From positions 111,041 to 175,040 of the forward strand of contig JABANP010000067.1 in the NCBI GenBank assembly GCA_013115135.1: DNA of 64,000 nucleotides, in the 5' to 3' direction. The notes under the pieces were generated by a model. That model saw only the letters and a list, made by a program, of their open reading frames with translations. It was not told the origin of the DNA and did not search any database. This DNA is from Perkinsus olseni. Taxonomy: Eukaryota > Perkinsozoa > Perkinsida > Perkinsidae. Of this stretch, positions 1 to 64,000 are shown in pieces; the stretch's first letter is position 1, and each line of letters begins with the position of its first letter. The position numbers were made by a program, and so were the translations under genes.

Positions 1-36
1 CCAATTTCGATATATCTGTGTAAAAGCATCTAGTCC

Positions 37-1058
37 TCAGCCCGTCGTCGCCTTCGGTTTGAGGATGAAACTCTCAGGCAAGTCGCGATCCCATTTTTCG
101 AGCTCATAGCGACCAATCGTTCTCCTCACGTGGTGATCATTGCAGAGATTCTGTGAGTAATCCTCACCGACCGGTGAAAGAAGCTCGAACTCTTCCTTCG
201 GAACTTTTCTTCGTGGGATCATCTTCTTCTGCGCAGCGCGCATTTTTTCCCTCAAGAAATCTGCCGTGCTCTCTCTTTTCTTCGACGGACTTTTTCAAGT
301 ATCAAGTAGGTGGGTTGATTCTCAGTAGGTAACCCTATCTGCGGTATGACGGAGATTATACCGTCACAGAGAGGGTAAAACATGGCCATACGAAAATCAT
401 CGTTGACCTCTGAGACACGGAGATTTGCCTTCATCAAGGTACCCTGGTCAAATTCCAACGCGAGACTTTTTCTTAATCCGTTGCCGACATATGTCCCGTC
501 CAACCCTGCCAAGTCAGGGGAGGGTTCAAGCGCGAGGAAACCGTCATTGCACAACTCCTCTAATTCCTCCCGAATATTCTCCGGCGCTTCCATGTACCCG
601 CCGCTGCCAATGGAGTTGGCAGATACCCATTTCCAGATAGTCCCAAAACACTGACCGCGTCCATTGATGTCCGCCAGATACTCGGAAGTCTCACCCTTTT
701 CTAGGCGAAAAATTCTTGTCATACCAACAGACTCGTTATTATCCGCTCGGGCGTTGTGCAACGCGTAGATGCCGGCGTGTAGATCTGCTTTCTTTTTGCA
801 CTTGCGGTCAAGGCTCTTCACACTGTCCGGGAATACTTTCACCGTCTCTGTGAGCCCGAGGTCCATGGACGCTTTTATGCTCTTGATGGGAACGGTACAG
901 CGCGGCAAGAGAATATACTCCACTTTACCATCGCGCAATTGACCATGCAACAGTTCTTGTTGTCTGAACTCTTGAGCCTTGGTGAGGTATACCAGTAGAC
1001 AACTGACCAGACCAATACGCCAGAATGTATTGTTGAGGAGGGGAGACGAGAGAAGCAT
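37..1058 (-). pseudogene. Secreted-family paralogue A, broken by one frame change
   Basis: The body reads from the family-type Met at 1058 (MLLSSPLLNNTFW) to a stop near 252. The family's C-terminal block (HHVRRT, then KWDRDLPESFILK) continues in another frame from about 255 to 37. The frame also stays open upstream to an ATG at 1256, but that extension is not shared by the paralogues, so I prefer 1058. The leader is a short hydrophobic segment followed by KAQEF, consistent with a signal peptide. The break lies between about 300 and 255 and is +2/-1, the only host break here that is not +1. The function is unknown and I recognise no domain. It may be a pseudogene, or a functional gene carrying a sequence error. 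Confidence 0.6.
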
Positions 1059-1735
1059 TGAGGGAAGCGTCCCAAGCTGAACAGTGATTCGACGAATCAG
1101 ATTCGCTCTATTTTCTGATTTCGCGGAGATTGGAACTGGTCTCCCGAATCCCTGCGCTAGTCCATCCGAGAGCAGGGCAGAAACTAGACAGAATATGAAC
1201 ACGCCTGAGATAAATATCCCTGAGCGAATTACCCTTCTAATTTCAGTTCGGTTCATCGTGATAAGATGAATCGTCGTCGTCGATGATCGTACAAACGGAC
1301 CGTTTGAAACGGTCGTGCAACCGACTCATCGATCTAGTATGCCGATCGATGACAGACTAGACGGAATCTCCTCTACCTGCTCCCACTTGCTTCGCTCTTT
1401 TATCATCCAAGGTCAACCTCGTTAACCCTCCTGAACCGATGCATTTTCAACACCATTTCACTTCGTTGTGTGAACAACGTGACATCCCAACATGCCAAGG
1501 CGTTGCGAAGGCTTCATGCACAATACCTCGAGGCGCGTCCACACTCACGAGTGTATGATAGTCATAGCGGCTGATAGGTAGAGAGGCGAAGAATTACCGA
1601 CTATCGAGGTAGCTGTTTGTCTCCGTTGAAATCTTCTCGACATTTTCAACCGCCTGCTAACTTCGACTGCGGTTGAATCTTACCCTTCGCCGCTTCGTTT
1701 TTTCTTCTATCCGAAATTTACAGCCAAGCTTTGAG

Positions 1736-2718
1736 TTAAAATTTTGCTTTGAGGGTAAATTTATTAGACAAATGACGATCCCACTTATACAGATCATCAC
1801 GCTGAAGTTTCCTATTGAAGTGGCCAGCATGGCAGAGTGGACTCCCATGATCATCGCTGGTAAGGGGAAGGAGCTCCGAGGTCGCGGCTGTTCTTCGTCC
1901 CCTTATCCACGAAAGAAAACTGCGGCGCTGCTGCGGGCTCTCTCTCCCGTACTTCTTCAATATCAAATAGGTCGCCGCACTCTCAGAAGGCAAACTTGTT
2001 TCTAGAATGACAGATATTATCCCGTCGCAGAGGGGATAATACGTTGCTGTTCGCCGCTCTTTGCCGACCTCCCCAACGGTAAGATGGGCGTCTCTCACGA
2101 AGCCCCCGTCGAATTCCAACGATAGATGTCTGCCAGCGCCGGAACCGGTATAGTTGCCATTCAGAATCCGACAGGTCCGGGGAGGGTTTGAGTGCTTGCA
2201 GACCTTTTATGCACAAACAGGCTAGCCTCCTTCCGGATGTCCTCCGGTGCTTCCACGTAAGCGCCTTCTCCCTCAATGACATTGTAAGGCTTCCACAACC
2301 GCACGTCATCAAAGCATTTTTCACTTCGGTTAACCCCGGCCAGATACTCTTGAGTAACACCGCCCTCGATGCGGAGTATTCTTGCCTCGTTCACTAGCCC
2401 GTCGTCGTCGTCGCACCGAGCGTTGTGCAATACATACTCGCAAACGTGTAAGTCCGTCTCGCTGTGGTTGCGGCCTCTGGTATGATTGAAGAACAATTGG
2501 ATTCTCGTTGTCAGACCATGCTCCATGGAATCGGTGAGGGTGCGAATGGGCATCAAAACACTCGGGAAGAAAATATACTCCACTTCACCATCGCGCAGTT
2601 GTCCATACAACAGTTCTTGTTGTCTGAACTCCTGAGCCTTGGCGAGGTATACCAGAAGACAACTGACCAGGCCAATACACCAGAATGTATTGTTGAGGGG
2701 AGAAGACGAACGGGCCAT
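1736..2718 (-). pseudogene. Secreted-family paralogue B, two frame breaks
   Basis: The leader and first half read from MARSSSPLNNTFW at 2718. The family motif (G-L-x-A-L-x-P-S-P-D-L-S) then continues one base out of frame near 2204. The next block (G-N-Y-T-G-S-G and YYPLCDGIISVI) is a further base out near 2161, and the gene ends at the stop near 1736 after KWDRHLSNKF. Both changes are +1, meaning one extra base each. All family landmarks survive in order, so the copy is recent or carries errors. No function can be assigned. Confidence 0.65.
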
Positions 2719-3390
2719 TGAAGGAAGCGTTCAGAACTGAATGATGAGGTTCGAATGGTCTCTGTAGGAACCACGGTCTGCTGAAAAATCAAGTCGAATC
2801 TAGACAGGCTGTCTGAGAAAGCAACTTCAAAATATCAATTACAATAGAGGAATCTTTACGAGGTTCGATTTGACCTCGTCGATGGATCCTAAGCTGTGAA
2901 GACAGTGACTCTCTGATAGTCTACATTGTAGACTACCTTCACAGCTTGAGCTAAGCCTTCTCCACCCTGGACGGACGCCGGTAGTGATGCACCAGCGTCT
3001 TCCAGTGACCTCTCCGAGCTTTCCTGTGCTTCAGTCCAACTGTATATTCGATGAACGATCTGGCAAGACTTTTGGACCCCAAGATTTTCCGAATTTTTTC
3101 TCACTCTCCCAGGCTCTCCCTCCGATTGATGAACGTCAAGTCACCGTCGTGTGAGCATAACGTAACATGGGTAACACATGGCCTGCAAGAATAGACTGGT
3201 TCGGAACATCCGGAGTAAGCTTTGCAGCCACGTACCAATACCTCTACCGATACACGATGATGTAAGAACAAAAATAAGTTGATAAACGATATAGAGTGAC
3301 TCAGAATTGTTTTTCGTCTTTCCCATCAAACACAGCGTTTTTGGTTCAAAACCATTCACCGCCGAACTATCGAGCCTCACTCTACCACAT

Positions 3391-4360
3391 CTAGGCCTTT
3401 CTCTTCAGGATAAATTTTTCAGGCAAATTGCGATCCCACTGAGCCATCTGACTTCGACGAAGTTTTCTCCTAACGTGTTCAGGTTTGCAGAGATAGTTTG
3501 AACCTTCGTCACCAACGAGTGGTTGAGCCTCATCTTCTTCTCCTCGTCTTTTTCGCAGAGATATCAAATTTTTGCGCTGCCTCGCACTTTCTCTGGACCT
3601 CTTAAGTATCAGGTAGGCGGGAGTTTCTTCAGACTTCAAGCCCGGCTCTGGTGAAACGAGTGATAGAATCCCGTCACATACAGGATAATACATAGCCATC
3701 CGTGTTTTCTCGCTGATCTCTCCGAACACTAAGGTATGCGTCTTTTAACGTACCGTTGTTGAAATCGAAGTAAAGGCCTTTCCCTGGCCCATCACCAGTG
3801 TAGATGCCGTCCAACGTCGACACATCAGGGGAAGGTTCCAGCGCGACGAATCCGGTGTGGCATAGTTCAGCCAATTCGTTGTCGATCTGTCCCGATGCGT
3901 CCACGTACTCACCACCGTCTTCAGAAGACTTCCACTTCCAAATACGGTCGAAGCAATTGCCGTCTCCAGCGACGCTGGCAAGGTACTCCACGGTTATCCC
4001 ACCCTCCACGCGGAGAATTCTAGGCATCTTCACCGGCGTGTTATCATCAAACAGAGCATTGTGCGTTACGTAGTCGCAGGTTTCTAGATGGGTCGTCCCT
4101 GGAGTGCCGGTGCGACTGGACACCTTGTGGGGGAACAGTTGAAAGGTGGTTGATATCCCGGCCTCATTCGAAGTCTTAGGGCTGTTGATGGGTGTCCGGG
4201 GCCTTGGTAATACAATATATTCCACTTCACCATCGCGCAGTTGCCCATACAGCAGTTCTTGTTGTCTGAACTCTTGAGCCTTGGTGAGGTATACCAGTAG
4301 ACAACTGACCAGGCCAATACACCAGAATGTATTGTTGAGGAGGGAAGACGAGAGAGCCAT
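3391..4360 (-). pseudogene. Secreted-family paralogue C, one frame break
   Basis: The gene starts at MALSSSLLNNTFW (4360), has the conserved leader, and reads to about 3724. There one extra base separates the L-S-V motif from G-E-I-S-E-K-T-R and MAMYYPVCDG, which continue to 3391 in the +1 frame. The C-terminus has the family's HVRRKLRR and QWDRNLPEKFILK. An intron is unlikely because the two halves abut at the position where the other copies are continuous (LxVxEV). Probably a secreted protein of about 320 residues if the frame were continuous. Confidence 0.65.
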
Positions 4361-5106
4361 TGATGAGAGCGTTCAAGGCTGAAACGTAACCTTTTCTACT
4401 GCGATACCTGAGTTGGGTGACCGAAAACCCCTGATACAGAGTTTTATTGGTAAATCGCAGCGACTACCACCTTTTTGATGCGGGTCCAGGTGGATGAGGG
4501 AATGGGCCGGAAGGAAGCCACACACAGGCTGAAGTCACTCCTGTTACAGGAGTCCTGTATTCTATCGACCATTCATGTGATCTTGGGATCTCCAACTGCT
4601 CTGCTGCTCATGATCATAATGACTTGACCTTCGTTACACTCTCTAGACAGGAGAACACTAGTCATTAGTGCAGTGTCATTAGTGTCTACATCATTAATGG
4701 CTGGGTGACAAAGTTGATGACATACCGAGTGCGATCTCATGCAGAAAAGTTGGTCCCATCATTCGGGTCCCGAATTTCGGGATAGACTCAAGCGGAGTCA
4801 TCGACCATAAGAAAAGCACAGCCCTTAGGCATGACTTCTGTGCGAACTCGAGTAAGGAAAACGTTCCGACCGTAGATAAATTAACAAACACTACAGTATT
4901 ATCATTTGGGCACAACATAACATGAGTGGCACACGAAATACAAAAATAAGTTGATCCAGAGCACCATGAGCATCCTCTCCATTTTCATCAACATATCTAC
5001 CTATACACCATGTTGTCGAATAAACAGCGAACTGATAAATGATTTCGGGACGCGGAGAGGAGGGCAAGATGGCGGGCATGGTTTTCGGTTTTGCACGCCT
5101 CACTGC

Positions 5107-6153
5107 TCACGCGTCGGACTCAGAGACGTCATCGTCGGACGCGTAGGGTAGGGGTTGAGTGGTGATACCGAAATCTTCGGGCAAGTCGAGATCCCACTGG
5201 TCGAGAAGATCCTCGCGATTAATCCTTCTCCTCACGTGATCAGCACGGCAGAGGTCGTATGAGACATCGTCCGTAACGAGCGGGCCGAGTTCGATATCAG
5301 TCAACCTCTTACGACCTCTCCTCCATGGTGGAATAGTGAAAAGATTCTTAGCTCGATCAGTCCAGGGTGTCTCATTCCCTTCTTGGGACTTTTTGAGAAT
5401 CACGTAAGAAGAGGTTTGTTCGGAAGCCAGATTGATAGCTGGAATGACGATGGAGATGACTCCGTCACATAGCGGGTAATGGGTAGCAACGCGGTATTCC
5501 TTGTCAACCTCCGAGACGGTAAGACTGGCGTCCTTCACCTTGCCCTTGGAAAATTTGAATTTAACCCTTCTTCCTTGCCTGTTACCCCTGTAGATTCCGT
5601 CCAGCACAGAAAAGTCAGAAAAAGGGTAAAGCGCGAAAAAGCCGTCCTTGCAGATCTCGTCCAGTTCGCCCACGATATCCTCCGAGGGGTCCCCAGTTTC
5701 AAAAAGAGTCGAATCTCTCACGAAGCGGACATTGTCAAAACACTTGCCATCCCCGACAACGTCGGCGATGTATTCTGAGGTCTCACCATCCTCACCCACA
5801 CGGAGTATTCTGCATTTGCTGACAGGATCGTCGGTGGCCCACCAAGTGTTGTGAGGAATCATGTCCATCGTGTACAAGTCAGCCTTCTTGTTAGACTTGC
5901 GACTTTTAGTTTTGTCACCGAAGCCTTTATACCTCTCGAACGAACTCATACCGATTTCCAGGGATGTGTTGAGCTCGCTAACAGCTACCGTGTCTCGCGG
6001 CAAGAAAATGAACTCCACTTTCTTATTGAAGAGTTTCCCATACAGTAGTTCTTGTTGTCTGAACTCTTGAGCCTTGGTTAGGTATACCAGTGAACAACTC
6101 ACCAGGCCAATACGCCAGAATGTATTGTTGGGGAGGGAAGACGAGCGGGCCAT
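5107..6153 (-). CDS. Secreted-family paralogue D, intact
   Basis: This is the only unbroken member, 348 residues from MARSSSLPNNTFW at 6153. An in-frame ATG at 6195 would add 14 residues, but the paralogues start at the internal Met. The first ~30 residues form a hydrophobic leader (IGLVSCSLVYLTKAQ) typical of a signal peptide. The body is polar and mixed, with no further membrane segment. Landmarks run in order: IPHNTWW, ILRVGEDGETSEYIADV, the LDGIYRGNRQG motif, YPLCDGVISIVIP, HVRRRINRE, QWDLDLPEDF and an acidic tail. I do not recognise the family. The conserved leader and fast-changing body are what one sees in secreted or surface families of parasites, but that role is inference. Confidence 0.8.
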   Translation of the reverse strand: MARSSSLPNNTFWRIGLVSCSLVYLTKAQEFRQQELLYGKLFNKKVEFIFLPRDTVAVSELNTSLEIGMSSFERYKGFGDKTKSRKSNKKADLYTMDMIPHNTWWATDDPVSKCRILRVGEDGETSEYIADVVGDGKCFDNVRFVRDSTLFETGDPSEDIVGELDEICKDGFFALYPFSDFSVLDGIYRGNRQGRRVKFKFSKGKVKDASLTVSEVDKEYRVATHYPLCDGVISIVIPAINLASEQTSSYVILKKSQEGNETPWTDRAKNLFTIPPWRRGRKRLTDIELGPLVTDDVSYDLCRADHVRRRINREDLLDQWDLDLPEDFGITTQPLPYASDDDVSESDA

Positions 6154-6195
6154 TGAAGGATGCGTTCTAGCCTGAGGCGAGTATGTCGGCATCAC

Positions 6196-7051
6196 AAACG
6201 AGATACGCTCGGATACCTTCTTCGCTCGGACGGGCAGCTAAAAAAACCGTTGAAAGTGATCACACGAGTGAAGAGCTTCCGGATCGCTGAACGTTCTCAG
6301 TGAAACCTCGAATATTGGAGGGGAAATATTAGGCGCCCGATTCAACTCCAGCTCAGTCAGCGCGCCCAAGCGATCGATCGCAGCTGGGAACACGAGACGG
6401 TCTGTCTCAGACGGGGACGGCGCCCGTGATTCGGGTCTCCTGGGTCTCTGGTTGGCAGTTTTCCACCCGACGGTCAGGTCGACTCACCAACTTCCATCGT
6501 GGAGGCCCTTCACGGGCAGGTTTCCAAACCAAATCGGGGCTGAGCGGAAGAGCTGCTTGGAGGTCGTTTCGCCTTATAACTCTGACTGCAGGCTTCAAGG
6601 ATCTACAGAACTTTGGAGTCGGATTTTCCATGGTATTGAGCCTCCCTGGCCCGATTTCCATCGACAAACCCCTCATTAGTCGGCGACGAAATGCCCTCGA
6701 ATTCACTCACACCGGAGTGGAACACCCGTTAATAGCATTTGAGCCCGGCCCCTTGGCTCCCCTCGTGAGACAACATGTAACTCTACTCCACTGTCATCGT
6801 GTACAGAACGTGGCATGATTAACAATCAATTTACATCTGAAGAAGTCAGCTCGGGAGCCGCGAAGATCTTCGCAGAAACCCCCTGCGTCTATATATATTG
6901 ATGAATGCTCCAGTACATGATAATAATTAGCTGGCTGATGACGAGTAAAGGTTAAGCAGGACGACAGCTGCTGACTACTCTTCTTGCTTCATCATTTGCA
7001 ACTCTTTCCACTCATATATATGACGAGCAACTTAGTGGTGACCCAACTTAC
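6196..7051. other. Intergenic spacer in the secreted-gene array, no gene seen
   Basis: Open frames up to 130 codons exist around 6426-6818, but composition and lack of any family motif argue against coding. The part near 6770-6840 loosely recalls the 3' flanks of the neighbouring paralogues. Confidence 0.5.
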
Positions 7052-8006
7052 TTAGGCTTTCATGTCGAGTACGAACTTCTCCGGCAAGTCCCGATCCCAC
7101 TTATTGAGCTCGTCGCGCTCGAGCTTTCTTCTGACGTGCTGAGGACCGCAGAGGTCGTTCGAGTGACCGATCTGCGGACGGACTGGAACGTCCTCTCCGC
7201 GCCTTCTCCTCGAAGAAGTCGAGCCTAAACTTTGCTGTCTCCTTCCTCCGAGTCTTTTCAATAGCAAATAGGTAGCCACCTTTTCAGAGGGCAGCTCAGC
7301 TACAGGCGTTATGAGGGATATCATTCCGTCACAAAGGGGATAGTACATCGCCATCCGGCTCTTCACGTCGACCGCCCTGACACGGAGATCCGCGTCTTCC
7401 AAAGTACCCCCTTCGAAAACCAGCGACAGACTCTTCCCGAGTCCGCTCCCTCTGTACGTGCCACCCAGCTGCGACAAGTTCGAGGAGGGTTGGAGCGCAA
7501 CGAAGCCTCGGTTGCATAGGGTAGTTAGTTCTTGCCTAATACCTTCAGGGGCGTCCACGTATTCACCAGTCTGGTCGCGCTCCCAGATATTAGCGAAACA
7601 TTTCCCGTCGTGAACAACGTCCGCGAAGTATTCTGCGGTTACGCCATCCTGCAGGCGAAGCGCTCTGGCCACTTTCACTTCTCTGTTACTGCACCGCAGA
7701 GCTTTATGGGTCACGAAATCACAGACTTGTAAGTCGGTCGTCAGGGGAGGGTTGAGTAGATTTGCAACTCTCCCGCGAAACTGTTTGGATATTTGTACTC
7801 ATTCCTGACCTACGTACATACTCAGGGGTATACATAGATACCGGAGTAGATCGGAAAAAGATGTATTCCACTTTACCGCTACGTAGTTGTCCATACAACA
7901 GTTCTTGTTGTCTGAACTCTTGAGCCTTGGTGAGGTATACCAGTAGACAACTGACCAGGCCATAACACCAAAACGTATTGTTGAGGAGGGAAAACGAGAA
8001 GGTCAT
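7052..8006 (-). pseudogene. Secreted-family paralogue E, one frame break
   Basis: The leader reads from MTFSFSLLNNTFW (8006) to about 7745. The family block T-D-L-Q-V-C-D-F-V-T-H then resumes one base out of frame and stays open to 7052 through LGGTYRGSG, RMAMYYPLCDG, HVRRKLERDELNKW and DRDLPEKFVL. The single +1 break near 7740-7747 is the only defect. Length and motif order match the intact copy at 5107-6153. Confidence 0.65.
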
Positions 8007-8039
8007 TGGAAGAAGTTTTCGAAACTGAGTTTAGCAGGA

Positions 8040-9551
8040 ATTCTATAATTTACTAGTTTCAACAATAACTTAATACACCAAGATATAGCAAGCCTCCAGA
8101 GCAAGCTAAACGTCTAGCTTAAGAACAGATATTTTGTTCGCAGACGTCTCTGGAAAACGCGCGCACTATGACACTCGTGGGTTATGCAAGTATATATCCG
8201 AGTACGTCTCACCGTGCATCATACATGGTAAAAGAAGCCAGAAGCTATGAGGGAGTCTCTCCAGTCTACTCCGGAAAAAAGTGGATGCTCGAATCTCCAT
8301 ATGCCGGAATAGCGCGCCAAAATGATCGATGAAAATGCTCAGTTCGAGGCTAACACTACGCGCAGCATCGTATCCGCTTCTGTTTCCGATACCCTACACT
8401 GATCCTTGATAGTGATGGCTGCTGGCATCAGCCTGCTGCGAATACTGGATCATGGCGCACTCGTAGCTGTGCATATATCTCCAATCAAAGACGGATGATG
8501 CGTGCTACTACTACACCATTTCCACACCAAGTTGATTTGATGATACCCTGCACGAAACCTGTGTAGTGTAGAGTGGTGCAAACATTGGTCCGTGGCGCGC
8601 TCGTGTCCTGATACGCTTTGTAGTCTGTCTTCGCCTATCCGTCACAGTGGACAGCGGCGGCGGATGGCTGTCCAAATCTGGGCCATTGGACAGTCCAATG
8701 GCCCAGATTTGATCGGCAGGGCGGGACAAGTCGAGTTGAGTCAACTCGTCACCTCAGTTGACGAGATTTGGGCGGGAAGCTGCGATCGGGCCTAGGTTTC
8801 CATTTGGTGTAGAAGCACGTCAGACGGATGATGCGTGCGAGCACTTGTACTCTCGCTTCTTAAATATGAAAGACATGCCAGTGGGAGCCCACTACACCCA
8901 GTAGATTCGAGTTTCCAACCTGCAATCTGTATGATATCGAGGGCTAACTTTGTGTTGGCTGAAGATTGTCAGTGTTGCCATCCTTGTTGATCACTCGGTC
9001 GGGCTGTGCTTAACCGGTCTCGCTTAGAATCAAAGAGCTCTGGGTTTCTACTAATTTCGTTATCCTTCTAGCATTTGAGGATAGATGCCTTGCGATAGTT
9101 TACTGTTGGTGGCTCATCAACGGTAAGCGTGCTGGCTCCATTGAATTGAGTCGGTCCCCCGCCCGAAAGACTGACAGATCATCTGTCACAGATGATGAGC
9201 GTGTCGGTGTCGTCTAGGAGTAGCTCGCGAAGTGGGACCTACACCGGCGGTGTAACACCGCTCACTGTTGCTGAAAACCCAGGCCTTCTGCACAACTTGC
9301 GCAGCACAAGTCATCATCATAATCAAGATGTAGCTTATGATTAAGAAATAAGTTTCCAGGGAAAAGTTATTTCTGTTGCACGGTGCTACTTGTAGCGGTA
9401 GAGAGTCAGCGCCGCTGACAGTCAGCGGTACGCTGGCACGAGGCTCGCAGAACCTTTTTTCGGGTTATGAGGGTGGGTCGTGTCACGCAGCAGGATCTGG
9501 ACTTGGAATTCTAATGAGCGATCATTGTAGGGAATCTCATATTCCTCCACT
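8040..9551. other. Intergenic region without a recognised gene
   Basis: No convincing coding frame. It contains the perfect palindrome at 8673-8711 and the smaller one at 8732-8748, and marks the switch from the minus-strand secreted array to plus-strand housekeeping genes. Confidence 0.5.
8673..8711. repeat. 39-bp perfect palindrome, 1-nt loop
   Basis: The left arm caaatctgggccattggac (8673-8691) and its exact reverse complement (8693-8711) are separated by one base. A second palindrome with 8-bp arms around one base follows at 8732-8748, and its sequence is partly repeated at 8754-8766. Confidence 0.95.
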
Positions 9552-11259
9552 ATGCAATCATACTCGTCGTATTCAACGCCAAGGTCTTCGAGTATAACGC
9601 CACCATACTCAGCAGCAGCTCCCCCTAGTCACAGAAGCAGTACCGCTAGTTGGGCCACACCCAGGACTTTCGATTCCACTAAGGTGGTTGGTATTCAGAG
9701 CTCCACCCTTGCACTTGGCGTGTGCTCAGATATCCATATCATCGCCGTCTCAAGATTACGCGTTTGCCGCTGCGTGCGATGCCGTGGCATCAGCGATGTT
9801 ACATGAACAACACAGTTTTGGTAGCGGAGGAAACAAAGATATGCGGTTATTGCCGATCCCAAAAGGGAACTCCCGTCCAGGACAGAGAATAATCACTACC
9901 AAAAGAGGTTTTTTCGGCAGCGAGAAACGGTGAGTGGTTACCGGTTACGATGCTTCTGGTGAAGGAAACGAGCACCGGTCGGGAGCCCGGTACGCTACCT
10001 CAACAATTTCTTATCTGAGCGGTAGTCGGTTAAAACCACTATCGTGTAGAATTGGCGTGATGGCCGGCGGCGCCCTCTGCGCTGAGAGACGTGGCGATTG
10101 TACCATGTACAGCACGATGTATCATAGAGAAAACTCCGGTGTTTGAGCGACAATGAGTCGGCGATGAAGTTTTTTTTCATTACAACTTCCTTTTACGTCG
10201 TGCTGCACACGGTATTCTTTCCCACGTTTCTCAGCACGAACGGCGCCGGTTGTGAAATTACTTGATAATTCGTGTATTGGCGCGCTCAGCTTTCGTTGTT
10301 TCTTAGGCAGACACGCTCTGGTCGAGGAGTATCTGTCGTCCGGTTGTTTCGACGCCAACACGCCCGATGAAGTACATCGCAATACATTGTTGATAGTGGC
10401 TTGTCAGAACGGATCCAAGAAGATAGCGAAACTCGCCATCAAGTATGGCGCATCCATCGACGCGAAAAACGTAAGTACCATCATCGAACGCCTGAGGGAA
10501 GCTACTCGACGAACTGTCTGATTGCACTGCCTATCAACGCTACTAAGAGTCCCTAACTAAGCACACCGACTGCCGATGTATGTAGTGTGCGACGCACGCT
10601 GTGCGTTAGTGGGTAGACTCTCAGTGGGTAATCCCTCCTAACGTCGTAATCGGCGTTGGACTATAAACTCACACACACCATCATTGTGTGGTTACGAGTT
10701 CACAGTCCATGGCGGAACCGGCTCAGTGCTACATCTGTGAAGGGACCGGCTGATTGAGAACACACGGGTTTTGCCATCCGGAACCCGACGATATTTTATC
10801 TGTGGCCACTTAGCTCAACTCCAGCGCAGCTATCTATCAGAGCAAGATAGGTTCCGCGATATAAACATTACTCTTCCACCGCCGATATGCTCAGCGGCGC
10901 GCAATGCAACGATATCGGATGTTCTCCACCTAGCAATACAAATTCTTGCCGACAGCCTTCATGGTGTAACAGCGATTTTCCCGCTTCTCGCTAGGCCACA
11001 TGCATTTACCGCGCATCTCCTTAGTCATCGTTGTAAACACTAGCCTTCGTGAGAGTAACTCTAACGTGAAGGGCTTGCCTCGAAAGCAGGGAAGGGTTAG
11101 TTATCACTACGGTTCAGGTACACGGCAACACCGGTCTACACTACCTCTACAGCTACGGTTACTATGACGTTGCTGAGTACTTGATAAAGAAGGGGTGCTG
11201 ATGTTGGTATAGTGAACAACGAAGGCAAAACGTGTGCTCAGATGAAGAAGACTGCATGA
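9552..11259 (+). CDS. Ankyrin-repeat protein, four exons
   Basis: Exons fit at 9552-9684, 9730-9929, 10290-10470 and 11118-11259; all junctions are GT-AG and the phases agree. The N-terminus is Ser/Pro/Thr-rich (MQSYSSYSTPRSSS). Exon 2 is polar. Exons 3 and 4 carry at least two ankyrin repeats, recognisable by HRNTLLIVACQNGSKKIAKL, then GASIDAKN, then GNTGLHYLYSYGYYDVAEYL and ADVGIVNNEGKTC. Total length is about 220 residues, so it is a small scaffold or interaction protein; no partner can be inferred. Exon 4 has one extra base near 11194 (after IKKG), after which the repeat continues to a stop at 11257-11259. Intron 2 (9930-10289) contains the foldback element at 10068-10248. The choice of ATG is tentative. 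Confidence 0.72.
10068..10248. mobile_element. Foldback (MITE-like) repeat in ankyrin intron 2
   Basis: A ~54-bp arm beginning GGCGCC (10068-10121, containing ctgagagacgtgg and cagcacgatgta) recurs as an imperfect inverted copy at 10195-10248, with about 73 bp between. Single arms of the same family lie near 29695-29760, 53545-53615 and 61084-61160, three of them also inside host introns. No ORF, so it would be non-autonomous. Confidence 0.7.
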
Positions 11260-11377
11260 GTATCATTGATGGCTAACTTACTAAATTATCATGACCTTGA
11301 GTTGTTGTTTCCATAGTTAGCCCGGCTCAACTATGCTGGTTCCTAGTCCCGTGTGTGTGAGTTTATAGCCCAACGTC
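10652..11377. repeat. Inverted repeat pair flanking the last ankyrin exon
   Basis: 10652-10678 (…actataaactcacacacac) is matched in inverted orientation by 11351-11377 with two mismatches in about 27 bp. The pair brackets exon 4 of the ankyrin gene. Related GTGTGTGTGAGTT sequence recurs near 11597. Confidence 0.6.
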
Positions 11378-12351
11378 TGCGGCTCCGGCTTAGTTAGACT
11401 CGAAGCCGATGCGCTCAGGTGGAGACTTTCTGTAGCATTGACATGCAGTGCAATCAGACAGATTGTCAAGAAGCTTTACTCTGGAGTACATTTAACCAGA
11501 GAAGCTTCCCTTTCCTCCCGGCAGGATCCCCATCTGGTAGAGGTCTCTCGGGTTCAATGGTCATCCTGATAACGTCACTCTAATGAGAAGTGTTCTGTGT
11601 GTGTGAGTTCAAAGTCGGGTGAAGTACAAAATCCAAGGAAGCGCGTGCGACAGGGTGGCAAAAGCAACAGGAAAAAGCCTGAACTGCGGGTGAAGGCAGG
11701 GACAGGGAACCCTAAACCCCTCCCGAAACCCGACAGGGCAACCCGGATCCCGGAACTGTTACCCAGGGCAACCAGAAACCCGAACTATTGACGTGGGCAG
11801 AATCCCCGAAAGTGCTTCCTTGTTTCTGTACCTTTCCCTTGGACTTCGGGAATTACCCGTTCAAAGTCCACCATCGACAGTACGGCATAGTTAGACTAGC
11901 ATTACCGATGCACCTTTTTGAAGGGGATTAGTTCGGCCTGTTGAATAAGCCCTGTTCACGAAGCCGAGGAATGTTGCTGATAGAGGCAGGTACTCATCAT
12001 CAGTTGGGCACGCCCTTTCCTCCCGGCAGACGTCCGCTTCCACAGCTGTTGTACTGTGTCATCAGGGACCCATAACTCGGCATCGGACTTGGGTTGCGAT
12101 TGGTGTGGTACTGGTGGGGTTACGCAGATGAGTAGGACATTCCGTGTGATGGTAGTTCAGCCTGTAAACATAAGAGAGGATTTGTTGTCATCGCGTCACT
12201 CTTAATGTGGGAGATCCCGAGATCGGATTTCCACCCGAGTTCGATCCCGGCACGCGACGTTTTTCCGTAATTATTACACTTGGTAACACAGCTCATCCCC
12301 GTCGATACTTATTGTGATGAATCTTTGAGGTCGTCTTTGCTTTTCTTAAAA
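11260..12351. other. Intergenic region with dispersed repeats, no gene
   Basis: It contains three related stretches: about 11380-11525, 11876-12080, and (outside this region) 24066-24280. They share gttagactagcat, ggggattagttc, ttgaataagc and cctcccggcag. A B-box-like gagttcgatcccgg lies at 12236-12250, followed by a T-run. Confidence 0.5.
11876..12080 (+). repeat. Dispersed repeat copy (pair with 24066-24280)
   Basis: Aligned blocks include gttagactagcattaccgat, ggggattagttcggcc, gttgaataagccctgttc and ctcccggcagacgtccgctt, each with a near-identical counterpart in the same order at 24066-24280. A partial third copy is at 11380-11525. Confidence 0.75.
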
Positions 12352-14202
12352 ATGGAAATCGCCGAAGACAATTCATCACCGGACCTCGATCGTAACGGCT
12401 CCTGCTGGGCTACTGCAAAAGTAATACTACAAACCAATAATCTCCGATAATGGTATCTTTAGGTTGACCCTGCCGCACACGAACGAAAAGATATTCGCAT
12501 TATTTTTGGATATGGCTCCATTATGTGGAGACCCGCCCTCGATTACGTAAGCTGTTTTCGCCGAGAGAATTTCTTCGCGGATTTCCTGAGTTCATCGGAG
12601 CTCTCGTCCACTTTCACGTAGGGCACGGGGACGGTAAATAAGTCCGAAACCTTTGCCCCGTAAAAATCAATTTTAGAATGGACTCAGAATCGCTTATTGA
12701 CCGGAGTCTCCCCGGCAGGGTTTGGACTAGAAAACTATCTGCAACTTGGGCTGTGACCGTGAAAGACGATTCTGAAACTCTCAGACACCCGAGACACCCG
12801 CTCAGAATTCATTTCAGGGAGGAGTTCATTCTCATTCATTTCAATTCACACTTTCAGATTTTGGTCGATCGAGTTGAGTACTCGTCGTGTCGTATCACTG
12901 AACTCATTATTGCTAGTATTTCGGTCGTGCTGAAGAAAACCCGAAGTGCGAATTTTAGCATTATTATTTTCTCCTGAACTCGGTCTACTCACTGGCGATT
13001 GGTAGTTAATTTTCCTCATCTCAGACCTCGTCATTTCCGGCCAGAGTTAAGGGATACGTCCGAAGATTCTGGCAATCCAGCGTAGACCACCGAGGAACCG
13101 TCGACTATCCTGGCAGGTACGCATCGTTTACTTAGTCGTCTCACTTGTAGTTTTACTCTCCTTTTTTCAGTTTTTAAATAAATTTTACTGAAAAAAGAGA
13201 AAATTAAAGTTGTTCCCGTCTGGCTTTTTCACTTCTTTTTTCTCAGAGTTGCCGCTTTCTACGCTACAAGGATTCGCCGCGTAGATTAGTTTACTCTATT
13301 TTCTGCAATTTTCTGATGAATTTTACTGAATAATTAGATTTTTTCTTGTATTTTTTCGTATTTTATTGTCCTTGTGTGTCTTCATTTTACGTCTTTTTTT
13401 CCAGAGTTGCCACTCTTTTACGCTGCAAGGATCTGCCGCATACCAGTTCGAGAGATCGTGCTGAAGGGGAGCAGGAAGGCGTGTGGGGGATGGCCTATGT
13501 TCTGAAAGATGATGGTTTTGATGATACGATGAGAGTAATAGGGGCTCATTGAGAGGGGGGAAATGGCTGTTGTACTAGATAAAGGGATTAGGGGGTCTCT
13601 ACTAAGATGACGAATTAATTGGTGGAGTTGCGGTAGGGCGTGAGTCGTTGATGAAATTGTTAGTCCACTGTTATCACAGCGTTGAGTAGTTGTAGTATTA
13701 TCGAGAGGCCTTATGAATTTTGTTTTGACTGTAGATGAGTATCATTTTCACGATATAAAGTAACTTATCTGGACTGCGTGTGATCATCGCCTCTCATCAG
13801 ATGCTGGACATCCGTGAAAAGAACGGATACACGAGGACTGTCGCAACCCTCTACGATGCCGACGACAAGGCCATTGGTAGTAGTAGCCACTACCACACTT
13901 TCCCTAAATCATGATCTCAGGGGAGGCCTTCCTCTATTACGGCTCGATCGACATTTCTGAGAACCCTATGTATACGGGACCTGGAAGATGTGAAAACGAT
14001 TGCTAATCGCGTGAATCGGGCGGTTGGACCGAGCGGAGCTAATGCTGATTATGTAATGAGTGCAGGGAGGGAGGGAGGGGCTGAGGTCCTTGTGGTAGGT
14101 GTGCCGTTTGTGGCGGTGCTTGCAAACGTTGGGCGTACGGGACGATCATGTACAGTCGATATACGACGCGATAAAGACCGCGTGAGCCAGGTTCGATCCT
14201 AG
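12352..14202 (+). CDS. CHAC: ChaC-type glutathione-specific gamma-glutamylcyclotransferase
   Basis: The exons spell the ChaC fold in order. IFGYGSIMWRPALDY (12502-12546) is the substrate-binding YGSL-type loop. GYVRRFWQSSVDHRGT (13045-13116) follows, then VATLLRCKD and VWGMAYVLKDDGFDD (13405-13534), then MLDIREKNGY (13801-13876), whose Glu in REKNGY is the family's catalytic residue. The last conserved exon (13921 onward) has AFLYYGSIDISENPMYTGP and IANRVNRAVGPSGANADYVM. ChaC enzymes cleave cytosolic glutathione to 5-oxoproline and Cys-Gly. The first exon is tentative (ATG at 12352; the splice phase into 12491 does not fit), and a small exon between 12547 and 13044 may be missed. Near 13983 a +1 change is needed between MYTGP and EDVKTI. 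The C-terminal limit is uncertain. Confidence 0.82.
13247..13290 (+). pseudogene. Decayed duplicate of a ChaC intron-exon junction
   Basis: ctcag followed by agttgccgctttctacgcta and ggattcgccgcgta (13242-13290) mirrors the true junction at 13400-13450 (ccag, agttgccactcttttacgct). The duplicate has a one-base deletion and hits a stop. It lies inside the intron just upstream of the real exon. Confidence 0.7.
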
Positions 14203-14220
14203 CACCCCCTGTTTTTACAG
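14172..14220 (+). repeat. tRNA-like 3' half followed by T-run and AG
   Basis: The B-box-like ggttcgatcc (14190-14199) is followed by gtttttacag ending at 14220, the same arrangement seen in defined introns elsewhere in the window. It sits at the 3' end of the ChaC gene, so it may be the end of a further intron. Confidence 0.5.
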
Positions 14221-14687
14221 CATTTCTGTCCAGAATTATTTCTCATAGTAGTTTCTGCTCAACTGGAGGTTGTTTGGTTGCGGCCTTTATGATCGGCTCA
14301 GAAAAATCAGCATCGATCTGATTTTTCTCGATTTTTATTTTTGGCGATCGTGAGCGCCTCCATTTATCGCTTTGCCCGGGTGTTGGCGATATTTTTCCGT
14401 AAAATCGCGTGTCCTTAGTTCTAACTCGATTTATCTTTCTGAGGATCTAATCCCCGCATTCCACCGTTTTACGGTTTTTCCTCACCGTTTCCTCATCATG
14501 TAATAGTGGGCACTTGTTTCTTCCTTCATGTGTCTTGGTGATTATCAGATCCGAGATTTCTCAGAACCGCGGAAACTCTTCTGGGTTTTTCGGATCATTA
14601 GTTTTATAAATTGTCGTACCATAATTTCCTCTACATATCTTTGACTCAGTGATAGGGCTTTGTCCTGTCCCTTTAGTATTTTTGTTC

Positions 14688-17333
14688 ATGTCATCATCAT
14701 CTTATGATCTGGGCATAGGGATCGATCCGCCATCGGCCGCGGGAGGGTATCTTGCGGACGATGAGAGTATCTTAGATGACGATCTCAGCTTCCTGCAGAT
14801 AGGTAATAATAAAGATTCCTGTGAAACGGGCGTATCTTTCTTTCCAGCTGTGACCAGGATGGACTCAACATTATGCGAGGAGATGACGAGTGTCTGTCGA
14901 CGGGCAGCTGTAGTGCTGTTCATCATTCTGTTGCTTTCATGGGCGTGGTAGTAGTGGGAAGCGGGGGAAATGTGGTATGTCCCTGCTGAATTTATTCACG
15001 TTGTTTTCGCTGTTCAAGACAGTACTCTACAAAATTGAAGTCGAGGAGAATAAAACTTTGAGACTATTCTGGCCAGGGCTGAGTGAGAAAAAGTGTACAT
15101 CGCTCGAACTCGCAAAGGCGATGGATTAACTTTGGTTGATCGACGGTCGAGTAGTCGCCCCTACCGATCAGGAATTGTAACATTGTCTCAACCGTTAGTT
15201 CACAGGATAGGCGTTCACGTCGAAGATTTGTTATTTTTCGAGGCATAGGTACTCGAAATCGATCAGGGAATATTACGGGAAATACGTGACGCCAAATTAT
15301 GAGCCGCCGGCGGAGCGAGGGGAGGAGGAAGAAGATTCCGATACGACCATTACCCCACGAGAGTGATACAAGAGTATCTTTTATCAGTGTTGGTGCTTGG
15401 GTTGAGTAGGTTGACATAGGAGGAATCTTTTAGTTTATTTTTCACATGGTTGATTATGGTTGCCGAGACTAAGGCAGCCGCTACACAGGAGCCTCTGCGC
15501 TCGGTGGTGCCAACGATGACGTTGCCGTCGATAAGTTTATTATCATCATCCCTACCTAAGGATTGTAATAAAGGGGATTACCGGGGAGGGGCGGTAGAAT
15601 CTAAGGTTGAAGCTGGCGCATCGCAGAGAGCATGATACATTTCATAGGTCGTTTCGTACAGCAGTGCATCTTTATTAAGGAAAATTATCACTCGGTGGGG
15701 TCGAACCCGGATCGTCATCATGTTAAGGTAACGCGATCCTCACGAGAGTGTTGGTGGACACGGTCGATCGGGGTCTGTTGAAACCGTCAGCGGAGACCTG
15801 GCGGAACCGGCGAGGGATGCGACCGCTGATGGCGGCAAAAATCTCTGTAATATCGGGGCGCCGATTTTCCTGGATTTTCCCCGTTTTTGGGATTCTTTGT
15901 GAACGCCTTGCTAGTTTTTTGCAGAGGTATTTTTCTGCGGATTTTTACGGGTTCTGAGATGGAGTTAGAAAGGTTTCGTGGAGATGGGGACGTTGACCGC
16001 TGAGCTCATGTCTGTCGTCTCGATCGTCCAACATGCGCGCACAACTCGTCACATCTCGCAAATGGTTATGAAATTGATTGGGCTTATTGTGGTATGGCCT
16101 TTCAATTTGCTGAATTTATTTTCACTGGTCATCGTGTCAGGTAGTGCCGGATTCGGAAGTTCCCATACCCCACAATTGGAGCGTCCCGGTGTCGTTGGAG
16201 GATGATTTTGAGAAGGTAATTTTATTTCCGGGTGAATTCTGTGGCGGATGTTTTTGTAGATACTGATCGGTGGGGGAGGGGGAGAATCTGTAGTAAGGGT
16301 TGGTTGAAATCTTCGCAGTGCGGAGATATCTTAGGTTGATCACAGTGATTGGCAGATTATATGATTTTTCTTAGGGAAGACCGCTGAAATTATTGGTGGG
16401 GAATTTATGCTACAATTGTAGCAGTAACCGATTATTCAGATTTTTCTCGAATCCGCGATGGGAAAAATACGGTGGAAAAACGTTCAGCGTTTGGCAGGCG
16501 AAAAAATCCGATGTGTTTTTTCACCCACGTTGTAAAGGCGCGAACGGCACTTCAGGCATTGCTGTTGAACTCCCTTGGATTGATGGAAGGTCGTCTTTTA
16601 GGCGGTTGAAAGTCAACCGAGCTCGTCGAGGTCCATTAAGGAGAATAATGGTGGCAAACTGAAGCCTTCGGGGGCGAGGTAGGAGGGGGGAGCATGGGTC
16701 GACCTAAAGATTCCTGGCAAGGGTCGACCTAAAGATTCCTGGCAAGGGTCGACCTAAAGATTCCTGGCAAGAGTCGACCTAAAGATTCCTGTGAAGCATT
16801 AACTTAGGATATTCGATGATGATGTTGAAGTGAATAATTCCGATAAGGGCACTGATACCGCCGCGGATGGCGATGGTGTCGTTTTTAGGAGGTCGGGAGC
16901 GAGGTACACTTTGGAGGAGGAGGGGGCGTATCTTTGAGATTGCGCACAGCGAAGATTTTGTTGTGTCAGGATTTTCGATGGCCGCGAGAGTGAAGGTGTT
17001 GTTGATGTGGACGCTGAAGGATGGAGCGGCTCTGAGCATTTGAAGAAGTCGATTGAGAGGTAGTGAAGGGGAAGAGTTGGTGAAGGTGTGGTATTACCGG
17101 AAGGGGTTTATATTTTTATGAGTTGATGGAAATCCCGTCTTTCCGACCTCTTTGATGGTTTGTGGGAGAACACTGACAGAGGCCTTAGGTGGCGAAATAT
17201 GTTGTTATTGGAAGAACGCTGCTGCTGCCTAGGACTTCGGTGCCAACGGATAGGGTCGTCAGTCGGTTGGCCTTTGGCGTGGTTCTTCGAGAAGTGTCCA
17301 ACATTATTACGCCTCCAAGCTTTCGACTATAAT
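14688..17333 (+). CDS. Unidentified multi-exon locus (one or two genes)
   Basis: Several stretches look like exons bounded by GT/AG. At 14688 an N-terminus (MSSSSYDLGIGIDPPS) with an acidic patch is followed, after an intron of about 46 nt, by a hydrophobic segment (RRAAVVLFIILLLSWAW). At 15021-15130 there is TVLYKIEVEENKTLRLFWPG. At 16141-16215 there is VVPDSEVPIPHNWSVPVSLE. At 16488-16605 there is RKNPMCFFTHVVKARTALQA. At about 16800-17062 an acidic pair of exons (DVEVNNSDKGTDTAADGDG; ESEGVVDVDAEGWSGSEHLK) is split by an intron beginning GTATCTTT. At 17189-17333 the frame ends with VVIGRTLLLPRTSVPTDRVV before a stop. I recognise no family and cannot join all exons, so two genes are possible. 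Confidence 0.35.
15681..15751 (-). repeat. Degenerate tRNA-like sequence (Val-AAC-like)
   Basis: On the minus strand, cactc near the 5' end can pair with gagtg near the 3' end. A loop TTAACAT carries AAC in the anticodon place, and ccgggttcgacccc gives a good T-arm. The D-arm and anticodon stem are poor, so this is not a convincing functional tRNA. A tail TAATTTT follows. Confidence 0.45.
16696..16795 (+). repeat. Four-copy 25-bp minisatellite with the intron motif
   Basis: Four units of gggtcgacctaaagattcct plus ggcaa (25 bp) run in tandem, the last diverged. The reverse complement contains AATCTTTAGGTCGACCC, a variant of the motif found inside several introns (for example 23148-23193). Confidence 0.9.
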
Positions 17334-17525
17334 TCTGTTGATTAATCGAACGTTCAGAGGACGTAATTAATGAATTACGATAAACAGATTTATTGGTAAT
17401 TGATATTAGTCCTTCATCTTTGTCGTACCCTGCGTGATGGTTGGTACCTGATTTTCCCGTCAGACTCTCGCTCCCACCTGAGGGGGTGTCTACAGGATGG
17501 TCAGCTCAAATTACCCGACTGGCAG

Positions 17526-18440
17526 GGTCGCAGTTGATGCATGAGAAACGGAGGGTGAAGCAGGAGTTGAAGGTAGGCTGTGATTTGGGCGTTTTATGGT
17601 ATTAATTCTTGTCAGTCGTATGATGTTGCATTTACAGCGGTTCATGGACGACCGCCGGGAAGGGCGGACAAGGAGCCAATGCGGCCACTGTGAGTGAAGG
17701 GAAGATGATTTTATGCTACTTTCACAGCTACAACCGATATTGGCTGAGTTGCGATTGGTGTGGTAGGTATACGTATTACCGTGGTCTGAAGCAAGCAATT
17801 GAGGAGTCTGAGGCGACCGCTGTAACGAATGGTGATCGATCTCGGGTGGCTACGATTCAGGGAAGGAGTGGTACGGGGCATCAGCCGGAGGAGGAGCCCT
17901 CGACCACAACAGTGTCGTCTAATAGGATGATGATGAGGCTGCAGTCTCTGTAGTATATAGGGAGGGGTTGGCGTATCCGAGGTCGATCATGGGTTCGCGC
18001 GGGAAAAAAGATACTTCCATAGTGTTGGATGAAGCATGACATTGATGATACCGAAAGATTCTTACTCAACTTTTTACTCTGAGGGCGAGTTTGGTGGCGG
18101 CGATGAAATTGGACGAGTATTTTTGCTATTTTCGGTCGATCGAAATCGATCGTCGTTTGGATTCAGGATCGACGAGAAGTCTCGGATACGGGAGGGGTTG
18201 CAGCAGTATCAGGCGCGGTTCTTCGTTGAGAATCAGCGGAAGATAAAGTACCATAAGGACATCGTCCCGATAGAGCGGGAGTATCGGGAGTAAGGCTGCA
18301 CATCGAGAGGTCGGGGGTTCGATCCCCGGAGAGTGCATTTTGGCAGGTATAAGCAGGTAAAGGAGGAGATAGCGCAGTTGGAACGCAAGTTGGGGATTGG
18401 CAACTCGACCAGGGATCATCATCACCACCATGAGGACTAA
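17526..18440 (+). CDS. FAM13-domain protein, C-terminal exons
   Basis: Exons fit at 17526-17572, 17616-17689, 17767-17949, about 18034-18289 and 18347-18440, with consistent phases. Two copies of the FAM13-type helical motif are visible. The first reads EKRRVKQELKSYDVAF, then VHGRPP, DKEPMRPLYTYYRGLKQAIE. The second reads REGLQQYQARFFVENQRKIK, then YHKDIVPIEREYREYKQVKE and IAQLERK. Animal FAM13 proteins carry these motifs C-terminally, in some cases after a RhoGAP domain; I see no RhoGAP here, and the 5' end may reach into the preceding locus. The protein ends in a His-rich tail (DHHHHHED). The last intron (18290-18346, 57 nt) is a tRNA-like element. Confidence 0.6.
18290..18346 (+). repeat. 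57-nt intron made of a tRNA-like 3' half
   Basis: The intron GTAAGG…GGCAG contains catcgagaggtcg, a near-perfect T-arm gggggttcgatcccc, then gagagtgcattttggcag. It removes cleanly in frame (REYR, Glu split, YKQVKE). The catcgagaggtc block is shared with Syf1 intron 5. Confidence 0.85.
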
Positions 18441-18815
18441 TGGCCCCCATCACAGAAGGAGGGCGATTCGCAGTCGAGTGCCTCCCGTTTATAATTTCGT
18501 ATATACTTGCCATTTTTCTGGATTGTGTTGAGGGGGAGGAGTGGTAGTCGTTTCCTCGCTCATCGAATTCACTGTTCGGGAGCACGACTGCATGGAAGTG
18601 AAGAAAGATCCCAAGCGACCCTCGATAGTCGGCTGAGATCGCAGCGTCCGGAATGGAAGATGGACGATGAGAATTGTAGTAGTGGCGTGGCAGCGGGCTC
18701 TCTCCGTGCTGAGGAGCCGGGCGAGGATACAGTATGTTCGTATAAAGGCAGCTTTGGTTTGCTTGTTGTGGTTGGGGAAGGTTTTCGATTATCAGAGTTG
18801 AGCCACGTTCCCGTA
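18441..18815. other. Short intergenic or 5' leader region before SYF1
   Basis: A frame is open from 18507 into the SYF1 start, but the sequence before 18816 shows no conserved protein motif and is treated as leader. No promoter motif is recognised. Confidence 0.4.
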
Positions 18816-21800
18816 ATGGCAGCTCAAGTGATGAGGACGCCTGCTGCAGCACCACCGTCTATGGTGACGAGTGGGAAGCTAGAAGTGTCAGAAAGGACCT
18901 CAGGACCATCGGTCGATCTGTCGGCGTGTGTGGACGTTGAGATGGAAGAGGAGTTGCGGAGGAGCCCGGGGTCGATGCGCCTTTGGTGGTACTACATACA
19001 GGCTACGACTAAGCGGATGGAGATGAGGCAGAACGCGGATCTGAAGGTGGGGAGAGTTGGGGAAGGTGTGGTATGGGAGCTGTGTTTATCGGTCAGGATG
19101 CGTTTATGGAGTTCCTTTGTCAACTTCATGAGAGGGCGCTGAGGGAACTGCCGCGGTGTTACAAGATCTGGCACAACTATCTCAAACTGAGAGTAGGGGG
19201 AAATTTGGTATTTAATTATCCGTATCTTTCTACTCGACGCTTACCCCTTCCGGTCCTGCTAGTATTAGATGGCGGTTTCTCATATCGCTTTTTTAATACC
19301 ACTCCTTCTGCAACTCCCGAGCCGTTCGACAGCTCCATCATCATCATCTCCCTCTGTAGGAGTCCTGGGTGGCGGACTTGTGCGTGACGGACCCAGCCTG
19401 TGACGTGGTGGAGGCCTGCTACGCCCGGGCTGTCTGCATGCTGGGGAAGATGCCTCGGATATGGGAGGAGTACATCGAGCATCTCACAAGGCGATTGAAG
19501 ATCACTGCGACTCGACACGTGAGAGCGTCTGGCGGTGTGCCTTGCCGTTATTGGCTTTGGTCAGGTCATCTACGAGGCCTTGAGGAGCCTTCCGATCACG
19601 CAGCACTATCGTGTTTGGGCGCTGGTAAGTTGCGTTTGGTGTGGTATTGGTTATGGTGGGGTGTCAGGCTATGAAGATGATTAGAGAGCTCAACGTGCCG
19701 GTTAGAACGGGCGGTGAGCTGTTTAGGAGTTACCTCATGTTGGAGCCGGCGCATGCGGAGACGTATGTGGCGTATCTCGAGGGAGAGGAGCAGTGGGATG
19801 AGGCTGCGAGGTTGCTGGTGAGTAAATAGTGTAGTGGTGGAGCGCTCGGTTGGTTATCGAGAGGTCGTTGGATCGAATCCACGTGACGGTATTTTAGATG
19901 AAGTTGGTTAACGACCCCGACTTCGTGTCCATGGAAGGGAAGTCCAACCATCAGCTTTGGCTTGAACTCTGCGATATGGTCACTACACACGGTGAGCTAC
20001 TACCACTACCACACCTCTCCCGACTCTTGGGCTTCTAGTAATGAATACATCTCCGAGCACACAATAGCATTCAGTAAAGACGATCCATCTATTTCTGGGC
20101 TCTCCACGGGGCAGCATATGTGTGGATGATTATGTGATTATTATGCGCATGATGGAGATGTTGGCTCACTCTCATCAGTATTACTCCCCCAGGCCCTTCC
20201 ATCAAGTCCGTGGACGTGGACGCAGTGGTGCGATCGGCGATAGGGAAGTTCTCGGACCAGACGGGCCGTCTGTGGAACAGTCTGGCGGACTACTACGTGC
20301 AGCTAGGCAACTTCGGCAAGGTAGGGCGATCGGATTTTTAATAGTCATGCAACGCTTCGCTCCGCCTAATTTTCAGGCGCGTGACGTTTATGAAGAGGCC
20401 CTAGAGAGTATATCGACAGTGCGTGATTTCTCGTTGGTCTTTGAGGCTTACCAGAAGTTCCTCGAGAATCTTGTGACCGTCTACAGCGAGATGGAGGAGG
20501 AGAACGAGGAAGGGGAGGACACGGCAGGCTCCACGGCTGACCTTCTAGTGGAGGTAAACCCGCACAGGTTCGATCCCGGCACCCGTCATTTCTCCTTCCA
20601 GGTCCTTGCCAAGCTCATAGATCGTCGATTGGACCTCCAATCTCAAGTGAAGCTCCGGCAGAACCCCAACAAGGTCTCCGAATGGATCTCTCGTGCTAAG
20701 CTCTTCAAGGACGACCCTCTCACTGTTATAAGTAAAAAATTTCTGAAAAATGCCACCTGTGGGGATCGAACCCGGGTGGAGATTAACATCATTTCCATTG
20801 TCAGTGGAATCAATGGTTCCGATTCGTCATACGTCGATAAAATCACAAAAAAAATCCAGCGAATTTTTGTGTTTTTTTCAGAGACTTTTGCTGAGGGTGT
20901 GAAGACGGTTGACCCGTACCAAGCAGATGGGAAGCTGAGCAGACTGTGGATTGAATTTGCCAAGTAGGAATCTGGGAGGGTCGAACGGAGGCCGGTGATG
21001 GTCTACGGTCGTATTATGATGAGGAGAGGTTGTTATGTATCTGAGGTGTCTCACAATCGATCACCAGGGCGAGCGCTGTTCACCACGCCTTCTCGTACTG
21101 TGCATTGATGAACTGGTATTTTCCCCTTTTTCTATCAGTTATTACATTAATACTGGTAAGGACATCGCCAATGCCCGAGCAGTGTACGAGAAGGCTGTCA
21201 AAGTTGAGTTCCGCAACGCCGAGGAGTTGGCCTCGGTGTGGTGCGCCTGGATCGAGATGGAGATCCAACAGAAGAACAACAAACAGGTGGGGAGGAATGA
21301 TGAGGAGAGGCGATGATGGTTGTTTTTGTAGGCGCTGGAAATTTCGCGGCGCGCGGTCGGGCAGTACAAGGGAGCGGAGGCTGGTACGGTGCAAGCCCAG
21401 TTGTCGAGGAGCGTCCGACTGTGGCATTTGGCGGCGGATTGCGAGAGATTTATTGCGAAAAATTTGGTATGAACGACAGTCCAAAAATGAATTATCAAAG
21501 TCACCTCACTCAGGACACGACCAGGGCCGTCTACGATAAGATGATCGATTTGAAGGTGGCCACCCCACAGACATGTAGGCCGGGAAAATCGCCATCCCGA
21601 TCGCCATCAGCACCCTCCCTTCGGCAGGCATCGACTATGCGCAGTTCGAAGAGGACAACAAGTACTTTGAGAAGTCGTTCCAGGTCTACGAGAGGGCCGT
21701 TAGCTTATTCAGATGGCCGCACGCGAAAGATATCTGGGTACGCTAGACCTGTTCATGGACGCTGTGATTTGGGCGATTTTAGGTACTGTATTTGTCGAAA

Positions 21801-23746
21801 TTCACGAACCGGTATAAGGGATCGAAGTTGGAGAGGTCTCGGGAGTTGTTCGATCATGCCTTGGCTCACTGCCCGGCTAAAATACTGTCGGATGATGTAT
21901 GTGTGCATAGCGGCGTATCTTAGGTTGATGATGGTATGATACGAGTAGGTATCAAATGTATGCACAGTTTGAAGAAAGATACGGTCTGGCGAAGGAATCT
22001 TTGAAGATTCTCCATCGCGGCGTGGCGAAGGTCGAGAAGAACGAGCGTGTGCGGATGTAAGATACCTCCACCGTCCCTGCTTTGGACGAACAATAATATT
22101 CTACCAGTTCATCACAATTTTCGCTTTCTTCGACTATCTCTCAGAATGGGAGGGAATCCCGTTTGCCTGAAGTATAACTCGTACTGTGTAAAATTTTTGA
22201 CGCTCGTACTGTGGGAGCGTCAAAAATTTTACTGTGTGACCGCTTCTTCCGAGAAAAATATTTCAAGGGCGTCGTGTATCTCCTTCTCCTCCCCACGCTT
22301 ATCCGAAAATAGAGTATTTTTTCCAGGAAAATTTTATCGGATTTTCCGGGTGAATACAGTGCTCCAAAGAATCTTAAAATTTTTCCAAAAAATGAGATTT
22401 CTCTGTAGCGAGCAGAGCAAAGCATCGTGATATCCTTGGCAGTGCGCAATAGGATTCGAATGAAATCAGCAACTTGCGGAAGATTCTTATGCCATTTTGA
22501 TTATGGTGATGGTGAGCAGGTACAACCTGCTGCTCGCGAAGACAGTGGACCTCCTGGGAGCCCCGGCCACGAGGCCGATTTACGAGGAGGCGATAGGTTC
22601 GTCTGTGGATGGCCGGAGTGCGTCGGATGGGACCTTTCGTTTTTTAGCCACCCTTGATGATGATCGTCAGATCGTGCGGATGTGTTTACAGTGAGTCTTC
22701 GTGGTGGTTCGGTTCTGGGAGGGTATCTTTCGGGTTGGGGATTCTGGTTAGTTATCTCGAGGTTGAGAATCTTATGTTGAACCGTGCATGATACAAGTTT
22801 GGTATGGAAATTGCGAAATATAGGGCGAAATGGTCGCCCGAAGAACGTATCTTTTCCCTGGATAAAACTCGACCTCTTCTGTGATACACACGGATGCGTT
22901 AGATACGCCCTGCTTCTCGAATGATTCCTCTGTGACAGGTATAGTAACATCGAGAGAGCCATGGGGGAGATAGACCGAGCTAGGGCGATACTCAAGCATT
23001 GCAGCCAATACTGCGACCCTGGTGAGGAATCTTTTTCTCTGTGATAGCCCATGATCAACCTCCAGGTAAGGAGAAGTCCGAGGAGTATATTGGTAACTTC
23101 TGGAACGAGTGGAGAGAATTCGAGCTCACCTACGGCAACGCGGATACGTAAGATACCTCCCTCCTCGGGCGTATCTTAGGTCGACCCGTGCAGATACCGA
23201 GAATTACGACGTATCTGGCGAAGCGTTATGGCGCAGTATTCAAGACAGCACTTCAACGCCACCGATATTAGTCATCAAATTACGGAGCAGATGGAAAGGG
23301 ACAAGGCGGAGGGAGATGATAATGACGACGAGGTGCCTGAGGGAAGACAGCTGGTCTCTTGTTCGACATTCTCATGTCAGGCTGACCCGATGGCAGCAGC
23401 GGAGAGACAGGCTGAGCGCAAAAGAGGTTCGATAATTCTTCGCGCTGCGGAGGAATCTTTGTTTTTCAGCTCGAGATGACGAGAGCAGTGGAGACTCTGT
23501 GGCGAAGCGGTTGAGGTTGCAGGAGGAGAAGCTTGATTTCATCGAGAGCTCGTCATTCACTGGAGAGAAGGAAGGCTTCTCCTTCAAGATGGGGGCTAGG
23601 GGATTGGGGTAAGGCCACCGCTGGAGGTATCTTAGGTTCACCCTTGCACATTATGTAGTTATTATCGCGATCTTGGTGGGCTGCTCGCCTTGGAGACCTC
23701 CCGAGGAGGAGAGGATGAGGACATCGAGTTGTCAGAAGATCTTTGA
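18816..23746 (+). CDS. SYF1: Pre-mRNA-splicing factor Syf1 (XAB2), 23 exons
   Basis: I can thread the protein through 23 exons: 18816-19046, 19097-19192, 19360-19518, 19565-19624, 19668-19817, 19898-19991, 20193-20320, 20377-20553, 20602-20731, 20882-20963, 21139-21286, 21332-21466, 21514-21574, 21628-21737, 21783-21902, 21949-22056, 22520-22596, 22648-22688, 22939-23021, 23066-23147, 23194-23426, 23470-23608 and 23659-23746. HAT repeats of the XAB2/Syf1 type are unmistakable: [117 protein letters not shown]. Syf1 is a scaffold of the NineTeen/Prp19-linked spliceosome complex and of transcription-coupled repair. All junctions are GT-AG and phases agree except one: an extra A in the AAAA run at 21879-21882 breaks [11 protein letters not shown]. 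Most introns are 43-57 nt. Confidence 0.95.
19818..19897 (+). repeat. 80-nt Syf1 intron 5 resembling a whole tRNA
   Basis: The intron holds an A-box-like tagtgtagtggt (19827-19838), a 5-bp anticodon-type stem ctcgg/tcgag (19845-19849, 19857-19861) closing a 7-nt loop ttggtta with GGT in the anticodon place, then aggtcg. A weakened T-arm follows with ggatcgaatcc (19870-19880), and the intron ends in gtattttag. There is no good acceptor stem, so it is a relic rather than a tRNA gene. Confidence 0.85.
20554..20601 (+). repeat. 48-nt Syf1 intron 8 with a B-box
   Basis: The intron is GTAAACCC… then aggttcgatcccggcac (20567-20583), then cgtcatttctccttccag. Apart from the 5' splice site it is essentially a tRNA T-arm plus a pyrimidine tract. 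Confidence 0.85.
20732..20881 (-). repeat. Antisense tRNA-like element in Syf1 intron 9
   Basis: Inside this plus-strand intron the minus strand reads cacccgggttcgatcccc then acaggtggcatttttcag (about 20741-20780). This is the same T-arm, T-run and CAG layout, but inverted relative to the host gene. Confidence 0.75.
22057..22519 (+). other. Largest Syf1 intron, with an 18-bp hairpin
   Basis: At 463 nt this is about ten times the usual intron here. It contains a perfect inverted repeat (22188-22205 with 22215-22232, gtaaaatttttgacgctc and complement) around a 9-nt loop. The flanks repeat cgtactgtg/tactgtgtg. This could be the footprint of a small foldback element. Confidence 0.75.
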
Positions 23747-24617
23747 GCGACTAATACAAACGTTTCCAAACGTTATTTACCCGACTTGAGTTGGTCAGTA
23801 GTTTCGTCTACGAACTCGGACGGGCTCGGCCAGAAGCGAGGTCAGGGAAATGAACGCCTCCGTTCGTCGGATAATCTCCTGGATGGCGGAGCGACGCACA
23901 CCCTATGATGATACAGTCCCGCGAACTGAGCATATCCGCGGAAGTCGGGATCGGAACCAACAGAGGTGTGTATCAGTTTAAAGGGTCAACGCCGTGGCCG
24001 AACGGGTGGAAGGAACATTCCCTCCTCTCGGGATCCACTATGAGAGTTTGAAGACCAACGCCTGCGACAGAACGACTTAGACTAGCATCACCATCTGAGG
24101 GGGGATTAGTTCAGCCAGTTGAATAAGCTCTGTTCGTCGAGCCAGAAGAGTGTTGCGCTCAGAGGGAGGTCATCGTCACCTGGGGTACTTCCTTTTCTCC
24201 CGGCAGAGTCCGCTTTCACAGGGGGCTGTGCAAGACCACGAAACACTAGCCCGTCCCGCAGTGTGTCCACATCATCTCCGAGACTCTAAAAGTCCACACC
24301 CTGGCTTAGACTCCCTCTTATCGAAGGCTGACGTTCTTAGTGGCTGAGGAATGTCGAGCTGAGTGTGGAGGATGTTGATGATCCTCGGTCGTCGACCGAC
24401 CTTGGTGGTTCAAGCAACGCCTCTGACTTGCCTGTCGGATACCTCAGAAATACGGCGGCACCGTTACTCTCGCTGTAGCATTGTGGCCCCTCATCCACTC
24501 GCTGACCTTAACTACTAAGTGAACTCAACAGAAACAGTCATTAACGGATAACTCAGTTTATCATCATCTTTTTTGTTTTACAAAGGTGGTAGGAGATAAT
24601 CATCAACAACAGAATCT
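23747..24617. other. Intergenic region with a dispersed repeat
   Basis: It holds the second copy of the 11876-12080 repeat at 24066-24280. Near 23995-24010, gtggccgaacgggtggaagg resembles the A-box side of a Ser/Leu tRNA but no matching T-arm follows. No coding gene is recognised. Confidence 0.5.
24066..24280 (+). repeat. Dispersed repeat copy
   Basis: It shares gacttagactagcatcacc, ggggattagttcagccagtt, gaataagctctgttcg and tttctcccggcagagtccgc with 11876-12080 in the same order and spacing. Confidence 0.75.
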
Positions 24618-24962
24618 CTAAGCTGAGGTAAACTTAGTGACAGCCTTCGTTCCCTCACTAACAGCATGCTTGGCCAACTCTCCCGGCAAGACCAGTCGAA
24701 TGGCGGTCTGGATCTCTCTGCTGGAGAGAGTCCCCTTGTTGCTGTATTTGCACAGCTTGCTGGCCTCCGTCATGATCCTGTCGAAAGTGTCGTTAACGAG
24801 GGAGTTCATAATCATCATACTCTTCTTAGAGATACCAGTTTTGGGGTGAACTTGCTTGAGAACTTTGAAAATGTAACTGTTGAAGGTCTCCGAACGAGAG
24901 CGTCTCTTCTTCTTGATGTCCTTCGAGACAGCAGCGGCCGACTTCTTAGTGGGGGATGACAT
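24618..24962 (-). CDS. H2B: Histone H2B
   Basis: A single-exon gene of 114 residues. The basic tail ([20 protein letters not shown]) is followed by the histone fold: [68 protein letters not shown] and [17 protein letters not shown], all canonical H2B signatures. It pairs with H2A in the nucleosome. No other histone gene is adjacent in the window. It is intronless, unlike its neighbours, as usual for core histones, and its frame is intact. Coding histone H2B in the nucleus separates this organism from core dinoflagellates with reduced histones but is normal for perkinsids. Confidence 0.98.
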
Positions 24963-25430
24963 TACTACTTTGTCGTATCACAACTACTCAACTTTCAGGA
25001 AAAAATATCAACATCAAAAACCAAAAATTCCGTAAAAACTACTACGCAGAGTGAACTTATGGCGGATGGTGCGAACTTCCTATCACCGATGAAAAGTGAA
25101 TTTGCGAAATTTTCCAATTTTCATCCTGATTTCGATTTATCATAAAAAACGAGAATTTTTGCCAGCAAGGGGGCGTAGTTAAAAGTATTCTCATCACACT
25201 AAGAGTGATAAAATACGTTCCCGTCGAAGACCAAGACGAACAAATCTTTGTTACGCTTGTACATCGAAATGTTCCCGATTTGCGAAAGTTGTGGTACTGT
25301 AAATAAGCACGAAAACAGACGACCGTCGAAGTGACCACCCCTCAAAATGAGAGTCCCACAATCAAAGCCAACCCGACTGCCAACGAAAGATTCTCCTTTC
25401 GATAATCATGAAACAACAGCAGCACACAGC
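24963..25430. other. Spacer between H2B and the AP2-like gene
   Basis: This should hold the H2B promoter on the minus strand just above 24962. I recognise no canonical element and no additional gene. Confidence 0.4.
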
Positions 25431-26740
25431 TCAGAAGAGGCCCTTAGAATGCATGTGGAAAGCCCTGGCCCGCATTTTCCTCTCCCTCTTCGTTGTAAGG
25501 TACTCCATTCGAGTGTGCCGTACCGTCCTTCTGTTATCAACTCGTCCACAACTCTCAAGAAGCTGATTAAAGATGTCCTCGCTGGGAATCGAACCAGGGA
25601 CCTCACCTTGCGGAACTTCTCCGCTTTAGATTTGGCGTCCAGGAACGTACCCCCTTGCACTCGGAACAGACGATGTCTGGAAGTTGTGGTATGAAACCAT
25701 CAAGAGACACCCGTCGCTCACCTTGGCCTCCCTTTCTCCGTCCAACCAACCCGCCAGCAGTTCATTCTCGGATAATACATCACCTCCGATACCGTACTGA
25801 AAAACAGCCAATCAAAGAGCGGCACCGAGACGCAGACGAAAAATCCGATTGCGAAAACCGAAAAAAAACTGAAATCAGTAAATAAGGAAGAAACGCAAAA
25901 TGTCGGTGATGACAAATTCCCTGGCCGGCTACGCCAACTAAAGCCGAGTTATTGCCGAGAATACGACTGTGGTGAACGAAGAATCTTTCTCTCTGCCAAA
26001 GACCACCTCGACCTACCTCATATCATATGGTATCTTATCATGTTCAACATTATACCTTCGACGCTTCCAGAAATTTTCCGGTAGTAAATTGTACGGATAA
26101 TCTGTGCCGCAAAACCGACCATCTCTCACAGTAGCGACGAACTGCTGTAACCTGCACGCATGCACATGACGAGGTCGAAAGATTCCTCCCAGTATTACTG
26201 GTAATTTTTCGGAAAATATTTAGCAAACCCGTCCACGACCGCCTCCCGCTCCGGCAGGGCTCTCCACGCTGACTGAATATGAGGATGCCTTGTTACCTTC
26301 GGATTCGGTGGTCGATACCTACACCGTCACGCGCCACGAAATTCCAGCACGCATGCGCAAAGCGATCCCTCGAAAAACTGCACTTTACCCGATACCAAAC
26401 CTCCACCGAAATCGTAGAGGAATTACCGGAGAATCCACAGCAAGTACGAACGAGACGCCGGTCAACGATCCCATTCGACCATACACGAAAGTGAGGCCCA
26501 GATAATTTTCGGGCGAGCGAAATTTGCGTAAATACAATCCTTGCACGCATGCACAAGCTGACGATGGTACTGTAATTGCCAGTCCAAAACAGAGTGAAAA
26601 ATTGGATCGAGAAATGCCCTGGGGTGATGATGATGAGAGAAGCGGTAGAAAGAGAGAGGAGAGACGCATCCAAGTTCGCTCTGCTATCTGTGTAAAACAG
26701 GTCGGAATATCTTTAATTCCGTAATGAGCAAGCTTCAACC
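25431..26740 (-). CDS. Multi-exon gene with a possible AP2-like DNA-binding domain
   Basis: The 3' exons are clear: 25722-25796, 25607-25676 and 25431-25562, joined in phase. They read VMYYPRMNCWRVGWTEKGRP, HRLFRVQGGTFLDAKSKAEK, FRKLLESCG, then a basic tail. The pattern (Y, W-x-V-x-W, G, F-x-V, A-x-x-A-x-x-F-R-x-x-L) resembles the ApiAP2 domain of alveolate transcription factors, though some key spacing is loose. Upstream exons around 26300-26700 are less certain (RANLDASLLSFYRFSHHHHP; GRMGSLTGVSFVLAVDSP; STTESEGNKASSYSVSVESP). If correct, it is a nuclear transcription factor. Its penultimate intron is a tRNA-like element. Confidence 0.4.
25563..25606 (-). repeat. 44-nt intron made of a tRNA-like 3' half
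   Basis: On the minus strand the intron is GTGAGGTCCCT, then ggttcgattccc with agcgaggacatctttaatcag. Only the first bases and the final AG are outside the tRNA-like T-arm and its tail. Removal restores KFRK|LLES in phase. Confidence 0.85.
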
Positions 26741-27001
26741 TAGCGGCGTGGATACCCAGGTGGGGACAGCCGACACAACACCCCTCAGCGAACCTCGTCG
26801 TAAGACCCCTCTTCCCATTACTACCATTTAAAGTAGCAGCCCGGTTTGACGATCAGGGTCCTTCTCTGGGGCAGCAACCCGACAGGCTGACAGGCCGCCT
26901 TTCGCCATCCACCAACGAAGGAAGATGATAAAATCATCCAAACAAAACTTGCTTCGCTCCGCTCGCCATGAACACAACACGACCAGTTGATAATTAAATC
27001 A

Positions 27002-29950
27002 CTACCAGAAACCCTCATCGTCCGAAGGATGCTCATCACCACCGACTTGTGAAATTTTGGGGAAAAGTTTCAGAACGTTTTCAGTCGTCCTTTCCGCCAC
27101 TTCCTCGACGCTCACATTCATTAGCTCCGCCAGGGCTTTGGCCACAGCGACCGTCCTGAGCGATAACAACGCGTTCGACCCACCTAACGCCGTCAGAAAA
27201 CCGTAATGTCTCTATCGACGCTCCTCAGCTGGTATTTAGTTTCACTATTATTAAGACGAGGATGAGCCCGGGGTCACTGTGGAAGTTACCCTTGAGCGAC
27301 AGAGAAAATTCCTAACCCCACCACCCAAGGAAGATCCTCGCCGCGGAACTCGAAAGCCCTGTAAATCGAACGCGCTCAGTCTCGCCCCAATATCCGAACT
27401 CTAAATTCCTCAGTTCCAGAAAGCCCCCTCTCCCTGCTCGCCCTACTACCCTGCAGGTTCCGTTTTCTTGGTTCCACTCAGACAATCGACGTCATAGTAA
27501 TCATCATCACCTCTCATGTAAGGACAATCTGTCTCCAACACTAGTCGGGAAAGGGGAAGGTAACCGCAGGAGACCATCGACCGAATCGAAGCCCCTCTTT
27601 CGCGCATACAAAGATACCTGCGAGGATTTGTCAAACGACCAAGGATAATAAAGATATCCTCAATTTTCATGTTATAATCATATACGCACGTATGCTTATG
27701 AGCCGCAGAGCCGAAAGAGCGATAGAACAGGACACTGTAATAATGACAGTCGTGGGAATCGAACCTGGGGCCTCCATTCTTCATGGAACTTTGCCAGCAT
27801 AGGCTCCACCCCTTCGTCGCGAAGGCCTAGTTATATAATGAATTTGACTACCCAGTACTCTACTACTTGGCATTTTCACTTCATTATCTTCTAATTCTTC
27901 ATTTGCTCGACTTATTTTTCCATTTACATTCTAGCCATTTGAGCGCTTCCAGCCCAGTGGTAGGGAGCGGATAACAATCACTACTCCCCGCTACTACCCT
28001 GTCAAGCCTATCCAGTATCCCTTCTGAATGTATTCCTGTGCGACTTGCCGGCTGCCAGTAAAACAGTGGAAAACAGCGAGCTTCGGGTCAATACCATGCT
28101 TGGATAAGATACGCAACTGAACAGCAAGGAAAGTGTCACTGCGCCACGAAATTACCCTGCCTTGTCGTCTCACGCAGTCTTGGTCGGACCCCAGAGGTCC
28201 CTCCTCCCCGACCACGGTCTCTCTCATGCAGGAACAAAGGCATGTGGAGTTCGGACGCTAAGGCGACCTGAAATGATCCAACTAGCTCGGGAATCCGAAA
28301 CAAGAACCACTCAATACGACGGCACGGGCCAAAACTGGCAAGAATGATTTGGCGAGAAGATGATAATCAGTGGACTGCAAGACGTCGAGCAGGCGAGGTA
28401 CACCGTACGAAGAGGCGCCACGGTAATTGACACGAAGGTCGCTTTAAATCCATGTCCAAGATTCCCACACTCGAACAGAGGATTGCAGAGAGGCTGACAT
28501 TCACAGCTAGAGGTGTCAGAAAATGTTACCCATTATGCGGCGATCGTCTTGTGTATGCGTCCATCGCCGATTCCCTTCGAGGGAGTGAGTTCAGAAGGGG
28601 AAAAATAGACCTTTACACCCCTCCCGAATTGAGCTTCGACGGAGAAGCAACAGAAACCCCTCCCAGAATTACTTGTTTGTCAAACCATGCTAGTTGGTCT
28701 TCCTCGAGTCGAGAACATTCTGTCGTAATCGAGTCCGCATTCCCCAATAGCCACACAGTACGGGGAGGCAGCGAGTTGTCGAAGCTCGGATATGGTGTTC
28801 TAGCAGAGATGCATGGTGCCGGGATCGAACCGGGGACCTTTCGATTACTACCTCGTCGCAGTTCTTGACTTCGTGAGGGTGCACACCCGCCGTGAAGAAC
28901 AACTGCGGTCGATGAGCCCTTATCGGAGCCCATCACCTTATCCACTCCTCACACGACACAGTTCTTCCGCCCATTTTGACCCTGAAAAAAAGGTTCCCGC
29001 TGGCCCTTTAGTAACGGCTGAGGAAACCGCAGCGGTCGAAGCAGAAAATCGAAAACCGAAATTTTGTTGCGCTAAGTTCCGATAGTCCAAAACCGAAAAA
29101 AGTGCAGAAATAATCGAAAACGCCTGCCTTTCCGACCAAACTTCCACACAATGAGGCTGAGTAGAGGAAAAATTATCATGAGTAATTTTAACAACAATCA
29201 TGATTTCACGTCTAGGGCGCGTGAGAGCGACCAACCCATCGCGTGCCGTCCCGATTGCATGGCCGGCCCCTCTGTGTAGAGAGGAAGCTACAATCGAAGC
29301 CAGTAGTACTGCTGCTTCAGTAGAGAACATGAGAACAGGGCCGTCGCCACCCAAAAAATAAGACCATCACCATCCACTACTTCTCACGCTGGTCCCGGTG
29401 ACGACTATCCGTTTAACTCCGGCAGCCCAGCTTCTCCGCAACTGCTGCACCAAGAGACCATCACTCAGCGTGGCAATATTGGCACCTGAAATGAAGACCA
29501 ATACCGCAAAGAGTGAGATCAGGCGAACACCCAATTTTTTCCATGCTATTCGGGCTAGCATCGCGAGGACGCGACCATTCACTGCGCACCCTGAGAGCCT
29601 CTCCTGGATTCTATTCCTCGGCCCCGCAGTAAGTTATGACGACGAAAGTGAATTACCAGACATTTAACAAGTACCAGCAGTAACCCGATTGAAGCTTTCC
29701 TTATACATCGTGCTGTACAATCGCCACGTCTCTCAGCGCAGAGGGCGCCGACAGCAGTTACTAATGACCAGTATTTTTCCGATGGAAAAACAGTAAAACG
29801 TCCGAGAGTAGTACCAACGTCCACCAGTCCTTCCTCAGTGCCCGACAGTCCCCACTTCCTCAGCTCATCCAATGCCGCCTCCGTAGCTGGGGAACTCCGA
29901 TGGGAGGCCCTTCGCCGACCAGCCGACCCGACCGACTTCGCCGAAAGCAT
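27002..29950 (-). CDS. TatD-family metal-dependent deoxyribonuclease
   Basis: Exons fit at 29815-29950, 29388-29485, one in 28.9-29.35 kb, 28852-28902, 28673-28799, about 28156-28267, 27998-28116, 27511-27617 and a last exon ending at 27002. TatD motifs run in order: GLVDVGANIATLSDG, AGVKRIVVTGTS, LFFTAGVHPHEVKNC, YCVAIGECGLDYDRMF, DQLAWFDKQ, ASELHMPLFLHERD, AVFHCFTGS, GYWIGLTG, LPLSRLVLETDCPYM, AELMNVSVEEVAERTTENVL. The metal-site Glu (GECGLDY), His (LHERD; FHCFTG) and Asp (ETDCPY) are kept; the N-terminal HxH is replaced, as in TATDN1-type members. TatD enzymes are 3'-5' exonucleases linked to DNA repair and apoptosis. Two +1 breaks (near 28711 and between about 28200 and 28230) interrupt conserved exons. 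Confidence 0.88.
27731..27780 (-). repeat. tRNA-like 3' half inside a TatD intron
   Basis: The minus strand reads ggcccc, aggttcgattcccacgactg, tcattattacag (B-box at 27755-27765). It lies within intron 27618-27997, not at its end, so it may mark an internal splice site. Confidence 0.75.
28800..28851 (-). repeat. 52-nt TatD intron made of a tRNA-like 3' half
   Basis: The intron is GTAGTAATCGAAAGGTCC, then ccggttcgatcccggcacc and atgcatctctgctag. It separates VHPHEVKNCDE from NTISELRQLAAS exactly at coding boundaries. The aatcgaaaggtc block corresponds to catcgagaggtc in the 18290 element. Confidence 0.85.
29695..29765 (-). repeat. Single arm of the foldback family in TatD intron 1
   Basis: tacatcgtgctgtacaatcg, cgccacgtctctcagcgcag and agggcgccga match the arm at 10068-10121 in reverse orientation. 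It lies inside the 329-nt intron 29486-29814. Confidence 0.8.
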
Positions 29951-30305
29951 GCTGAAAAACTAACAGATAGACGCAGTAACAGCAGCCCACTTAGTAGTAG
30001 ACCGATCAGTGCTCACTGTGTAGCTAGAGGTGTCAGAAAAACCGTCGCGCGGTGGCACGCATCACCGCAATAACAAATATCATAATACTTTCACGGTTAG
30101 CAATTTAATCAGTTCCTCGGCACTCGTCAGCAACTCTTATACGGCTCTTAGAGCCTGGTGAAGTTTCGGGCGCTTAATGAGTAGGTGAATGTATGGTACT
30201 GCCTCCGAACTCAAAGCGAGAATGAGACCACGAATAACAACACATCCACACGATGATCATGATTGTCGCAACAAAATGATAAAAATTTATCAGAACATCA
30301 GCAAC
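29951..30305. other. Intergenic spacer, no gene seen
   Basis: No coding signal. It separates the TatD start from the 3' end of the next minus-strand gene. Confidence 0.4.
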
Positions 30306-31248
30306 CTATGACGGGAAGAAGGGATGGGCCTCCTTCCCCAGCCTCCATTTATCTTTCAGGCCAATCAAGTACTGGCGCAACCAGCCCGCGTCATGCTCAG
30401 AAGCAGGCCCACGATGCTTGTTGACAATAAAAGTGGCCACTCTACCGCAGGTCTCCTTGTTAACCTTATCTTTAACGATAATCATGACCGCATCGAAGAG
30501 AGAATAGCAGGGATCGTGTCTCCCGAGGAAGTCACTGTCAAACTGGTGAAAAGGATAACCCATGTAACGACCAACAGGAGGTATCGACTCCGTGTACTTG
30601 ATATCAATTGCAAAATTGTCCCTGAGGATGGTAAGATAACCAAGCCGATAATAACAAGTCTTACCGGAGACCAATGGCAAAGGTTTCACGTCCACGCTTC
30701 GTCACCGCCGTCACTTCGCTCTTCTCGAGCAGGTCGGGCGCGTTGTCGCTTACTTTATGAACCGTCACTTCCAACTCCGGGAATTTGATAAGACAAGTGT
30801 CAATGTACTTGTCCTTCTCAACAGTAACAGTCCACCTCGGAGCCGCGACCTGAAACAAGATTATCATTATGATGATATTCCTCATCGCTGATGCGACCTG
30901 TTACCTCGGGAGAAGCCCGCAGAGCCATAGCCGAAGCTAGAGCTGGCATCAAAAACGCGAGGAGGATGATAGACATTAGGCCGAGGAAGATACCACTGAC
31001 GAGACCGTTGTGAATAGAGGTAACCCACCCTTCGAGGGCGCTGATGATGCGACGTAAAGATTTGTGGAATACGTCGAGCCACTTTTGCTGATGATGTGGG
31101 CTTCGGAGTGACCGTTTTCCGAGGGAACTTGAAAAACGCTCGAAAAATCGCCGAAAAAATGCAAGAATCGCTGCCTTGTCGAGCCTTGGGAATTCCCACT
31201 GTTCCTCACCGGAGTCGCTGCCAGAACCGGAGATAAACCTGCCGACAT
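30306..31248 (-). CDS. Single-pass membrane protein of unknown function
   Basis: Three exons fit (31129-31248, 30905-31087, 30306-30849), all GT-AG with matching phase. The N-terminal ~70 residues are polar (MSAGLSPVLAATPVRNSGNS). One membrane helix follows (SGIFLGLMSIILLAFLMPAL), then a domain of about 190 residues containing PRWTVTVEKDKYIDTCLIKF, YYRLGYLTILRDNFAIDIKY and VATFIVNKHRGPASEHDAGW. A +1 break between about 30720 and 30680 separates the two halves of the third exon. What could be read as a new signal peptide at 30885 (MRNIIIMIILFQ) is actually intron 2 sequence. No family is recognised. The topology suggests an extracytoplasmic C-terminal domain, but that is inference. Confidence 0.6.
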
Positions 31249-32625
31249 GCCCTCTGAGGGGCCTATTTCATAAGCGCCTGACGGATGACTCTCACCTAGG
31301 GGGAGGGGTCTGAGTTAGGTCATCTAACCCTCATGACCACGAGTCACCGTGTGGGCTCCGCACTGCGGGGATGTACCCCTCTGCTGTGCCATACCGGTGT
31401 ATCGGGCGACATAGGACGCAACACATAGGAAAAGGTGTGCTAAGCCATGTAATTCATGGTGGAAGTGTCTCGTTTCAAGCACAGCGAAGCGCATCGCGTC
31501 TCAGAAAATCAGGGAAGGCTCTACTGAACTTTGATAAAAGCCGGCGGGTCTGATGAGCGGCAGGATGGCAGCCCGAAAAAGTCGGCCGACTCAAGCGGGC
31601 GGTGATATCCCGGAGACTCGCGTGGACTCCTCAACATGGAGGTAGTCATCCAAGGAATTGGAGATGTACCCTCTGAAAGCATCCACCTTCAATACCTTGG
31701 ACGAGAGTGAGATTCACTATCGTCCTCCAAAATACCAACAATTGTGGCAACGGGGGAAGACCTTGCGGAAGCGACTGTTCCTTACGACCAAAAGAAGCAG
31801 GCCTCCTAGAAATAGTGATCGAAATTTGATGGTCGAACGAAATTGCTAAGATTGCCTCACCAGAAAAGAGGAAGCAATGGAGATGCAGTAGCGGAGTGAA
31901 AACCGCTACGTTAGGGCTAAACAGGCGAATAGGAAAAATGACGAGGATAAAGATTCGTCCAACGATCGCCTCACTTCCATACGATTGGACTCCAATTGTA
32001 TGGAAGTGAGCCGACGATGGGCTGATGACTGTAGTGATGACCCATTTCGGGTTAGGGAATGGATCGTGAACATGTACACCCCTCCACAAATTCCCTTAGC
32101 ATATCGGGTTTTTCGACTCGTGCGCTGTTCCCTTGTATGAGTACGGTACTGCAACTCAGGGACTCCCTGACAGGGAGGTATGCTCTTATGATTCGCAGAA
32201 TATGACCTCGAAAATTCAGGACTTAACTCTTCATAGTTACTGAGAACTCGATAAAGTCAAAAAATATTTTCTCCACAAATTCTCAGCATACACGGCACAA
32301 TATTGCGCCTCAAAATACCGACCTTTACTGAGGAAGTATATCTATAACTTTGCATCTAGTTTAATGCCATACATCGATAAAAAGAGCGTCTTCCGCAAAG
32401 CTATCCCTCCATGTTTCATCCCAGTACTCCCAGAGTGTCTGACAGTATGTGAGGATCTCGTCAGTGAACCCAGTTCGATTTTGGATTGGTATCAGGTAGC
32501 ACATCAAAGGCTTCCTCCGGAGCGCGGTTACAAGGCGGACACCCCAGAGGACACTCCAGAACACTAAGCGCCTTTATTCAACACACAGCACATCAAAAGA
32601 GAATAAACCTTTTACACCGAAGAGA
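31249..32625. other. Intergenic region, no supported gene, one large palindrome
   Basis: Open frames on both strands (for example 31658-31849 plus, 31646-32089 minus) lack motifs and plausible composition. The 41-bp hairpin at 31970-32010 is the main structural feature. Confidence 0.45.
31970..32010. repeat. 41-bp palindrome, one mismatch, 1-nt loop
   Basis: The arms 31970-31989 (ctcacttccatacgattgga) and 31991-32010 are complementary except for one G/T position, separated by a single base. It has the same size and architecture as the palindrome at 8673-8711, with unrelated sequence. Confidence 0.95.
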
Positions 32626-33526
32626 TTACGACATCTTGAGTAGGTTGAGCCTCTCTGCAGGGTAGCCGTCGGCAGCTTCACCTAGATGCAGCCAAATCGC
32701 GTTGTGTCCGTCGGGTTCGATGGCTATGGTATCGAGCGTGAGTTTGGGAATATCTGTGATCCACCCCACGTTCGATACATCAAATTGGAGGTCAGCCAGA
32801 TCGAGAGAATCCAGCGACTTCGTGTCAACTCGAAGAACTCTGTCGCCCTTCAAGGTCACGGGGTCCAATACTTTCCTTGCTGCCATCGACAAGTTTAAAC
32901 GTAAACTGAGCTTCTAAGGCCTCACTCCCCTCACGGATAACTACCGTCGTGGTCAGGCAGCGACCCGGATGGCCGTGAATCTTGTAGATTCCAGCTTGTA
33001 CTCGACCTGTGGCCTTCGCGGGAAAGGCATCGTTCTTCTCGCGCTCAAGCACCAGATGGTACTTCCCAAGAGCCAACGTAATCTGGGTGTCATCCTTCGG
33101 TTTTGGGTAAATTCTAAAATCTCGGAAGGAGTCAACATGCTTCGTCTGCAGCAGATCCGCCGTCCGATGCAGCCACTCCATCAATTCAGTTTTATTTTCG
33201 ACACTCCTGTCGTCAACAGTCTTGAATTGCGCCGGGAAACCACCGAGCTCTCCTATATCGGGTTTCAGAGGAATTCTCGGTGCCTCCACCCAAGCGCCAG
33301 ACTCGTTCGTTGTAGTGTAACGAAGCAGCGCTTGGGTCTTCAGTAGCTGCAGTTTACCCTTGCCAGTTTTGTAATATCCTTGATTTATGGTGGCGCAGAA
33401 GGTATCGAATGGTAGCTTGGGGTAGGGGAAGTGCGTCTTGTTGTGGCAATATGTTCCTCGTGGCTCCACACCCAGTGGGCATCCAATGTTCATCGCAAGG
33501 ATTGTCAGAAGGTGACGGGTGAACAT
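32626..33526 (-). CDS. Predicted secreted protein, unknown, one frame break
   Basis: It reads from a Met at 33526 with a short hydrophobic start (MFTRHLLTILAMNIGCPLG), consistent with a signal peptide. A body of about 290 residues follows, with CHNKTHFPYPKLPFDTFCAT, ESGAWVEAPRIPLKPDIGEL, KTELMEWLHRTADLLQTKHV, YHLVLEREKNDAFPAK and VQAGIYKIHGHPGRCLTTTV. The frame is lost between about 32890 and 32830 and resumes one base on (DRVLRVDTKSLDSLDL), ending at 32626. The change is +1. The four early cysteines could form disulphides. It is not visibly related to the 0-8 kb family, though the general layout (leader plus polar body, no repeats) is similar. No function is assigned. Confidence 0.55.
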
Positions 33527-34949
33527 AGATGATATGACGAAGAGCTTTGAAGGAAATAATCTACCGCACTTTCAAGTCAATGCTGGATAGGCTGGATGCG
33601 GAAATCGGATTTTCGAGCGGAGGAGACGGGCGGAGACGCGCATCCTACTTGCCCATCTCGAGGACAGTGGTATCCAACGCCGCTGACTGTCCTCGAGCAG
33701 TGGCCTTCAGGGCGTCCCGTTGGATGAATGGGGCAGGCAGAAGGCCGGACTGAAGCCGGTTCACTACAGTGCGCCGCCGCAGGTTCAACGTGTTGCGCCA
33801 CTCTAGATGGGGATGGACAAATACAACGCACCGACGCGGAATTATACACGTCTGGTAGATCACACGGATCACAAGTGAGACAGGATATTGGATTGAGGTT
33901 AGTCTCAATTATCCAATCTCAATGAATCATCCACACTCGAATAATCGATTAAGCCTAGCAATACCGTGAACTATGGTGTGTATACCTGCGAATCGGCAAC
34001 CGATACCATACGCTCACAGTTTACGTATTGGGGCCTGGCGCTTCCTCGGCCGTGAAGATGATCAACTTGTAACGATAGATGGCGAGAGACAGAAATTTAT
34101 GGTTGTCCATGAAAATGGTGAATGCTGAAAATGGTGAATCAGAAAAAATTACCCGCGAACCCTGAAAATGGTGAAGACACAAGCGCGCGCCTACGAAATT
34201 ATTGACACGGCCCCATTGCAACGGTACGATTATTATCACCGAAACGTTGGTCAAGTGGTTGAGGTTATAGGTCGTAAATCGAGGGACTCAGGTCCAAATC
34301 TTAGATGATGTGCGTAAATTGGTCGCTTTAATTTGAAGTGGTTTTGTTGGATGTATATGTTAGTCCTACCCGAAGGTTTCGAATGCAGTGACGCGATGGA
34401 CAAGTTAGCCTTCCCAAGTTAGCTGGTTCAACAGTCACTCCTGGATAAGTGTCGTATTTGTTCCTCATCGCTATAGTATGACTAGAACTGTTGTACTACA
34501 GTACTTTTTCCTCTCCCGCGGTACTATAAACTCGAACACTTTGAACACATATGAAAATCGCCTGTCGCTACTAGTGTAGTTTTTCGACGCTTTTCTCATT
34601 CCAAATCTACATTCAGCTTCCATTTTCGTATATGCAAAACTGTTACCTGATAATCATTATCAGATAATGGAATGTCACGCACGACAACTTCGTACTGGTA
34701 TACGAGCCTGAACACGACAAAAGCGAAGAAAGCATTGAGGTTTGATTACCAGCCGAATGATGTTATGTAGCGGTGTTACAGATAGTGCTACCGTTCCAGT
34801 CTGGAACTTCCAAGTCCATCATAGATGGATGTTATATACCGAATATGAGATGGAAGATGATCGCGGCATGGGATGAAGGCCTTAACTGCGGACAGAAACG
34901 GATCGGGAATGCACTCCCTTATAACGTAACACTGGTGTGGAAGACAAAT
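33527..34949. other. Intergenic region with repeat fragments
   Basis: No gene is recognised. 34052-34100 shares tgtaacgata and tggcgagagacagaaatttt with 52031-52075. 34228-34300 (ttggtcaagtggttgagg … ggtccaaatct) looks like a worn tRNA-derived sequence. Confidence 0.45.
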
Positions 34950-35774
34950 TTATTCCTTAAAAGAGAACCGGAGTCGACGCGGATTTCCGTATCCCCGATG
35001 CTTCCGTCGTGGATGCACGCGGGAAGGCCCTTCCCGAAAGGGCGATATTTTGTCATCAGCGATACAATTGTACGCGTGCTCTCGCATCTGAGATTCGTCA
35101 TACAATATGTCACTAAAATCAGGGGTTCCGAGAATGATGTCAACAAACCGGGCCAAAACATGAACCGCGCACAAGTTAGATAGTGGGCTCTGCTGCTGAA
35201 GCCCGAGGAAGACAGCTACTACTGGAGATGACGGAGGATTAGAAGCGAAGAAATGAGTAACAATTTGGCGAACGTCAGCTGACACCGCGTGATCCATAGA
35301 TGAGCTATCAATCAGATAGACCTGTCCGTTTGACCGCACCATTCCAATAAAATGGCAGCGATCTACATGCAGCGGTTGGAGGACCATACCATCGCCTTGT
35401 GGTGCTTGCGGGTACCCTCGATAACGTATTGATACAGGGTGGAAGTCCGACAGCGGGTGAGGCTCACATAGAATGTCACCGCATTGGCGTTTCAGAACAC
35501 ACATAAACTCGTCAACGGCGCCCGCACCCACGAATGATCCAGTTGTCAAGAGGCCCACCAGGTCATCTCTGTACAGAGTGCCGGAAAGCCGCCTGCTGGA
35601 ATTTCGCCGGACGGATGTGAGGAACGAGGACACTCTCGATACAATGGCAGAATCGGGAGCTGTTAAAGTTCTGCCAGTAGTCGCTGTGGAGGCCACTGTA
35701 CCCCGTCGACGGCGCTTCGTAGATGCAGGTTGTGAGGCCCCAGCAGTCGAATTGCTCGCTTGACTAGCGTCCAA
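34950..35774 (-). CDS. Ulp1-like cysteine protease linked to the MULE transposon
   Basis: A 274-residue ORF. After a basic N-terminus (TKRRRRGT) it has the layout of a C48 (Ulp1/SENP-type) protease: His near residue 141 (RCHFIGMVRSNGQ), Asp near 156 (VYLIDSSS), a Gln-rich loop near 192-195 (GLQQQSP) and Cys near 202 (NLCAVHVLARF). The usual HW is HF here, and overall similarity is remote. It lies directly downstream of the transposase remnant on the same strand. Ulp1-like domains captured by MULE elements are known from plants, so it is most likely a transposon passenger rather than a host SUMO protease. Confidence 0.55.
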   Translation of the reverse strand: MDASQASNSTAGASQPASTKRRRRGTVASTATTGRTLTAPDSAIVSRVSSFLTSVRRNSSRRLSGTLYRDDLVGLLTTGSFVGAGAVDEFMCVLKRQCGDILCEPHPLSDFHPVSIRYRGYPQAPQGDGMVLQPLHVDRCHFIGMVRSNGQVYLIDSSSMDHAVSADVRQIVTHFFASNPPSSPVVAVFLGLQQQSPLSNLCAVHVLARFVDIILGTPDFSDILYDESQMREHAYNCIADDKISPFREGPSRVHPRRKHRGYGNPRRLRFSFKE

Positions 35775-35785
35775 GAATGCCTTCG

Positions 35786-37132
35786 CTACCTCACCGATCC
35801 TCTCCGTGTCCTCCTCAGGAGCGTAGCTCGTCGCCTGTTACGTGGGAGCTTGCGGGGAAGAAAATCCATCCGTAGGTGGTTACCGATTGTCCTCAGGCCG
35901 TGGAGCGACAGCGCGTGTGATTGCTCTCGCTTTGGACAACCACTCGGCCATATCAGTGTCAATGGTGGGCACGTTCGTGAACACGAACTCTTGAATCCGA
36001 CTCGGATTATCCGAGCATCGTGTATGACATCGATAGGATGTCGAACATGCTTATCACCGCGAATGGCATGAACCACATCAACGTAAACACCAGCCATGGA
36101 ATTGTTCACCGCATCAGCCCAAGTCCAAAACACAGGATGGGTTCGGTTGAAGTTCAACCGTTGAACTTGTTAGCGATAGTCGAGTGGAACCCCTCAATAT
36201 CGTTATTCGTGCGTGCCAGATTGGCGTCACGCCAATGGCGTGTATCCGATAGCGGGTACACCACCGAGCCGGTTTGAAAACTTTATGATCACCAACGTAA
36301 GTGTTAATGAAATACGCCTTCACGAGAGCAGCTTGGCGCACATCAATTTCAGAAACTGCACTATCCAGGCCCTTCAAAACGAGGCATGGGGGCAGGAGAG
36401 GAAGGGAGGCCATATTGTAGTAAGCTTTGAAGCCGATTCCGTCTTGCAAAAGCTTGAGAATTTTAAATTGTTTTACGAGATTGTTGCACAGATGAAAGTA
36501 ACCCAGAGGGATTGTACAATGAGGAAAAATGGCCTCGACGGCACTCACTGCGGCAGATTCGAAGTCTAAAGTACAGCTCACTAGTAGTGAGTCACTACTG
36601 GTCTATGTAAGAAGTCCTTTAGTTTAGAAAGGGCTAAATAGTACGTTTCGAACTTTTTGTTCGGCAAAAGAAATAGGAAGATTGGGAACCTCTTCCCCGA
36701 ATTAGGGCTCTTAATCAAACAGGTGTACTGCTGAGTCCACCTTTGAGCACAGTAGTCAAAAGTTCCGTCTAAAGAAATTTGGAACTCAGAGCACGCAGTA
36801 TTCAGTTCTTGCAGAGCCGCCGGATTGAAATAGCAAATGATACGATCAGGATTCGTCAAACCAGAATCAAAGGCAAGGGTACAATATTCCTCACCTCCAA
36901 TACAATTCCTTCCTGCCTCCGTACTACGGAAGGGGGAGGAAGATTTTAGCCCTACCATTAGAGACGTGTCACGAAGTCTCCGGCATTTGCATTGGTAGCA
37001 GCAAACTTTGCTGAGCAAAGGAATCGCTGTGATGACCCAGGGCCCTGAGGGCCCTGGGTCATCGCGAGGACCCTGGGTCCGCCGGACCCTGGGTCCGCGA
37101 GGGCCCGGCCCTCGCGGTACCAGCCACGGCAC
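35786..37132 (-). pseudogene. MULE-type DDE transposase, decayed
   Basis: Four out-of-frame pieces give the MULE transposase in order. First comes FQISLDGTFDYCAQRWTQQY, then FPIFLFLLPNKKFETYYLAL (first Asp). After a frame change at 36581 comes CTLDFESAAVSAVEAIFPHC and GYFHLCNNLVKQF (second Asp). After further changes come DANLARTNNDIEGFHSTIAN (Glu region) and THPVFWTWADAVNNSMAG. The changes are each -1/+2. The first one lies exactly on a double palindrome (36577-36599). Upstream, the frame runs into a GC-rich palindrome block at 37027-37180, so the first ~40 codons from 37132 are probably not protein. Confidence 0.72.
36577..36599. repeat. Overlapping double palindrome at a transposase break
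   Basis: ctcacta-g-tagtgag (36577-36591) overlaps agtagtga-g-tcactact (36583-36599). Each has a one-base centre. The same three-arm layout recurs at 37657-37680, 38056-38090 and 38178-38200. Confidence 0.9.
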
Positions 37133-37180
37133 CGCTACGGAACCCGTAGCGGTACCACATAAGGCGGCGTAGGCGCCTAC
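37027..37180. repeat. Block of consecutive GC-rich perfect palindromes
   Basis: In series: gacccagggccc/gggccctgggtc around tga; two near-copies of ggaccctgggtcc; ccgcgagggc/gccctcgcgg around ccg; accgctacgg/ccgtagcggt around aac; and gtaggcgcctac. Together they cover most of 150 bp. Confidence 0.92.
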
Positions 37181-38340
37181 TAGGTGGAAGTCTATCTAGC
37201 CCTGATGATTTCGGCTTTCACGAGCCGTGAAATTGGCATGTGTATTGGCATAAACGTGGAAAAATAGATTATTTTTCTGTCTGGTAATTTTCTGTTGAAA
37301 AATAGAAAAAATAGCGGAAAAATAGTTCGTTTTCTGGAAAATTCTTTCGACTCAATCCGAAGCTTCTTCATGCGTATCCCGGCAGGTTTCGCCAGCGATC
37401 TTGTTCAGAAAGCGCCCGAGAACCACCGGGCGCTCCGTATTATACATCGGTACTCTCTCGATATCGGGAGCAGCAATTTGAAATCAAAAGATTCGATTGA
37501 ATTCAACTCGAACCTCAATATCCGGATCAGGCTGCCATTAGTAGGGAAAAGAGATGGAGCCAATAAGCGGCTACAGATGATAGAAGCCGCTATGAGATAC
37601 CAGGTGCCGAAAAATTGGAAATTTACGAGTATGCCGCTGATAAGAGTATCGTTGTAGTTAAGAGTCTTAACTTAAGACAAAGGAGAATCTTGGGAGAAGA
37701 ATTGATAAGGAGTATGATCAGGCGTCACACAGTGTGACATCTGATCAGTGTGACTCACACTTGACACACTTGGTGTGAATCACACTTGCGCATGCGTACA
37801 CGTGACGCGGCATCCAATGGGTCTCTTGCTACAGAGAGAACAGAAGCGAAGCACAGTTGTAACGTGTATTCTGCGTAGCAGCCAAAAACTTCGTGACGAA
37901 ATTTTCGTCGTTTAACCCTAATAAACAATGGTGAATTGCGGCGGAAAGAAAAGGCGGGTAAACGCGCTATTTTTCCATATTTTTCCACATTCTATTTTTC
38001 TTGCAAATTTCCCGAAGGAAAAATAGCACGACCTTTATGCCGTGAATCACGGCTCTCAGGGCCTGAGAGTCTCAGGCTGAGACTCAGGCAAAAGTAAGAA
38101 AGTACTATTTGTAGGAGAGTATTTAAGAGCTTCTACGAGCACTAGCAGTGCTACGATAGCACTGCTACCCATAAGTGGTCAAGAGTCTTGACTCAAGACA
38201 TCACCGACCTGGGGGGAGTGCGCCACGGAAACATCCTATGAAATGTCGAGATGAGCAACACTTAGCCGAGCTCTGAAGGATACTCTACAGTAGACAAGAG
38301 ATACACGCGAGACCAGTGGCAGTGCTCTCACACAGCGTCC
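37181..38340. repeat. Palindrome-dense non-coding tract
   Basis: No gene is seen. Perfect hairpins include ttcacg-agc-cgtgaa (~37216), agcgcccg/cgggcgct (~37409-37432), gttaaga-g-tcttaac overlapping gtcttaa-c-ttaagac (~37657), a nested gtcacac-a-gtgtgac within tgatcag/ctgatca (~37717-37748), gccgtga-a-tcacggc and ctctcagg-g-cctgagag overlapping agtctcag-g-ctgagact (~38038-38090), agcagtgcta-cga-tagcactgct (~38145) and gtcaaga-g-tcttgac (~38178). Confidence 0.88.
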
Positions 38341-38699
38341 CAGCATTCACCACCAGTGGTGGTCCACCACGGTCACGCTGCGCGACCTCCCCGATTTTCC
38401 TTTAGCTCCCGCGATCCTCAGTGGCTCACCTTGGCAGTCACGGAAGATTGTGATAACCTCCATGAGGACAGAAGCGATTTGCTCCCTTGAAATATGCCAT
38501 GAGATTGGCATTTGGCGGTGTATGGAGTGGCATTGCCTCGTACTGCAGATGGCTGAACGGCCATTACCCCCTCGGCACTCCGAGATCAGCAACGGACTGG
38601 TGTATTCAGCATCCACAATCTCTTGCCGACTCATCTCGACCAATGCGGAGGCACTCGAGTGAAAGCTCGGGTTTCTTAACCATGCTTGAAACGGCAACC

Positions 38700-39397
38700 T
38701 CATGCTGCAAGCTGGCCTCGTTCGATGCGGGGGTAGCTTCCCTGATTTCTATAGAGACGACGGATCATCCCGGCGTGCCAAGCGAACAGTCTTTTATTCA
38801 CCTTCAGCGTTCTCCTGACCAACTTGACACGGCGCTTCCTCATCTCTACTACGCCGCGGCGAGGCCTCAGCATATTCAGTTTCGATGGGGCTGGCATCCC
38901 GAGGTATAGTCGAGGGCGGCGGCGGCCTCGAGTGCTCAACAACCGGCGCGACTGGTGAGGCCCGAAAAAGTTGTGGTTCATTGTGGTCCGTTAATTGCAT
39001 CAACTGCGTCTGTATGCTATCCAGCTTACTGCCCTGAAATCAACAACGTCAACTGAGCTTACCACGAGCACCTCCAAGCTTAGCCTACGTCCTGTTCGAA
39101 CCGCTGCTGGATGAAGCGAGCAGTGCTCTTCGTCTCTGAGAGGTTCTCTACTAGATGCGCCTGAGCAACGCCGTGATCGAGGCGCGTCCGACCATCTGAA
39201 CGGTTCAGACTGAACCTCCTCCGCTGCGCTCACCTCGTTGTCGCTGCGGTACCGCGTGAGTCACGAGGTCACGAGTCGCGACAGTCTGAACGAGAACATT
39301 GGCGACCACGCCGATCCGAGAAAACTGATAATCAACTTACCTCCAGTTTCGACAGGCATTTCATGAGGTCGTGCTGGAGCTCAGCGTTAAGGCTCAT
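38700..39397 (-). CDS. Small helical hypothetical protein, 5' exons
   Basis: Exon 1 (39341-39397) reads MSLNAELQHDLMKCLSKLE and ends at a good GTAAGT donor. Exon 2 (from 39033, after TTTCAG) continues GSKLDSIQTQLMQLTDHNEP, then a proline- and charge-rich stretch (EHSRPPPPSTIPRDAS; YAEASPRRSRDEEAPCQ). A further intron near 38790 may lead to exons below 38750, but the 3' end is not resolved. The N-terminus looks like a short coiled coil followed by disorder. No family is recognised. It sits between the palindrome tract and the retroelement. Confidence 0.45.
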
Positions 39398-40034
39398 TCT
39401 CAATCACTCGGCCTTCAGCTTTCTAAAGACGAAGAACCAAAGCGTCTGAACGTTGCGAGCGCGTTAACAGACGTTTACAACGAAAATGCGTCCAGTACGT
39501 GCAGTCGAAGAGCGACGCAAAGGCCCTGCATGCCTACAGAGAGCAGTGCTCTCACAGCACAGATTTGCAGGCCAGGTCGCTTTCAGCCACTACTCGTGCA
39601 CCCTCAAGGGCCCTGACTGTAACGAATCTCGGGACATCGGCTTCCGCTCCACCTACATGCATTCCGATCTCCTAAGCACTGAATGGCTGCGGCAAGCACT
39701 GCATGATGGCAGCCGCACGTTGGATGTTTACTCGTAGATGTAGTGGAGGACATCCCGTCAAAGGTTCATCGCTCTAACAGAGCGCAAGGTGAGCTTCGAG
39801 CAGACAACGCAAAAGGAGTAAAATTGGGGACAGTAGATCTTGGTCGAGAACGCCCTGAACTTGAAGGTTCCTTGATAACGGACTACAAACCCGCCCGGGA
39901 CCGTTCCCCAACCGAGCCGATCATTATTCAAACAACTAGTCACATGGAAGGTTTCATACGCTGTGACACACAACGGAGTCCAGTAGAATTCCACCGCGTC
40001 AGGCAGTAGTTAATATTGCTATTCCCCAGCCCCG
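39398..40034. other. Spacer upstream of the small helical gene
   Basis: Weak open frames on both strands without motifs. It borders the retroelement-related ORF beginning at 40035. Confidence 0.35.
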
Positions 40035-40472
40035 TCATACCTCTCTCCCGCGCGACGTCCTCCGCGTCAAGCGGTACAAAGTTGGGTTGGTTCGAGAAAG
40101 AATGGTACTAAAGTGCCCCAATGATTTAATTTTGTCCACCTGGAGGCGGGCGAGATTGTTGTTCACCATTTTCAGGCTTTCACCGCTTTTAGTGGGTCGA
40201 GAGGGCAGGTACTCCGGACGGTGTGAGAATGGTGGGGGAGTGGCGGTGACGATGGGAGGAGGATACCTGCTATCAACAGAAGGAACATCATCCGATTCAT
40301 CATAAAGATACGAAGTCGATGACTTAGACTTGGCCTTGGCCTTAGTCTTAGGTCTAGGGATTCTAGACGCGTTAGATGCGTTAGACGCGATAGACTCTGA
40401 ATCACCAATCTTATTAGATCTAGTCACAACCATCCCGACTATTCTCAGCGCGACAAGATAAGTCTGATACAA
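40035..40472 (-). CDS. Retroelement-related 5' ORF fragment
   Basis: A 145-residue ORF with a Lys/Ser/Asn-rich start (SNKIGDSESIASNASNASRI; KTKAKAKSKSSTSYLYDESD) that then reads SRYPPPIVTATPPPFSH, the same peptide that opens the big polyprotein. After this shared stretch (40222-40278) the two diverge. It could be the N-terminus of a second, truncated copy of the element lying downstream of the first, or a small extra ORF of the same element. No enzyme motif. Confidence 0.5.
   Translation of the reverse strand: MYQTYLVALRIVGMVVTRSNKIGDSESIASNASNASRIPRPKTKAKAKSKSSTSYLYDESDDVPSVDSRYPPPIVTATPPPFSHRPEYLPSRPTKSGESLKMVNNNLARLQVDKIKSLGHFSTILSRTNPTLYRLTRRTSRGREV
40222..40278. repeat. 57-bp direct repeat, copy 1 (copy 2 at 51079-51135)
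   Basis: The 57 bases beginning tgtgagaatggtgggggagt and ending cctgctatcaaca are identical at 51079-51135, same orientation, 10.86 kb apart. The flanks differ on both sides. Confidence 0.95.
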
Positions 40473-41007
40473 TTACTAGGATAAGCAGATAGTCAGTGAT
40501 GACTCACGATAGTCAATCAACGACCAGATGCAGACGATAGAATCCGAAGATTCAAGACTCTAAATCGGAGTTAGATCCAATTCGAAGTTCACTTAATCGT
40601 AGATCCACCAGTGCCAGATATCCGAAACGGTTGGATATAAGGCGTGCGCCATCAGAGATGCGCCGATAAAAATGATGCAGGAACGTGTGATATTCGCTCC
40701 GCTTTCCCGGGTTGCCACAGTCCCCGGGCCAACGATTCGAACCCACCGATCAAATTAACGGCTAAAGATAATCACATAGACTGATGATAGCTATCTTTGA
40801 CGAGATGACTCAATGACGATATGAGCGATATAAAATAATCTAATACGATGAGCGATAGGCCCAAAGAAAACGGATACTGAAATAGATAATAATTCTGATC
40901 ATCACTTGATACTCGTCTTAATACTTAATCCTCGATCCTTGATGACGGAAATGATGGCGATCTTCACCGCAATATCGGCCTTGATGGAGATGTAGATACC
41001 AGATAGA
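40473..41007. other. Leader-like region between retroelement ORFs
   Basis: No ORF of note. On the minus strand ggtgggttcgaatc (about 40738-40755) resembles a tRNA T-arm, followed by a GC-rich ccgggg/ccccgg hairpin-like stretch. It could be part of a primer-binding or leader region; this is speculative. Confidence 0.35.
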
Positions 41008-42031
41008 TTAGCTCTCCGTAGGATCCTCCTGATTGGTCTCGAGGGAGATACCGTCTTCGACCGTCTGATAAGCACTCATGCCTCGGATCAATTTGTCGAT
41101 AACCTGAAGATCAGCAGAGGACGTAGATAAGTGGCCGATGTAGGCGACATTCCTCAAGATCAAGTCACGACTGATAGGACCAGCACGATATATGATATCC
41201 CTGATACCGGCATCAGATCCGTCGCTGATAACACCGTTGAAGAGAGTCATCTTGGCGATATAATTTTGTTTAATGAGGGCTTCATAGAGATCCCGGGGGA
41301 GGGGGATTATCACGGTGGATGACTTCTGGATCTGAGGTAGATCGAATCCTGTAAGGGGAGTGATACCGATGATCCTCTGATGATCCTTGTCGTAGTTGAT
41401 GTGGCCAGCAGAGATCTCAATAGATAGTACAGAGATATACCTCAAAAAGATGCCTAAGGTAGATATACGAGGAACCGATATCAGGTCCAGATCAGCCAAC
41501 CTTGTAGTAGTGATAGGTCCTTGTAGTGATAGTAGTGATGCCGTCTCTCCCGTCAAGATGAATTGACGGTAGATTGGGCTGAGATTGGCCCAGACACCAG
41601 GGCAGATACTGCCAGGCTTACTGACCTTCAGATTACTCAAGGCGATCTCAAAATCAGTGTAGATCTCGGGGGTGATGTTGACAACTCGATCAGGATATGA
41701 TGGTGATACAGGTTCAACATGATCATCAGATAATGGGCACCAGGTAGATGTTCCTTCTTCGGCCAAGGATTTGTACTTGGTGATAACATCAGGGGATACC
41801 GGCGGGTGATCGACAGTCGGCAGAAAAAGATCTTCCATAGATCAGACGATCATAGTCTTCCGATCCAACCGTACGATAGCTCCAACAGAGCGCGCGGTAG
41901 TTGTCGAGACCCTGTGGATTGAAGGTCAGATCATTGACCGATCCGCTTCTTGATGTGGGATAGATACAGTCGTTGCTGTCGGCGATGGCTAGCAAGTCGG
42001 GTGCCATGATGCTGTAAAGGGGGGAATACAA
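41008..42031 (-). CDS. Second retroelement ORF, unknown product
   Basis: The main ORF (41008-41838, 276 residues) begins MEDLFLPTVDHPPVSPDVIT. The preceding frame (41789-42031) reads MAPDLLAIADSNDCIYPTSR and SVNDLTFNPQGLDNYRALCW and would join it by a +1 step near 41838, giving about 330 residues. Content is mostly beta/helix-mixed and soluble (VNITPEIYTDFEIALSNLKV; GITPLTGFDLPQIQKSSTVI). No signal peptide, membrane helix, zinc knuckle or catalytic motif is seen, so an envelope protein is unlikely. It follows the polyprotein by 335 bases on the same strand, with similar codon use (GAT/ATC-rich). It may be an accessory or capsid-like protein. Confidence 0.55.
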
Positions 42032-42365
42032 GGAGGAGATGTCGCTACTAATGATACTGACTCACACGATAAAACCGATAAAGAGCGATGCGCGCAGACG
42101 AACGGTTGATCATTGGCCCTTGTGACGCGGGGCTAGAGATACAAAATCGATTGCGCGATCGATATCGGTGCGCCAAGCACAGAAGGCAGGGGGCGGTTCA
42201 CAAGATAAATAGTGATAGAGCATAACGTTCAAGAATGATGCAATCTTAGTCTAGATGCTACTCTGGTGATATAGATCACGCTAATAGCTACAGTGCACGG
42301 ATATCTAGCGTCGATAGTGCAACAAAACCTTAATTAGATCTATCGACTTAAGCGATCTCATTGAA

Positions 42366-45300
42366 CTACTTCCAAGGATCGTCAATCCCTAAGGAGTGAT
42401 GCAGTTCGATGATTAACGATCGAAGCTGTCTAGTTAAGACGCTACTAGATCCACAAATATAGATGAGATCAGTAGGATAGCACTTACGAAGCCTAGCGTG
42501 ATCGTCTTTGATCTTGGTGATGTAGACTCTTCCTTCGTCCTCGTCTGAGAATGCGACGATTGCAGCTCCTTGATTGGGTCTTGAACTCGAAATAGATACC
42601 ACGACACTTCCATCTGGGGGATAAGTCTTCAGTATGGCGCCCAGGGTGGGTTGATCAAGTAGAGGGAGATGTCTTCTCAGACCAGATATAGTCGATGGTA
42701 GGGGTCTTGGGATCTTGATACTAGTAGGAGCTCGATCATGTCGATCCTTAGCTTTACCTTTACCCTTTCCTCCTTGATGTCGTCTTCTAGATTGAACTCG
42801 GCGTTGAGGAGGTGATACCAGGACTTCTTCAGCGGCGTTGATGTCATCGTTATCGTCATGATCAATGTCACTCGTGATGTTATCATCTTGAGTTGGTTGG
42901 TTGTTGGGGACGGCGGGATAGTTACCAGTAGATAGAGGGTTGTCTTCATCAGATGAAGGACCCTCGTCTTGTTGTGTTGAGTGGGGATGGTCATTGGAGG
43001 GTTGATCTTCGGGAGCATCTTGGGTGATAGGATCAGATGCTGGTGGTTGTTGATCTTGTTGTTGTGTACCATCAATTAACCCGTCGTCTCCGGAACTCGA
43101 TGATGGTGGCGTTGTAGTAGATCTTCTCCACTCTGCGATGGCATCGTTGATAGCGTCTTCAGTTCTCACTTCTCGGACAAGTTGTAGATCACGAACTTCG
43201 CTGCCTGTTGACTCGATAGACTTGATAGCACCACGGTGATCCACGTAGATGCGTTGACCTCGTAGATGTTGATCTCGTACTAGATCTTGGAATGCTTTTG
43301 CATGCACCACATTCTTGAGAGAGACCAATTGTAGTTCATGACCCTTGAACAGTTGATCTATTGAAGATTCGTTGTAGTCGTGGTCGTCGATCATCTTGGT
43401 GGGGTTTGGGTCATCAGAGTCGTCAATGTCGGATGAGCTAGGTGGTGATGTTGAGCTAGATGATCCGGGGTTGGATCTTTCCCATATCTTCCTGTTGGGA
43501 AGGATAAGCTCGGGGGCCACCAGTGCTGTAGATGATGTAGAGACCTTGGCGATAGTATAGGGCCCTTCCCACCTTGACTTCATCTTGTTGCCGATAGTCC
43601 AACCGATATCGCTTTGGTTCGTGACGAACACGATGTCGAAGGGCTTCGGATCTGGGTAGGTCTTCTCTGTAGACAAGTTGATCTTCTTCCGATACTCAGC
43701 TTGTTTATGATACCAATACTCGATGTACTCATTGATGCTTGATGCGACGTCGTCCTGAATGTCCTTCACGAAGGGAAGCATGGCTCTGGCGAACCCGAAG
43801 TTGTCGGTGTCGATGGTGCCCGCCGATAGAGCATCGTAGTTGATGATATCACTTGAAGCTGGAGGATCTCCTGGCAGTCGCTGATGGTAGGTAAAATGTA
43901 GTGATGCTGGGGTGAATGGGATCCAACCTTTGGCCGTGCAGTTATGGGCTCTGATCGCCAGTAGATAGGATCTGATGTAGTCGTTCTCGGAGTTGACTTG
44001 GCTGTTGATACTTCGTGACATCTGAACGTAGTCTCGATGGATTCTCTCCCAAAATGATAAGTGGGGAGAATACGGGGGCAATACCAGATGTCGTACTCCA
44101 TGACTGATCAGATTCTTCTTAACCTGGCGATTGATAAAGGCCGACATGTCCTTATCGGTAACGAGTACCGATGGAGCACCCATCTCACACCAGATAGAGT
44201 GGAAGGCGTCGGAGACCGATAGGGCAGATGCATCGCTAAGGATGCGAGCACATGTGAAGCTTGTGATAGCGTCATGGACCAGTAGGATATACCTCTTGCG
44301 AGGCGATGATGTCGTTGATCCTTCTATAGGTTCATCACGCTGATATGGTCCAACGATATCCGCTCCACAGACTTGCCAAATGGACTTAGTAGCTAGGGCT
44401 TGGACAGACCTAGATACATAGTTAAGTCCTCGATACGCCTTCGATCTTAAACAGGGTAGACAAGATGCTATGGTCTTCTTGACGATAGTGGGCAGTCCTT
44501 TACCATTATATCGTCGTTGAAGTTGGGCAGTGATCTTCCGATGGGCTTTGTGTAGATAGACGTAGTGGTAGATGATGGCCAATAGTGTTATCAGCTTCTT
44601 AGCGTAGTCCGATCCTCCGAGGAAGATCACGCCTAGGGGGTCTTCAAAGGCTCGTTTCCATTCAGACTGTTGGGGATATCGACGAATGAGGCCATGATCA
44701 TCGAGAATGCAGATAGTTGCCAGCCTCGTGATGTAAGTAGCCTTCACACCCATCTTGTTCTTGTTACCCTTGCCTTCTAGATACGACTTAAGCAGTCTCA
44801 GATCTTCATCTAGATGTTGGCACCGATGAGCACAGGTCTCGATAGCATCCACGAACTCGATGGTGTCCAAAGGGGAGTCTTGATCACTGGTATACTGCTG
44901 CTTAGCATAGCGTAGTATACGATCTAGTTCTGCATGTTGCTCTGGATCTTCGATATCAGATATCTTCGGAAGTGGGATGCCATCGGGGTTGACCGTGATA
45001 GTGCACAAGCGGTGTTCTTCGGGAGGTAGGTCCAAGGTTGACGACGAGGCAGGAGGATCATCAAGTAGATCACAGTCCTTGTAATCATAGATTACTGTAG
45101 ACGTCTTGATAGCATTCATGATCTTGTCGTCATACCGATAAAGACCGGGTCTTGCGCGAGATAGTGAGTCAGCTGGGTTGATCTCAGATGGGACATGATA
45201 GATGACCGCGTCTAAGTCAATGCATAGCTGACGTATCTCCTTCAACCTTCGGCGTTCTACAACTGGTAGTCGTTTATCATTAGATAGCCTTCTCAGACGA

Positions 45301-48300
45301 TAGACGTTGATCTCAGAGTCGGTAATAACGTAGAGCTCCCTCGGTTGTGGATCGGGCCGTAGTGGATGTAGGACATGTTGTTGTGGAGTCCGATGTGTCT
45401 TCACAGGTAGATACAGTGAATACATCTTGATCCATTTCAGGCCACGCCACAGAGATTCAAGCTCCTTCCTGGGAATGCTCCACTTCTTCTGACTCCTGGG
45501 AAACAGACCAGCTCGGCTCATGATGCGATCATTAGGAGATGATACGCATCTAAGATCGATACCCCATGCCATGACTGAGGCATCAACTGATAGGATAACC
45601 GAGTGGTTGTTGATATCGATGAACCTTGGTACGCCATACTTGATGTCGTCACAAAGACCTTTGGAGCGATCGACCCAGTCAGATACTTGGCGTCGATGGT
45701 CATCGGTGACAGTGGCGTCCCAGTCCTTAGTAATCTCGGTGATCTGTCTCCAGATCAAGCGACCGATCATCGTCTGCTCGAGGATGAGACCGAGGGGATC
45801 GTACAAGGATAGCAAGTAAGAGCTAGCCTTCCTTTTAGACATCACTTGATCGCTCGGTACTCGATCAGCCTCGTAGACCGCATGAAGCAGGCCGCAAGAT
45901 TGGCGAAATAGATAACCGAGTAGCTTCTTCAGGATCTCTGGAGCGTCGTCATGCTGGTGAGGATTATCCCATGATGAGAAGTTCTTATTGGGATCGAACA
46001 ACTTGTGATGGCCTTCATACACGTGGGCAGTGAAGCTATAGCAATCGATGGCATGAGACTGAGACGCTCCTCCGATATAGACGTCGTCGACGAACCAGAC
46101 CATTGATACCTCGATAGGGATCTGAGGGCCGTACTTGATCCAGTCGACGTTGTCGTTAGTCGGGCATAGGAGAACCTCCTGTAGATCTTCTTCGGAGAGA
46201 TAACAACCGGGTACCGTAGCTGTCGATGGTCTAGTTGGGTCTTGTTGTTTGGCGAGTAAAGTGATGTTGTAGATCTCATCGGACATGTCATTCAGATCCG
46301 TTTCCAACATGGCTGGGGCACAAGTGGATCCGAAACTGACTCGATTCCATAGCAGGGTATAGTTACCGATACAAGTATATCCAGTGTAGGGGATATCGGC
46401 AGGATCGGCGAACATCTCGCAAAAGGCCTTGGAGATATCGGCCGATATCATATACTCCATGGATCTCACCGACAGTAAGGTACCCACAAGGTTGTGTTGA
46501 GTTGCTCCTCCTCGATGAGAGTATCGATTGAGAACTCGATAGTCCAATACGATCCGACAGGGAGTGGTACAGTGGTCCTTCCGAAAAACCATGTGGCTCG
46601 GGGTGAAGTGGACCGGCTTGGGGACGATAGTATCAGCCATAGATGTACCCTCGTGTAGATGGCGCCAGACCGCTTGACATCTCTCCGATGTTGGTGGTAT
46701 AGCATAGTTGCCGATGGAGTTATCTTGGACGATACCGCAGAACTTGCGATCGATGAATGTCTTCAATGATTGGTGAAATAGGTCCTTTTCCTCAGATGAT
46801 AGTCGTTGTACTGAAGCTGATCCTCGGCGAGCCGCAATGCGGAAGTTGTGGTTAGGACGATCATCCGAGAGCCAAGGTACCGATAACTGACATCGACCAA
46901 GTAATGCGCTGTAGTCAGATATCCATCGACGTTTGATAACATCCCAAGGTGGAAGATCATCAGTGAGGTCAGACCCTTGTTCTTGTTGATCGGGTTCCTG
47001 GGACTCATCAGTATGATCCATGGGTTGGTAGGGATCAATGCAGGGAGAGTCTGGAACCGGTCGGTGTAGATCAGGGAGGACCTCGATGTTATTGATGATC
47101 GTGCCATTCCACCAACCTCCGTGAAGTAGATCTAGATGTACCGGGGTAGTTGATGACTTAGTAACAGTCATACAAGATGCCGATACATCGTTGTTGTTGA
47201 TCATGCGCACGGCATGAGTCGTAGGCTGTTGTGTGACCGGAACTTCCTCGCTGGTTGATCTTGGGAGTCGGGCCTTGGCAGATCTAGAGATGGTCTTGTA
47301 GATCTGGCTGTGGAATGAGGAAGTCATATCTTCTATACCAGTGAAGATAATAGGACCCGTCACGGTGAACACGATAGCACATTGGAGTTGTTGAAGCGCA
47401 GGACAACCCAAGATGACCGGGCTTGATAAGGTGTTACCAGTCACCGCGAAGCGCTCGTTGATCTTAATGTGCTTCGTCTGGATAGGTAAACTGACGAAGC
47501 CGATGATCTGCATGCTATCCGTGTTGGCCACTTTGACGTTAGATTGGGTCTTCTTCGGGAAGGTAGGGCAATCAGCGCCGAAGATCTTCTGAAGAGTGCC
47601 GATGGCGATTAATGAGATATCAGCACCGGTATCGAAGAGGACTGGTCTTGTCTCAGGCCCTATCTTCACGATGCCAACGACGATATCACAACCAGTTGAT
47701 GCCTTGGATGATGAGCATGACTTAGGCGTAGGTAGACCACTGTTCTCGGATCTGTGTTGGATCACACTACACAGTTGGATACAGTTTGAGATAGTCTCAG
47801 TAGCCGTAGTCAAAGTGCTCGTATCCTGCCGCATCGTGATGGTGTTAGTCTGATTGTCGTTGGGAATATCTTCGTCACTCGATTCTTCTGGCGCATCGTT
47901 GTGGTCATTGGGGTCGATACCAGAGATCTTGACATTAGGTGTTGTGGGGGCTGATGTCGGTAGATCGGTTGTCGTTGATGATGTCGTGGCTTGGGCAGTC
48001 CCACTGGATTTGCCTTTGCCCTTAGACGATGCCTTCCCTTTACCCTTGGATCCCTTGTTCCGCGATGTGGAGGTGGGTAACGGATCCGGGCACACATAGG
48101 CTAGGTGACCTTGTCGACCACAGCGATGACAAGTAGCGGTAATCGATACGTTGCACTTATCGATACCGTGAGTGGGATTACCACACCGAGAGCACCGATC
48201 GTCCTTCTTGCCGATATCATTTGTACAATCTCGTGCTGGGTGTCCATCTTGTAAGCACCGATAGCACGTGATAGATTGTTGATCTCGGACAACCGCATAG

Positions 48301-51173
48301 ACGTAGTAGGTGTCGTCGTCTAGTGGATTAGAGCCAGGCAGATGCTCGATATCTTGATCTTCTTCAACAGTGTCGGTGCCCATGATGTGGTTGACAGTAG
48401 CATTGTGTCGTTGATCAGGGAGTCGTCCACCATATAGTCTCAGAGTAGCAGGATCTACTTCCTTCTTGGTTGATCTGGAAGATGTCTTCTTACGGCGATC
48501 ATACTTGACCAATAGCCGTTTGAACTCGGTGTAGTCCACTCGGTGATCGTCAACGTCGCGATCCATCTTGTCTCGTAGACGATCGCTGAGCAACCCATCG
48601 TAGAGTCGTCGTTTGATGACGTTGTCCAAGATACCAACACCGAGTAGGCACAGTTGATTCGCAGAGCTATCAAGCCGAGCGATGAACTGTGTTATAGACT
48701 CTTTAGGATCTTGCTGAAGATGGTTGAAGTCATGTTGCAACCGCATCAGAGCTTCTTGATCACTAAAGCAGTCGTTGATCTTGTTGATGAGACGGTCCCA
48801 GTGTAAGTCGTAGTCAAGATAACACTGAGCAGGTGGAGGTTCATCACGAACAAGATCGTCCCATACAGATTGTATGGTGTTGAGCCGGGCAAAGGTGTAA
48901 CGAACTACGTTCCTCTGACCGATAGTCCTCTTGAAGATCTCCTGAATCCAAGCGACACCAGAGCGTTGGTCATCAGCTCCACGATAGGGGTTCTTGATAG
49001 AGAGGCCCTTGGCGGTAGTGATCACACCCTGATAGTCTTTGTTGGAGATCTCACGCTTGCATACCGATCGCTTACAACCAGGACAACGGTCATAAGCGTA
49101 GTTACTGAATAGATTGGGGGGTCGATACATCTTACCAGCCGTTACACCTAGTAGGGGTCGTAGGTTAGGATACGGCCTGGGTAGACGTTGACCAGTCGCA
49201 GATGATGATCTAGAAGATGATGAACTGGGCCTCTGACTCCTTCTCTTGCGTCGATGACGATGGCTTCTTCTTGAGCGGTTAGATTGCTCGTCATCCGAAC
49301 TTGATGAGCTTGAAGATGGGTCAGATGGGGCCGGGCTTCTTCTTCTAGATTTAGTTGTAGCTCTGCGAGGCGGCGAATCTTGTGATCCACGAACATGATG
49401 AAGATCATCGCGTTGGGGACCTCGATTACCACCGGGTAGGGAAGATGGGGGGAAGTTAACATCGTTGATGCTAACGGGGTTGATAGGACGGTGTTCTACT
49501 GGGAGATAACGCCCAACCGGAGGATCGTTGACGATGGGGTTGACGATTACTCCATGGGGTTGTTGAGGACGTTGATCATCCGTTTGACCGCTTCTAGGAT
49601 AACTAGTAGACGAACTAGCAGGAAGGATAGAACCAGGGATAGAGACAGAGTGTCTGTGGTGTTGTTGAGAATCATGATGAGGTCCAGACACTGTCGTACC
49701 ATGCTTGATCGCGAGAAAGGAGTGATCTTGCATAGACTTCTCGATGATACGGGGGTGACTCAGGAAGATCGGTCGTAGATGTTCGTCTTGTAAAACCGAG
49801 TTGACCAACTCTCTATCTTGAGTGATCATCTCCAAATACAGATCGTTGTACAGGATGTCGTCACTAGCTCGCAAGCTTGATAGAATGGTTTGACGTAGAC
49901 GATGTTCACGACCATCTTCTCGGTGACCGAATCGTTGTTGTGGAAGTTGTCGATCTTCTTGTGATCCAGGTCGTCTCTGTTGGATAGACAGATCGTGGGA
50001 ATCGTTGGCCACAGTGGAAGTCGTTCTGTCTCCGCGTAGTGGAGGATGTTGGACATGGCCGCCTGACCGTTGATCACGATAATCATAACGATCGTGACGT
50101 GTGGACGATGCTTGGCGGGGTTGTCGATCATTGACCATAAGAGATCTTTGTTGATGACGTTCTTGTCCAATCCTCGACGGGAGAGGTACTAGACCCACAG
50201 GCTCTGTCGTCCCAGGATGTCTTCCGGTAGAGATCTGTGTGGATCGGTGCGCACTCTGCGCTGGGTGGAGATGACCATGACCACGTAACGATGAAGTATC
50301 ATCTGGATGTCGTTGTGCATGTTCAGACCTTAAATCGATGTAATCGTTATCGTCATTAGATTGTCTTCGGGTAGATTCCTGTTCCAATTGGCGTTGATCT
50401 GGATGTAGATGAACCGTGTCATAGACCTGGAGATCGGGTTGAGGACGATGTTCTCGTACAAGAGACGGACGATCCCTGCACGGTGGATCGTCGAGATCTC
50501 GAGCTTGGAGTGGAGAATACCAACCGGGGAACGATAGACTCTTACGCAAAGAGTCGTCTTCTTCTTGTAGATGAGAGGATGGTACGGTAGACACGTGATC
50601 CTTACGCAAAGGATGCACACCGTCAGGTCGGAGAGAAGGTCCCGATAGAGATGCCCTAGGACTCCTACGCGGTGAGTCCGCTCCTTCGACGTGGAGATCG
50701 TCGACCGAAGGATTGGTCAGTTGATCCCTACGCAGGGGATCCGAGTCTCCAGCACGAAGTGAGGGGTCCAATACCGAGGGTGGATCCTTACGCAAAGGAT
50801 CGCTATCTCCTTGTTGGCGGTGTTGGTCAAGTACCAAGTTAAGATCCTCGCGCAGAGGATCACTCTCATCACCTTGAAGAGGATGTTCTTGTCCAGATGG
50901 GAGATCCTCGCGCAGAGGATCAGTACCACCAGCTCGAAGAGAATGTTCTTGTACCGAGGTAGGATGATCTTTTAGAGAGAGATCATCGGGGTCTTCAACA
51001 TGTTGATCATGAGGTAGACGTTCATCATCTTGATCGGTAGAGCCAGACGATTGGGCGGGAATCTTCATCCCGGTAGAATGTGAGAATGGTGGGGGAGTGG
51101 CGGTGACGATGGGAGGAGGATACCTGCTATCAACAAGAAAACAGCGTTGCCCTCTATCGTTTAGGCCGTGCAT
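42366..51173 (-). CDS. Bel/Pao-like retrotransposon polyprotein, 2,935 codons, intact
   Basis: Domains by position from 51173: a polar, repetitive N-terminal part (to ~residue 640) with DPLR-type repeats and an RS-rich patch; a gag-like helical segment; three CX2CX4HX4C zinc knuckles (~970-1020: CYRCLQDGHPARDC, CSRCGNPTHGIDKC, CHRCGRQGHLAYVC); aspartic protease (DTGADIS, ~1180); reverse transcriptase (IVLDYRVLN ~1550, FGSTCAPAM, WFVDDVYIGG ~1690); a YDPLGL linker typical of Bel/Pao; RNase H (SVDASVMAWGID ~1860, VITDSE ~1950, HVPSEINPADSLSRA); integrase zinc site (HKAH…CLPC, ~2205-2240) and D,D,E core (GADIVGP, VTDKDMSAF, SFWERIH, ~2272-2376); then a C-terminal extension of about 450 residues. 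The frame is unbroken over 8.8 kb, suggesting recent activity. The N-terminus (MHGLNDRG) comes from outside the 57-bp repeat and may be truncated. LTRs were not found. Confidence 0.92.
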   Translation of the reverse strand: MHGLNDRGQRCFLVDSRYPPPIVTATPPPFSHSTGMKIPAQSSGSTDQDDERLPHDQHVEDPDDLSLKDHPTSVQEHSLRAGGTDPLREDLPSGQEHPLQGDESDPLREDLNLVLDQHRQQGDSDPLRKDPPSVLDPSLRAGDSDPLRRDQLTNPSVDDLHVEGADSPRRSPRASLSGPSLRPDGVHPLRKDHVSTVPSSHLQEEDDSLRKSLSFPGWYSPLQARDLDDPPCRDRPSLVREHRPQPDLQVYDTVHLHPDQRQLEQESTRRQSNDDNDYIDLRSEHAQRHPDDTSSLRGHGHLHPAQSAHRSTQISTGRHPGTTEPVGLVPLPSRIGQERHQQRSLMVNDRQPRQASSTRHDRYDYRDQRSGGHVQHPPLRGDRTTSTVANDSHDLSIQQRRPGSQEDRQLPQQRFGHREDGREHRLRQTILSSLRASDDILYNDLYLEMITQDRELVNSVLQDEHLRPIFLSHPRIIEKSMQDHSFLAIKHGTTVSGPHHDSQQHHRHSVSIPGSILPASSSTSYPRSGQTDDQRPQQPHGVIVNPIVNDPPVGRYLPVEHRPINPVSINDVNFPPSSLPGGNRGPQRDDLHHVRGSQDSPPRRATTKSRRRSPAPSDPSSSSSSSDDEQSNRSRRSHRHRRKRRSQRPSSSSSRSSSATGQRLPRPYPNLRPLLGVTAGKMYRPPNLFSNYAYDRCPGCKRSVCKREISNKDYQGVITTAKGLSIKNPYRGADDQRSGVAWIQEIFKRTIGQRNVVRYTFARLNTIQSVWDDLVRDEPPPAQCYLDYDLHWDRLINKINDCFSDQEALMRLQHDFNHLQQDPKESITQFIARLDSSANQLCLLGVGILDNVIKRRLYDGLLSDRLRDKMDRDVDDHRVDYTEFKRLLVKYDRRKKTSSRSTKKEVDPATLRLYGGRLPDQRHNATVNHIMGTDTVEEDQDIEHLPGSNPLDDDTYYVYAVVRDQQSITCYRCLQDGHPARDCTNDIGKKDDRCSRCGNPTHGIDKCNVSITATCHRCGRQGHLAYVCPDPLPTSTSRNKGSKGKGKASSKGKGKSSGTAQATTSSTTTDLPTSAPTTPNVKISGIDPNDHNDAPEESSDEDIPNDNQTNTITMRQDTSTLTTATETISNCIQLCSVIQHRSENSGLPTPKSCSSSKASTGCDIVVGIVKIGPETRPVLFDTGADISLIAIGTLQKIFGADCPTFPKKTQSNVKVANTDSMQIIGFVSLPIQTKHIKINERFAVTGNTLSSPVILGCPALQQLQCAIVFTVTGPIIFTGIEDMTSSFHSQIYKTISRSAKARLPRSTSEEVPVTQQPTTHAVRMINNNDVSASCMTVTKSSTTPVHLDLLHGGWWNGTIINNIEVLPDLHRPVPDSPCIDPYQPMDHTDESQEPDQQEQGSDLTDDLPPWDVIKRRWISDYSALLGRCQLSVPWLSDDRPNHNFRIAARRGSASVQRLSSEEKDLFHQSLKTFIDRKFCGIVQDNSIGNYAIPPTSERCQAVWRHLHEGTSMADTIVPKPVHFTPSHMVFRKDHCTTPCRIVLDYRVLNRYSHRGGATQHNLVGTLLSVRSMEYMISADISKAFCEMFADPADIPYTGYTCIGNYTLLWNRVSFGSTCAPAMLETDLNDMSDEIYNITLLAKQQDPTRPSTATVPGCYLSEEDLQEVLLCPTNDNVDWIKYGPQIPIEVSMVWFVDDVYIGGASQSHAIDCYSFTAHVYEGHHKLFDPNKNFSSWDNPHQHDDAPEILKKLLGYLFRQSCGLLHAVYEADRVPSDQVMSKRKASSYLLSLYDPLGLILEQTMIGRLIWRQITEITKDWDATVTDDHRRQVSDWVDRSKGLCDDIKYGVPRFIDINNHSVILSVDASVMAWGIDLRCVSSPNDRIMSRAGLFPRSQKKWSIPRKELESLWRGLKWIKMYSLYLPVKTHRTPQQHVLHPLRPDPQPRELYVITDSEINVYRLRRLSNDKRLPVVERRRLKEIRQLCIDLDAVIYHVPSEINPADSLSRARPGLYRYDDKIMNAIKTSTVIYDYKDCDLLDDPPASSSTLDLPPEEHRLCTITVNPDGIPLPKISDIEDPEQHAELDRILRYAKQQYTSDQDSPLDTIEFVDAIETCAHRCQHLDEDLRLLKSYLEGKGNKNKMGVKATYITRLATICILDDHGLIRRYPQQSEWKRAFEDPLGVIFLGGSDYAKKLITLLAIIYHYVYLHKAHRKITAQLQRRYNGKGLPTIVKKTIASCLPCLRSKAYRGLNYVSRSVQALATKSIWQVCGADIVGPYQRDEPIEGSTTSSPRKRYILLVHDAITSFTCARILSDASALSVSDAFHSIWCEMGAPSVLVTDKDMSAFINRQVKKNLISHGVRHLVLPPYSPHLSFWERIHRDYVQMSRSINSQVNSENDYIRSYLLAIRAHNCTAKGWIPFTPASLHFTYHQRLPGDPPASSDIINYDALSAGTIDTDNFGFARAMLPFVKDIQDDVASSINEYIEYWYHKQAEYRKKINLSTEKTYPDPKPFDIVFVTNQSDIGWTIGNKMKSRWEGPYTIAKVSTSSTALVAPELILPNRKIWERSNPGSSSSTSPPSSSDIDDSDDPNPTKMIDDHDYNESSIDQLFKGHELQLVSLKNVVHAKAFQDLVRDQHLRGQRIYVDHRGAIKSIESTGSEVRDLQLVREVRTEDAINDAIAEWRRSTTTPPSSSSGDDGLIDGTQQQDQQPPASDPITQDAPEDQPSNDHPHSTQQDEGPSSDEDNPLSTGNYPAVPNNQPTQDDNITSDIDHDDNDDINAAEEVLVSPPQRRVQSRRRHQGGKGKGKAKDRHDRAPTSIKIPRPLPSTISGLRRHLPLLDQPTLGAILKTYPPDGSVVVSISSSRPNQGAAIVAFSDEDEGRVYITKIKDDHARLRKCYPTDLIYICGSSSVLTRQLRSLIIELHHSLGIDDPWK
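50468..50987 (-). repeat. Nine covarying hairpins in the polyprotein 5' region
   Basis: Units at 50963-50987, 50903-50921, 50843-50861, 50783-50801, 50723-50741, 50659-50679, 50597-50614, 50537-50555 and 50468-50492, spaced about 55-65 nt. Plus-strand examples: GATCCTCGCGCAGAGGATC, GATCCTTACGCAAAGGATC, GATCCCTACGCAGGGGATC, GACTCTTACGCAAAGAGTC. The seven outer bases change together on both sides while the CGCA centre is kept in most units. They encode D-P/S-L/P-R-E/K/R-D/S. Confidence 0.93.
51079..51135. repeat. 57-bp direct repeat, copy 2
   Basis: Identical to 40222-40278. It encodes the start of the polyprotein after its first 12-13 residues and marks the point where this element diverges from the 40 kb fragment. 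Confidence 0.95.
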
Positions 51174-52155
51174 AGGAAAATCACGGTGGGCCGACTTGGG
51201 AGTGGTTCGGTACCGCGCGAACCAAAATAAGACGGTCGACCGCCGGCTGTAGAGGTGGGCACGGTTAGGAGGAACGGACTAATTTCCGAGTCCGGTCCGT
51301 GCATGGATGATCGATGCAGGGCGATGCAGGGCGATGCAGGGCGATGCAGGGTATCGAGTGCAATCATAGAATCGCACCGACGGTTCTCTCATGCCGGACC
51401 AGCCGGACTGCTCTGTTCACGTCCAGTGCCCACCCCTACGATCCGGTCCCTAGGACGCTGGGATCGGCCTACCTGGACTAACACAACCGATGTGATCAGT
51501 TCGTGCGGACTTTATACACAGTTCTCTATCGCCGGTAAGCCTACCTTGGTCCGATGATGAGGTGAGGAACTCAGCCTGAGGGAAATCGATGTGAACAGAA
51601 TAGCTCAGAGAATAGACGCTGGACGGCAAAACTCGGGAGCTATCATAACAACATCATCATCATATTACACAACATGTTATTAGCAATTATTGGCGATACG
51701 GCTGTCAGCGTTCCTACAATCGACTCGAGATCACCGAAGAAGCCACCCACTTGAAATCAACAGACGTCCTTCGTGCTCACCTTCGATACCTGAAAGCCCA
51801 CTCGGAGTGAGCCGCTCCCTCAGCCTTCTCCTCACTAGAAGACAACTCGGCCACAGCAGAGATTCAGAGATCGTCTCATACGACGGTTCGAACTTGCACC
51901 ATCACTTGCGTGTGGGGATTAGGTCTCCAGTCGGCAAGATGACTTGTACGCTGATGACTGAAGTATCGGGGCATGGCGGGGCCCTACCTGGATGTTATCG
52001 CGGCAACGCGCCCTCCCTCAAGTTTAAAAATCAACCTGTAACGATACGTGGCGAGAGACAGAAATTTTGTGCATGCGTGCAAAATAACCGTCGTACCAAA
52101 TTTTTCACAAATCGTGACTATTTTTCGCCGCATCTTTTACGTTCGTCAACTACAG
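51174..52155. other. Region upstream of the retroelement, no firm gene
   Basis: A 10-bp tandem repeat (gatgcagggc, four units) lies at 51313-51352. An open plus-strand frame (51690-52220) has poor composition. 52031-52075 shares sequence with 34052-34100. gtgcatgcgtgca occurs at about 52067. Confidence 0.45.
51313..51352 (+). repeat. 10-bp tandem repeat, four units
   Basis: gatgcagggc is repeated four times, the last with a terminal t. Confidence 0.95.
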
Positions 52156-52269
52156 TTGTTTACGACGCTCATGTCTATCAAGGTCATCGACACTCAGGGC
52201 CTCTGGCGGAAGATACGTAATCACGGGGAGACCTTCTTGATGGCCGCTTCTCAGGCCCTCAATAATTTG
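52156..52269 (+). CDS. Probable exon of an unassigned gene
   Basis: Bounded by ACTACAG and a GTAGAA donor, the 38-codon stretch reads LFTTLMSIKVIDTQGLWRKI and RNHGETFLMAASQALNNL with good amphipathic helical character. It may be an early exon of the helical gene starting at 53011, but no connecting exon was found. The family is unknown. Confidence 0.35.
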
Positions 52270-53010
52270 GTAGAAAATATTAACATTGTGATCGAAATTT
52301 CCTGTTGACCCGAAGCGCTTACGTAGAATGGTGAATCCAAGAATATTGTAGTAGATACAGCACAGGCGTAACGATGTCTTTTCATATCGGGCAAGAGAAC
52401 TTAGTGTAACGATCCCATTGTCGATTGCCTTGTGCCGCCGCCGCCATGATGCTGATCTGAAAGGGATTGTAGGGAACTCTTCTCCAGGACGCGAGAACAT
52501 GATGACCATGCGTTAATCACTGCAGTCCTTCAAAAATTCTTAGCATATCCATTTTCACGTCGTCTACTGTCATCTGGCAGCTCGGGGATATATTTTTTCA
52601 TTCATCGCTGAGACACAAGTCTCCGAACGTTACGATGAGAAGCTTTCGGCAAGACGCTCGTCTCGTCGATGTAGCGGATGAGTAGGTGCGAATCAGCAGA
52701 AGGGTGTCTCAGATTGAAACTGTCCCTAATAACGAGCAATACATGACTTAGTTATCACGTCTTCTTGCTCTAAGTGGCGCAGGATGTCTATACCCGTGTC
52801 AATTAACTCATTCTCCTCATTATTAATTTCCTATCCTTTATCAATCGTGGTGGAATCTTTGACCTCTAGATCAGGCATTGATCCATCGGACTGGTCGCAA
52901 AGTTAAGAAGTCGTTGAGGAGTGTATAAACCAGAGTCGGTGGAATCAGTTATCAATTATGAATTTATGGCCGCATATCGATCGTGGTGGTATCTTCGACC
53001 TCCATCTCAG
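52270..53010. other. Probable intron or spacer with a duplicated exon junction
   Basis: tatcaatcgtggtggaatct, ttgacctctagatcag and gcattgatccatcgga (about 52836-52891) repeat in diverged form at 52974-53026 (tatcgatcgtggtggtatct, tcgacctccatctcag, gcgttgatgtatcgga). The second copy is the acceptor of the exon at 53011. Confidence 0.6.
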
Positions 53011-56000
53011 GCGTTGATGTATCGGAGGTATCCGAGTACGTGAGTCGAGCTGGTGATGATGAACCCAAGGGTGGTGTTAGTATCACTCGAGAAAAGCTAC
53101 TTCAAGAAGCTGATGCCTTTAAGGTGGGAATCTTTAGAAATCTTCCGGCTGCGCATTGCCTTGATAAATGGTCAGAATTTATGAACGTTTAAGGTCGAAA
53201 AAACGATGGAAAAAATTGGAAAAAACTTGAGGTTGAAGCTTGCGTGTCGCACAGTAGTGCTGACTAGAAAGCATACAGGAGTGCCCCGAAACAAAGATAC
53301 GTTTGAGAATTCCCCCGATCTCAATTTACAGTCATTCTCCTCGAAGATTCCCTTGCCCTGTCTCAGCGTAGCGTCGTGAAGTTTGGCTGCTTCTGTGCTC
53401 AACTACAGTCCGATGACGAGCTGTCTTCGATTCTTCTACCGGCCGGTCGAGAGCTGGCCAACGCGTTCGGAGTTCTCTGCACTTGCATGACGGCAGTCGC
53501 TCTGAAGGGTAGTAACGACGGGAGATGCTAAAAGGTCTTGTAAAATTGGCGTGACAGCCAGTGGTGAGCTTTGGGCTGAGAGTCGCGGCGGTCGTAGTAG
53601 GTATATGAAGGTGTAAGATAGTTTGATCTCATCTTTAGGAGAGCGCCTCGCACCCTTGTTGTTGTTTCAGCGTTCTGTGTTGATTTATGCTACTTTTACG
53701 TTGACAATAGGATTGTGTAAAGGCCTCTTGTCTGTGATGCAAATCTCACTATTGGTCGATTTCCTGGGTTTGACTCAAGGGAAAGAAGCCTAGAAGCGGA
53801 TAACGTACTACTTTTTCACCCATTCGCGACCCTCAGTAACATACAGAAGGGAATGCAACGTGTAAAAAGTTGCATGTTAGTTAGTAACCAGGTTACTAAC
53901 AGTAACCGTGTAATAGGTTGCGAAGTTAGGCCACTTCGCCCTTGAGGCTCGAATTTCAGCAGCCTCTATTTTTGTCGTTACAGACTGAGTAACGTTACTG
54001 CTGCTGCGTGGCCTAGTAGCCTACGACCTTGGCCCCGTTTTCAGGAGGGAAGTGCCTGACAGCGGAAGTAGCCGCCCTGGGAGATGATATTAACAAACAG
54101 GTGGACAACCTCAACGCAGCAGCTCTCACAAACAGGGCTTCTGTCAGCAGAATCTGTAGTGTCCACGGGTCGACCTAAGATACTCGCCCATTTATCTTCA
54201 TGCGACTGATCCATTACTACTCGAAAATTCAATCTGCCGCTACCTGGGTTATCGCTGGATGTGATAATTCCGGCGGTGCTCTCACCTCTTTCCGGTGAAA
54301 ATGGGTGACAAAAATTTTTACAGCGGAGCGTAGCTGGTTCAGAGATTGACTTTTGCTCGCTATAAGTGTATGCTCAGCATGTTTGATGATTCTCTAGGCA
54401 GAAGCATGTCATACGAATTGGACTGATGACGGGCTGTGCTGTGCTGCGGTAGTCTCCGCAATCACAGAGGGAGCCGCAATTGATAATTTCGGAAAAAATT
54501 GGTATTGAAGGCAAATTATGGATTTTCGAATGATGAAAATACCTGTCCTTCGCTTTAGAATCATCATCGCGTTGGCCGTGGACTTCCTTCGATCGACCGA
54601 GTTTTGTGGCGCGCGAGAATCTCTTTCAGGTGGTGCGTTGCTGGAGAGAATTCAGCGGGTCAAAAAGATGTCCTTGGAGCCTTCGAGTGCTTGTCGGAAG
54701 ATTGTGATAAGGAATATCAAGTGTATGCAAGATGCGCAAGATGAGCTAGCATCCTCCCTCGAAAGGGCTAAAGAGGGGAAGAAAACGGAAGATGGTAGTA
54801 CTCGGAAGATGGGGTCGGAAAGGGAGCAAATATCTTTCATTTTCCATTCGCTCACATCTGTGTGATGTAGTGATATACATTATCGTCTGAGTATGTGTAG
54901 GAATACTTAAGATTGTGTAAATTGTAATTTATTTTTGTAAAAATATATTTGGTCGCCAAGTATATAATGTGGTGATATCCAGTTTCTTGTATTAGTAATA
55001 CATGAGATTGTCTAAGGTGCGCTACAATTTCAGTTGTCATGTAGAAAATTGACATTACTATCGAAATAAAACTGCTACACTTACGGGGAACAAGCTAAGG
55101 AATTGAAGTTTTTTTTCTGGAATACATATCTTATGGATAGTATATTATTGGAGTTTCACCCGTAATACGTGAAGTGGCGTTTTTCGCCAAGTGAAAAACG
55201 CGAAAATCGCGATGTGAAATGAAGTCAAATCACTTCGCGAAATACACATGGCCGTGGGGACCATTTCGCGAAAAACACATTAACCATTTCGCGAAAAAAC
55301 GGGTTTATCGCGAAAAATGGGATGTAAATCGCGTTTTTCACATCATGAGAGGTGTGAGTTTGGAGCCCTTCTCGCGAAATTTCACTTCAGTTTTCCGCCT
55401 AGTGGAAAGCGCAGAAAACGCGAAATAGCACGAAGTTGGAGCATTTCGCGAAATTCATAACGCAATTAACGCTCTCTCGCGAAAAACGCACGGAGCGTTT
55501 CGCGAAAAAAGTGATATACCGCGAAGTGCCGAGTGTAAATCGCGTTTTACACATCACTCGAGTCTCGCCGATAATTTTGAATGAAAAACGCGTTTTTCAC
55601 GAAAATTACGCGTTAAACACCGTGAAAAACGCGAAAAACATGAGAACTCAAGAGGCGGATTAGCAATACGACCCCAGGACCCGCCACTGCTGTGCATCCG
55701 CATTCCGCCAGAGGGCCACCTCACTCAAGAGCGGGATCCGTCAGACTACTGGCATTTCACGTTGGGGCCTCCGGGAGGTACTCGGCGGTACATCCCATCA
55801 CACAGCCATGTGTAGCGACCAGTCTAGCGGACCCCTCTGTGAGGGAGAGCGGAGGAGAGCTTAGCGAGATTTGAACTCGGGATCTTCCGGGGTACAGCAT
55901 GGCAGAGTAACCTACTGAGCCAACTGACCTATAACCAGGGAAGTGGCCCAGCGGCGAGGGCGACCTCAACAAGAAAGGTGCATCCTCGGCGCACTTGAGC

Positions 56001-57051
56001 AAAGATACCCCCTTGGTGTGGTCCCCTTGGCTTTGCGGCTTATAACGCCTCACAAGCGTGTCCGCGGGCGTGTTCTCAATGACAGGGAGGTCACCTTTAA
56101 CCAGAGACACGCGTCTCTGCGCAGCATTGTCGAACGTGCCTTCGGTTTTCTTAAGCGCTTCGATTTTCTGTATACGAGATGCCGGTGTCATGCCATCGGA
56201 CGTCGCGGGTTGCCAAGTAGAGCCTCTCGTGCATGTCGTATTCTTATTAATTTTGATTTTCTGTATCATCAACAGACCGGTAATGGCGTAGCTAATTGAC
56301 TCAATTAGCTCTCAGAGAGCTTTCCCCCGCCTAGTGGTTACGTGTTCAGTGAAAGTCGCACTAGTCGCCCTTTACGACTGGCGTCATTAACTTGTCGCCA
56401 ACATTGGCTGAACTTCAGTCACTGAAGCCCGAGCAACTTCGCCATTTTCGCGAAGAACGCGAAATTACTCCGCGTTTTACACCATGGGTGAAAAACACTG
56501 CGTGTGTTTTACGCGTTTTTCACCGGTCGAATGTGAATTTCGCGATGTGAAATGTGAAATGTGTTTTTCACTGGTGGTTTTCACATCACGGGTGAAACTC
56601 CATTGAGAACCGTTTTGTATACTATTCCAAGAGGCTTTCTATAATACAAAAAGTCATTTTTACGTTCAAAATTTTTATGCATTTTTGCTGGTTTTCAGAG
56701 GCTCCTGAATTAGTCGACGAGGAAGACGACGTGTTGGACTTTGATGGTGATGATGATTTATTTCTCGTCGAGAGCGCGGAGGAGTTGATAGGAGCGTTCG
56801 AGGGGTTGGTTGGAGATATGAAAAGATTGGCAGTTTCAGCGGCCGATGATATCTTAGCGGAGCGAAGCAGAAAAGTATCTTCGAAAATTGACGAAATTGT
56901 GGTAGCAATTACGACGGGAAGCGACGACGAAGATGAATTTGATGATTTGTTTGATGAGTTGGAAAGGGAAGGATGTGGTGAACGGGAAGGTGAGGGAGAT
57001 TGTGCGGAGAGAGATGATATCCAAAGCTTGAGCGTGCAAGATACGAAATAG
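53011..57051 (+). CDS. Helical protein gene, possibly cyclin-D1-binding-protein-like
   Basis: Exons 53011-53123, 53367-53508 and 54045-54155 join in phase: GVDVSEVSEYVSRAGDDEPK, ITREKLLQEADAFKRSVVKF, DELSSILLPAGRELANAFGV, KCLTAEVAALGDDINKQVDN. A later exon (54559 to ~54820: VDFLRSTEFCGARESLSGGA, NIKCMQDAQDELASSLERAK) and an acidic C-terminal exon (56699-57051: APELVDEEDDVLDFDGDDD, SAEELIGAFEGLVGDMKRLA, DEDEFDDLFDELERE) probably belong to it, but the phase into 54559 is not resolved. The all-helical layout with a late acidic patch recalls CCNDBP1/GCIP proteins; this is a weak match. Intron 53509-54044 holds a foldback arm and a palindrome cluster, and the Harbinger element lies in the last intron. 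Confidence 0.5.
53880..53999. repeat. Palindrome cluster in an intron
   Basis: gttagtaacc-a-ggttactaac (53880-53900, 10-bp arms) overlaps ggttact-aac-agtaacc (53891-53907). cgaagt/acttcg follows and agtaacgttact (53988-53999) is a perfect 12-mer. All lie within intron 53509-54044. Confidence 0.92.
55862..55945 (-). repeat. Degenerate tRNA-like sequence inside the Harbinger element
   Basis: On the minus strand: an A-box-like ttggctcagtaggtta, GTA in the anticodon place within ctgtacc, and a T-arm cgagttcaaatctcg. The stems around the anticodon do not pair well, and the acceptor is not convincing. Confidence 0.5.
55943..56299 (+). pseudogene. Harbinger transposase C-terminal remnant
   Basis: The frame reads ITPHKRVRGRVLNDREVTFN, then QRHASLRSIVERAFGFLKRF and RASRACRILINFDFLYHQQ, matching the last part of the DDE_4-type domain (N-x-x-H-S-x-x-R-x-x-V-E-R-A-F-G-x-L-K-R-R-F…L-H-N). 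YPLGVVPLALRL upstream fits the YPL-x-x-W-L motif before it. The N-terminal catalytic Asp region and the partner Myb-like ORF are not found, so the copy is probably non-autonomous. Confidence 0.72.
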
Positions 57052-57613
57052 GTTGGGTTGGTGTGTATAGTTAACGATGTTCCTTACTCTTACAAAACGT
57101 TTCTACTGTGCTATGGTCGGGTTGTGTGTGAATCCTCATTTATCCGAGTGGCTGGAGAGGCTCACAATTCCGATGATACTCATTTACGGACTTTTCCGTA
57201 CTTTTTCGGGAAATTCGAAATTTAGTGTGGCCCGAATAGTCAGAATTTGAAAGTCGGAATTTTTGTGAAATTTGGACGAAATTTTCGTAGCATTCACCTT
57301 GGCTCGATGATAGCGTTGGCAGTTTTCTGAGGAATCCGCATAGTTTGGATTATTATATTTATTATACCAAATCTCCACCAAATCAGAAATAGTAATGGAT
57401 CGAAATCACTGCCATCTCGGACAGCTTCCATAGCTCGCGAGGTGCTAATTCGACGAACGTGCTCTTAAAATTTTCCGTAAATTTCAGAAAAGAAAGCGAC
57501 CGGGATTTTTTCCCAGCCCATGGTGTCTACGAGTTTCATGTGGTATTTTTTTTTGGTAAATTTCCGGACGCATCGATTTTCCTTTGCGTACTTTCAGGAT
57601 TGTTCTCTTTCTG
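57052..57613. other. Spacer before the TBC gene
   Basis: No supported gene. Near 57138, tccgagtggctggagaggct resembles the 5' half of a Ser/Leu-type tRNA without a T-arm. Confidence 0.4.
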
Positions 57614-59739
57614 ATGGCGGACGCTTTTTCTTCATCCACGCCGATGAATCTTTGCACGCATGCGCATGACGATCTTGAACCGATTGAAGTTGTCAGGAAG
57701 GTCTTTGAGTATTTTGGAGGCCGACCGGTGCCGGTGGAGCTGCATACGATGGAAGAGGGAGCGGATGTTTTCGCGGAAAAATTCGGGAAAATTTGTGCAG
57801 AAAATAGCGGAAAATTTCTGAGAGAATTCATGGTCTTCGCGGGAGCTGGTCGACGGACTTTTCACGGCTTGGTTAATGGAGTGTTCATATTTGTGAGATG
57901 GTGTGCGGATTTGGGAGTTGATTTCGACCTGGATGCAGTGGAGATCATAAAAAGTAAAATCCGGGAGGAGGAGGTGAAAAACAGTTTTTTGTGGGTGTGA
58001 CGGCGCTCGGCGATTCGGTTTTACTCCAGGGGCTTCTGAAGCGTTTCTGCGTTGAATTTACGCGGTTTTCCGGCGTTGCTATCAAAAATTTTCTTTCTTG
58101 GTATAACAGAAATCCGATGTTGATTCTTCGTGCTGCCAAGTTGAGGCGGCGTGATGGAGTGAATCGGTATGAAACTCTACAGTTGATTTTTTGAGGGGTC
58201 GAGGGTTGAGCTCCAGTGGAGCACAACCCTCAAAAAAACACCTTTGGAATTGATGGAAATTTTTTTGCGCCCCAGGTGCTTTGAAGTCTCCGAGAAAAGT
58301 TTCTCGTACTGTTAAAGGGGCGTTGGTGACAATGCTCGTCGATGAATCAATTTGTGGCCGCACGTCACAGAAAAGTGTTTTCTCGTCATGATAGCAGTTT
58401 TTGAATGAGAAATTCATTCGTAGTGGCAACGGGTGTGTTGGTGATGATGATCTGTCTTGAATCTGACTGTCGGACGAACCTCGAGATTCATGCTTCTGAT
58501 GCCCTGTTCTCAGATACGTACCCCGGCAAGCTCCTCCGGGCTTTCGATCGTCTTTTAAAGATTCTCCCAGACCTTCCGAGTGAAGCAAGCGCGTTGCACA
58601 TTCGAGGATGTCCTTGTTTGGAGTGCCGATGGGGTAGTATCTTGGATCATTATATTACAACAAATTCCGCCATCCCGACTCCGGTCGTTCAACGGCTAGT
58701 GAGGAAGGGTATACCGCGGTCGGTGAGGGAAGGAGCGTGGTTTTGGCTGTCTGGAGGGAGCGCTGTGGCTCGCGATAGGAATCCTGGGTACTGCAGTTTG
58801 CTGGGGGTTGATGGCGACTACGCCGAGCTGATCGATTTGGATGTATCTCGGACATTTTGCGGGGAGAAAGAGTGGCAGAAAAAAGGCGGAGCGAAGATTT
58901 TGGGGAGAATTCTACGCGCGTATTCGCTGAGGAACCCTATGGTTGGGTATTGCCAGGGGTTGAGCTACATGGGAGCGCTGCTGTTGGAGGTCTGTTCGGA
59001 AGAGGTTGCGTTTTGCTGTCTATGTGCTTTGGTTGAAGATGGGTCGATGCCGCCGGATTATTATACTAGTTTGAAGGGAGCTATCGTTGATCGATTGGTT
59101 TTGGAGGAGCTCGCGAAGCAGAACGTGAAGGGATTGTGTGGCGCGTTGGAAGAGGAGGGAAGAAGTTTCGACGAATTTTCGTTTTTGGCGGTATCTTGGT
59201 TTCTGTGTTTGTTCACGGCGACCTTACCTGTGGAGGTCTCGGTTCGAGTTTGGGATTTTTACATGACTTACGGAATTTGTGTGATTTTTCGAGTATCTTT
59301 GGGAATCTTGACGGTCGCTCAAGGTCCGATAGTTGAAGGCGCGGAAGATATTAATGACTTGCGAGATCTGATAGAAAAATCGTTAAATGAGATTGGAGTT
59401 TGTGACGTGCCTGACTACTGTATGTCGTTTAATAAAGTTACTAATACTGTGGTGGAGACGCTGAGGGAGAGCAAGAGAAGACGGATGAGTCGGGAGGAAG
59501 AAATTGATAGAAAAATGGGAAAAAAGGGAGACGCCTTGGACCGGTGTTTTCTAGCTGTTATTGATCGTCCTGAGGAGTCCCCAGAGAAGAAGGTTAATGA
59601 AAATTATTTCCAAGTTGATCGTGAGAGAACGTCGTCGTCGGCTGCGTCTGGTGGGCGGAGGGACGCGCGGCTGTTGGGGGAGTTGGAGGATTTTATGATG
59701 TTTAAGAAGCCTCATCACCACCGGAGGCGAAGGAAGTGA
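57614..59739 (+). CDS. TBC-domain Rab GTPase-activating protein
   Basis: The main open frame (58405-59739) carries a complete TBC domain. GIPRSVREGAWFWLSGGSAV leads to ELIDLDVSRTF with the arginine finger (residue ~149 counting from the Met at 58405) and MVGYCQGLSYMGALLLEVCS with the glutamine finger (~184). Then come FDEFSFLAVSWFLCLFTATL and VEVSVRVWDFYMTYG. Both catalytic fingers are present, so it should stimulate GTP hydrolysis on a Rab in membrane traffic. A basic, disordered tail follows (ESKRRRMSREEEIDRKMGKK; HHHRRRRK). Exons upstream (57614-57972: GADVFAEKFGKICAENSGKF; 58017-58104: LLKRFCVEFTRFSGVAIKNF; 58282-58393: ALKSPRKVSRTVKGALVTML) look coding and probably form its N-terminus, but could be a separate gene. 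Confidence 0.85.
58202..58230. repeat. Near-perfect hairpin in a TBC-gene intron
   Basis: gggttgagctcca and tggagcacaaccc (one mismatch) flank a single central g, again inside an intron. Confidence 0.85.
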
Positions 59740-60125
59740 GGTGTTACTCAACTTGACCTATTCTGTATCTTGCCAGGGGGACCTCAGGATACTCTGTGGT
59801 CATATTGCTGTATATACTCGTATAATATGATATTCTTGTTGTACTTTTCGTAATGATGTGCAAAGTTGCGTTGATAGTGCGGAAATGGGGGCGGAAGTTG
59901 GGCGATTTGTGGTATGGATTTTTGGACGTTCTCAGATTTTTCCCATCGGTATTGAAGGTAACGTACGAGTTTTAGTGGTACATCGAGCAAGCGTATCTTT
60001 CCACCATCAAATTTATCGATCCGGGCCGACTTTCTCGTTGGCTTCTCCGTCTGCGAGTTGTGAGATTTTAGTGGCTCTTTGACTTCCCTTCCCCTTCCAA
60101 GTGCGTCTGCTGGCGGTGGCTGTGG
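59740..60125. other. Spacer between TBC and kinase genes
   Basis: No ORF with motifs. It should contain the kinase promoter, but I recognise no element. Confidence 0.4.
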
Positions 60126-60888
60126 ATGATACACTATTCAACTCCGCGATGCGTAGAGGAATTTGATATTTTAAACGAGGTTGGCAAGGGGACCTACGGA
60201 CAGGTAGTAGGGGGAGGTTGAACCTGGCGATTCACACTGAAAAAAGATACGACCGTCGAGGAGCATTCTCGTCCAATTCATTTTTTTCGATCCATTATTG
60301 ATTGGCGTGGCGGGAGTTGAATATTTCACCCGAAAAAAATTGATAAATTTTAATAAATTTTTATTTACCAAAAAAAATCTTAAATTTTAATAAATTTTTA
60401 TTTACCAAAAAAAATCATAAATTTTAATAAATTTTTATGAACCAAAAAAATCATGAATTTTAATAAATTTTAATTCATCAATGAAATTTTAAGAAACTCA
60501 GAACTGATTTACACATGTAAAATTTCGGAGAATTGATGTGGGCCTCCTTTCGAAAAGATTTTTTTCGACCCAGACAAAAATGCAGTGAAAATTTCAGGAA
60601 TAATCAAATTTCATCGTAATCGATCAGCCGATCGATTTCCGCGCAGGGAGATATCTTCATAACTTGTCACCCGCCAGTTCTCCGGTGGCTGGCATTCACT
60701 TTCTGTTTCCGGCTAGGTTGTTTTTATTTTTCCAGGTGTTTAAAGCCATCGATAAACGCACGCAGCAGTACGTAGCGCTGAAACGGGTGCTGCTGAAAAA
60801 TGAGAAGGAAGGCTTCCCCGTCACTGCCGTGCGTGAAATAAAGATACTCAAAAGGTTACAGCATGAGAATGTCGTTAGGATGCTTGAT
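60126..60888 (+). CDS. CDK9/12-class kinase, N-lobe only
   Basis: Exon 1 (60126-60203) reads MIHYSTPRCVEEFDILNEVG with the glycine loop GKGTYGQ. Exon 2 (60736-60888) continues VFKAIDKRTQQYVALKRVLL (ATP-binding Lys), KNEKEGFPVTAVREIKILKR (PITALRE-type cyclin helix) and LQHENVVRMLD. NEKEGFP plus PVTAVREIK is diagnostic of the CDK9/CDK12/13 group, which phosphorylates the RNA polymerase II tail. The exon ends at a GTAATG donor. No C-lobe (HRDLKP, DFG) is found to the end of the window; instead there is a foldback arm and a 2.6-kb transposon, so the rest lies beyond or the gene is truncated. The start codon is tentative. Confidence 0.82.
60343..60475 (+). repeat. AT-rich tandem repeat in kinase intron 1
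   Basis: Four units of about 36 bp built on ttttaataaatttttattta and ccaaaaaaaatc, the last two diverged. Confidence 0.9.
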
Positions 60889-61083
60889 GTAATGGCTGGG
60901 GCAGGATACGCGCGATTAACAGACTGTTGTTGCAATCAGGTTGTGTTTGCCAAACCGACGGATGCAGACAAGCACCGGGGGTCTGTGTAAGTTGCGTTTT
61001 GGGTTCGGAGGGGTTCTGGCGATCTTCTTCGTCCGCTGAGAGAATGGTTGGTCGCAAGTGTGGTGAGGACAAGTACCGTCGAT

Positions 61084-61160
61084 TGGAGCTGTACTTTCAC
61101 ATCGTGCTGATTTGCCACGTCTCTTTTCATGATCGGCGTCGGCTGTCACGCCAATGGTAG
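61084..61160 (-). repeat. Single arm of the foldback family
   Basis: tcacatcgtgctgatttgcc, acgtctctttt and ggctgtcacgccaatggta match the arm and flank at 10045-10121 in reverse orientation. It is probably within the kinase's second intron. Confidence 0.7.
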
Positions 61161-61396
61161 TCTTCAAAGCTCTTGTAGTTACCAGCTGCTGTGGTCTTCT
61201 CATTGTGGTGCTGCTGTTTCCGAGGAGAGATTTTCGGACAGCACGGCGCGAGGCATTTCAAAATGCAAACTGCGAAAATTTTTTACCCCGATACTCAGCC
61301 TCGATTCGGCGTGGGAAATGTGGTATGTGTTCTGTAGTCCCGACGCTTACGGTTCCGGATCAGACTCTTGCCGCTCAGTTAGGGCCTGGTACAGTA

Positions 61397-63998
61397 CGCG
61401 CCATCTAGAAACGCGCAAACTGGGCGGGCACTTTTTTCCTTCGTCTTGACGAGTTTGAACCTAATTCCTTTTCCATTCAATTCGCCGTACTTGATTACCC
61501 ATAAATCCAAGTCGCGCCCTTAAAATTCGACAAAAAAATATTTTGGTCACTTTTAGTCGAAGTGCCCAAAATTCTATGCCGGTTTCGGCCATTTTTCACC
61601 CCTTAATGACCCTTATCTTCAAACCCAACATCAAAATGAAGAGTTAATGGGAGACACTTATTAGAAGAACACACAAGTTAAAAAATTAGACTACACGTCT
61701 TCGGTTAAACTTGCCAACGTTGGAGTGGTCTGTGGAAGCAGGCAACATTGGCGCTGGCCCTCGATGTTTTCGGCGCTCCTTTCTCAGTCGCCTTATCTCC
61801 TCCATGCTCATCCCATCTACGTAGCACTTGAGATACTCCCTGGATGACCTGAAGTGCTTGCGAATAAGCAGCAACGTCAGGTCGGCAGGCTCCTGGCAGC
61901 TCTCTACTCTCTCCACGAACCCTGCTGATGACTTGGAGGAGTTCCCAATCCTGATGGCCTTAGCGATGGACCGGTAAGCTGCCCTCGATCGGTGCCAGTT
62001 CTGGGTGAAATTTCACCCCATATATGACTCGATCACCGCGGGCATTGGCTTCTTCCTGGAGCAGGGTCTTTGAGAAGCAAAGTCATCACAATTAGAGAGC
62101 AGGTTGACCAGCTCGTCCTGCTTCTTCCCCACTACTGCTGCTTCTCCGAACCTCTCTATTACCACCTGCCGGAGTCCTTTGGGTAAGCCAGCGTATCGAG
62201 GGTGGTCAGCCGGGAAAACCATATCCTGGACAACGCGTTGTCCATCGCGTTCATACCAACCTGGGCGCATTCGTGGCTGCTTGCCCCCGGGCTTGACGTT
62301 CATAGCCTTGGCATTGAGGCCATCCTCCGGATACTTGCAGTGTATTGGGCTCCTGTCGGTCAAGAAGACGCACCCAAGCTTCCCATCAGTGAGGGTCTTG
62401 ACGGCCTCACTGCATTCTGCGAAATCCACTAGGCACCGTTCATTGTTGTAGTAGCCATCTACCGACACGTCCAAGACAGACCCGGTGCGTTCACCAGGCA
62501 CGACAGGGTCGTCATTGCTGTAGCGGATGAACCCAAAGATCTCTGAGAGGAAGTCTGAGGTCATCACGGTCCGGCCAAGTGACTTCTGTCGCAGCTTAGT
62601 GAAAGTCCCATCCGACCAGTAGCGTCGCTGTATATCCCCGCTATGATGAATCTTCTCATCTTGAGAGATCAGTATATGAGTGGCAGCGCTATTCTCTGCC
62701 TCCTCTAGCGTACAGTCGTCCACTGTCTGTAGAGAGGGCCGAACCTCCTCCAGTTCCTTATAGAGCTGCTCCCTATCAGCCACGACATCCTCCCTCTCGT
62801 GCCCATCCACATAAAGTGTGTTCTTCACCGAATGTACCGAGAACCCTAGAGCATGCAGCCACCGAAGAATTGTACGATTGGAATACTTGTCTCCCTTCTC
62901 CGAGCTCCAAGTCTGAGTTGACCCATTCAGCCAAAGCATCAGCCGTCAGGGTTGGGAGTGCCGTCCTTGCCAATAGAGTGGGCCTTGACGTAATGCCGGA
63001 ACCTCTCCCGGAAGCCCTGATATTCAGCGTCAAAGAGGGGACTCCTAACCTTCGAGTGCTTCCCGCGACGATCCTCCTCCAAGTAATGAGCAGTCTCGAA
63101 GTCATGGCACCATCTGTGAACCGAGGATGGCTTGAGGTCAAATAAGTCAGCCACGAATTCTTCAACTACCTCGCGCGACTGCCATCCCCAGTAACCGTAG
63201 AACTGTGTCAGAGATACGTAGACAGCCAGCCTCTTCTTCAAGTGGAGAGACATGTCATGTCGTCCAAAGGGTTCGTTGCTTGCAGAGCTTCCCATAAGCT
63301 AGACACGCCATCATCGCGTTCCTGCCTCTTCTTCTGTCGAAGCTCCCTGACACCCTTACTCTGCGGCCTCGAGCCCTTCGGTGGCAAATTCACCGACTTC
63401 TGACGCTTAACAGATGGCTTGGGCTTATCCTTACGGTCAGCAGGACGCTTCTGAGCTTTTGTTAGGGGCTGGTTTCTTGTGTTGTAGCCGTGAACGTGTT
63501 GCCTTTTCGACTCCGCCGTCTCGCCAGATGCACCGGAAACTTCCGCTTGAGTCTTCAACCTCAGAGATTTTCTTTTACGCAACTTAGTCGAACCGATAGC
63601 ACGCTTGTGGTGGGTAGTCAGGTCATCCTCTGCATTGGAAGCTGTCTGCGCAGCAGAAGTGGTGGAACTTTGGCTAGGCCCGATCTCTTCAGGGCTTGGC
63701 AACTGCTTTGGAAGGGCCATTCAGTAAAATATAATTCAGCTGTGCGATCGTTGCTAGGTGGGAAGGAACGGAGTGGTTCAATAAACGCCACCAGGACGCT
63801 AGGAGCGCACTATGAGAAAATGCGCTAGGGTCAGGCGCACAAAAATGATCAAAATATTTTTTTATCGAATTTTAAGGGCGCGACTTGGATTTATGGGTAA
63901 CCAAGTACGGCGAATTCAATGGAAAAGGAATTAGGTTCAAACTCGTCAAGACGAAGGAAAAAAGTGCCCGCCCAGTTTGCGCGTTTCTAGATGGCGCG
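61397..63998. mobile_element. DDE transposon with ~150-bp inverted repeats, TA flanks
   Basis: The left end cgcgccatctagaaacgcgc (61397) and the right end gcgcgtttctagatggcgcg (63998) are the outer parts of inverted repeats. These continue almost identically for about 150 bp (compare 61397-61555 with 63840-63998: ttccttcgtcttgacgagtt, acttggatttatgggtaa and so on). TA flanks both ends (61395-61396 and 63999-64000). All coding is on the minus strand. The TA target duplication and DDE motif suggest the Tc1/mariner (IS630) superfamily. Confidence 0.85.
61686..63720 (-). pseudogene. DDE transposase in several frames
   Basis: 63238-63720 is a basic N-terminal part (TKLRKRKSLRLKTQAEVSGA; KDKPKPSVKRQKSV). 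62939-63295 has a helix-turn-helix-like segment (EVVEEFVADLFDLKPSSVHR; KVRSPLFDAEYQGFRERFRH). 62013-62939 has the catalytic core: RWLHALGFSVHSVKNTLYVD, GHEREDVVADREQLYKEL, THILISQDEKIHH (first Asp), GRTVMTSDFLSEIFGF, GCVFLTDRSPIH (second Asp), MNVKPGGKQPRMRPG. Beyond the stop at 62013 another frame gives GVKFHPELAPIEGS, the HPELNPIE-type Glu. 61686-61916 supplies a basic tail. Frame steps between pieces are -1/+2. It may be decayed, or may use spliced or shifted frames; all catalytic residues survive. Confidence 0.72.
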
Positions 63999-64000
63999 TA

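Follow-up and report, generated by a model that had tools for sequence, protein, structure and literature searches.

Short tRNA-like elements as candidate whole introns in unrelated genes of Perkinsus olseni

Introduction

Can a tRNA-like repeat become a complete spliceosomal intron? The question is raised by a 64-kb stretch of Perkinsus olseni DNA (contig JABANP010000067.1; hereafter the window), where a first-pass annotation, made from the letters and their open reading frames, proposed that several short introns are almost wholly a tRNA-like 3' half and belong to a tRNA-derived SINE. The source organism is a shellfish parasite, and introns of 44-80 letters made of the element are seen there in unrelated genes. 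The origin of new introns is a long-standing question, and a survey attributes, in its main text, the spread of most introners to DNA transposition, most families being consistent with DNA transposition by their terminal inverted repeats and target site duplications (Gozashti et al. 2022, PMC9860276).

Results

Element copies in the window

All five short introns named by the first-pass annotation were recovered, letter for letter in their boundaries. The 57-nt intron at 18290..18346 (plus strand) is almost wholly element, comprising catcgagaggtc, the T-arm, an acceptor-like stretch, CATTTT and GGCAG; it is phase-continuous, and its retention would hit TAA at once in that frame. The peptide flanking it, labelled FAM13, gave no Pfam match. 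The SYF1 gene, on the same strand, carries the window's most tRNA-complete copy as an 80-nt intron at 19818..19897, with an A box, an anticodon-like arm, the T-arm and TATTTTAG; the SYF1 protein on record for P. olseni, P0001, lacks this intron. Over the proposed A box and anticodon-like arm, Rfam gives a sub-threshold tRNA match at 19826-19884, which scores 17.6 bits, below the gathering threshold of 29. Also in SYF1, the 48-nt intron at 20554..20601 consists of a T-arm, acceptor-like sequence and CATTTCTCCTTCCAG, with AGGT at either end, and the 150-nt intron at 20732..20881 contains an inverted copy (T-arm at 20762-20772 on the minus strand); once both are removed, the HAT_Syf1_M domain spans both junctions. 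On the minus strand, a 44-nt candidate intron at 25563..25606 (GTGAGGTCCCTGG...CATCTTTAATCAG) has one frame open on either side, and the gene, labelled AP2, showed no Pfam match in the two frames tried. The 52-nt TatD intron at 28800..28851, likewise on the minus strand, is composed of GTAG, a copy of the TAATCGAAAGGTCCCCGGTTCGATCC subfamily and CATCTCTGCTAG; TatD_DNase matches across its junction (1.4e-12).

Further copies were scored with a 37-position weight matrix. The element suspected at 27731..27780 (minus strand) is indeed there, with 30.8 bits, and the two weaker candidates of the first-pass annotation (12236-12264 and 14172-14220) are both among the matches: one copy at 12228..12264 (plus strand, 28.6 bits, match at 12238) and a diverged one at 14180..14216 (plus strand, 15.1 bits, match at 14190). 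In addition, a copy that had been missed lies at 15681..15717 on the minus strand (T-arm at 15697-15707, 23.5 bits).

A dispersed family

The expectation that such elements form a dispersed family agrees with their copy number in a genome of 61.5 Mb from P. olseni or a very close relative. The core GGTTCGATCCC has 1,189 matches (605+584), compared with 27 (14+13) for the pattern read backwards; with at most one mismatch the counts are 2450+2341 and 380+371, respectively. One subfamily numbers 183 genome copies within three mismatches of a 26-mer, for which the control gives 0. An excess of the B-box motif over shuffled sequence was likewise observed in the window, where GGNTCGAWYCC has 11 matches against 0.76 expected (9 places, two of them matching on both strands), a number reached in 0 of 100 shuffles; for the looser GGTTCGANNCC with one mismatch, enrichment in the window is not clear (25 matches, 16.7 expected, 8 of 100 shuffles reaching 25). 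At 12 bits or more, the weight matrix finds 56 matches in 262 kb, which include 20 stretches picked for carrying the core, and 4 in the reversed sequence; a few of the 56 are opposite-strand shadows.

Anatomy and likeness to tRNA

The aligned copies represent one short element: AGGTC, the T-arm, some 10 weakly conserved acceptor-like bases, A73 and a T-run. In a profile of 100 copies, chosen for an exact core and kept after near-identical ones had been removed, conservation spans about t44 to t78 and then ends; the B box is present in every copy by selection. The variability of the acceptor region seems to be sufficiently explained by this core-based choice together with one-base shifts in spacing, with no need for a guide or barcode role. 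The 183-copy subfamily has a sharp 5' edge: among 47 aligned copies, cleared beforehand of near-identical ones, 87% have G immediately before TAATCG, and conservation is weak from -3 outward. Terminal inverted repeats were not recognised by eye in the alignments of 100 and 47 copies.

After A73, T occupies 50-66% of each of five positions in the 100 copies, a T-run of Pol III type. The claim that this terminator-like run is followed by YAG in the sense orientation holds for 55 of 67 non-overlapping copies, hand-picked without near-duplicates from 100 listed of 135, and for 44 of 56 when copies whose AG abuts the T-run are left aside; the null of even bases is generous here, since the tail is T-rich.

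The label of a tRNA-derived SINE is partly supported: the T-arm, A73 and T-run speak for it, whereas most copies have no recognisable tRNA 5' half, a plausible one being seen in few. At the spacing expected of an A box, AGTGGT is found 64 times, compared with 1 in the control, a count that includes true tRNA-Thr and tRNA-Val genes. The proposed check against tRNA models gave a match, at 17.6 bits and below gathering, in one of eight stretches tested. T-stem pairs show no covariation and stand at the shuffled expectation (38, 66 and 41 of 100, against 39.5, 62.8 and 43.9 expected); ARAGORN finds no functional tRNA gene in the window. Descent from tRNA-Met was considered and rejected, ARAGORN finding no tRNA at either candidate (C329, C438).

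Reading frames across candidate introns

Candidate introns around core copies were picked by splice signals alone. A plausible intron was found at 44 of 103 copies and at 813 of 3790 random centres (p 1.5e-6); near-identical copies had been removed from the 103, although L065/L068 and L066/L069 are still near-duplicates of each other and L031 includes a genuine tRNA-Asn gene. The frame continues across 27 of 38 candidate introns; around random centres it does so in 189 of 583 (p 2.8e-6). Copies in antisense, too, have the appearance of complete introns, 10 of 14 being phase-continuous. An intron can therefore form without the T-run, and the earlier proposal, in which the T-run serves as the intron 3' end, is not supported as it stood. 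That the element fills nearly the whole intron is supported; 25 of 28 introns inspected are 44-65 nt long, with little non-element sequence.

Two other tests behaved differently. An initial enrichment test, comparing the best spliced-exon pair scores with those at random centres, showed no enrichment; in our view, long open frames raised its null expectation. Fixing the donor at the subfamily boundary also failed: of 47 copies, 8 came out true, 19 false and 10 untestable, and a further 10 lacked a GT at that point. The donor often sits a few bases upstream of the subfamily edge (GTGAGTGGGTAATCG).

Protein homology across junctions

Spliced peptides were submitted to Pfam, and in 12 of 30 a match spans the junction; 18 of 30 have no match, and none contradicts the splice. 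The 30 represent 29 distinct peptides (L033 was entered twice), two of them being alternative frames of one intron; ten were chosen beforehand as conserved proteins recognised by eye, the rest being others already built and genes of the window. Junction-spanning domains are L7Ae, Yju2, DEAD-box helicase, PanB, Sec1, protein kinase, kinesin and P-type ATPase, together with TatD and SYF1 in the window; DnaJ also spans its junction, below the curated cut-off. In all, a clear junction-spanning match was obtained for eleven unrelated genes, DnaJ with its sub-threshold score included. For antisense introns, homology support comes from SNF2 alone, which passes the junction by two residues only. At the level of sequence and homology, the element appears as coding-sequence introns whose removal would leave an intact frame, as expected of introners.

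Alleles, paralogues and target sites

Intron gain by insertion, as put forward in the first-pass annotation, should be visible as presence or absence between alleles, paralogues or relatives. Searches of the genome at 26 junctions revealed no empty allele or paralogue, and the second loci found for 14 of them each keep an intron there (0 empty among 14). In one DEAD-box gene, L126, the intron has a 5' part 18 nt longer, with sequence of the TAATCGAAAGG subfamily, while in two other DEAD-box paralogues this site is occupied by an element intron of 47 nt. Some of the 28 introns are bordered on either side by (C)AGGT(R)-like repeats, and junction identity averages 3.1 nt in element introns and 1.4 in 23 model-predicted introns, a small model-based baseline in a comparison confounded by the splice consensus, with element introns picked by eye or by a score favouring G beside splice sites. 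Target duplications at element introns are only suggestive, and gain by insertion is inferred.

Discussion

The explanation that we favour, with moderate confidence, is that a tRNA-derived, SINE-like element has spread genome-wide and repeatedly inserted in exons, and that the spliceosome removes each insertion as a minimal intron some 45-55 nt long. The element would be a 3'-half remnant, with AGGTC from the variable loop, T-arm/B box, acceptor-like strand, A73 and a Pol III-type T-run. In the sense orientation, the donor would come from its 5' edge (G|TAATCG, or a GT a few bases upstream), while the T-run would act as the polypyrimidine tract and the AG just beyond it as the acceptor. For antisense copies, the splice signals would be provided by other bases. 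The element may have multiplied by Pol III transcription and reverse transcription, with target duplication at (C)AGGT. Both exon insertion as the origin of these introns and their splicing in RNA are predictions from the DNA. A broader formulation, that a Pol III-type tRNA-derived retroelement mass-generates Perkinsus introns, thousands of which would be tRNA 3'-half insertions spliceable either way via proto-splice (C)AGGT targets, we put forward tentatively and with some doubt; we know of no earlier introner class that is RNA-mediated and tRNA-derived.

The absence of empty sites at the 26 junctions would also suit an element that colonises or overwrites pre-existing introns, by insertion and deletion or by gene conversion between element-bearing introns, and so marks introns without creating them. 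L126 and its two paralogues suggest that an intron already in place can have its element sequence altered, and the 150-nt SYF1 intron, whose antisense copy sits amid a good deal of other sequence, resembles a secondary insertion. However, if the element entered introns of some 45 nt, they would grow to about 90 nt, and each would have to lose a matching length again, whereas 25 of the 28 introns inspected consist of little but element and lie near the short end for the genus (the shortest reported P. marinus intron is 39 bp); we consider this reading unlikely. Less probable again are independent captures of many tRNA 3' fragments, from halves or pseudogenes, in break repair or cDNA insertion, with no single replicating family. 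Flanks do resemble several tRNAs (cccgcgca of tRNA-Ser, aggtcgtg of tRNA-Ile, aggtcgcggg of tRNA-Val), and one subfamily begins within the would-be anticodon loop, which is also where tRNA 3' halves start; yet 183 copies near one 26-mer, with a 5' edge in common, point to a single family that replicates. Moreover, a non-exhaustive search of the tRNA set identified no intact parent, the two best candidates not being tRNA genes by ARAGORN.

We give very little credence to the T-arm/B box being a selected motif, retained in introns as a TFIIIC site or a splicing signal and not mobile DNA. When allele or paralogue pairs were sought by their exons alone, 2 of 121 sites differed in the B-box window, and 29 of 388 elsewhere in the intron (one-sided Fisher 0.011, nominal; one of 12 pairs was skipped, and in some the window sits one base aside). 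However, every pair includes a member selected because its B box is intact or almost so. This selection lowers the expected number of differences by roughly half, to about 4.5; the two observed are not convincing, and the apparent constraint was set aside as ascertainment. In addition, shared sequence of at least 26 nt with a sharp edge is too long for a short motif.

The Perkinsus element is best read as a probable tRNA-derived, SINE-like introner family. If this is true, a tRNA-derived maker of whole, in-frame, canonical introns would be an added, RNA-based source of introns, possible in any eukaryote; the family is small and uniform enough for direct testing in Perkinsus species and strains. 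Among the literature searched on introners, intron gain, SINEs and tRNA-derived elements, no paper was found that joins all of these.

tRNA-derived SINEs have a B box, A73 and a T-run, and their copies are dispersed in both orientations. The Perkinsus element shares these features, few copies having an A box; unlike such SINEs, it has about 35 conserved bases, mostly lacks the 5' half and makes whole introns. A SINE-like sequence forming a whole spliceosomal intron is reportedly the case for the p-SINE1-like intron of rice CatA, said to have been described by Iwamoto et al. in 1998 and 1999, the sole SINE-intron precedent known to us. There, one gene is reportedly concerned, whereas the Perkinsus element lies in eleven unrelated genes with junction-spanning Pfam matches and in many candidates. 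Introners, as described in the survey, resemble it in forming similar introns in unrelated genes of an aquatic protist, with similarity reaching near both splice sites and canonical GT-AG ends; the Perkinsus element differs by its tRNA-like sequence with a T-run and no recognised terminal inverted repeats, and the words 'SINE', 'tRNA' and 'Perkins' are absent from the survey's main text (PMC9860276). The introner elements of Amoebophrya are described as repeated non-canonical introns with inverted repeats of 8-20 nt (PMC7789003); the Perkinsus introns are GT-AG with no inverted ends recognised, and share with them a related alveolate lineage and the repeated occurrence of similar introns.

Sequence Evidence for the Predicted Introns

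The tRNA-like introns of Perkinsus olseni are real, recurrent, and beyond chance. Each consists of a short element resembling a tRNA 3' half, and re-reading of the sequence bore out the coordinates that the first-pass annotation had assigned to five of them (18290-18346, 19818-19897, and 20554-20601 on the forward strand, 25563-25606 and 28800-28851 on the reverse strand). The SYF1 protein encoded in the window is 99% identical to "Pre-mRNA-splicing factor SYF1, partial [Perkinsus olseni]" (67% of the query covered), and the P. olseni SYF1 sequence P0001 omits 19818-19897, as its contiguous residues read across the junction. Thirty spliced peptides, 29 of them distinct, were submitted to Pfam; 12 gave a junction-spanning match and 18 had no match. 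The matches comprise TatD, SYF1, and ten from peptides selected because their proteins were already recognised: L7Ae, Saf4/Yju2, Helicase_C, Pantoate_transf, Sec1, Pkinase, Kinesin, Cation_ATPase_N, SNF2 (an antisense copy relative to its host gene, where the match passes the junction by two residues only), and DnaJ (below cut-off). For L7Ae, Yju2, the helicase, PanB, and Sec1 the match is continuous through the junction, with equal protein and profile lengths.

Independently of homology, splice signals alone served to pick, at each of 103 distinct copies, the top-scoring GT-AG pair spaced 38-135 nt in one orientation or the other. The test was then whether the best coding frame on each flank carries on across it, with the identical procedure at 3,790 random centres as the null. 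At a score of at least 8, a candidate intron was obtained for 44 of the 103 copies versus 813 of the 3,790 random centres (p = 1.5e-6), and 27 of 38 testable candidates were frame-continuous (17/24 sense, 10/14 antisense) versus 189/583 at random (p = 2.8e-6); at a score of at least 6, continuity was 38/64 versus 564/1,612 (p = 8e-5). The best spliced-exon scores were not enriched at element copies.

Abundance and Anatomy of the Element

The pattern GGNTCGAWYCC has 11 matches at nine places in the window (0.76 expected), where a looser one-mismatch pattern gave no clear enrichment. Genome-wide (61.48 Mb in 968 contigs, window included), the core GGTTCGATCCC occurs 1,189 times versus 27 for the backwards pattern, and 4,791 times versus 751 with at most one mismatch. 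The excess over control is 1,162 for exact copies and 2,878 for those with a single mismatch, a ratio that roughly indicates a divergence of about 18% per site and copies of the order of 10,000, assuming even decay from one consensus and with true tRNA genes forming part of the GGTTCGATCCC count. The window itself yields no tRNA by ARAGORN, nor by Rfam at gathering scores.

Across 100 distinct copies that carry the core without mismatch, conservation is almost nil upstream of tRNA position ~42, starts at position 44 (positions 44-48: A 62%, G 63%, G 67%, T 49%, C 86%), extends across the T-arm, drops in the acceptor-like strand, and ends after C72 (73%), A73 (68%), and a T-run of about five. 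Covariation of T-stem pairs in these copies is not above expectation, so they are not working tRNAs. An A box is rare among copies of this possible SINE. The tRNA-like 5' features noted earlier in 19818-19897 do give it a tRNA-complete look, and its score with the Rfam tRNA model (17.6 bits) is below gathering. Two other genome stretches, L187 and L003 (at 1285), look tRNA-complete by eye; the Rfam model matched none of seven further loci, L187 included, of which two (L122 and L126) are 3'-half copies.

The TAATCGAAAGGTCCCCGGTTCGATCC subfamily has 183 genome copies with up to three mismatches (control 0). The upstream edge of the subfamily, seen in 47 copies, is sharp: G stands directly before TAATCG in 87%, G at the next position outward in 53%, and from -3 outward the base bias is only weak. 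With the donor fixed at this edge, the frame test gave 8 true, 19 false, and 10 untestable cases, and 10 copies were without GT.

Splice Sites and Origin of the Introns

The proposal of the first-pass annotation that the Pol III-like T-run of the element becomes the polypyrimidine tract of a new intron fits the sense class: C or T precedes the first AG past the T-run in 55 of 67 listed sense copies with CATTT (p = 5e-8, a generous value as the tail is T-rich and the null is even bases), and in 44 of 56 once the 11 copies with AG abutting the T-run are omitted. In antisense candidates (e.g., L063, L064, and L060) the T-run lies on the donor side and cannot be the polypyrimidine tract, which limits this mechanism to the sense class.

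The number of matching bases at the two sides of a junction averages 3.1 for 28 element introns and 1.4 for 23 introns predicted by a model (p = 2e-4); PanB has CAGGTA, for instance, and the Sec1-family gene CAGGTG. The comparison has a small baseline, the splice consensus is a confounder, and the element introns were picked by eye or by a score favouring G next to splice sites. Such repeats are what duplication on insertion into (C)AGGT would give. Presence/absence polymorphism, suggested earlier as a check, did not emerge within the assembly, which holds allelic or paralogous copies: joined exon flanks of 26 junctions (14 + 12) revealed no empty allele or paralogue, and for the 14 junctions that have a second locus an intron is retained there in every case. 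The insertions are thus older than these copies. We also keep the explanation that the element overwrites pre-existing introns, mainly on account of the helicase gene, where the intron in L126 differs from its paralogues in L161 and L162 by an 18-nt patch, the 5' part in L126 being longer by 18 nt and carrying another subfamily's sequence. The patch suggests exchange between element copies, and element sequence can thus change within an intron already in place. Overall, the element is most likely a tRNA-derived introner class, whose inserted copies would become introns and whose spread would be RNA-based. Between alleles, differences fall at 2/121 sites of the B box and at 29/388 of the remaining intron; we set aside selection on the B box despite these figures, because an intact or almost intact B box was the criterion by which one member of each pair had been selected.

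Other Repeats and tRNA-like Sequences

A second dispersed motif, GCGTATCTTAGGT, occurs 155 + 139 times in the genome versus 3 + 0 for the reversed control, and in the window at 21915, 23171, and 23627 (forward strand) and 54183 (reverse strand). It may represent another intron-associated family, since the putative intron containing the 23171 copy begins with its inverse, GTAAGATACC. Amplified tRNA genes, with many copies scored by the tRNA model, lie on contigs C778 (~264,800-310,500), C823 (~79,600-81,400), and C607, partly in arrays spaced by ~166-186 bases; nearly all of 20 sampled are tRNA-Ile(TAT) or tRNA-Arg(TCT). Tandem arrays that contain CATAATCAATCATGGGTTCGA, with a period of mostly 126 bases, were seen on C28 (29,438-34,294) and C139 (64,492-71,791). 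Near a tRNA-like sequence, L074 has a long near-perfect hairpin (136-204), for which Rfam returned microRNA-like matches alone, below gathering. Another multi-copy tRNA-like sequence (AGTGGTATGGWGGTTAAGGTARCGG...), with a stretch of ~56 bases running from AGTGGT through GGTTCGATCC, is present in L181, L182, and more than 20 further places; ARAGORN called no tRNA in L181 or L182, and the sequence could be a SINE relative.

Comparison with Known Introners

Introns of P. marinus genes are described as 39 to 1622 bp long, the majority below 100 bp (PMC3101222). Among the open-access papers searched, none treated introners, intron gain, SINEs, and tRNA derivation together, and the single one that pairs introners with Perkinsus has Amoebophrya as its subject. 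The only SINE-intron precedent known to us is rice CatA. The words SINE, tRNA, and Perkins are absent from the main text of the introner survey PMC9860276, and Perkinsus may still be in its species list. By the description in that text, the element is an introner family. Fungal introners are cited there as possibly RNA-based, by reverse splicing, and most introner families as spreading by DNA transposition, whereas the Perkinsus element, in which no terminal inverted repeats were recognised, has a tRNA-like body.
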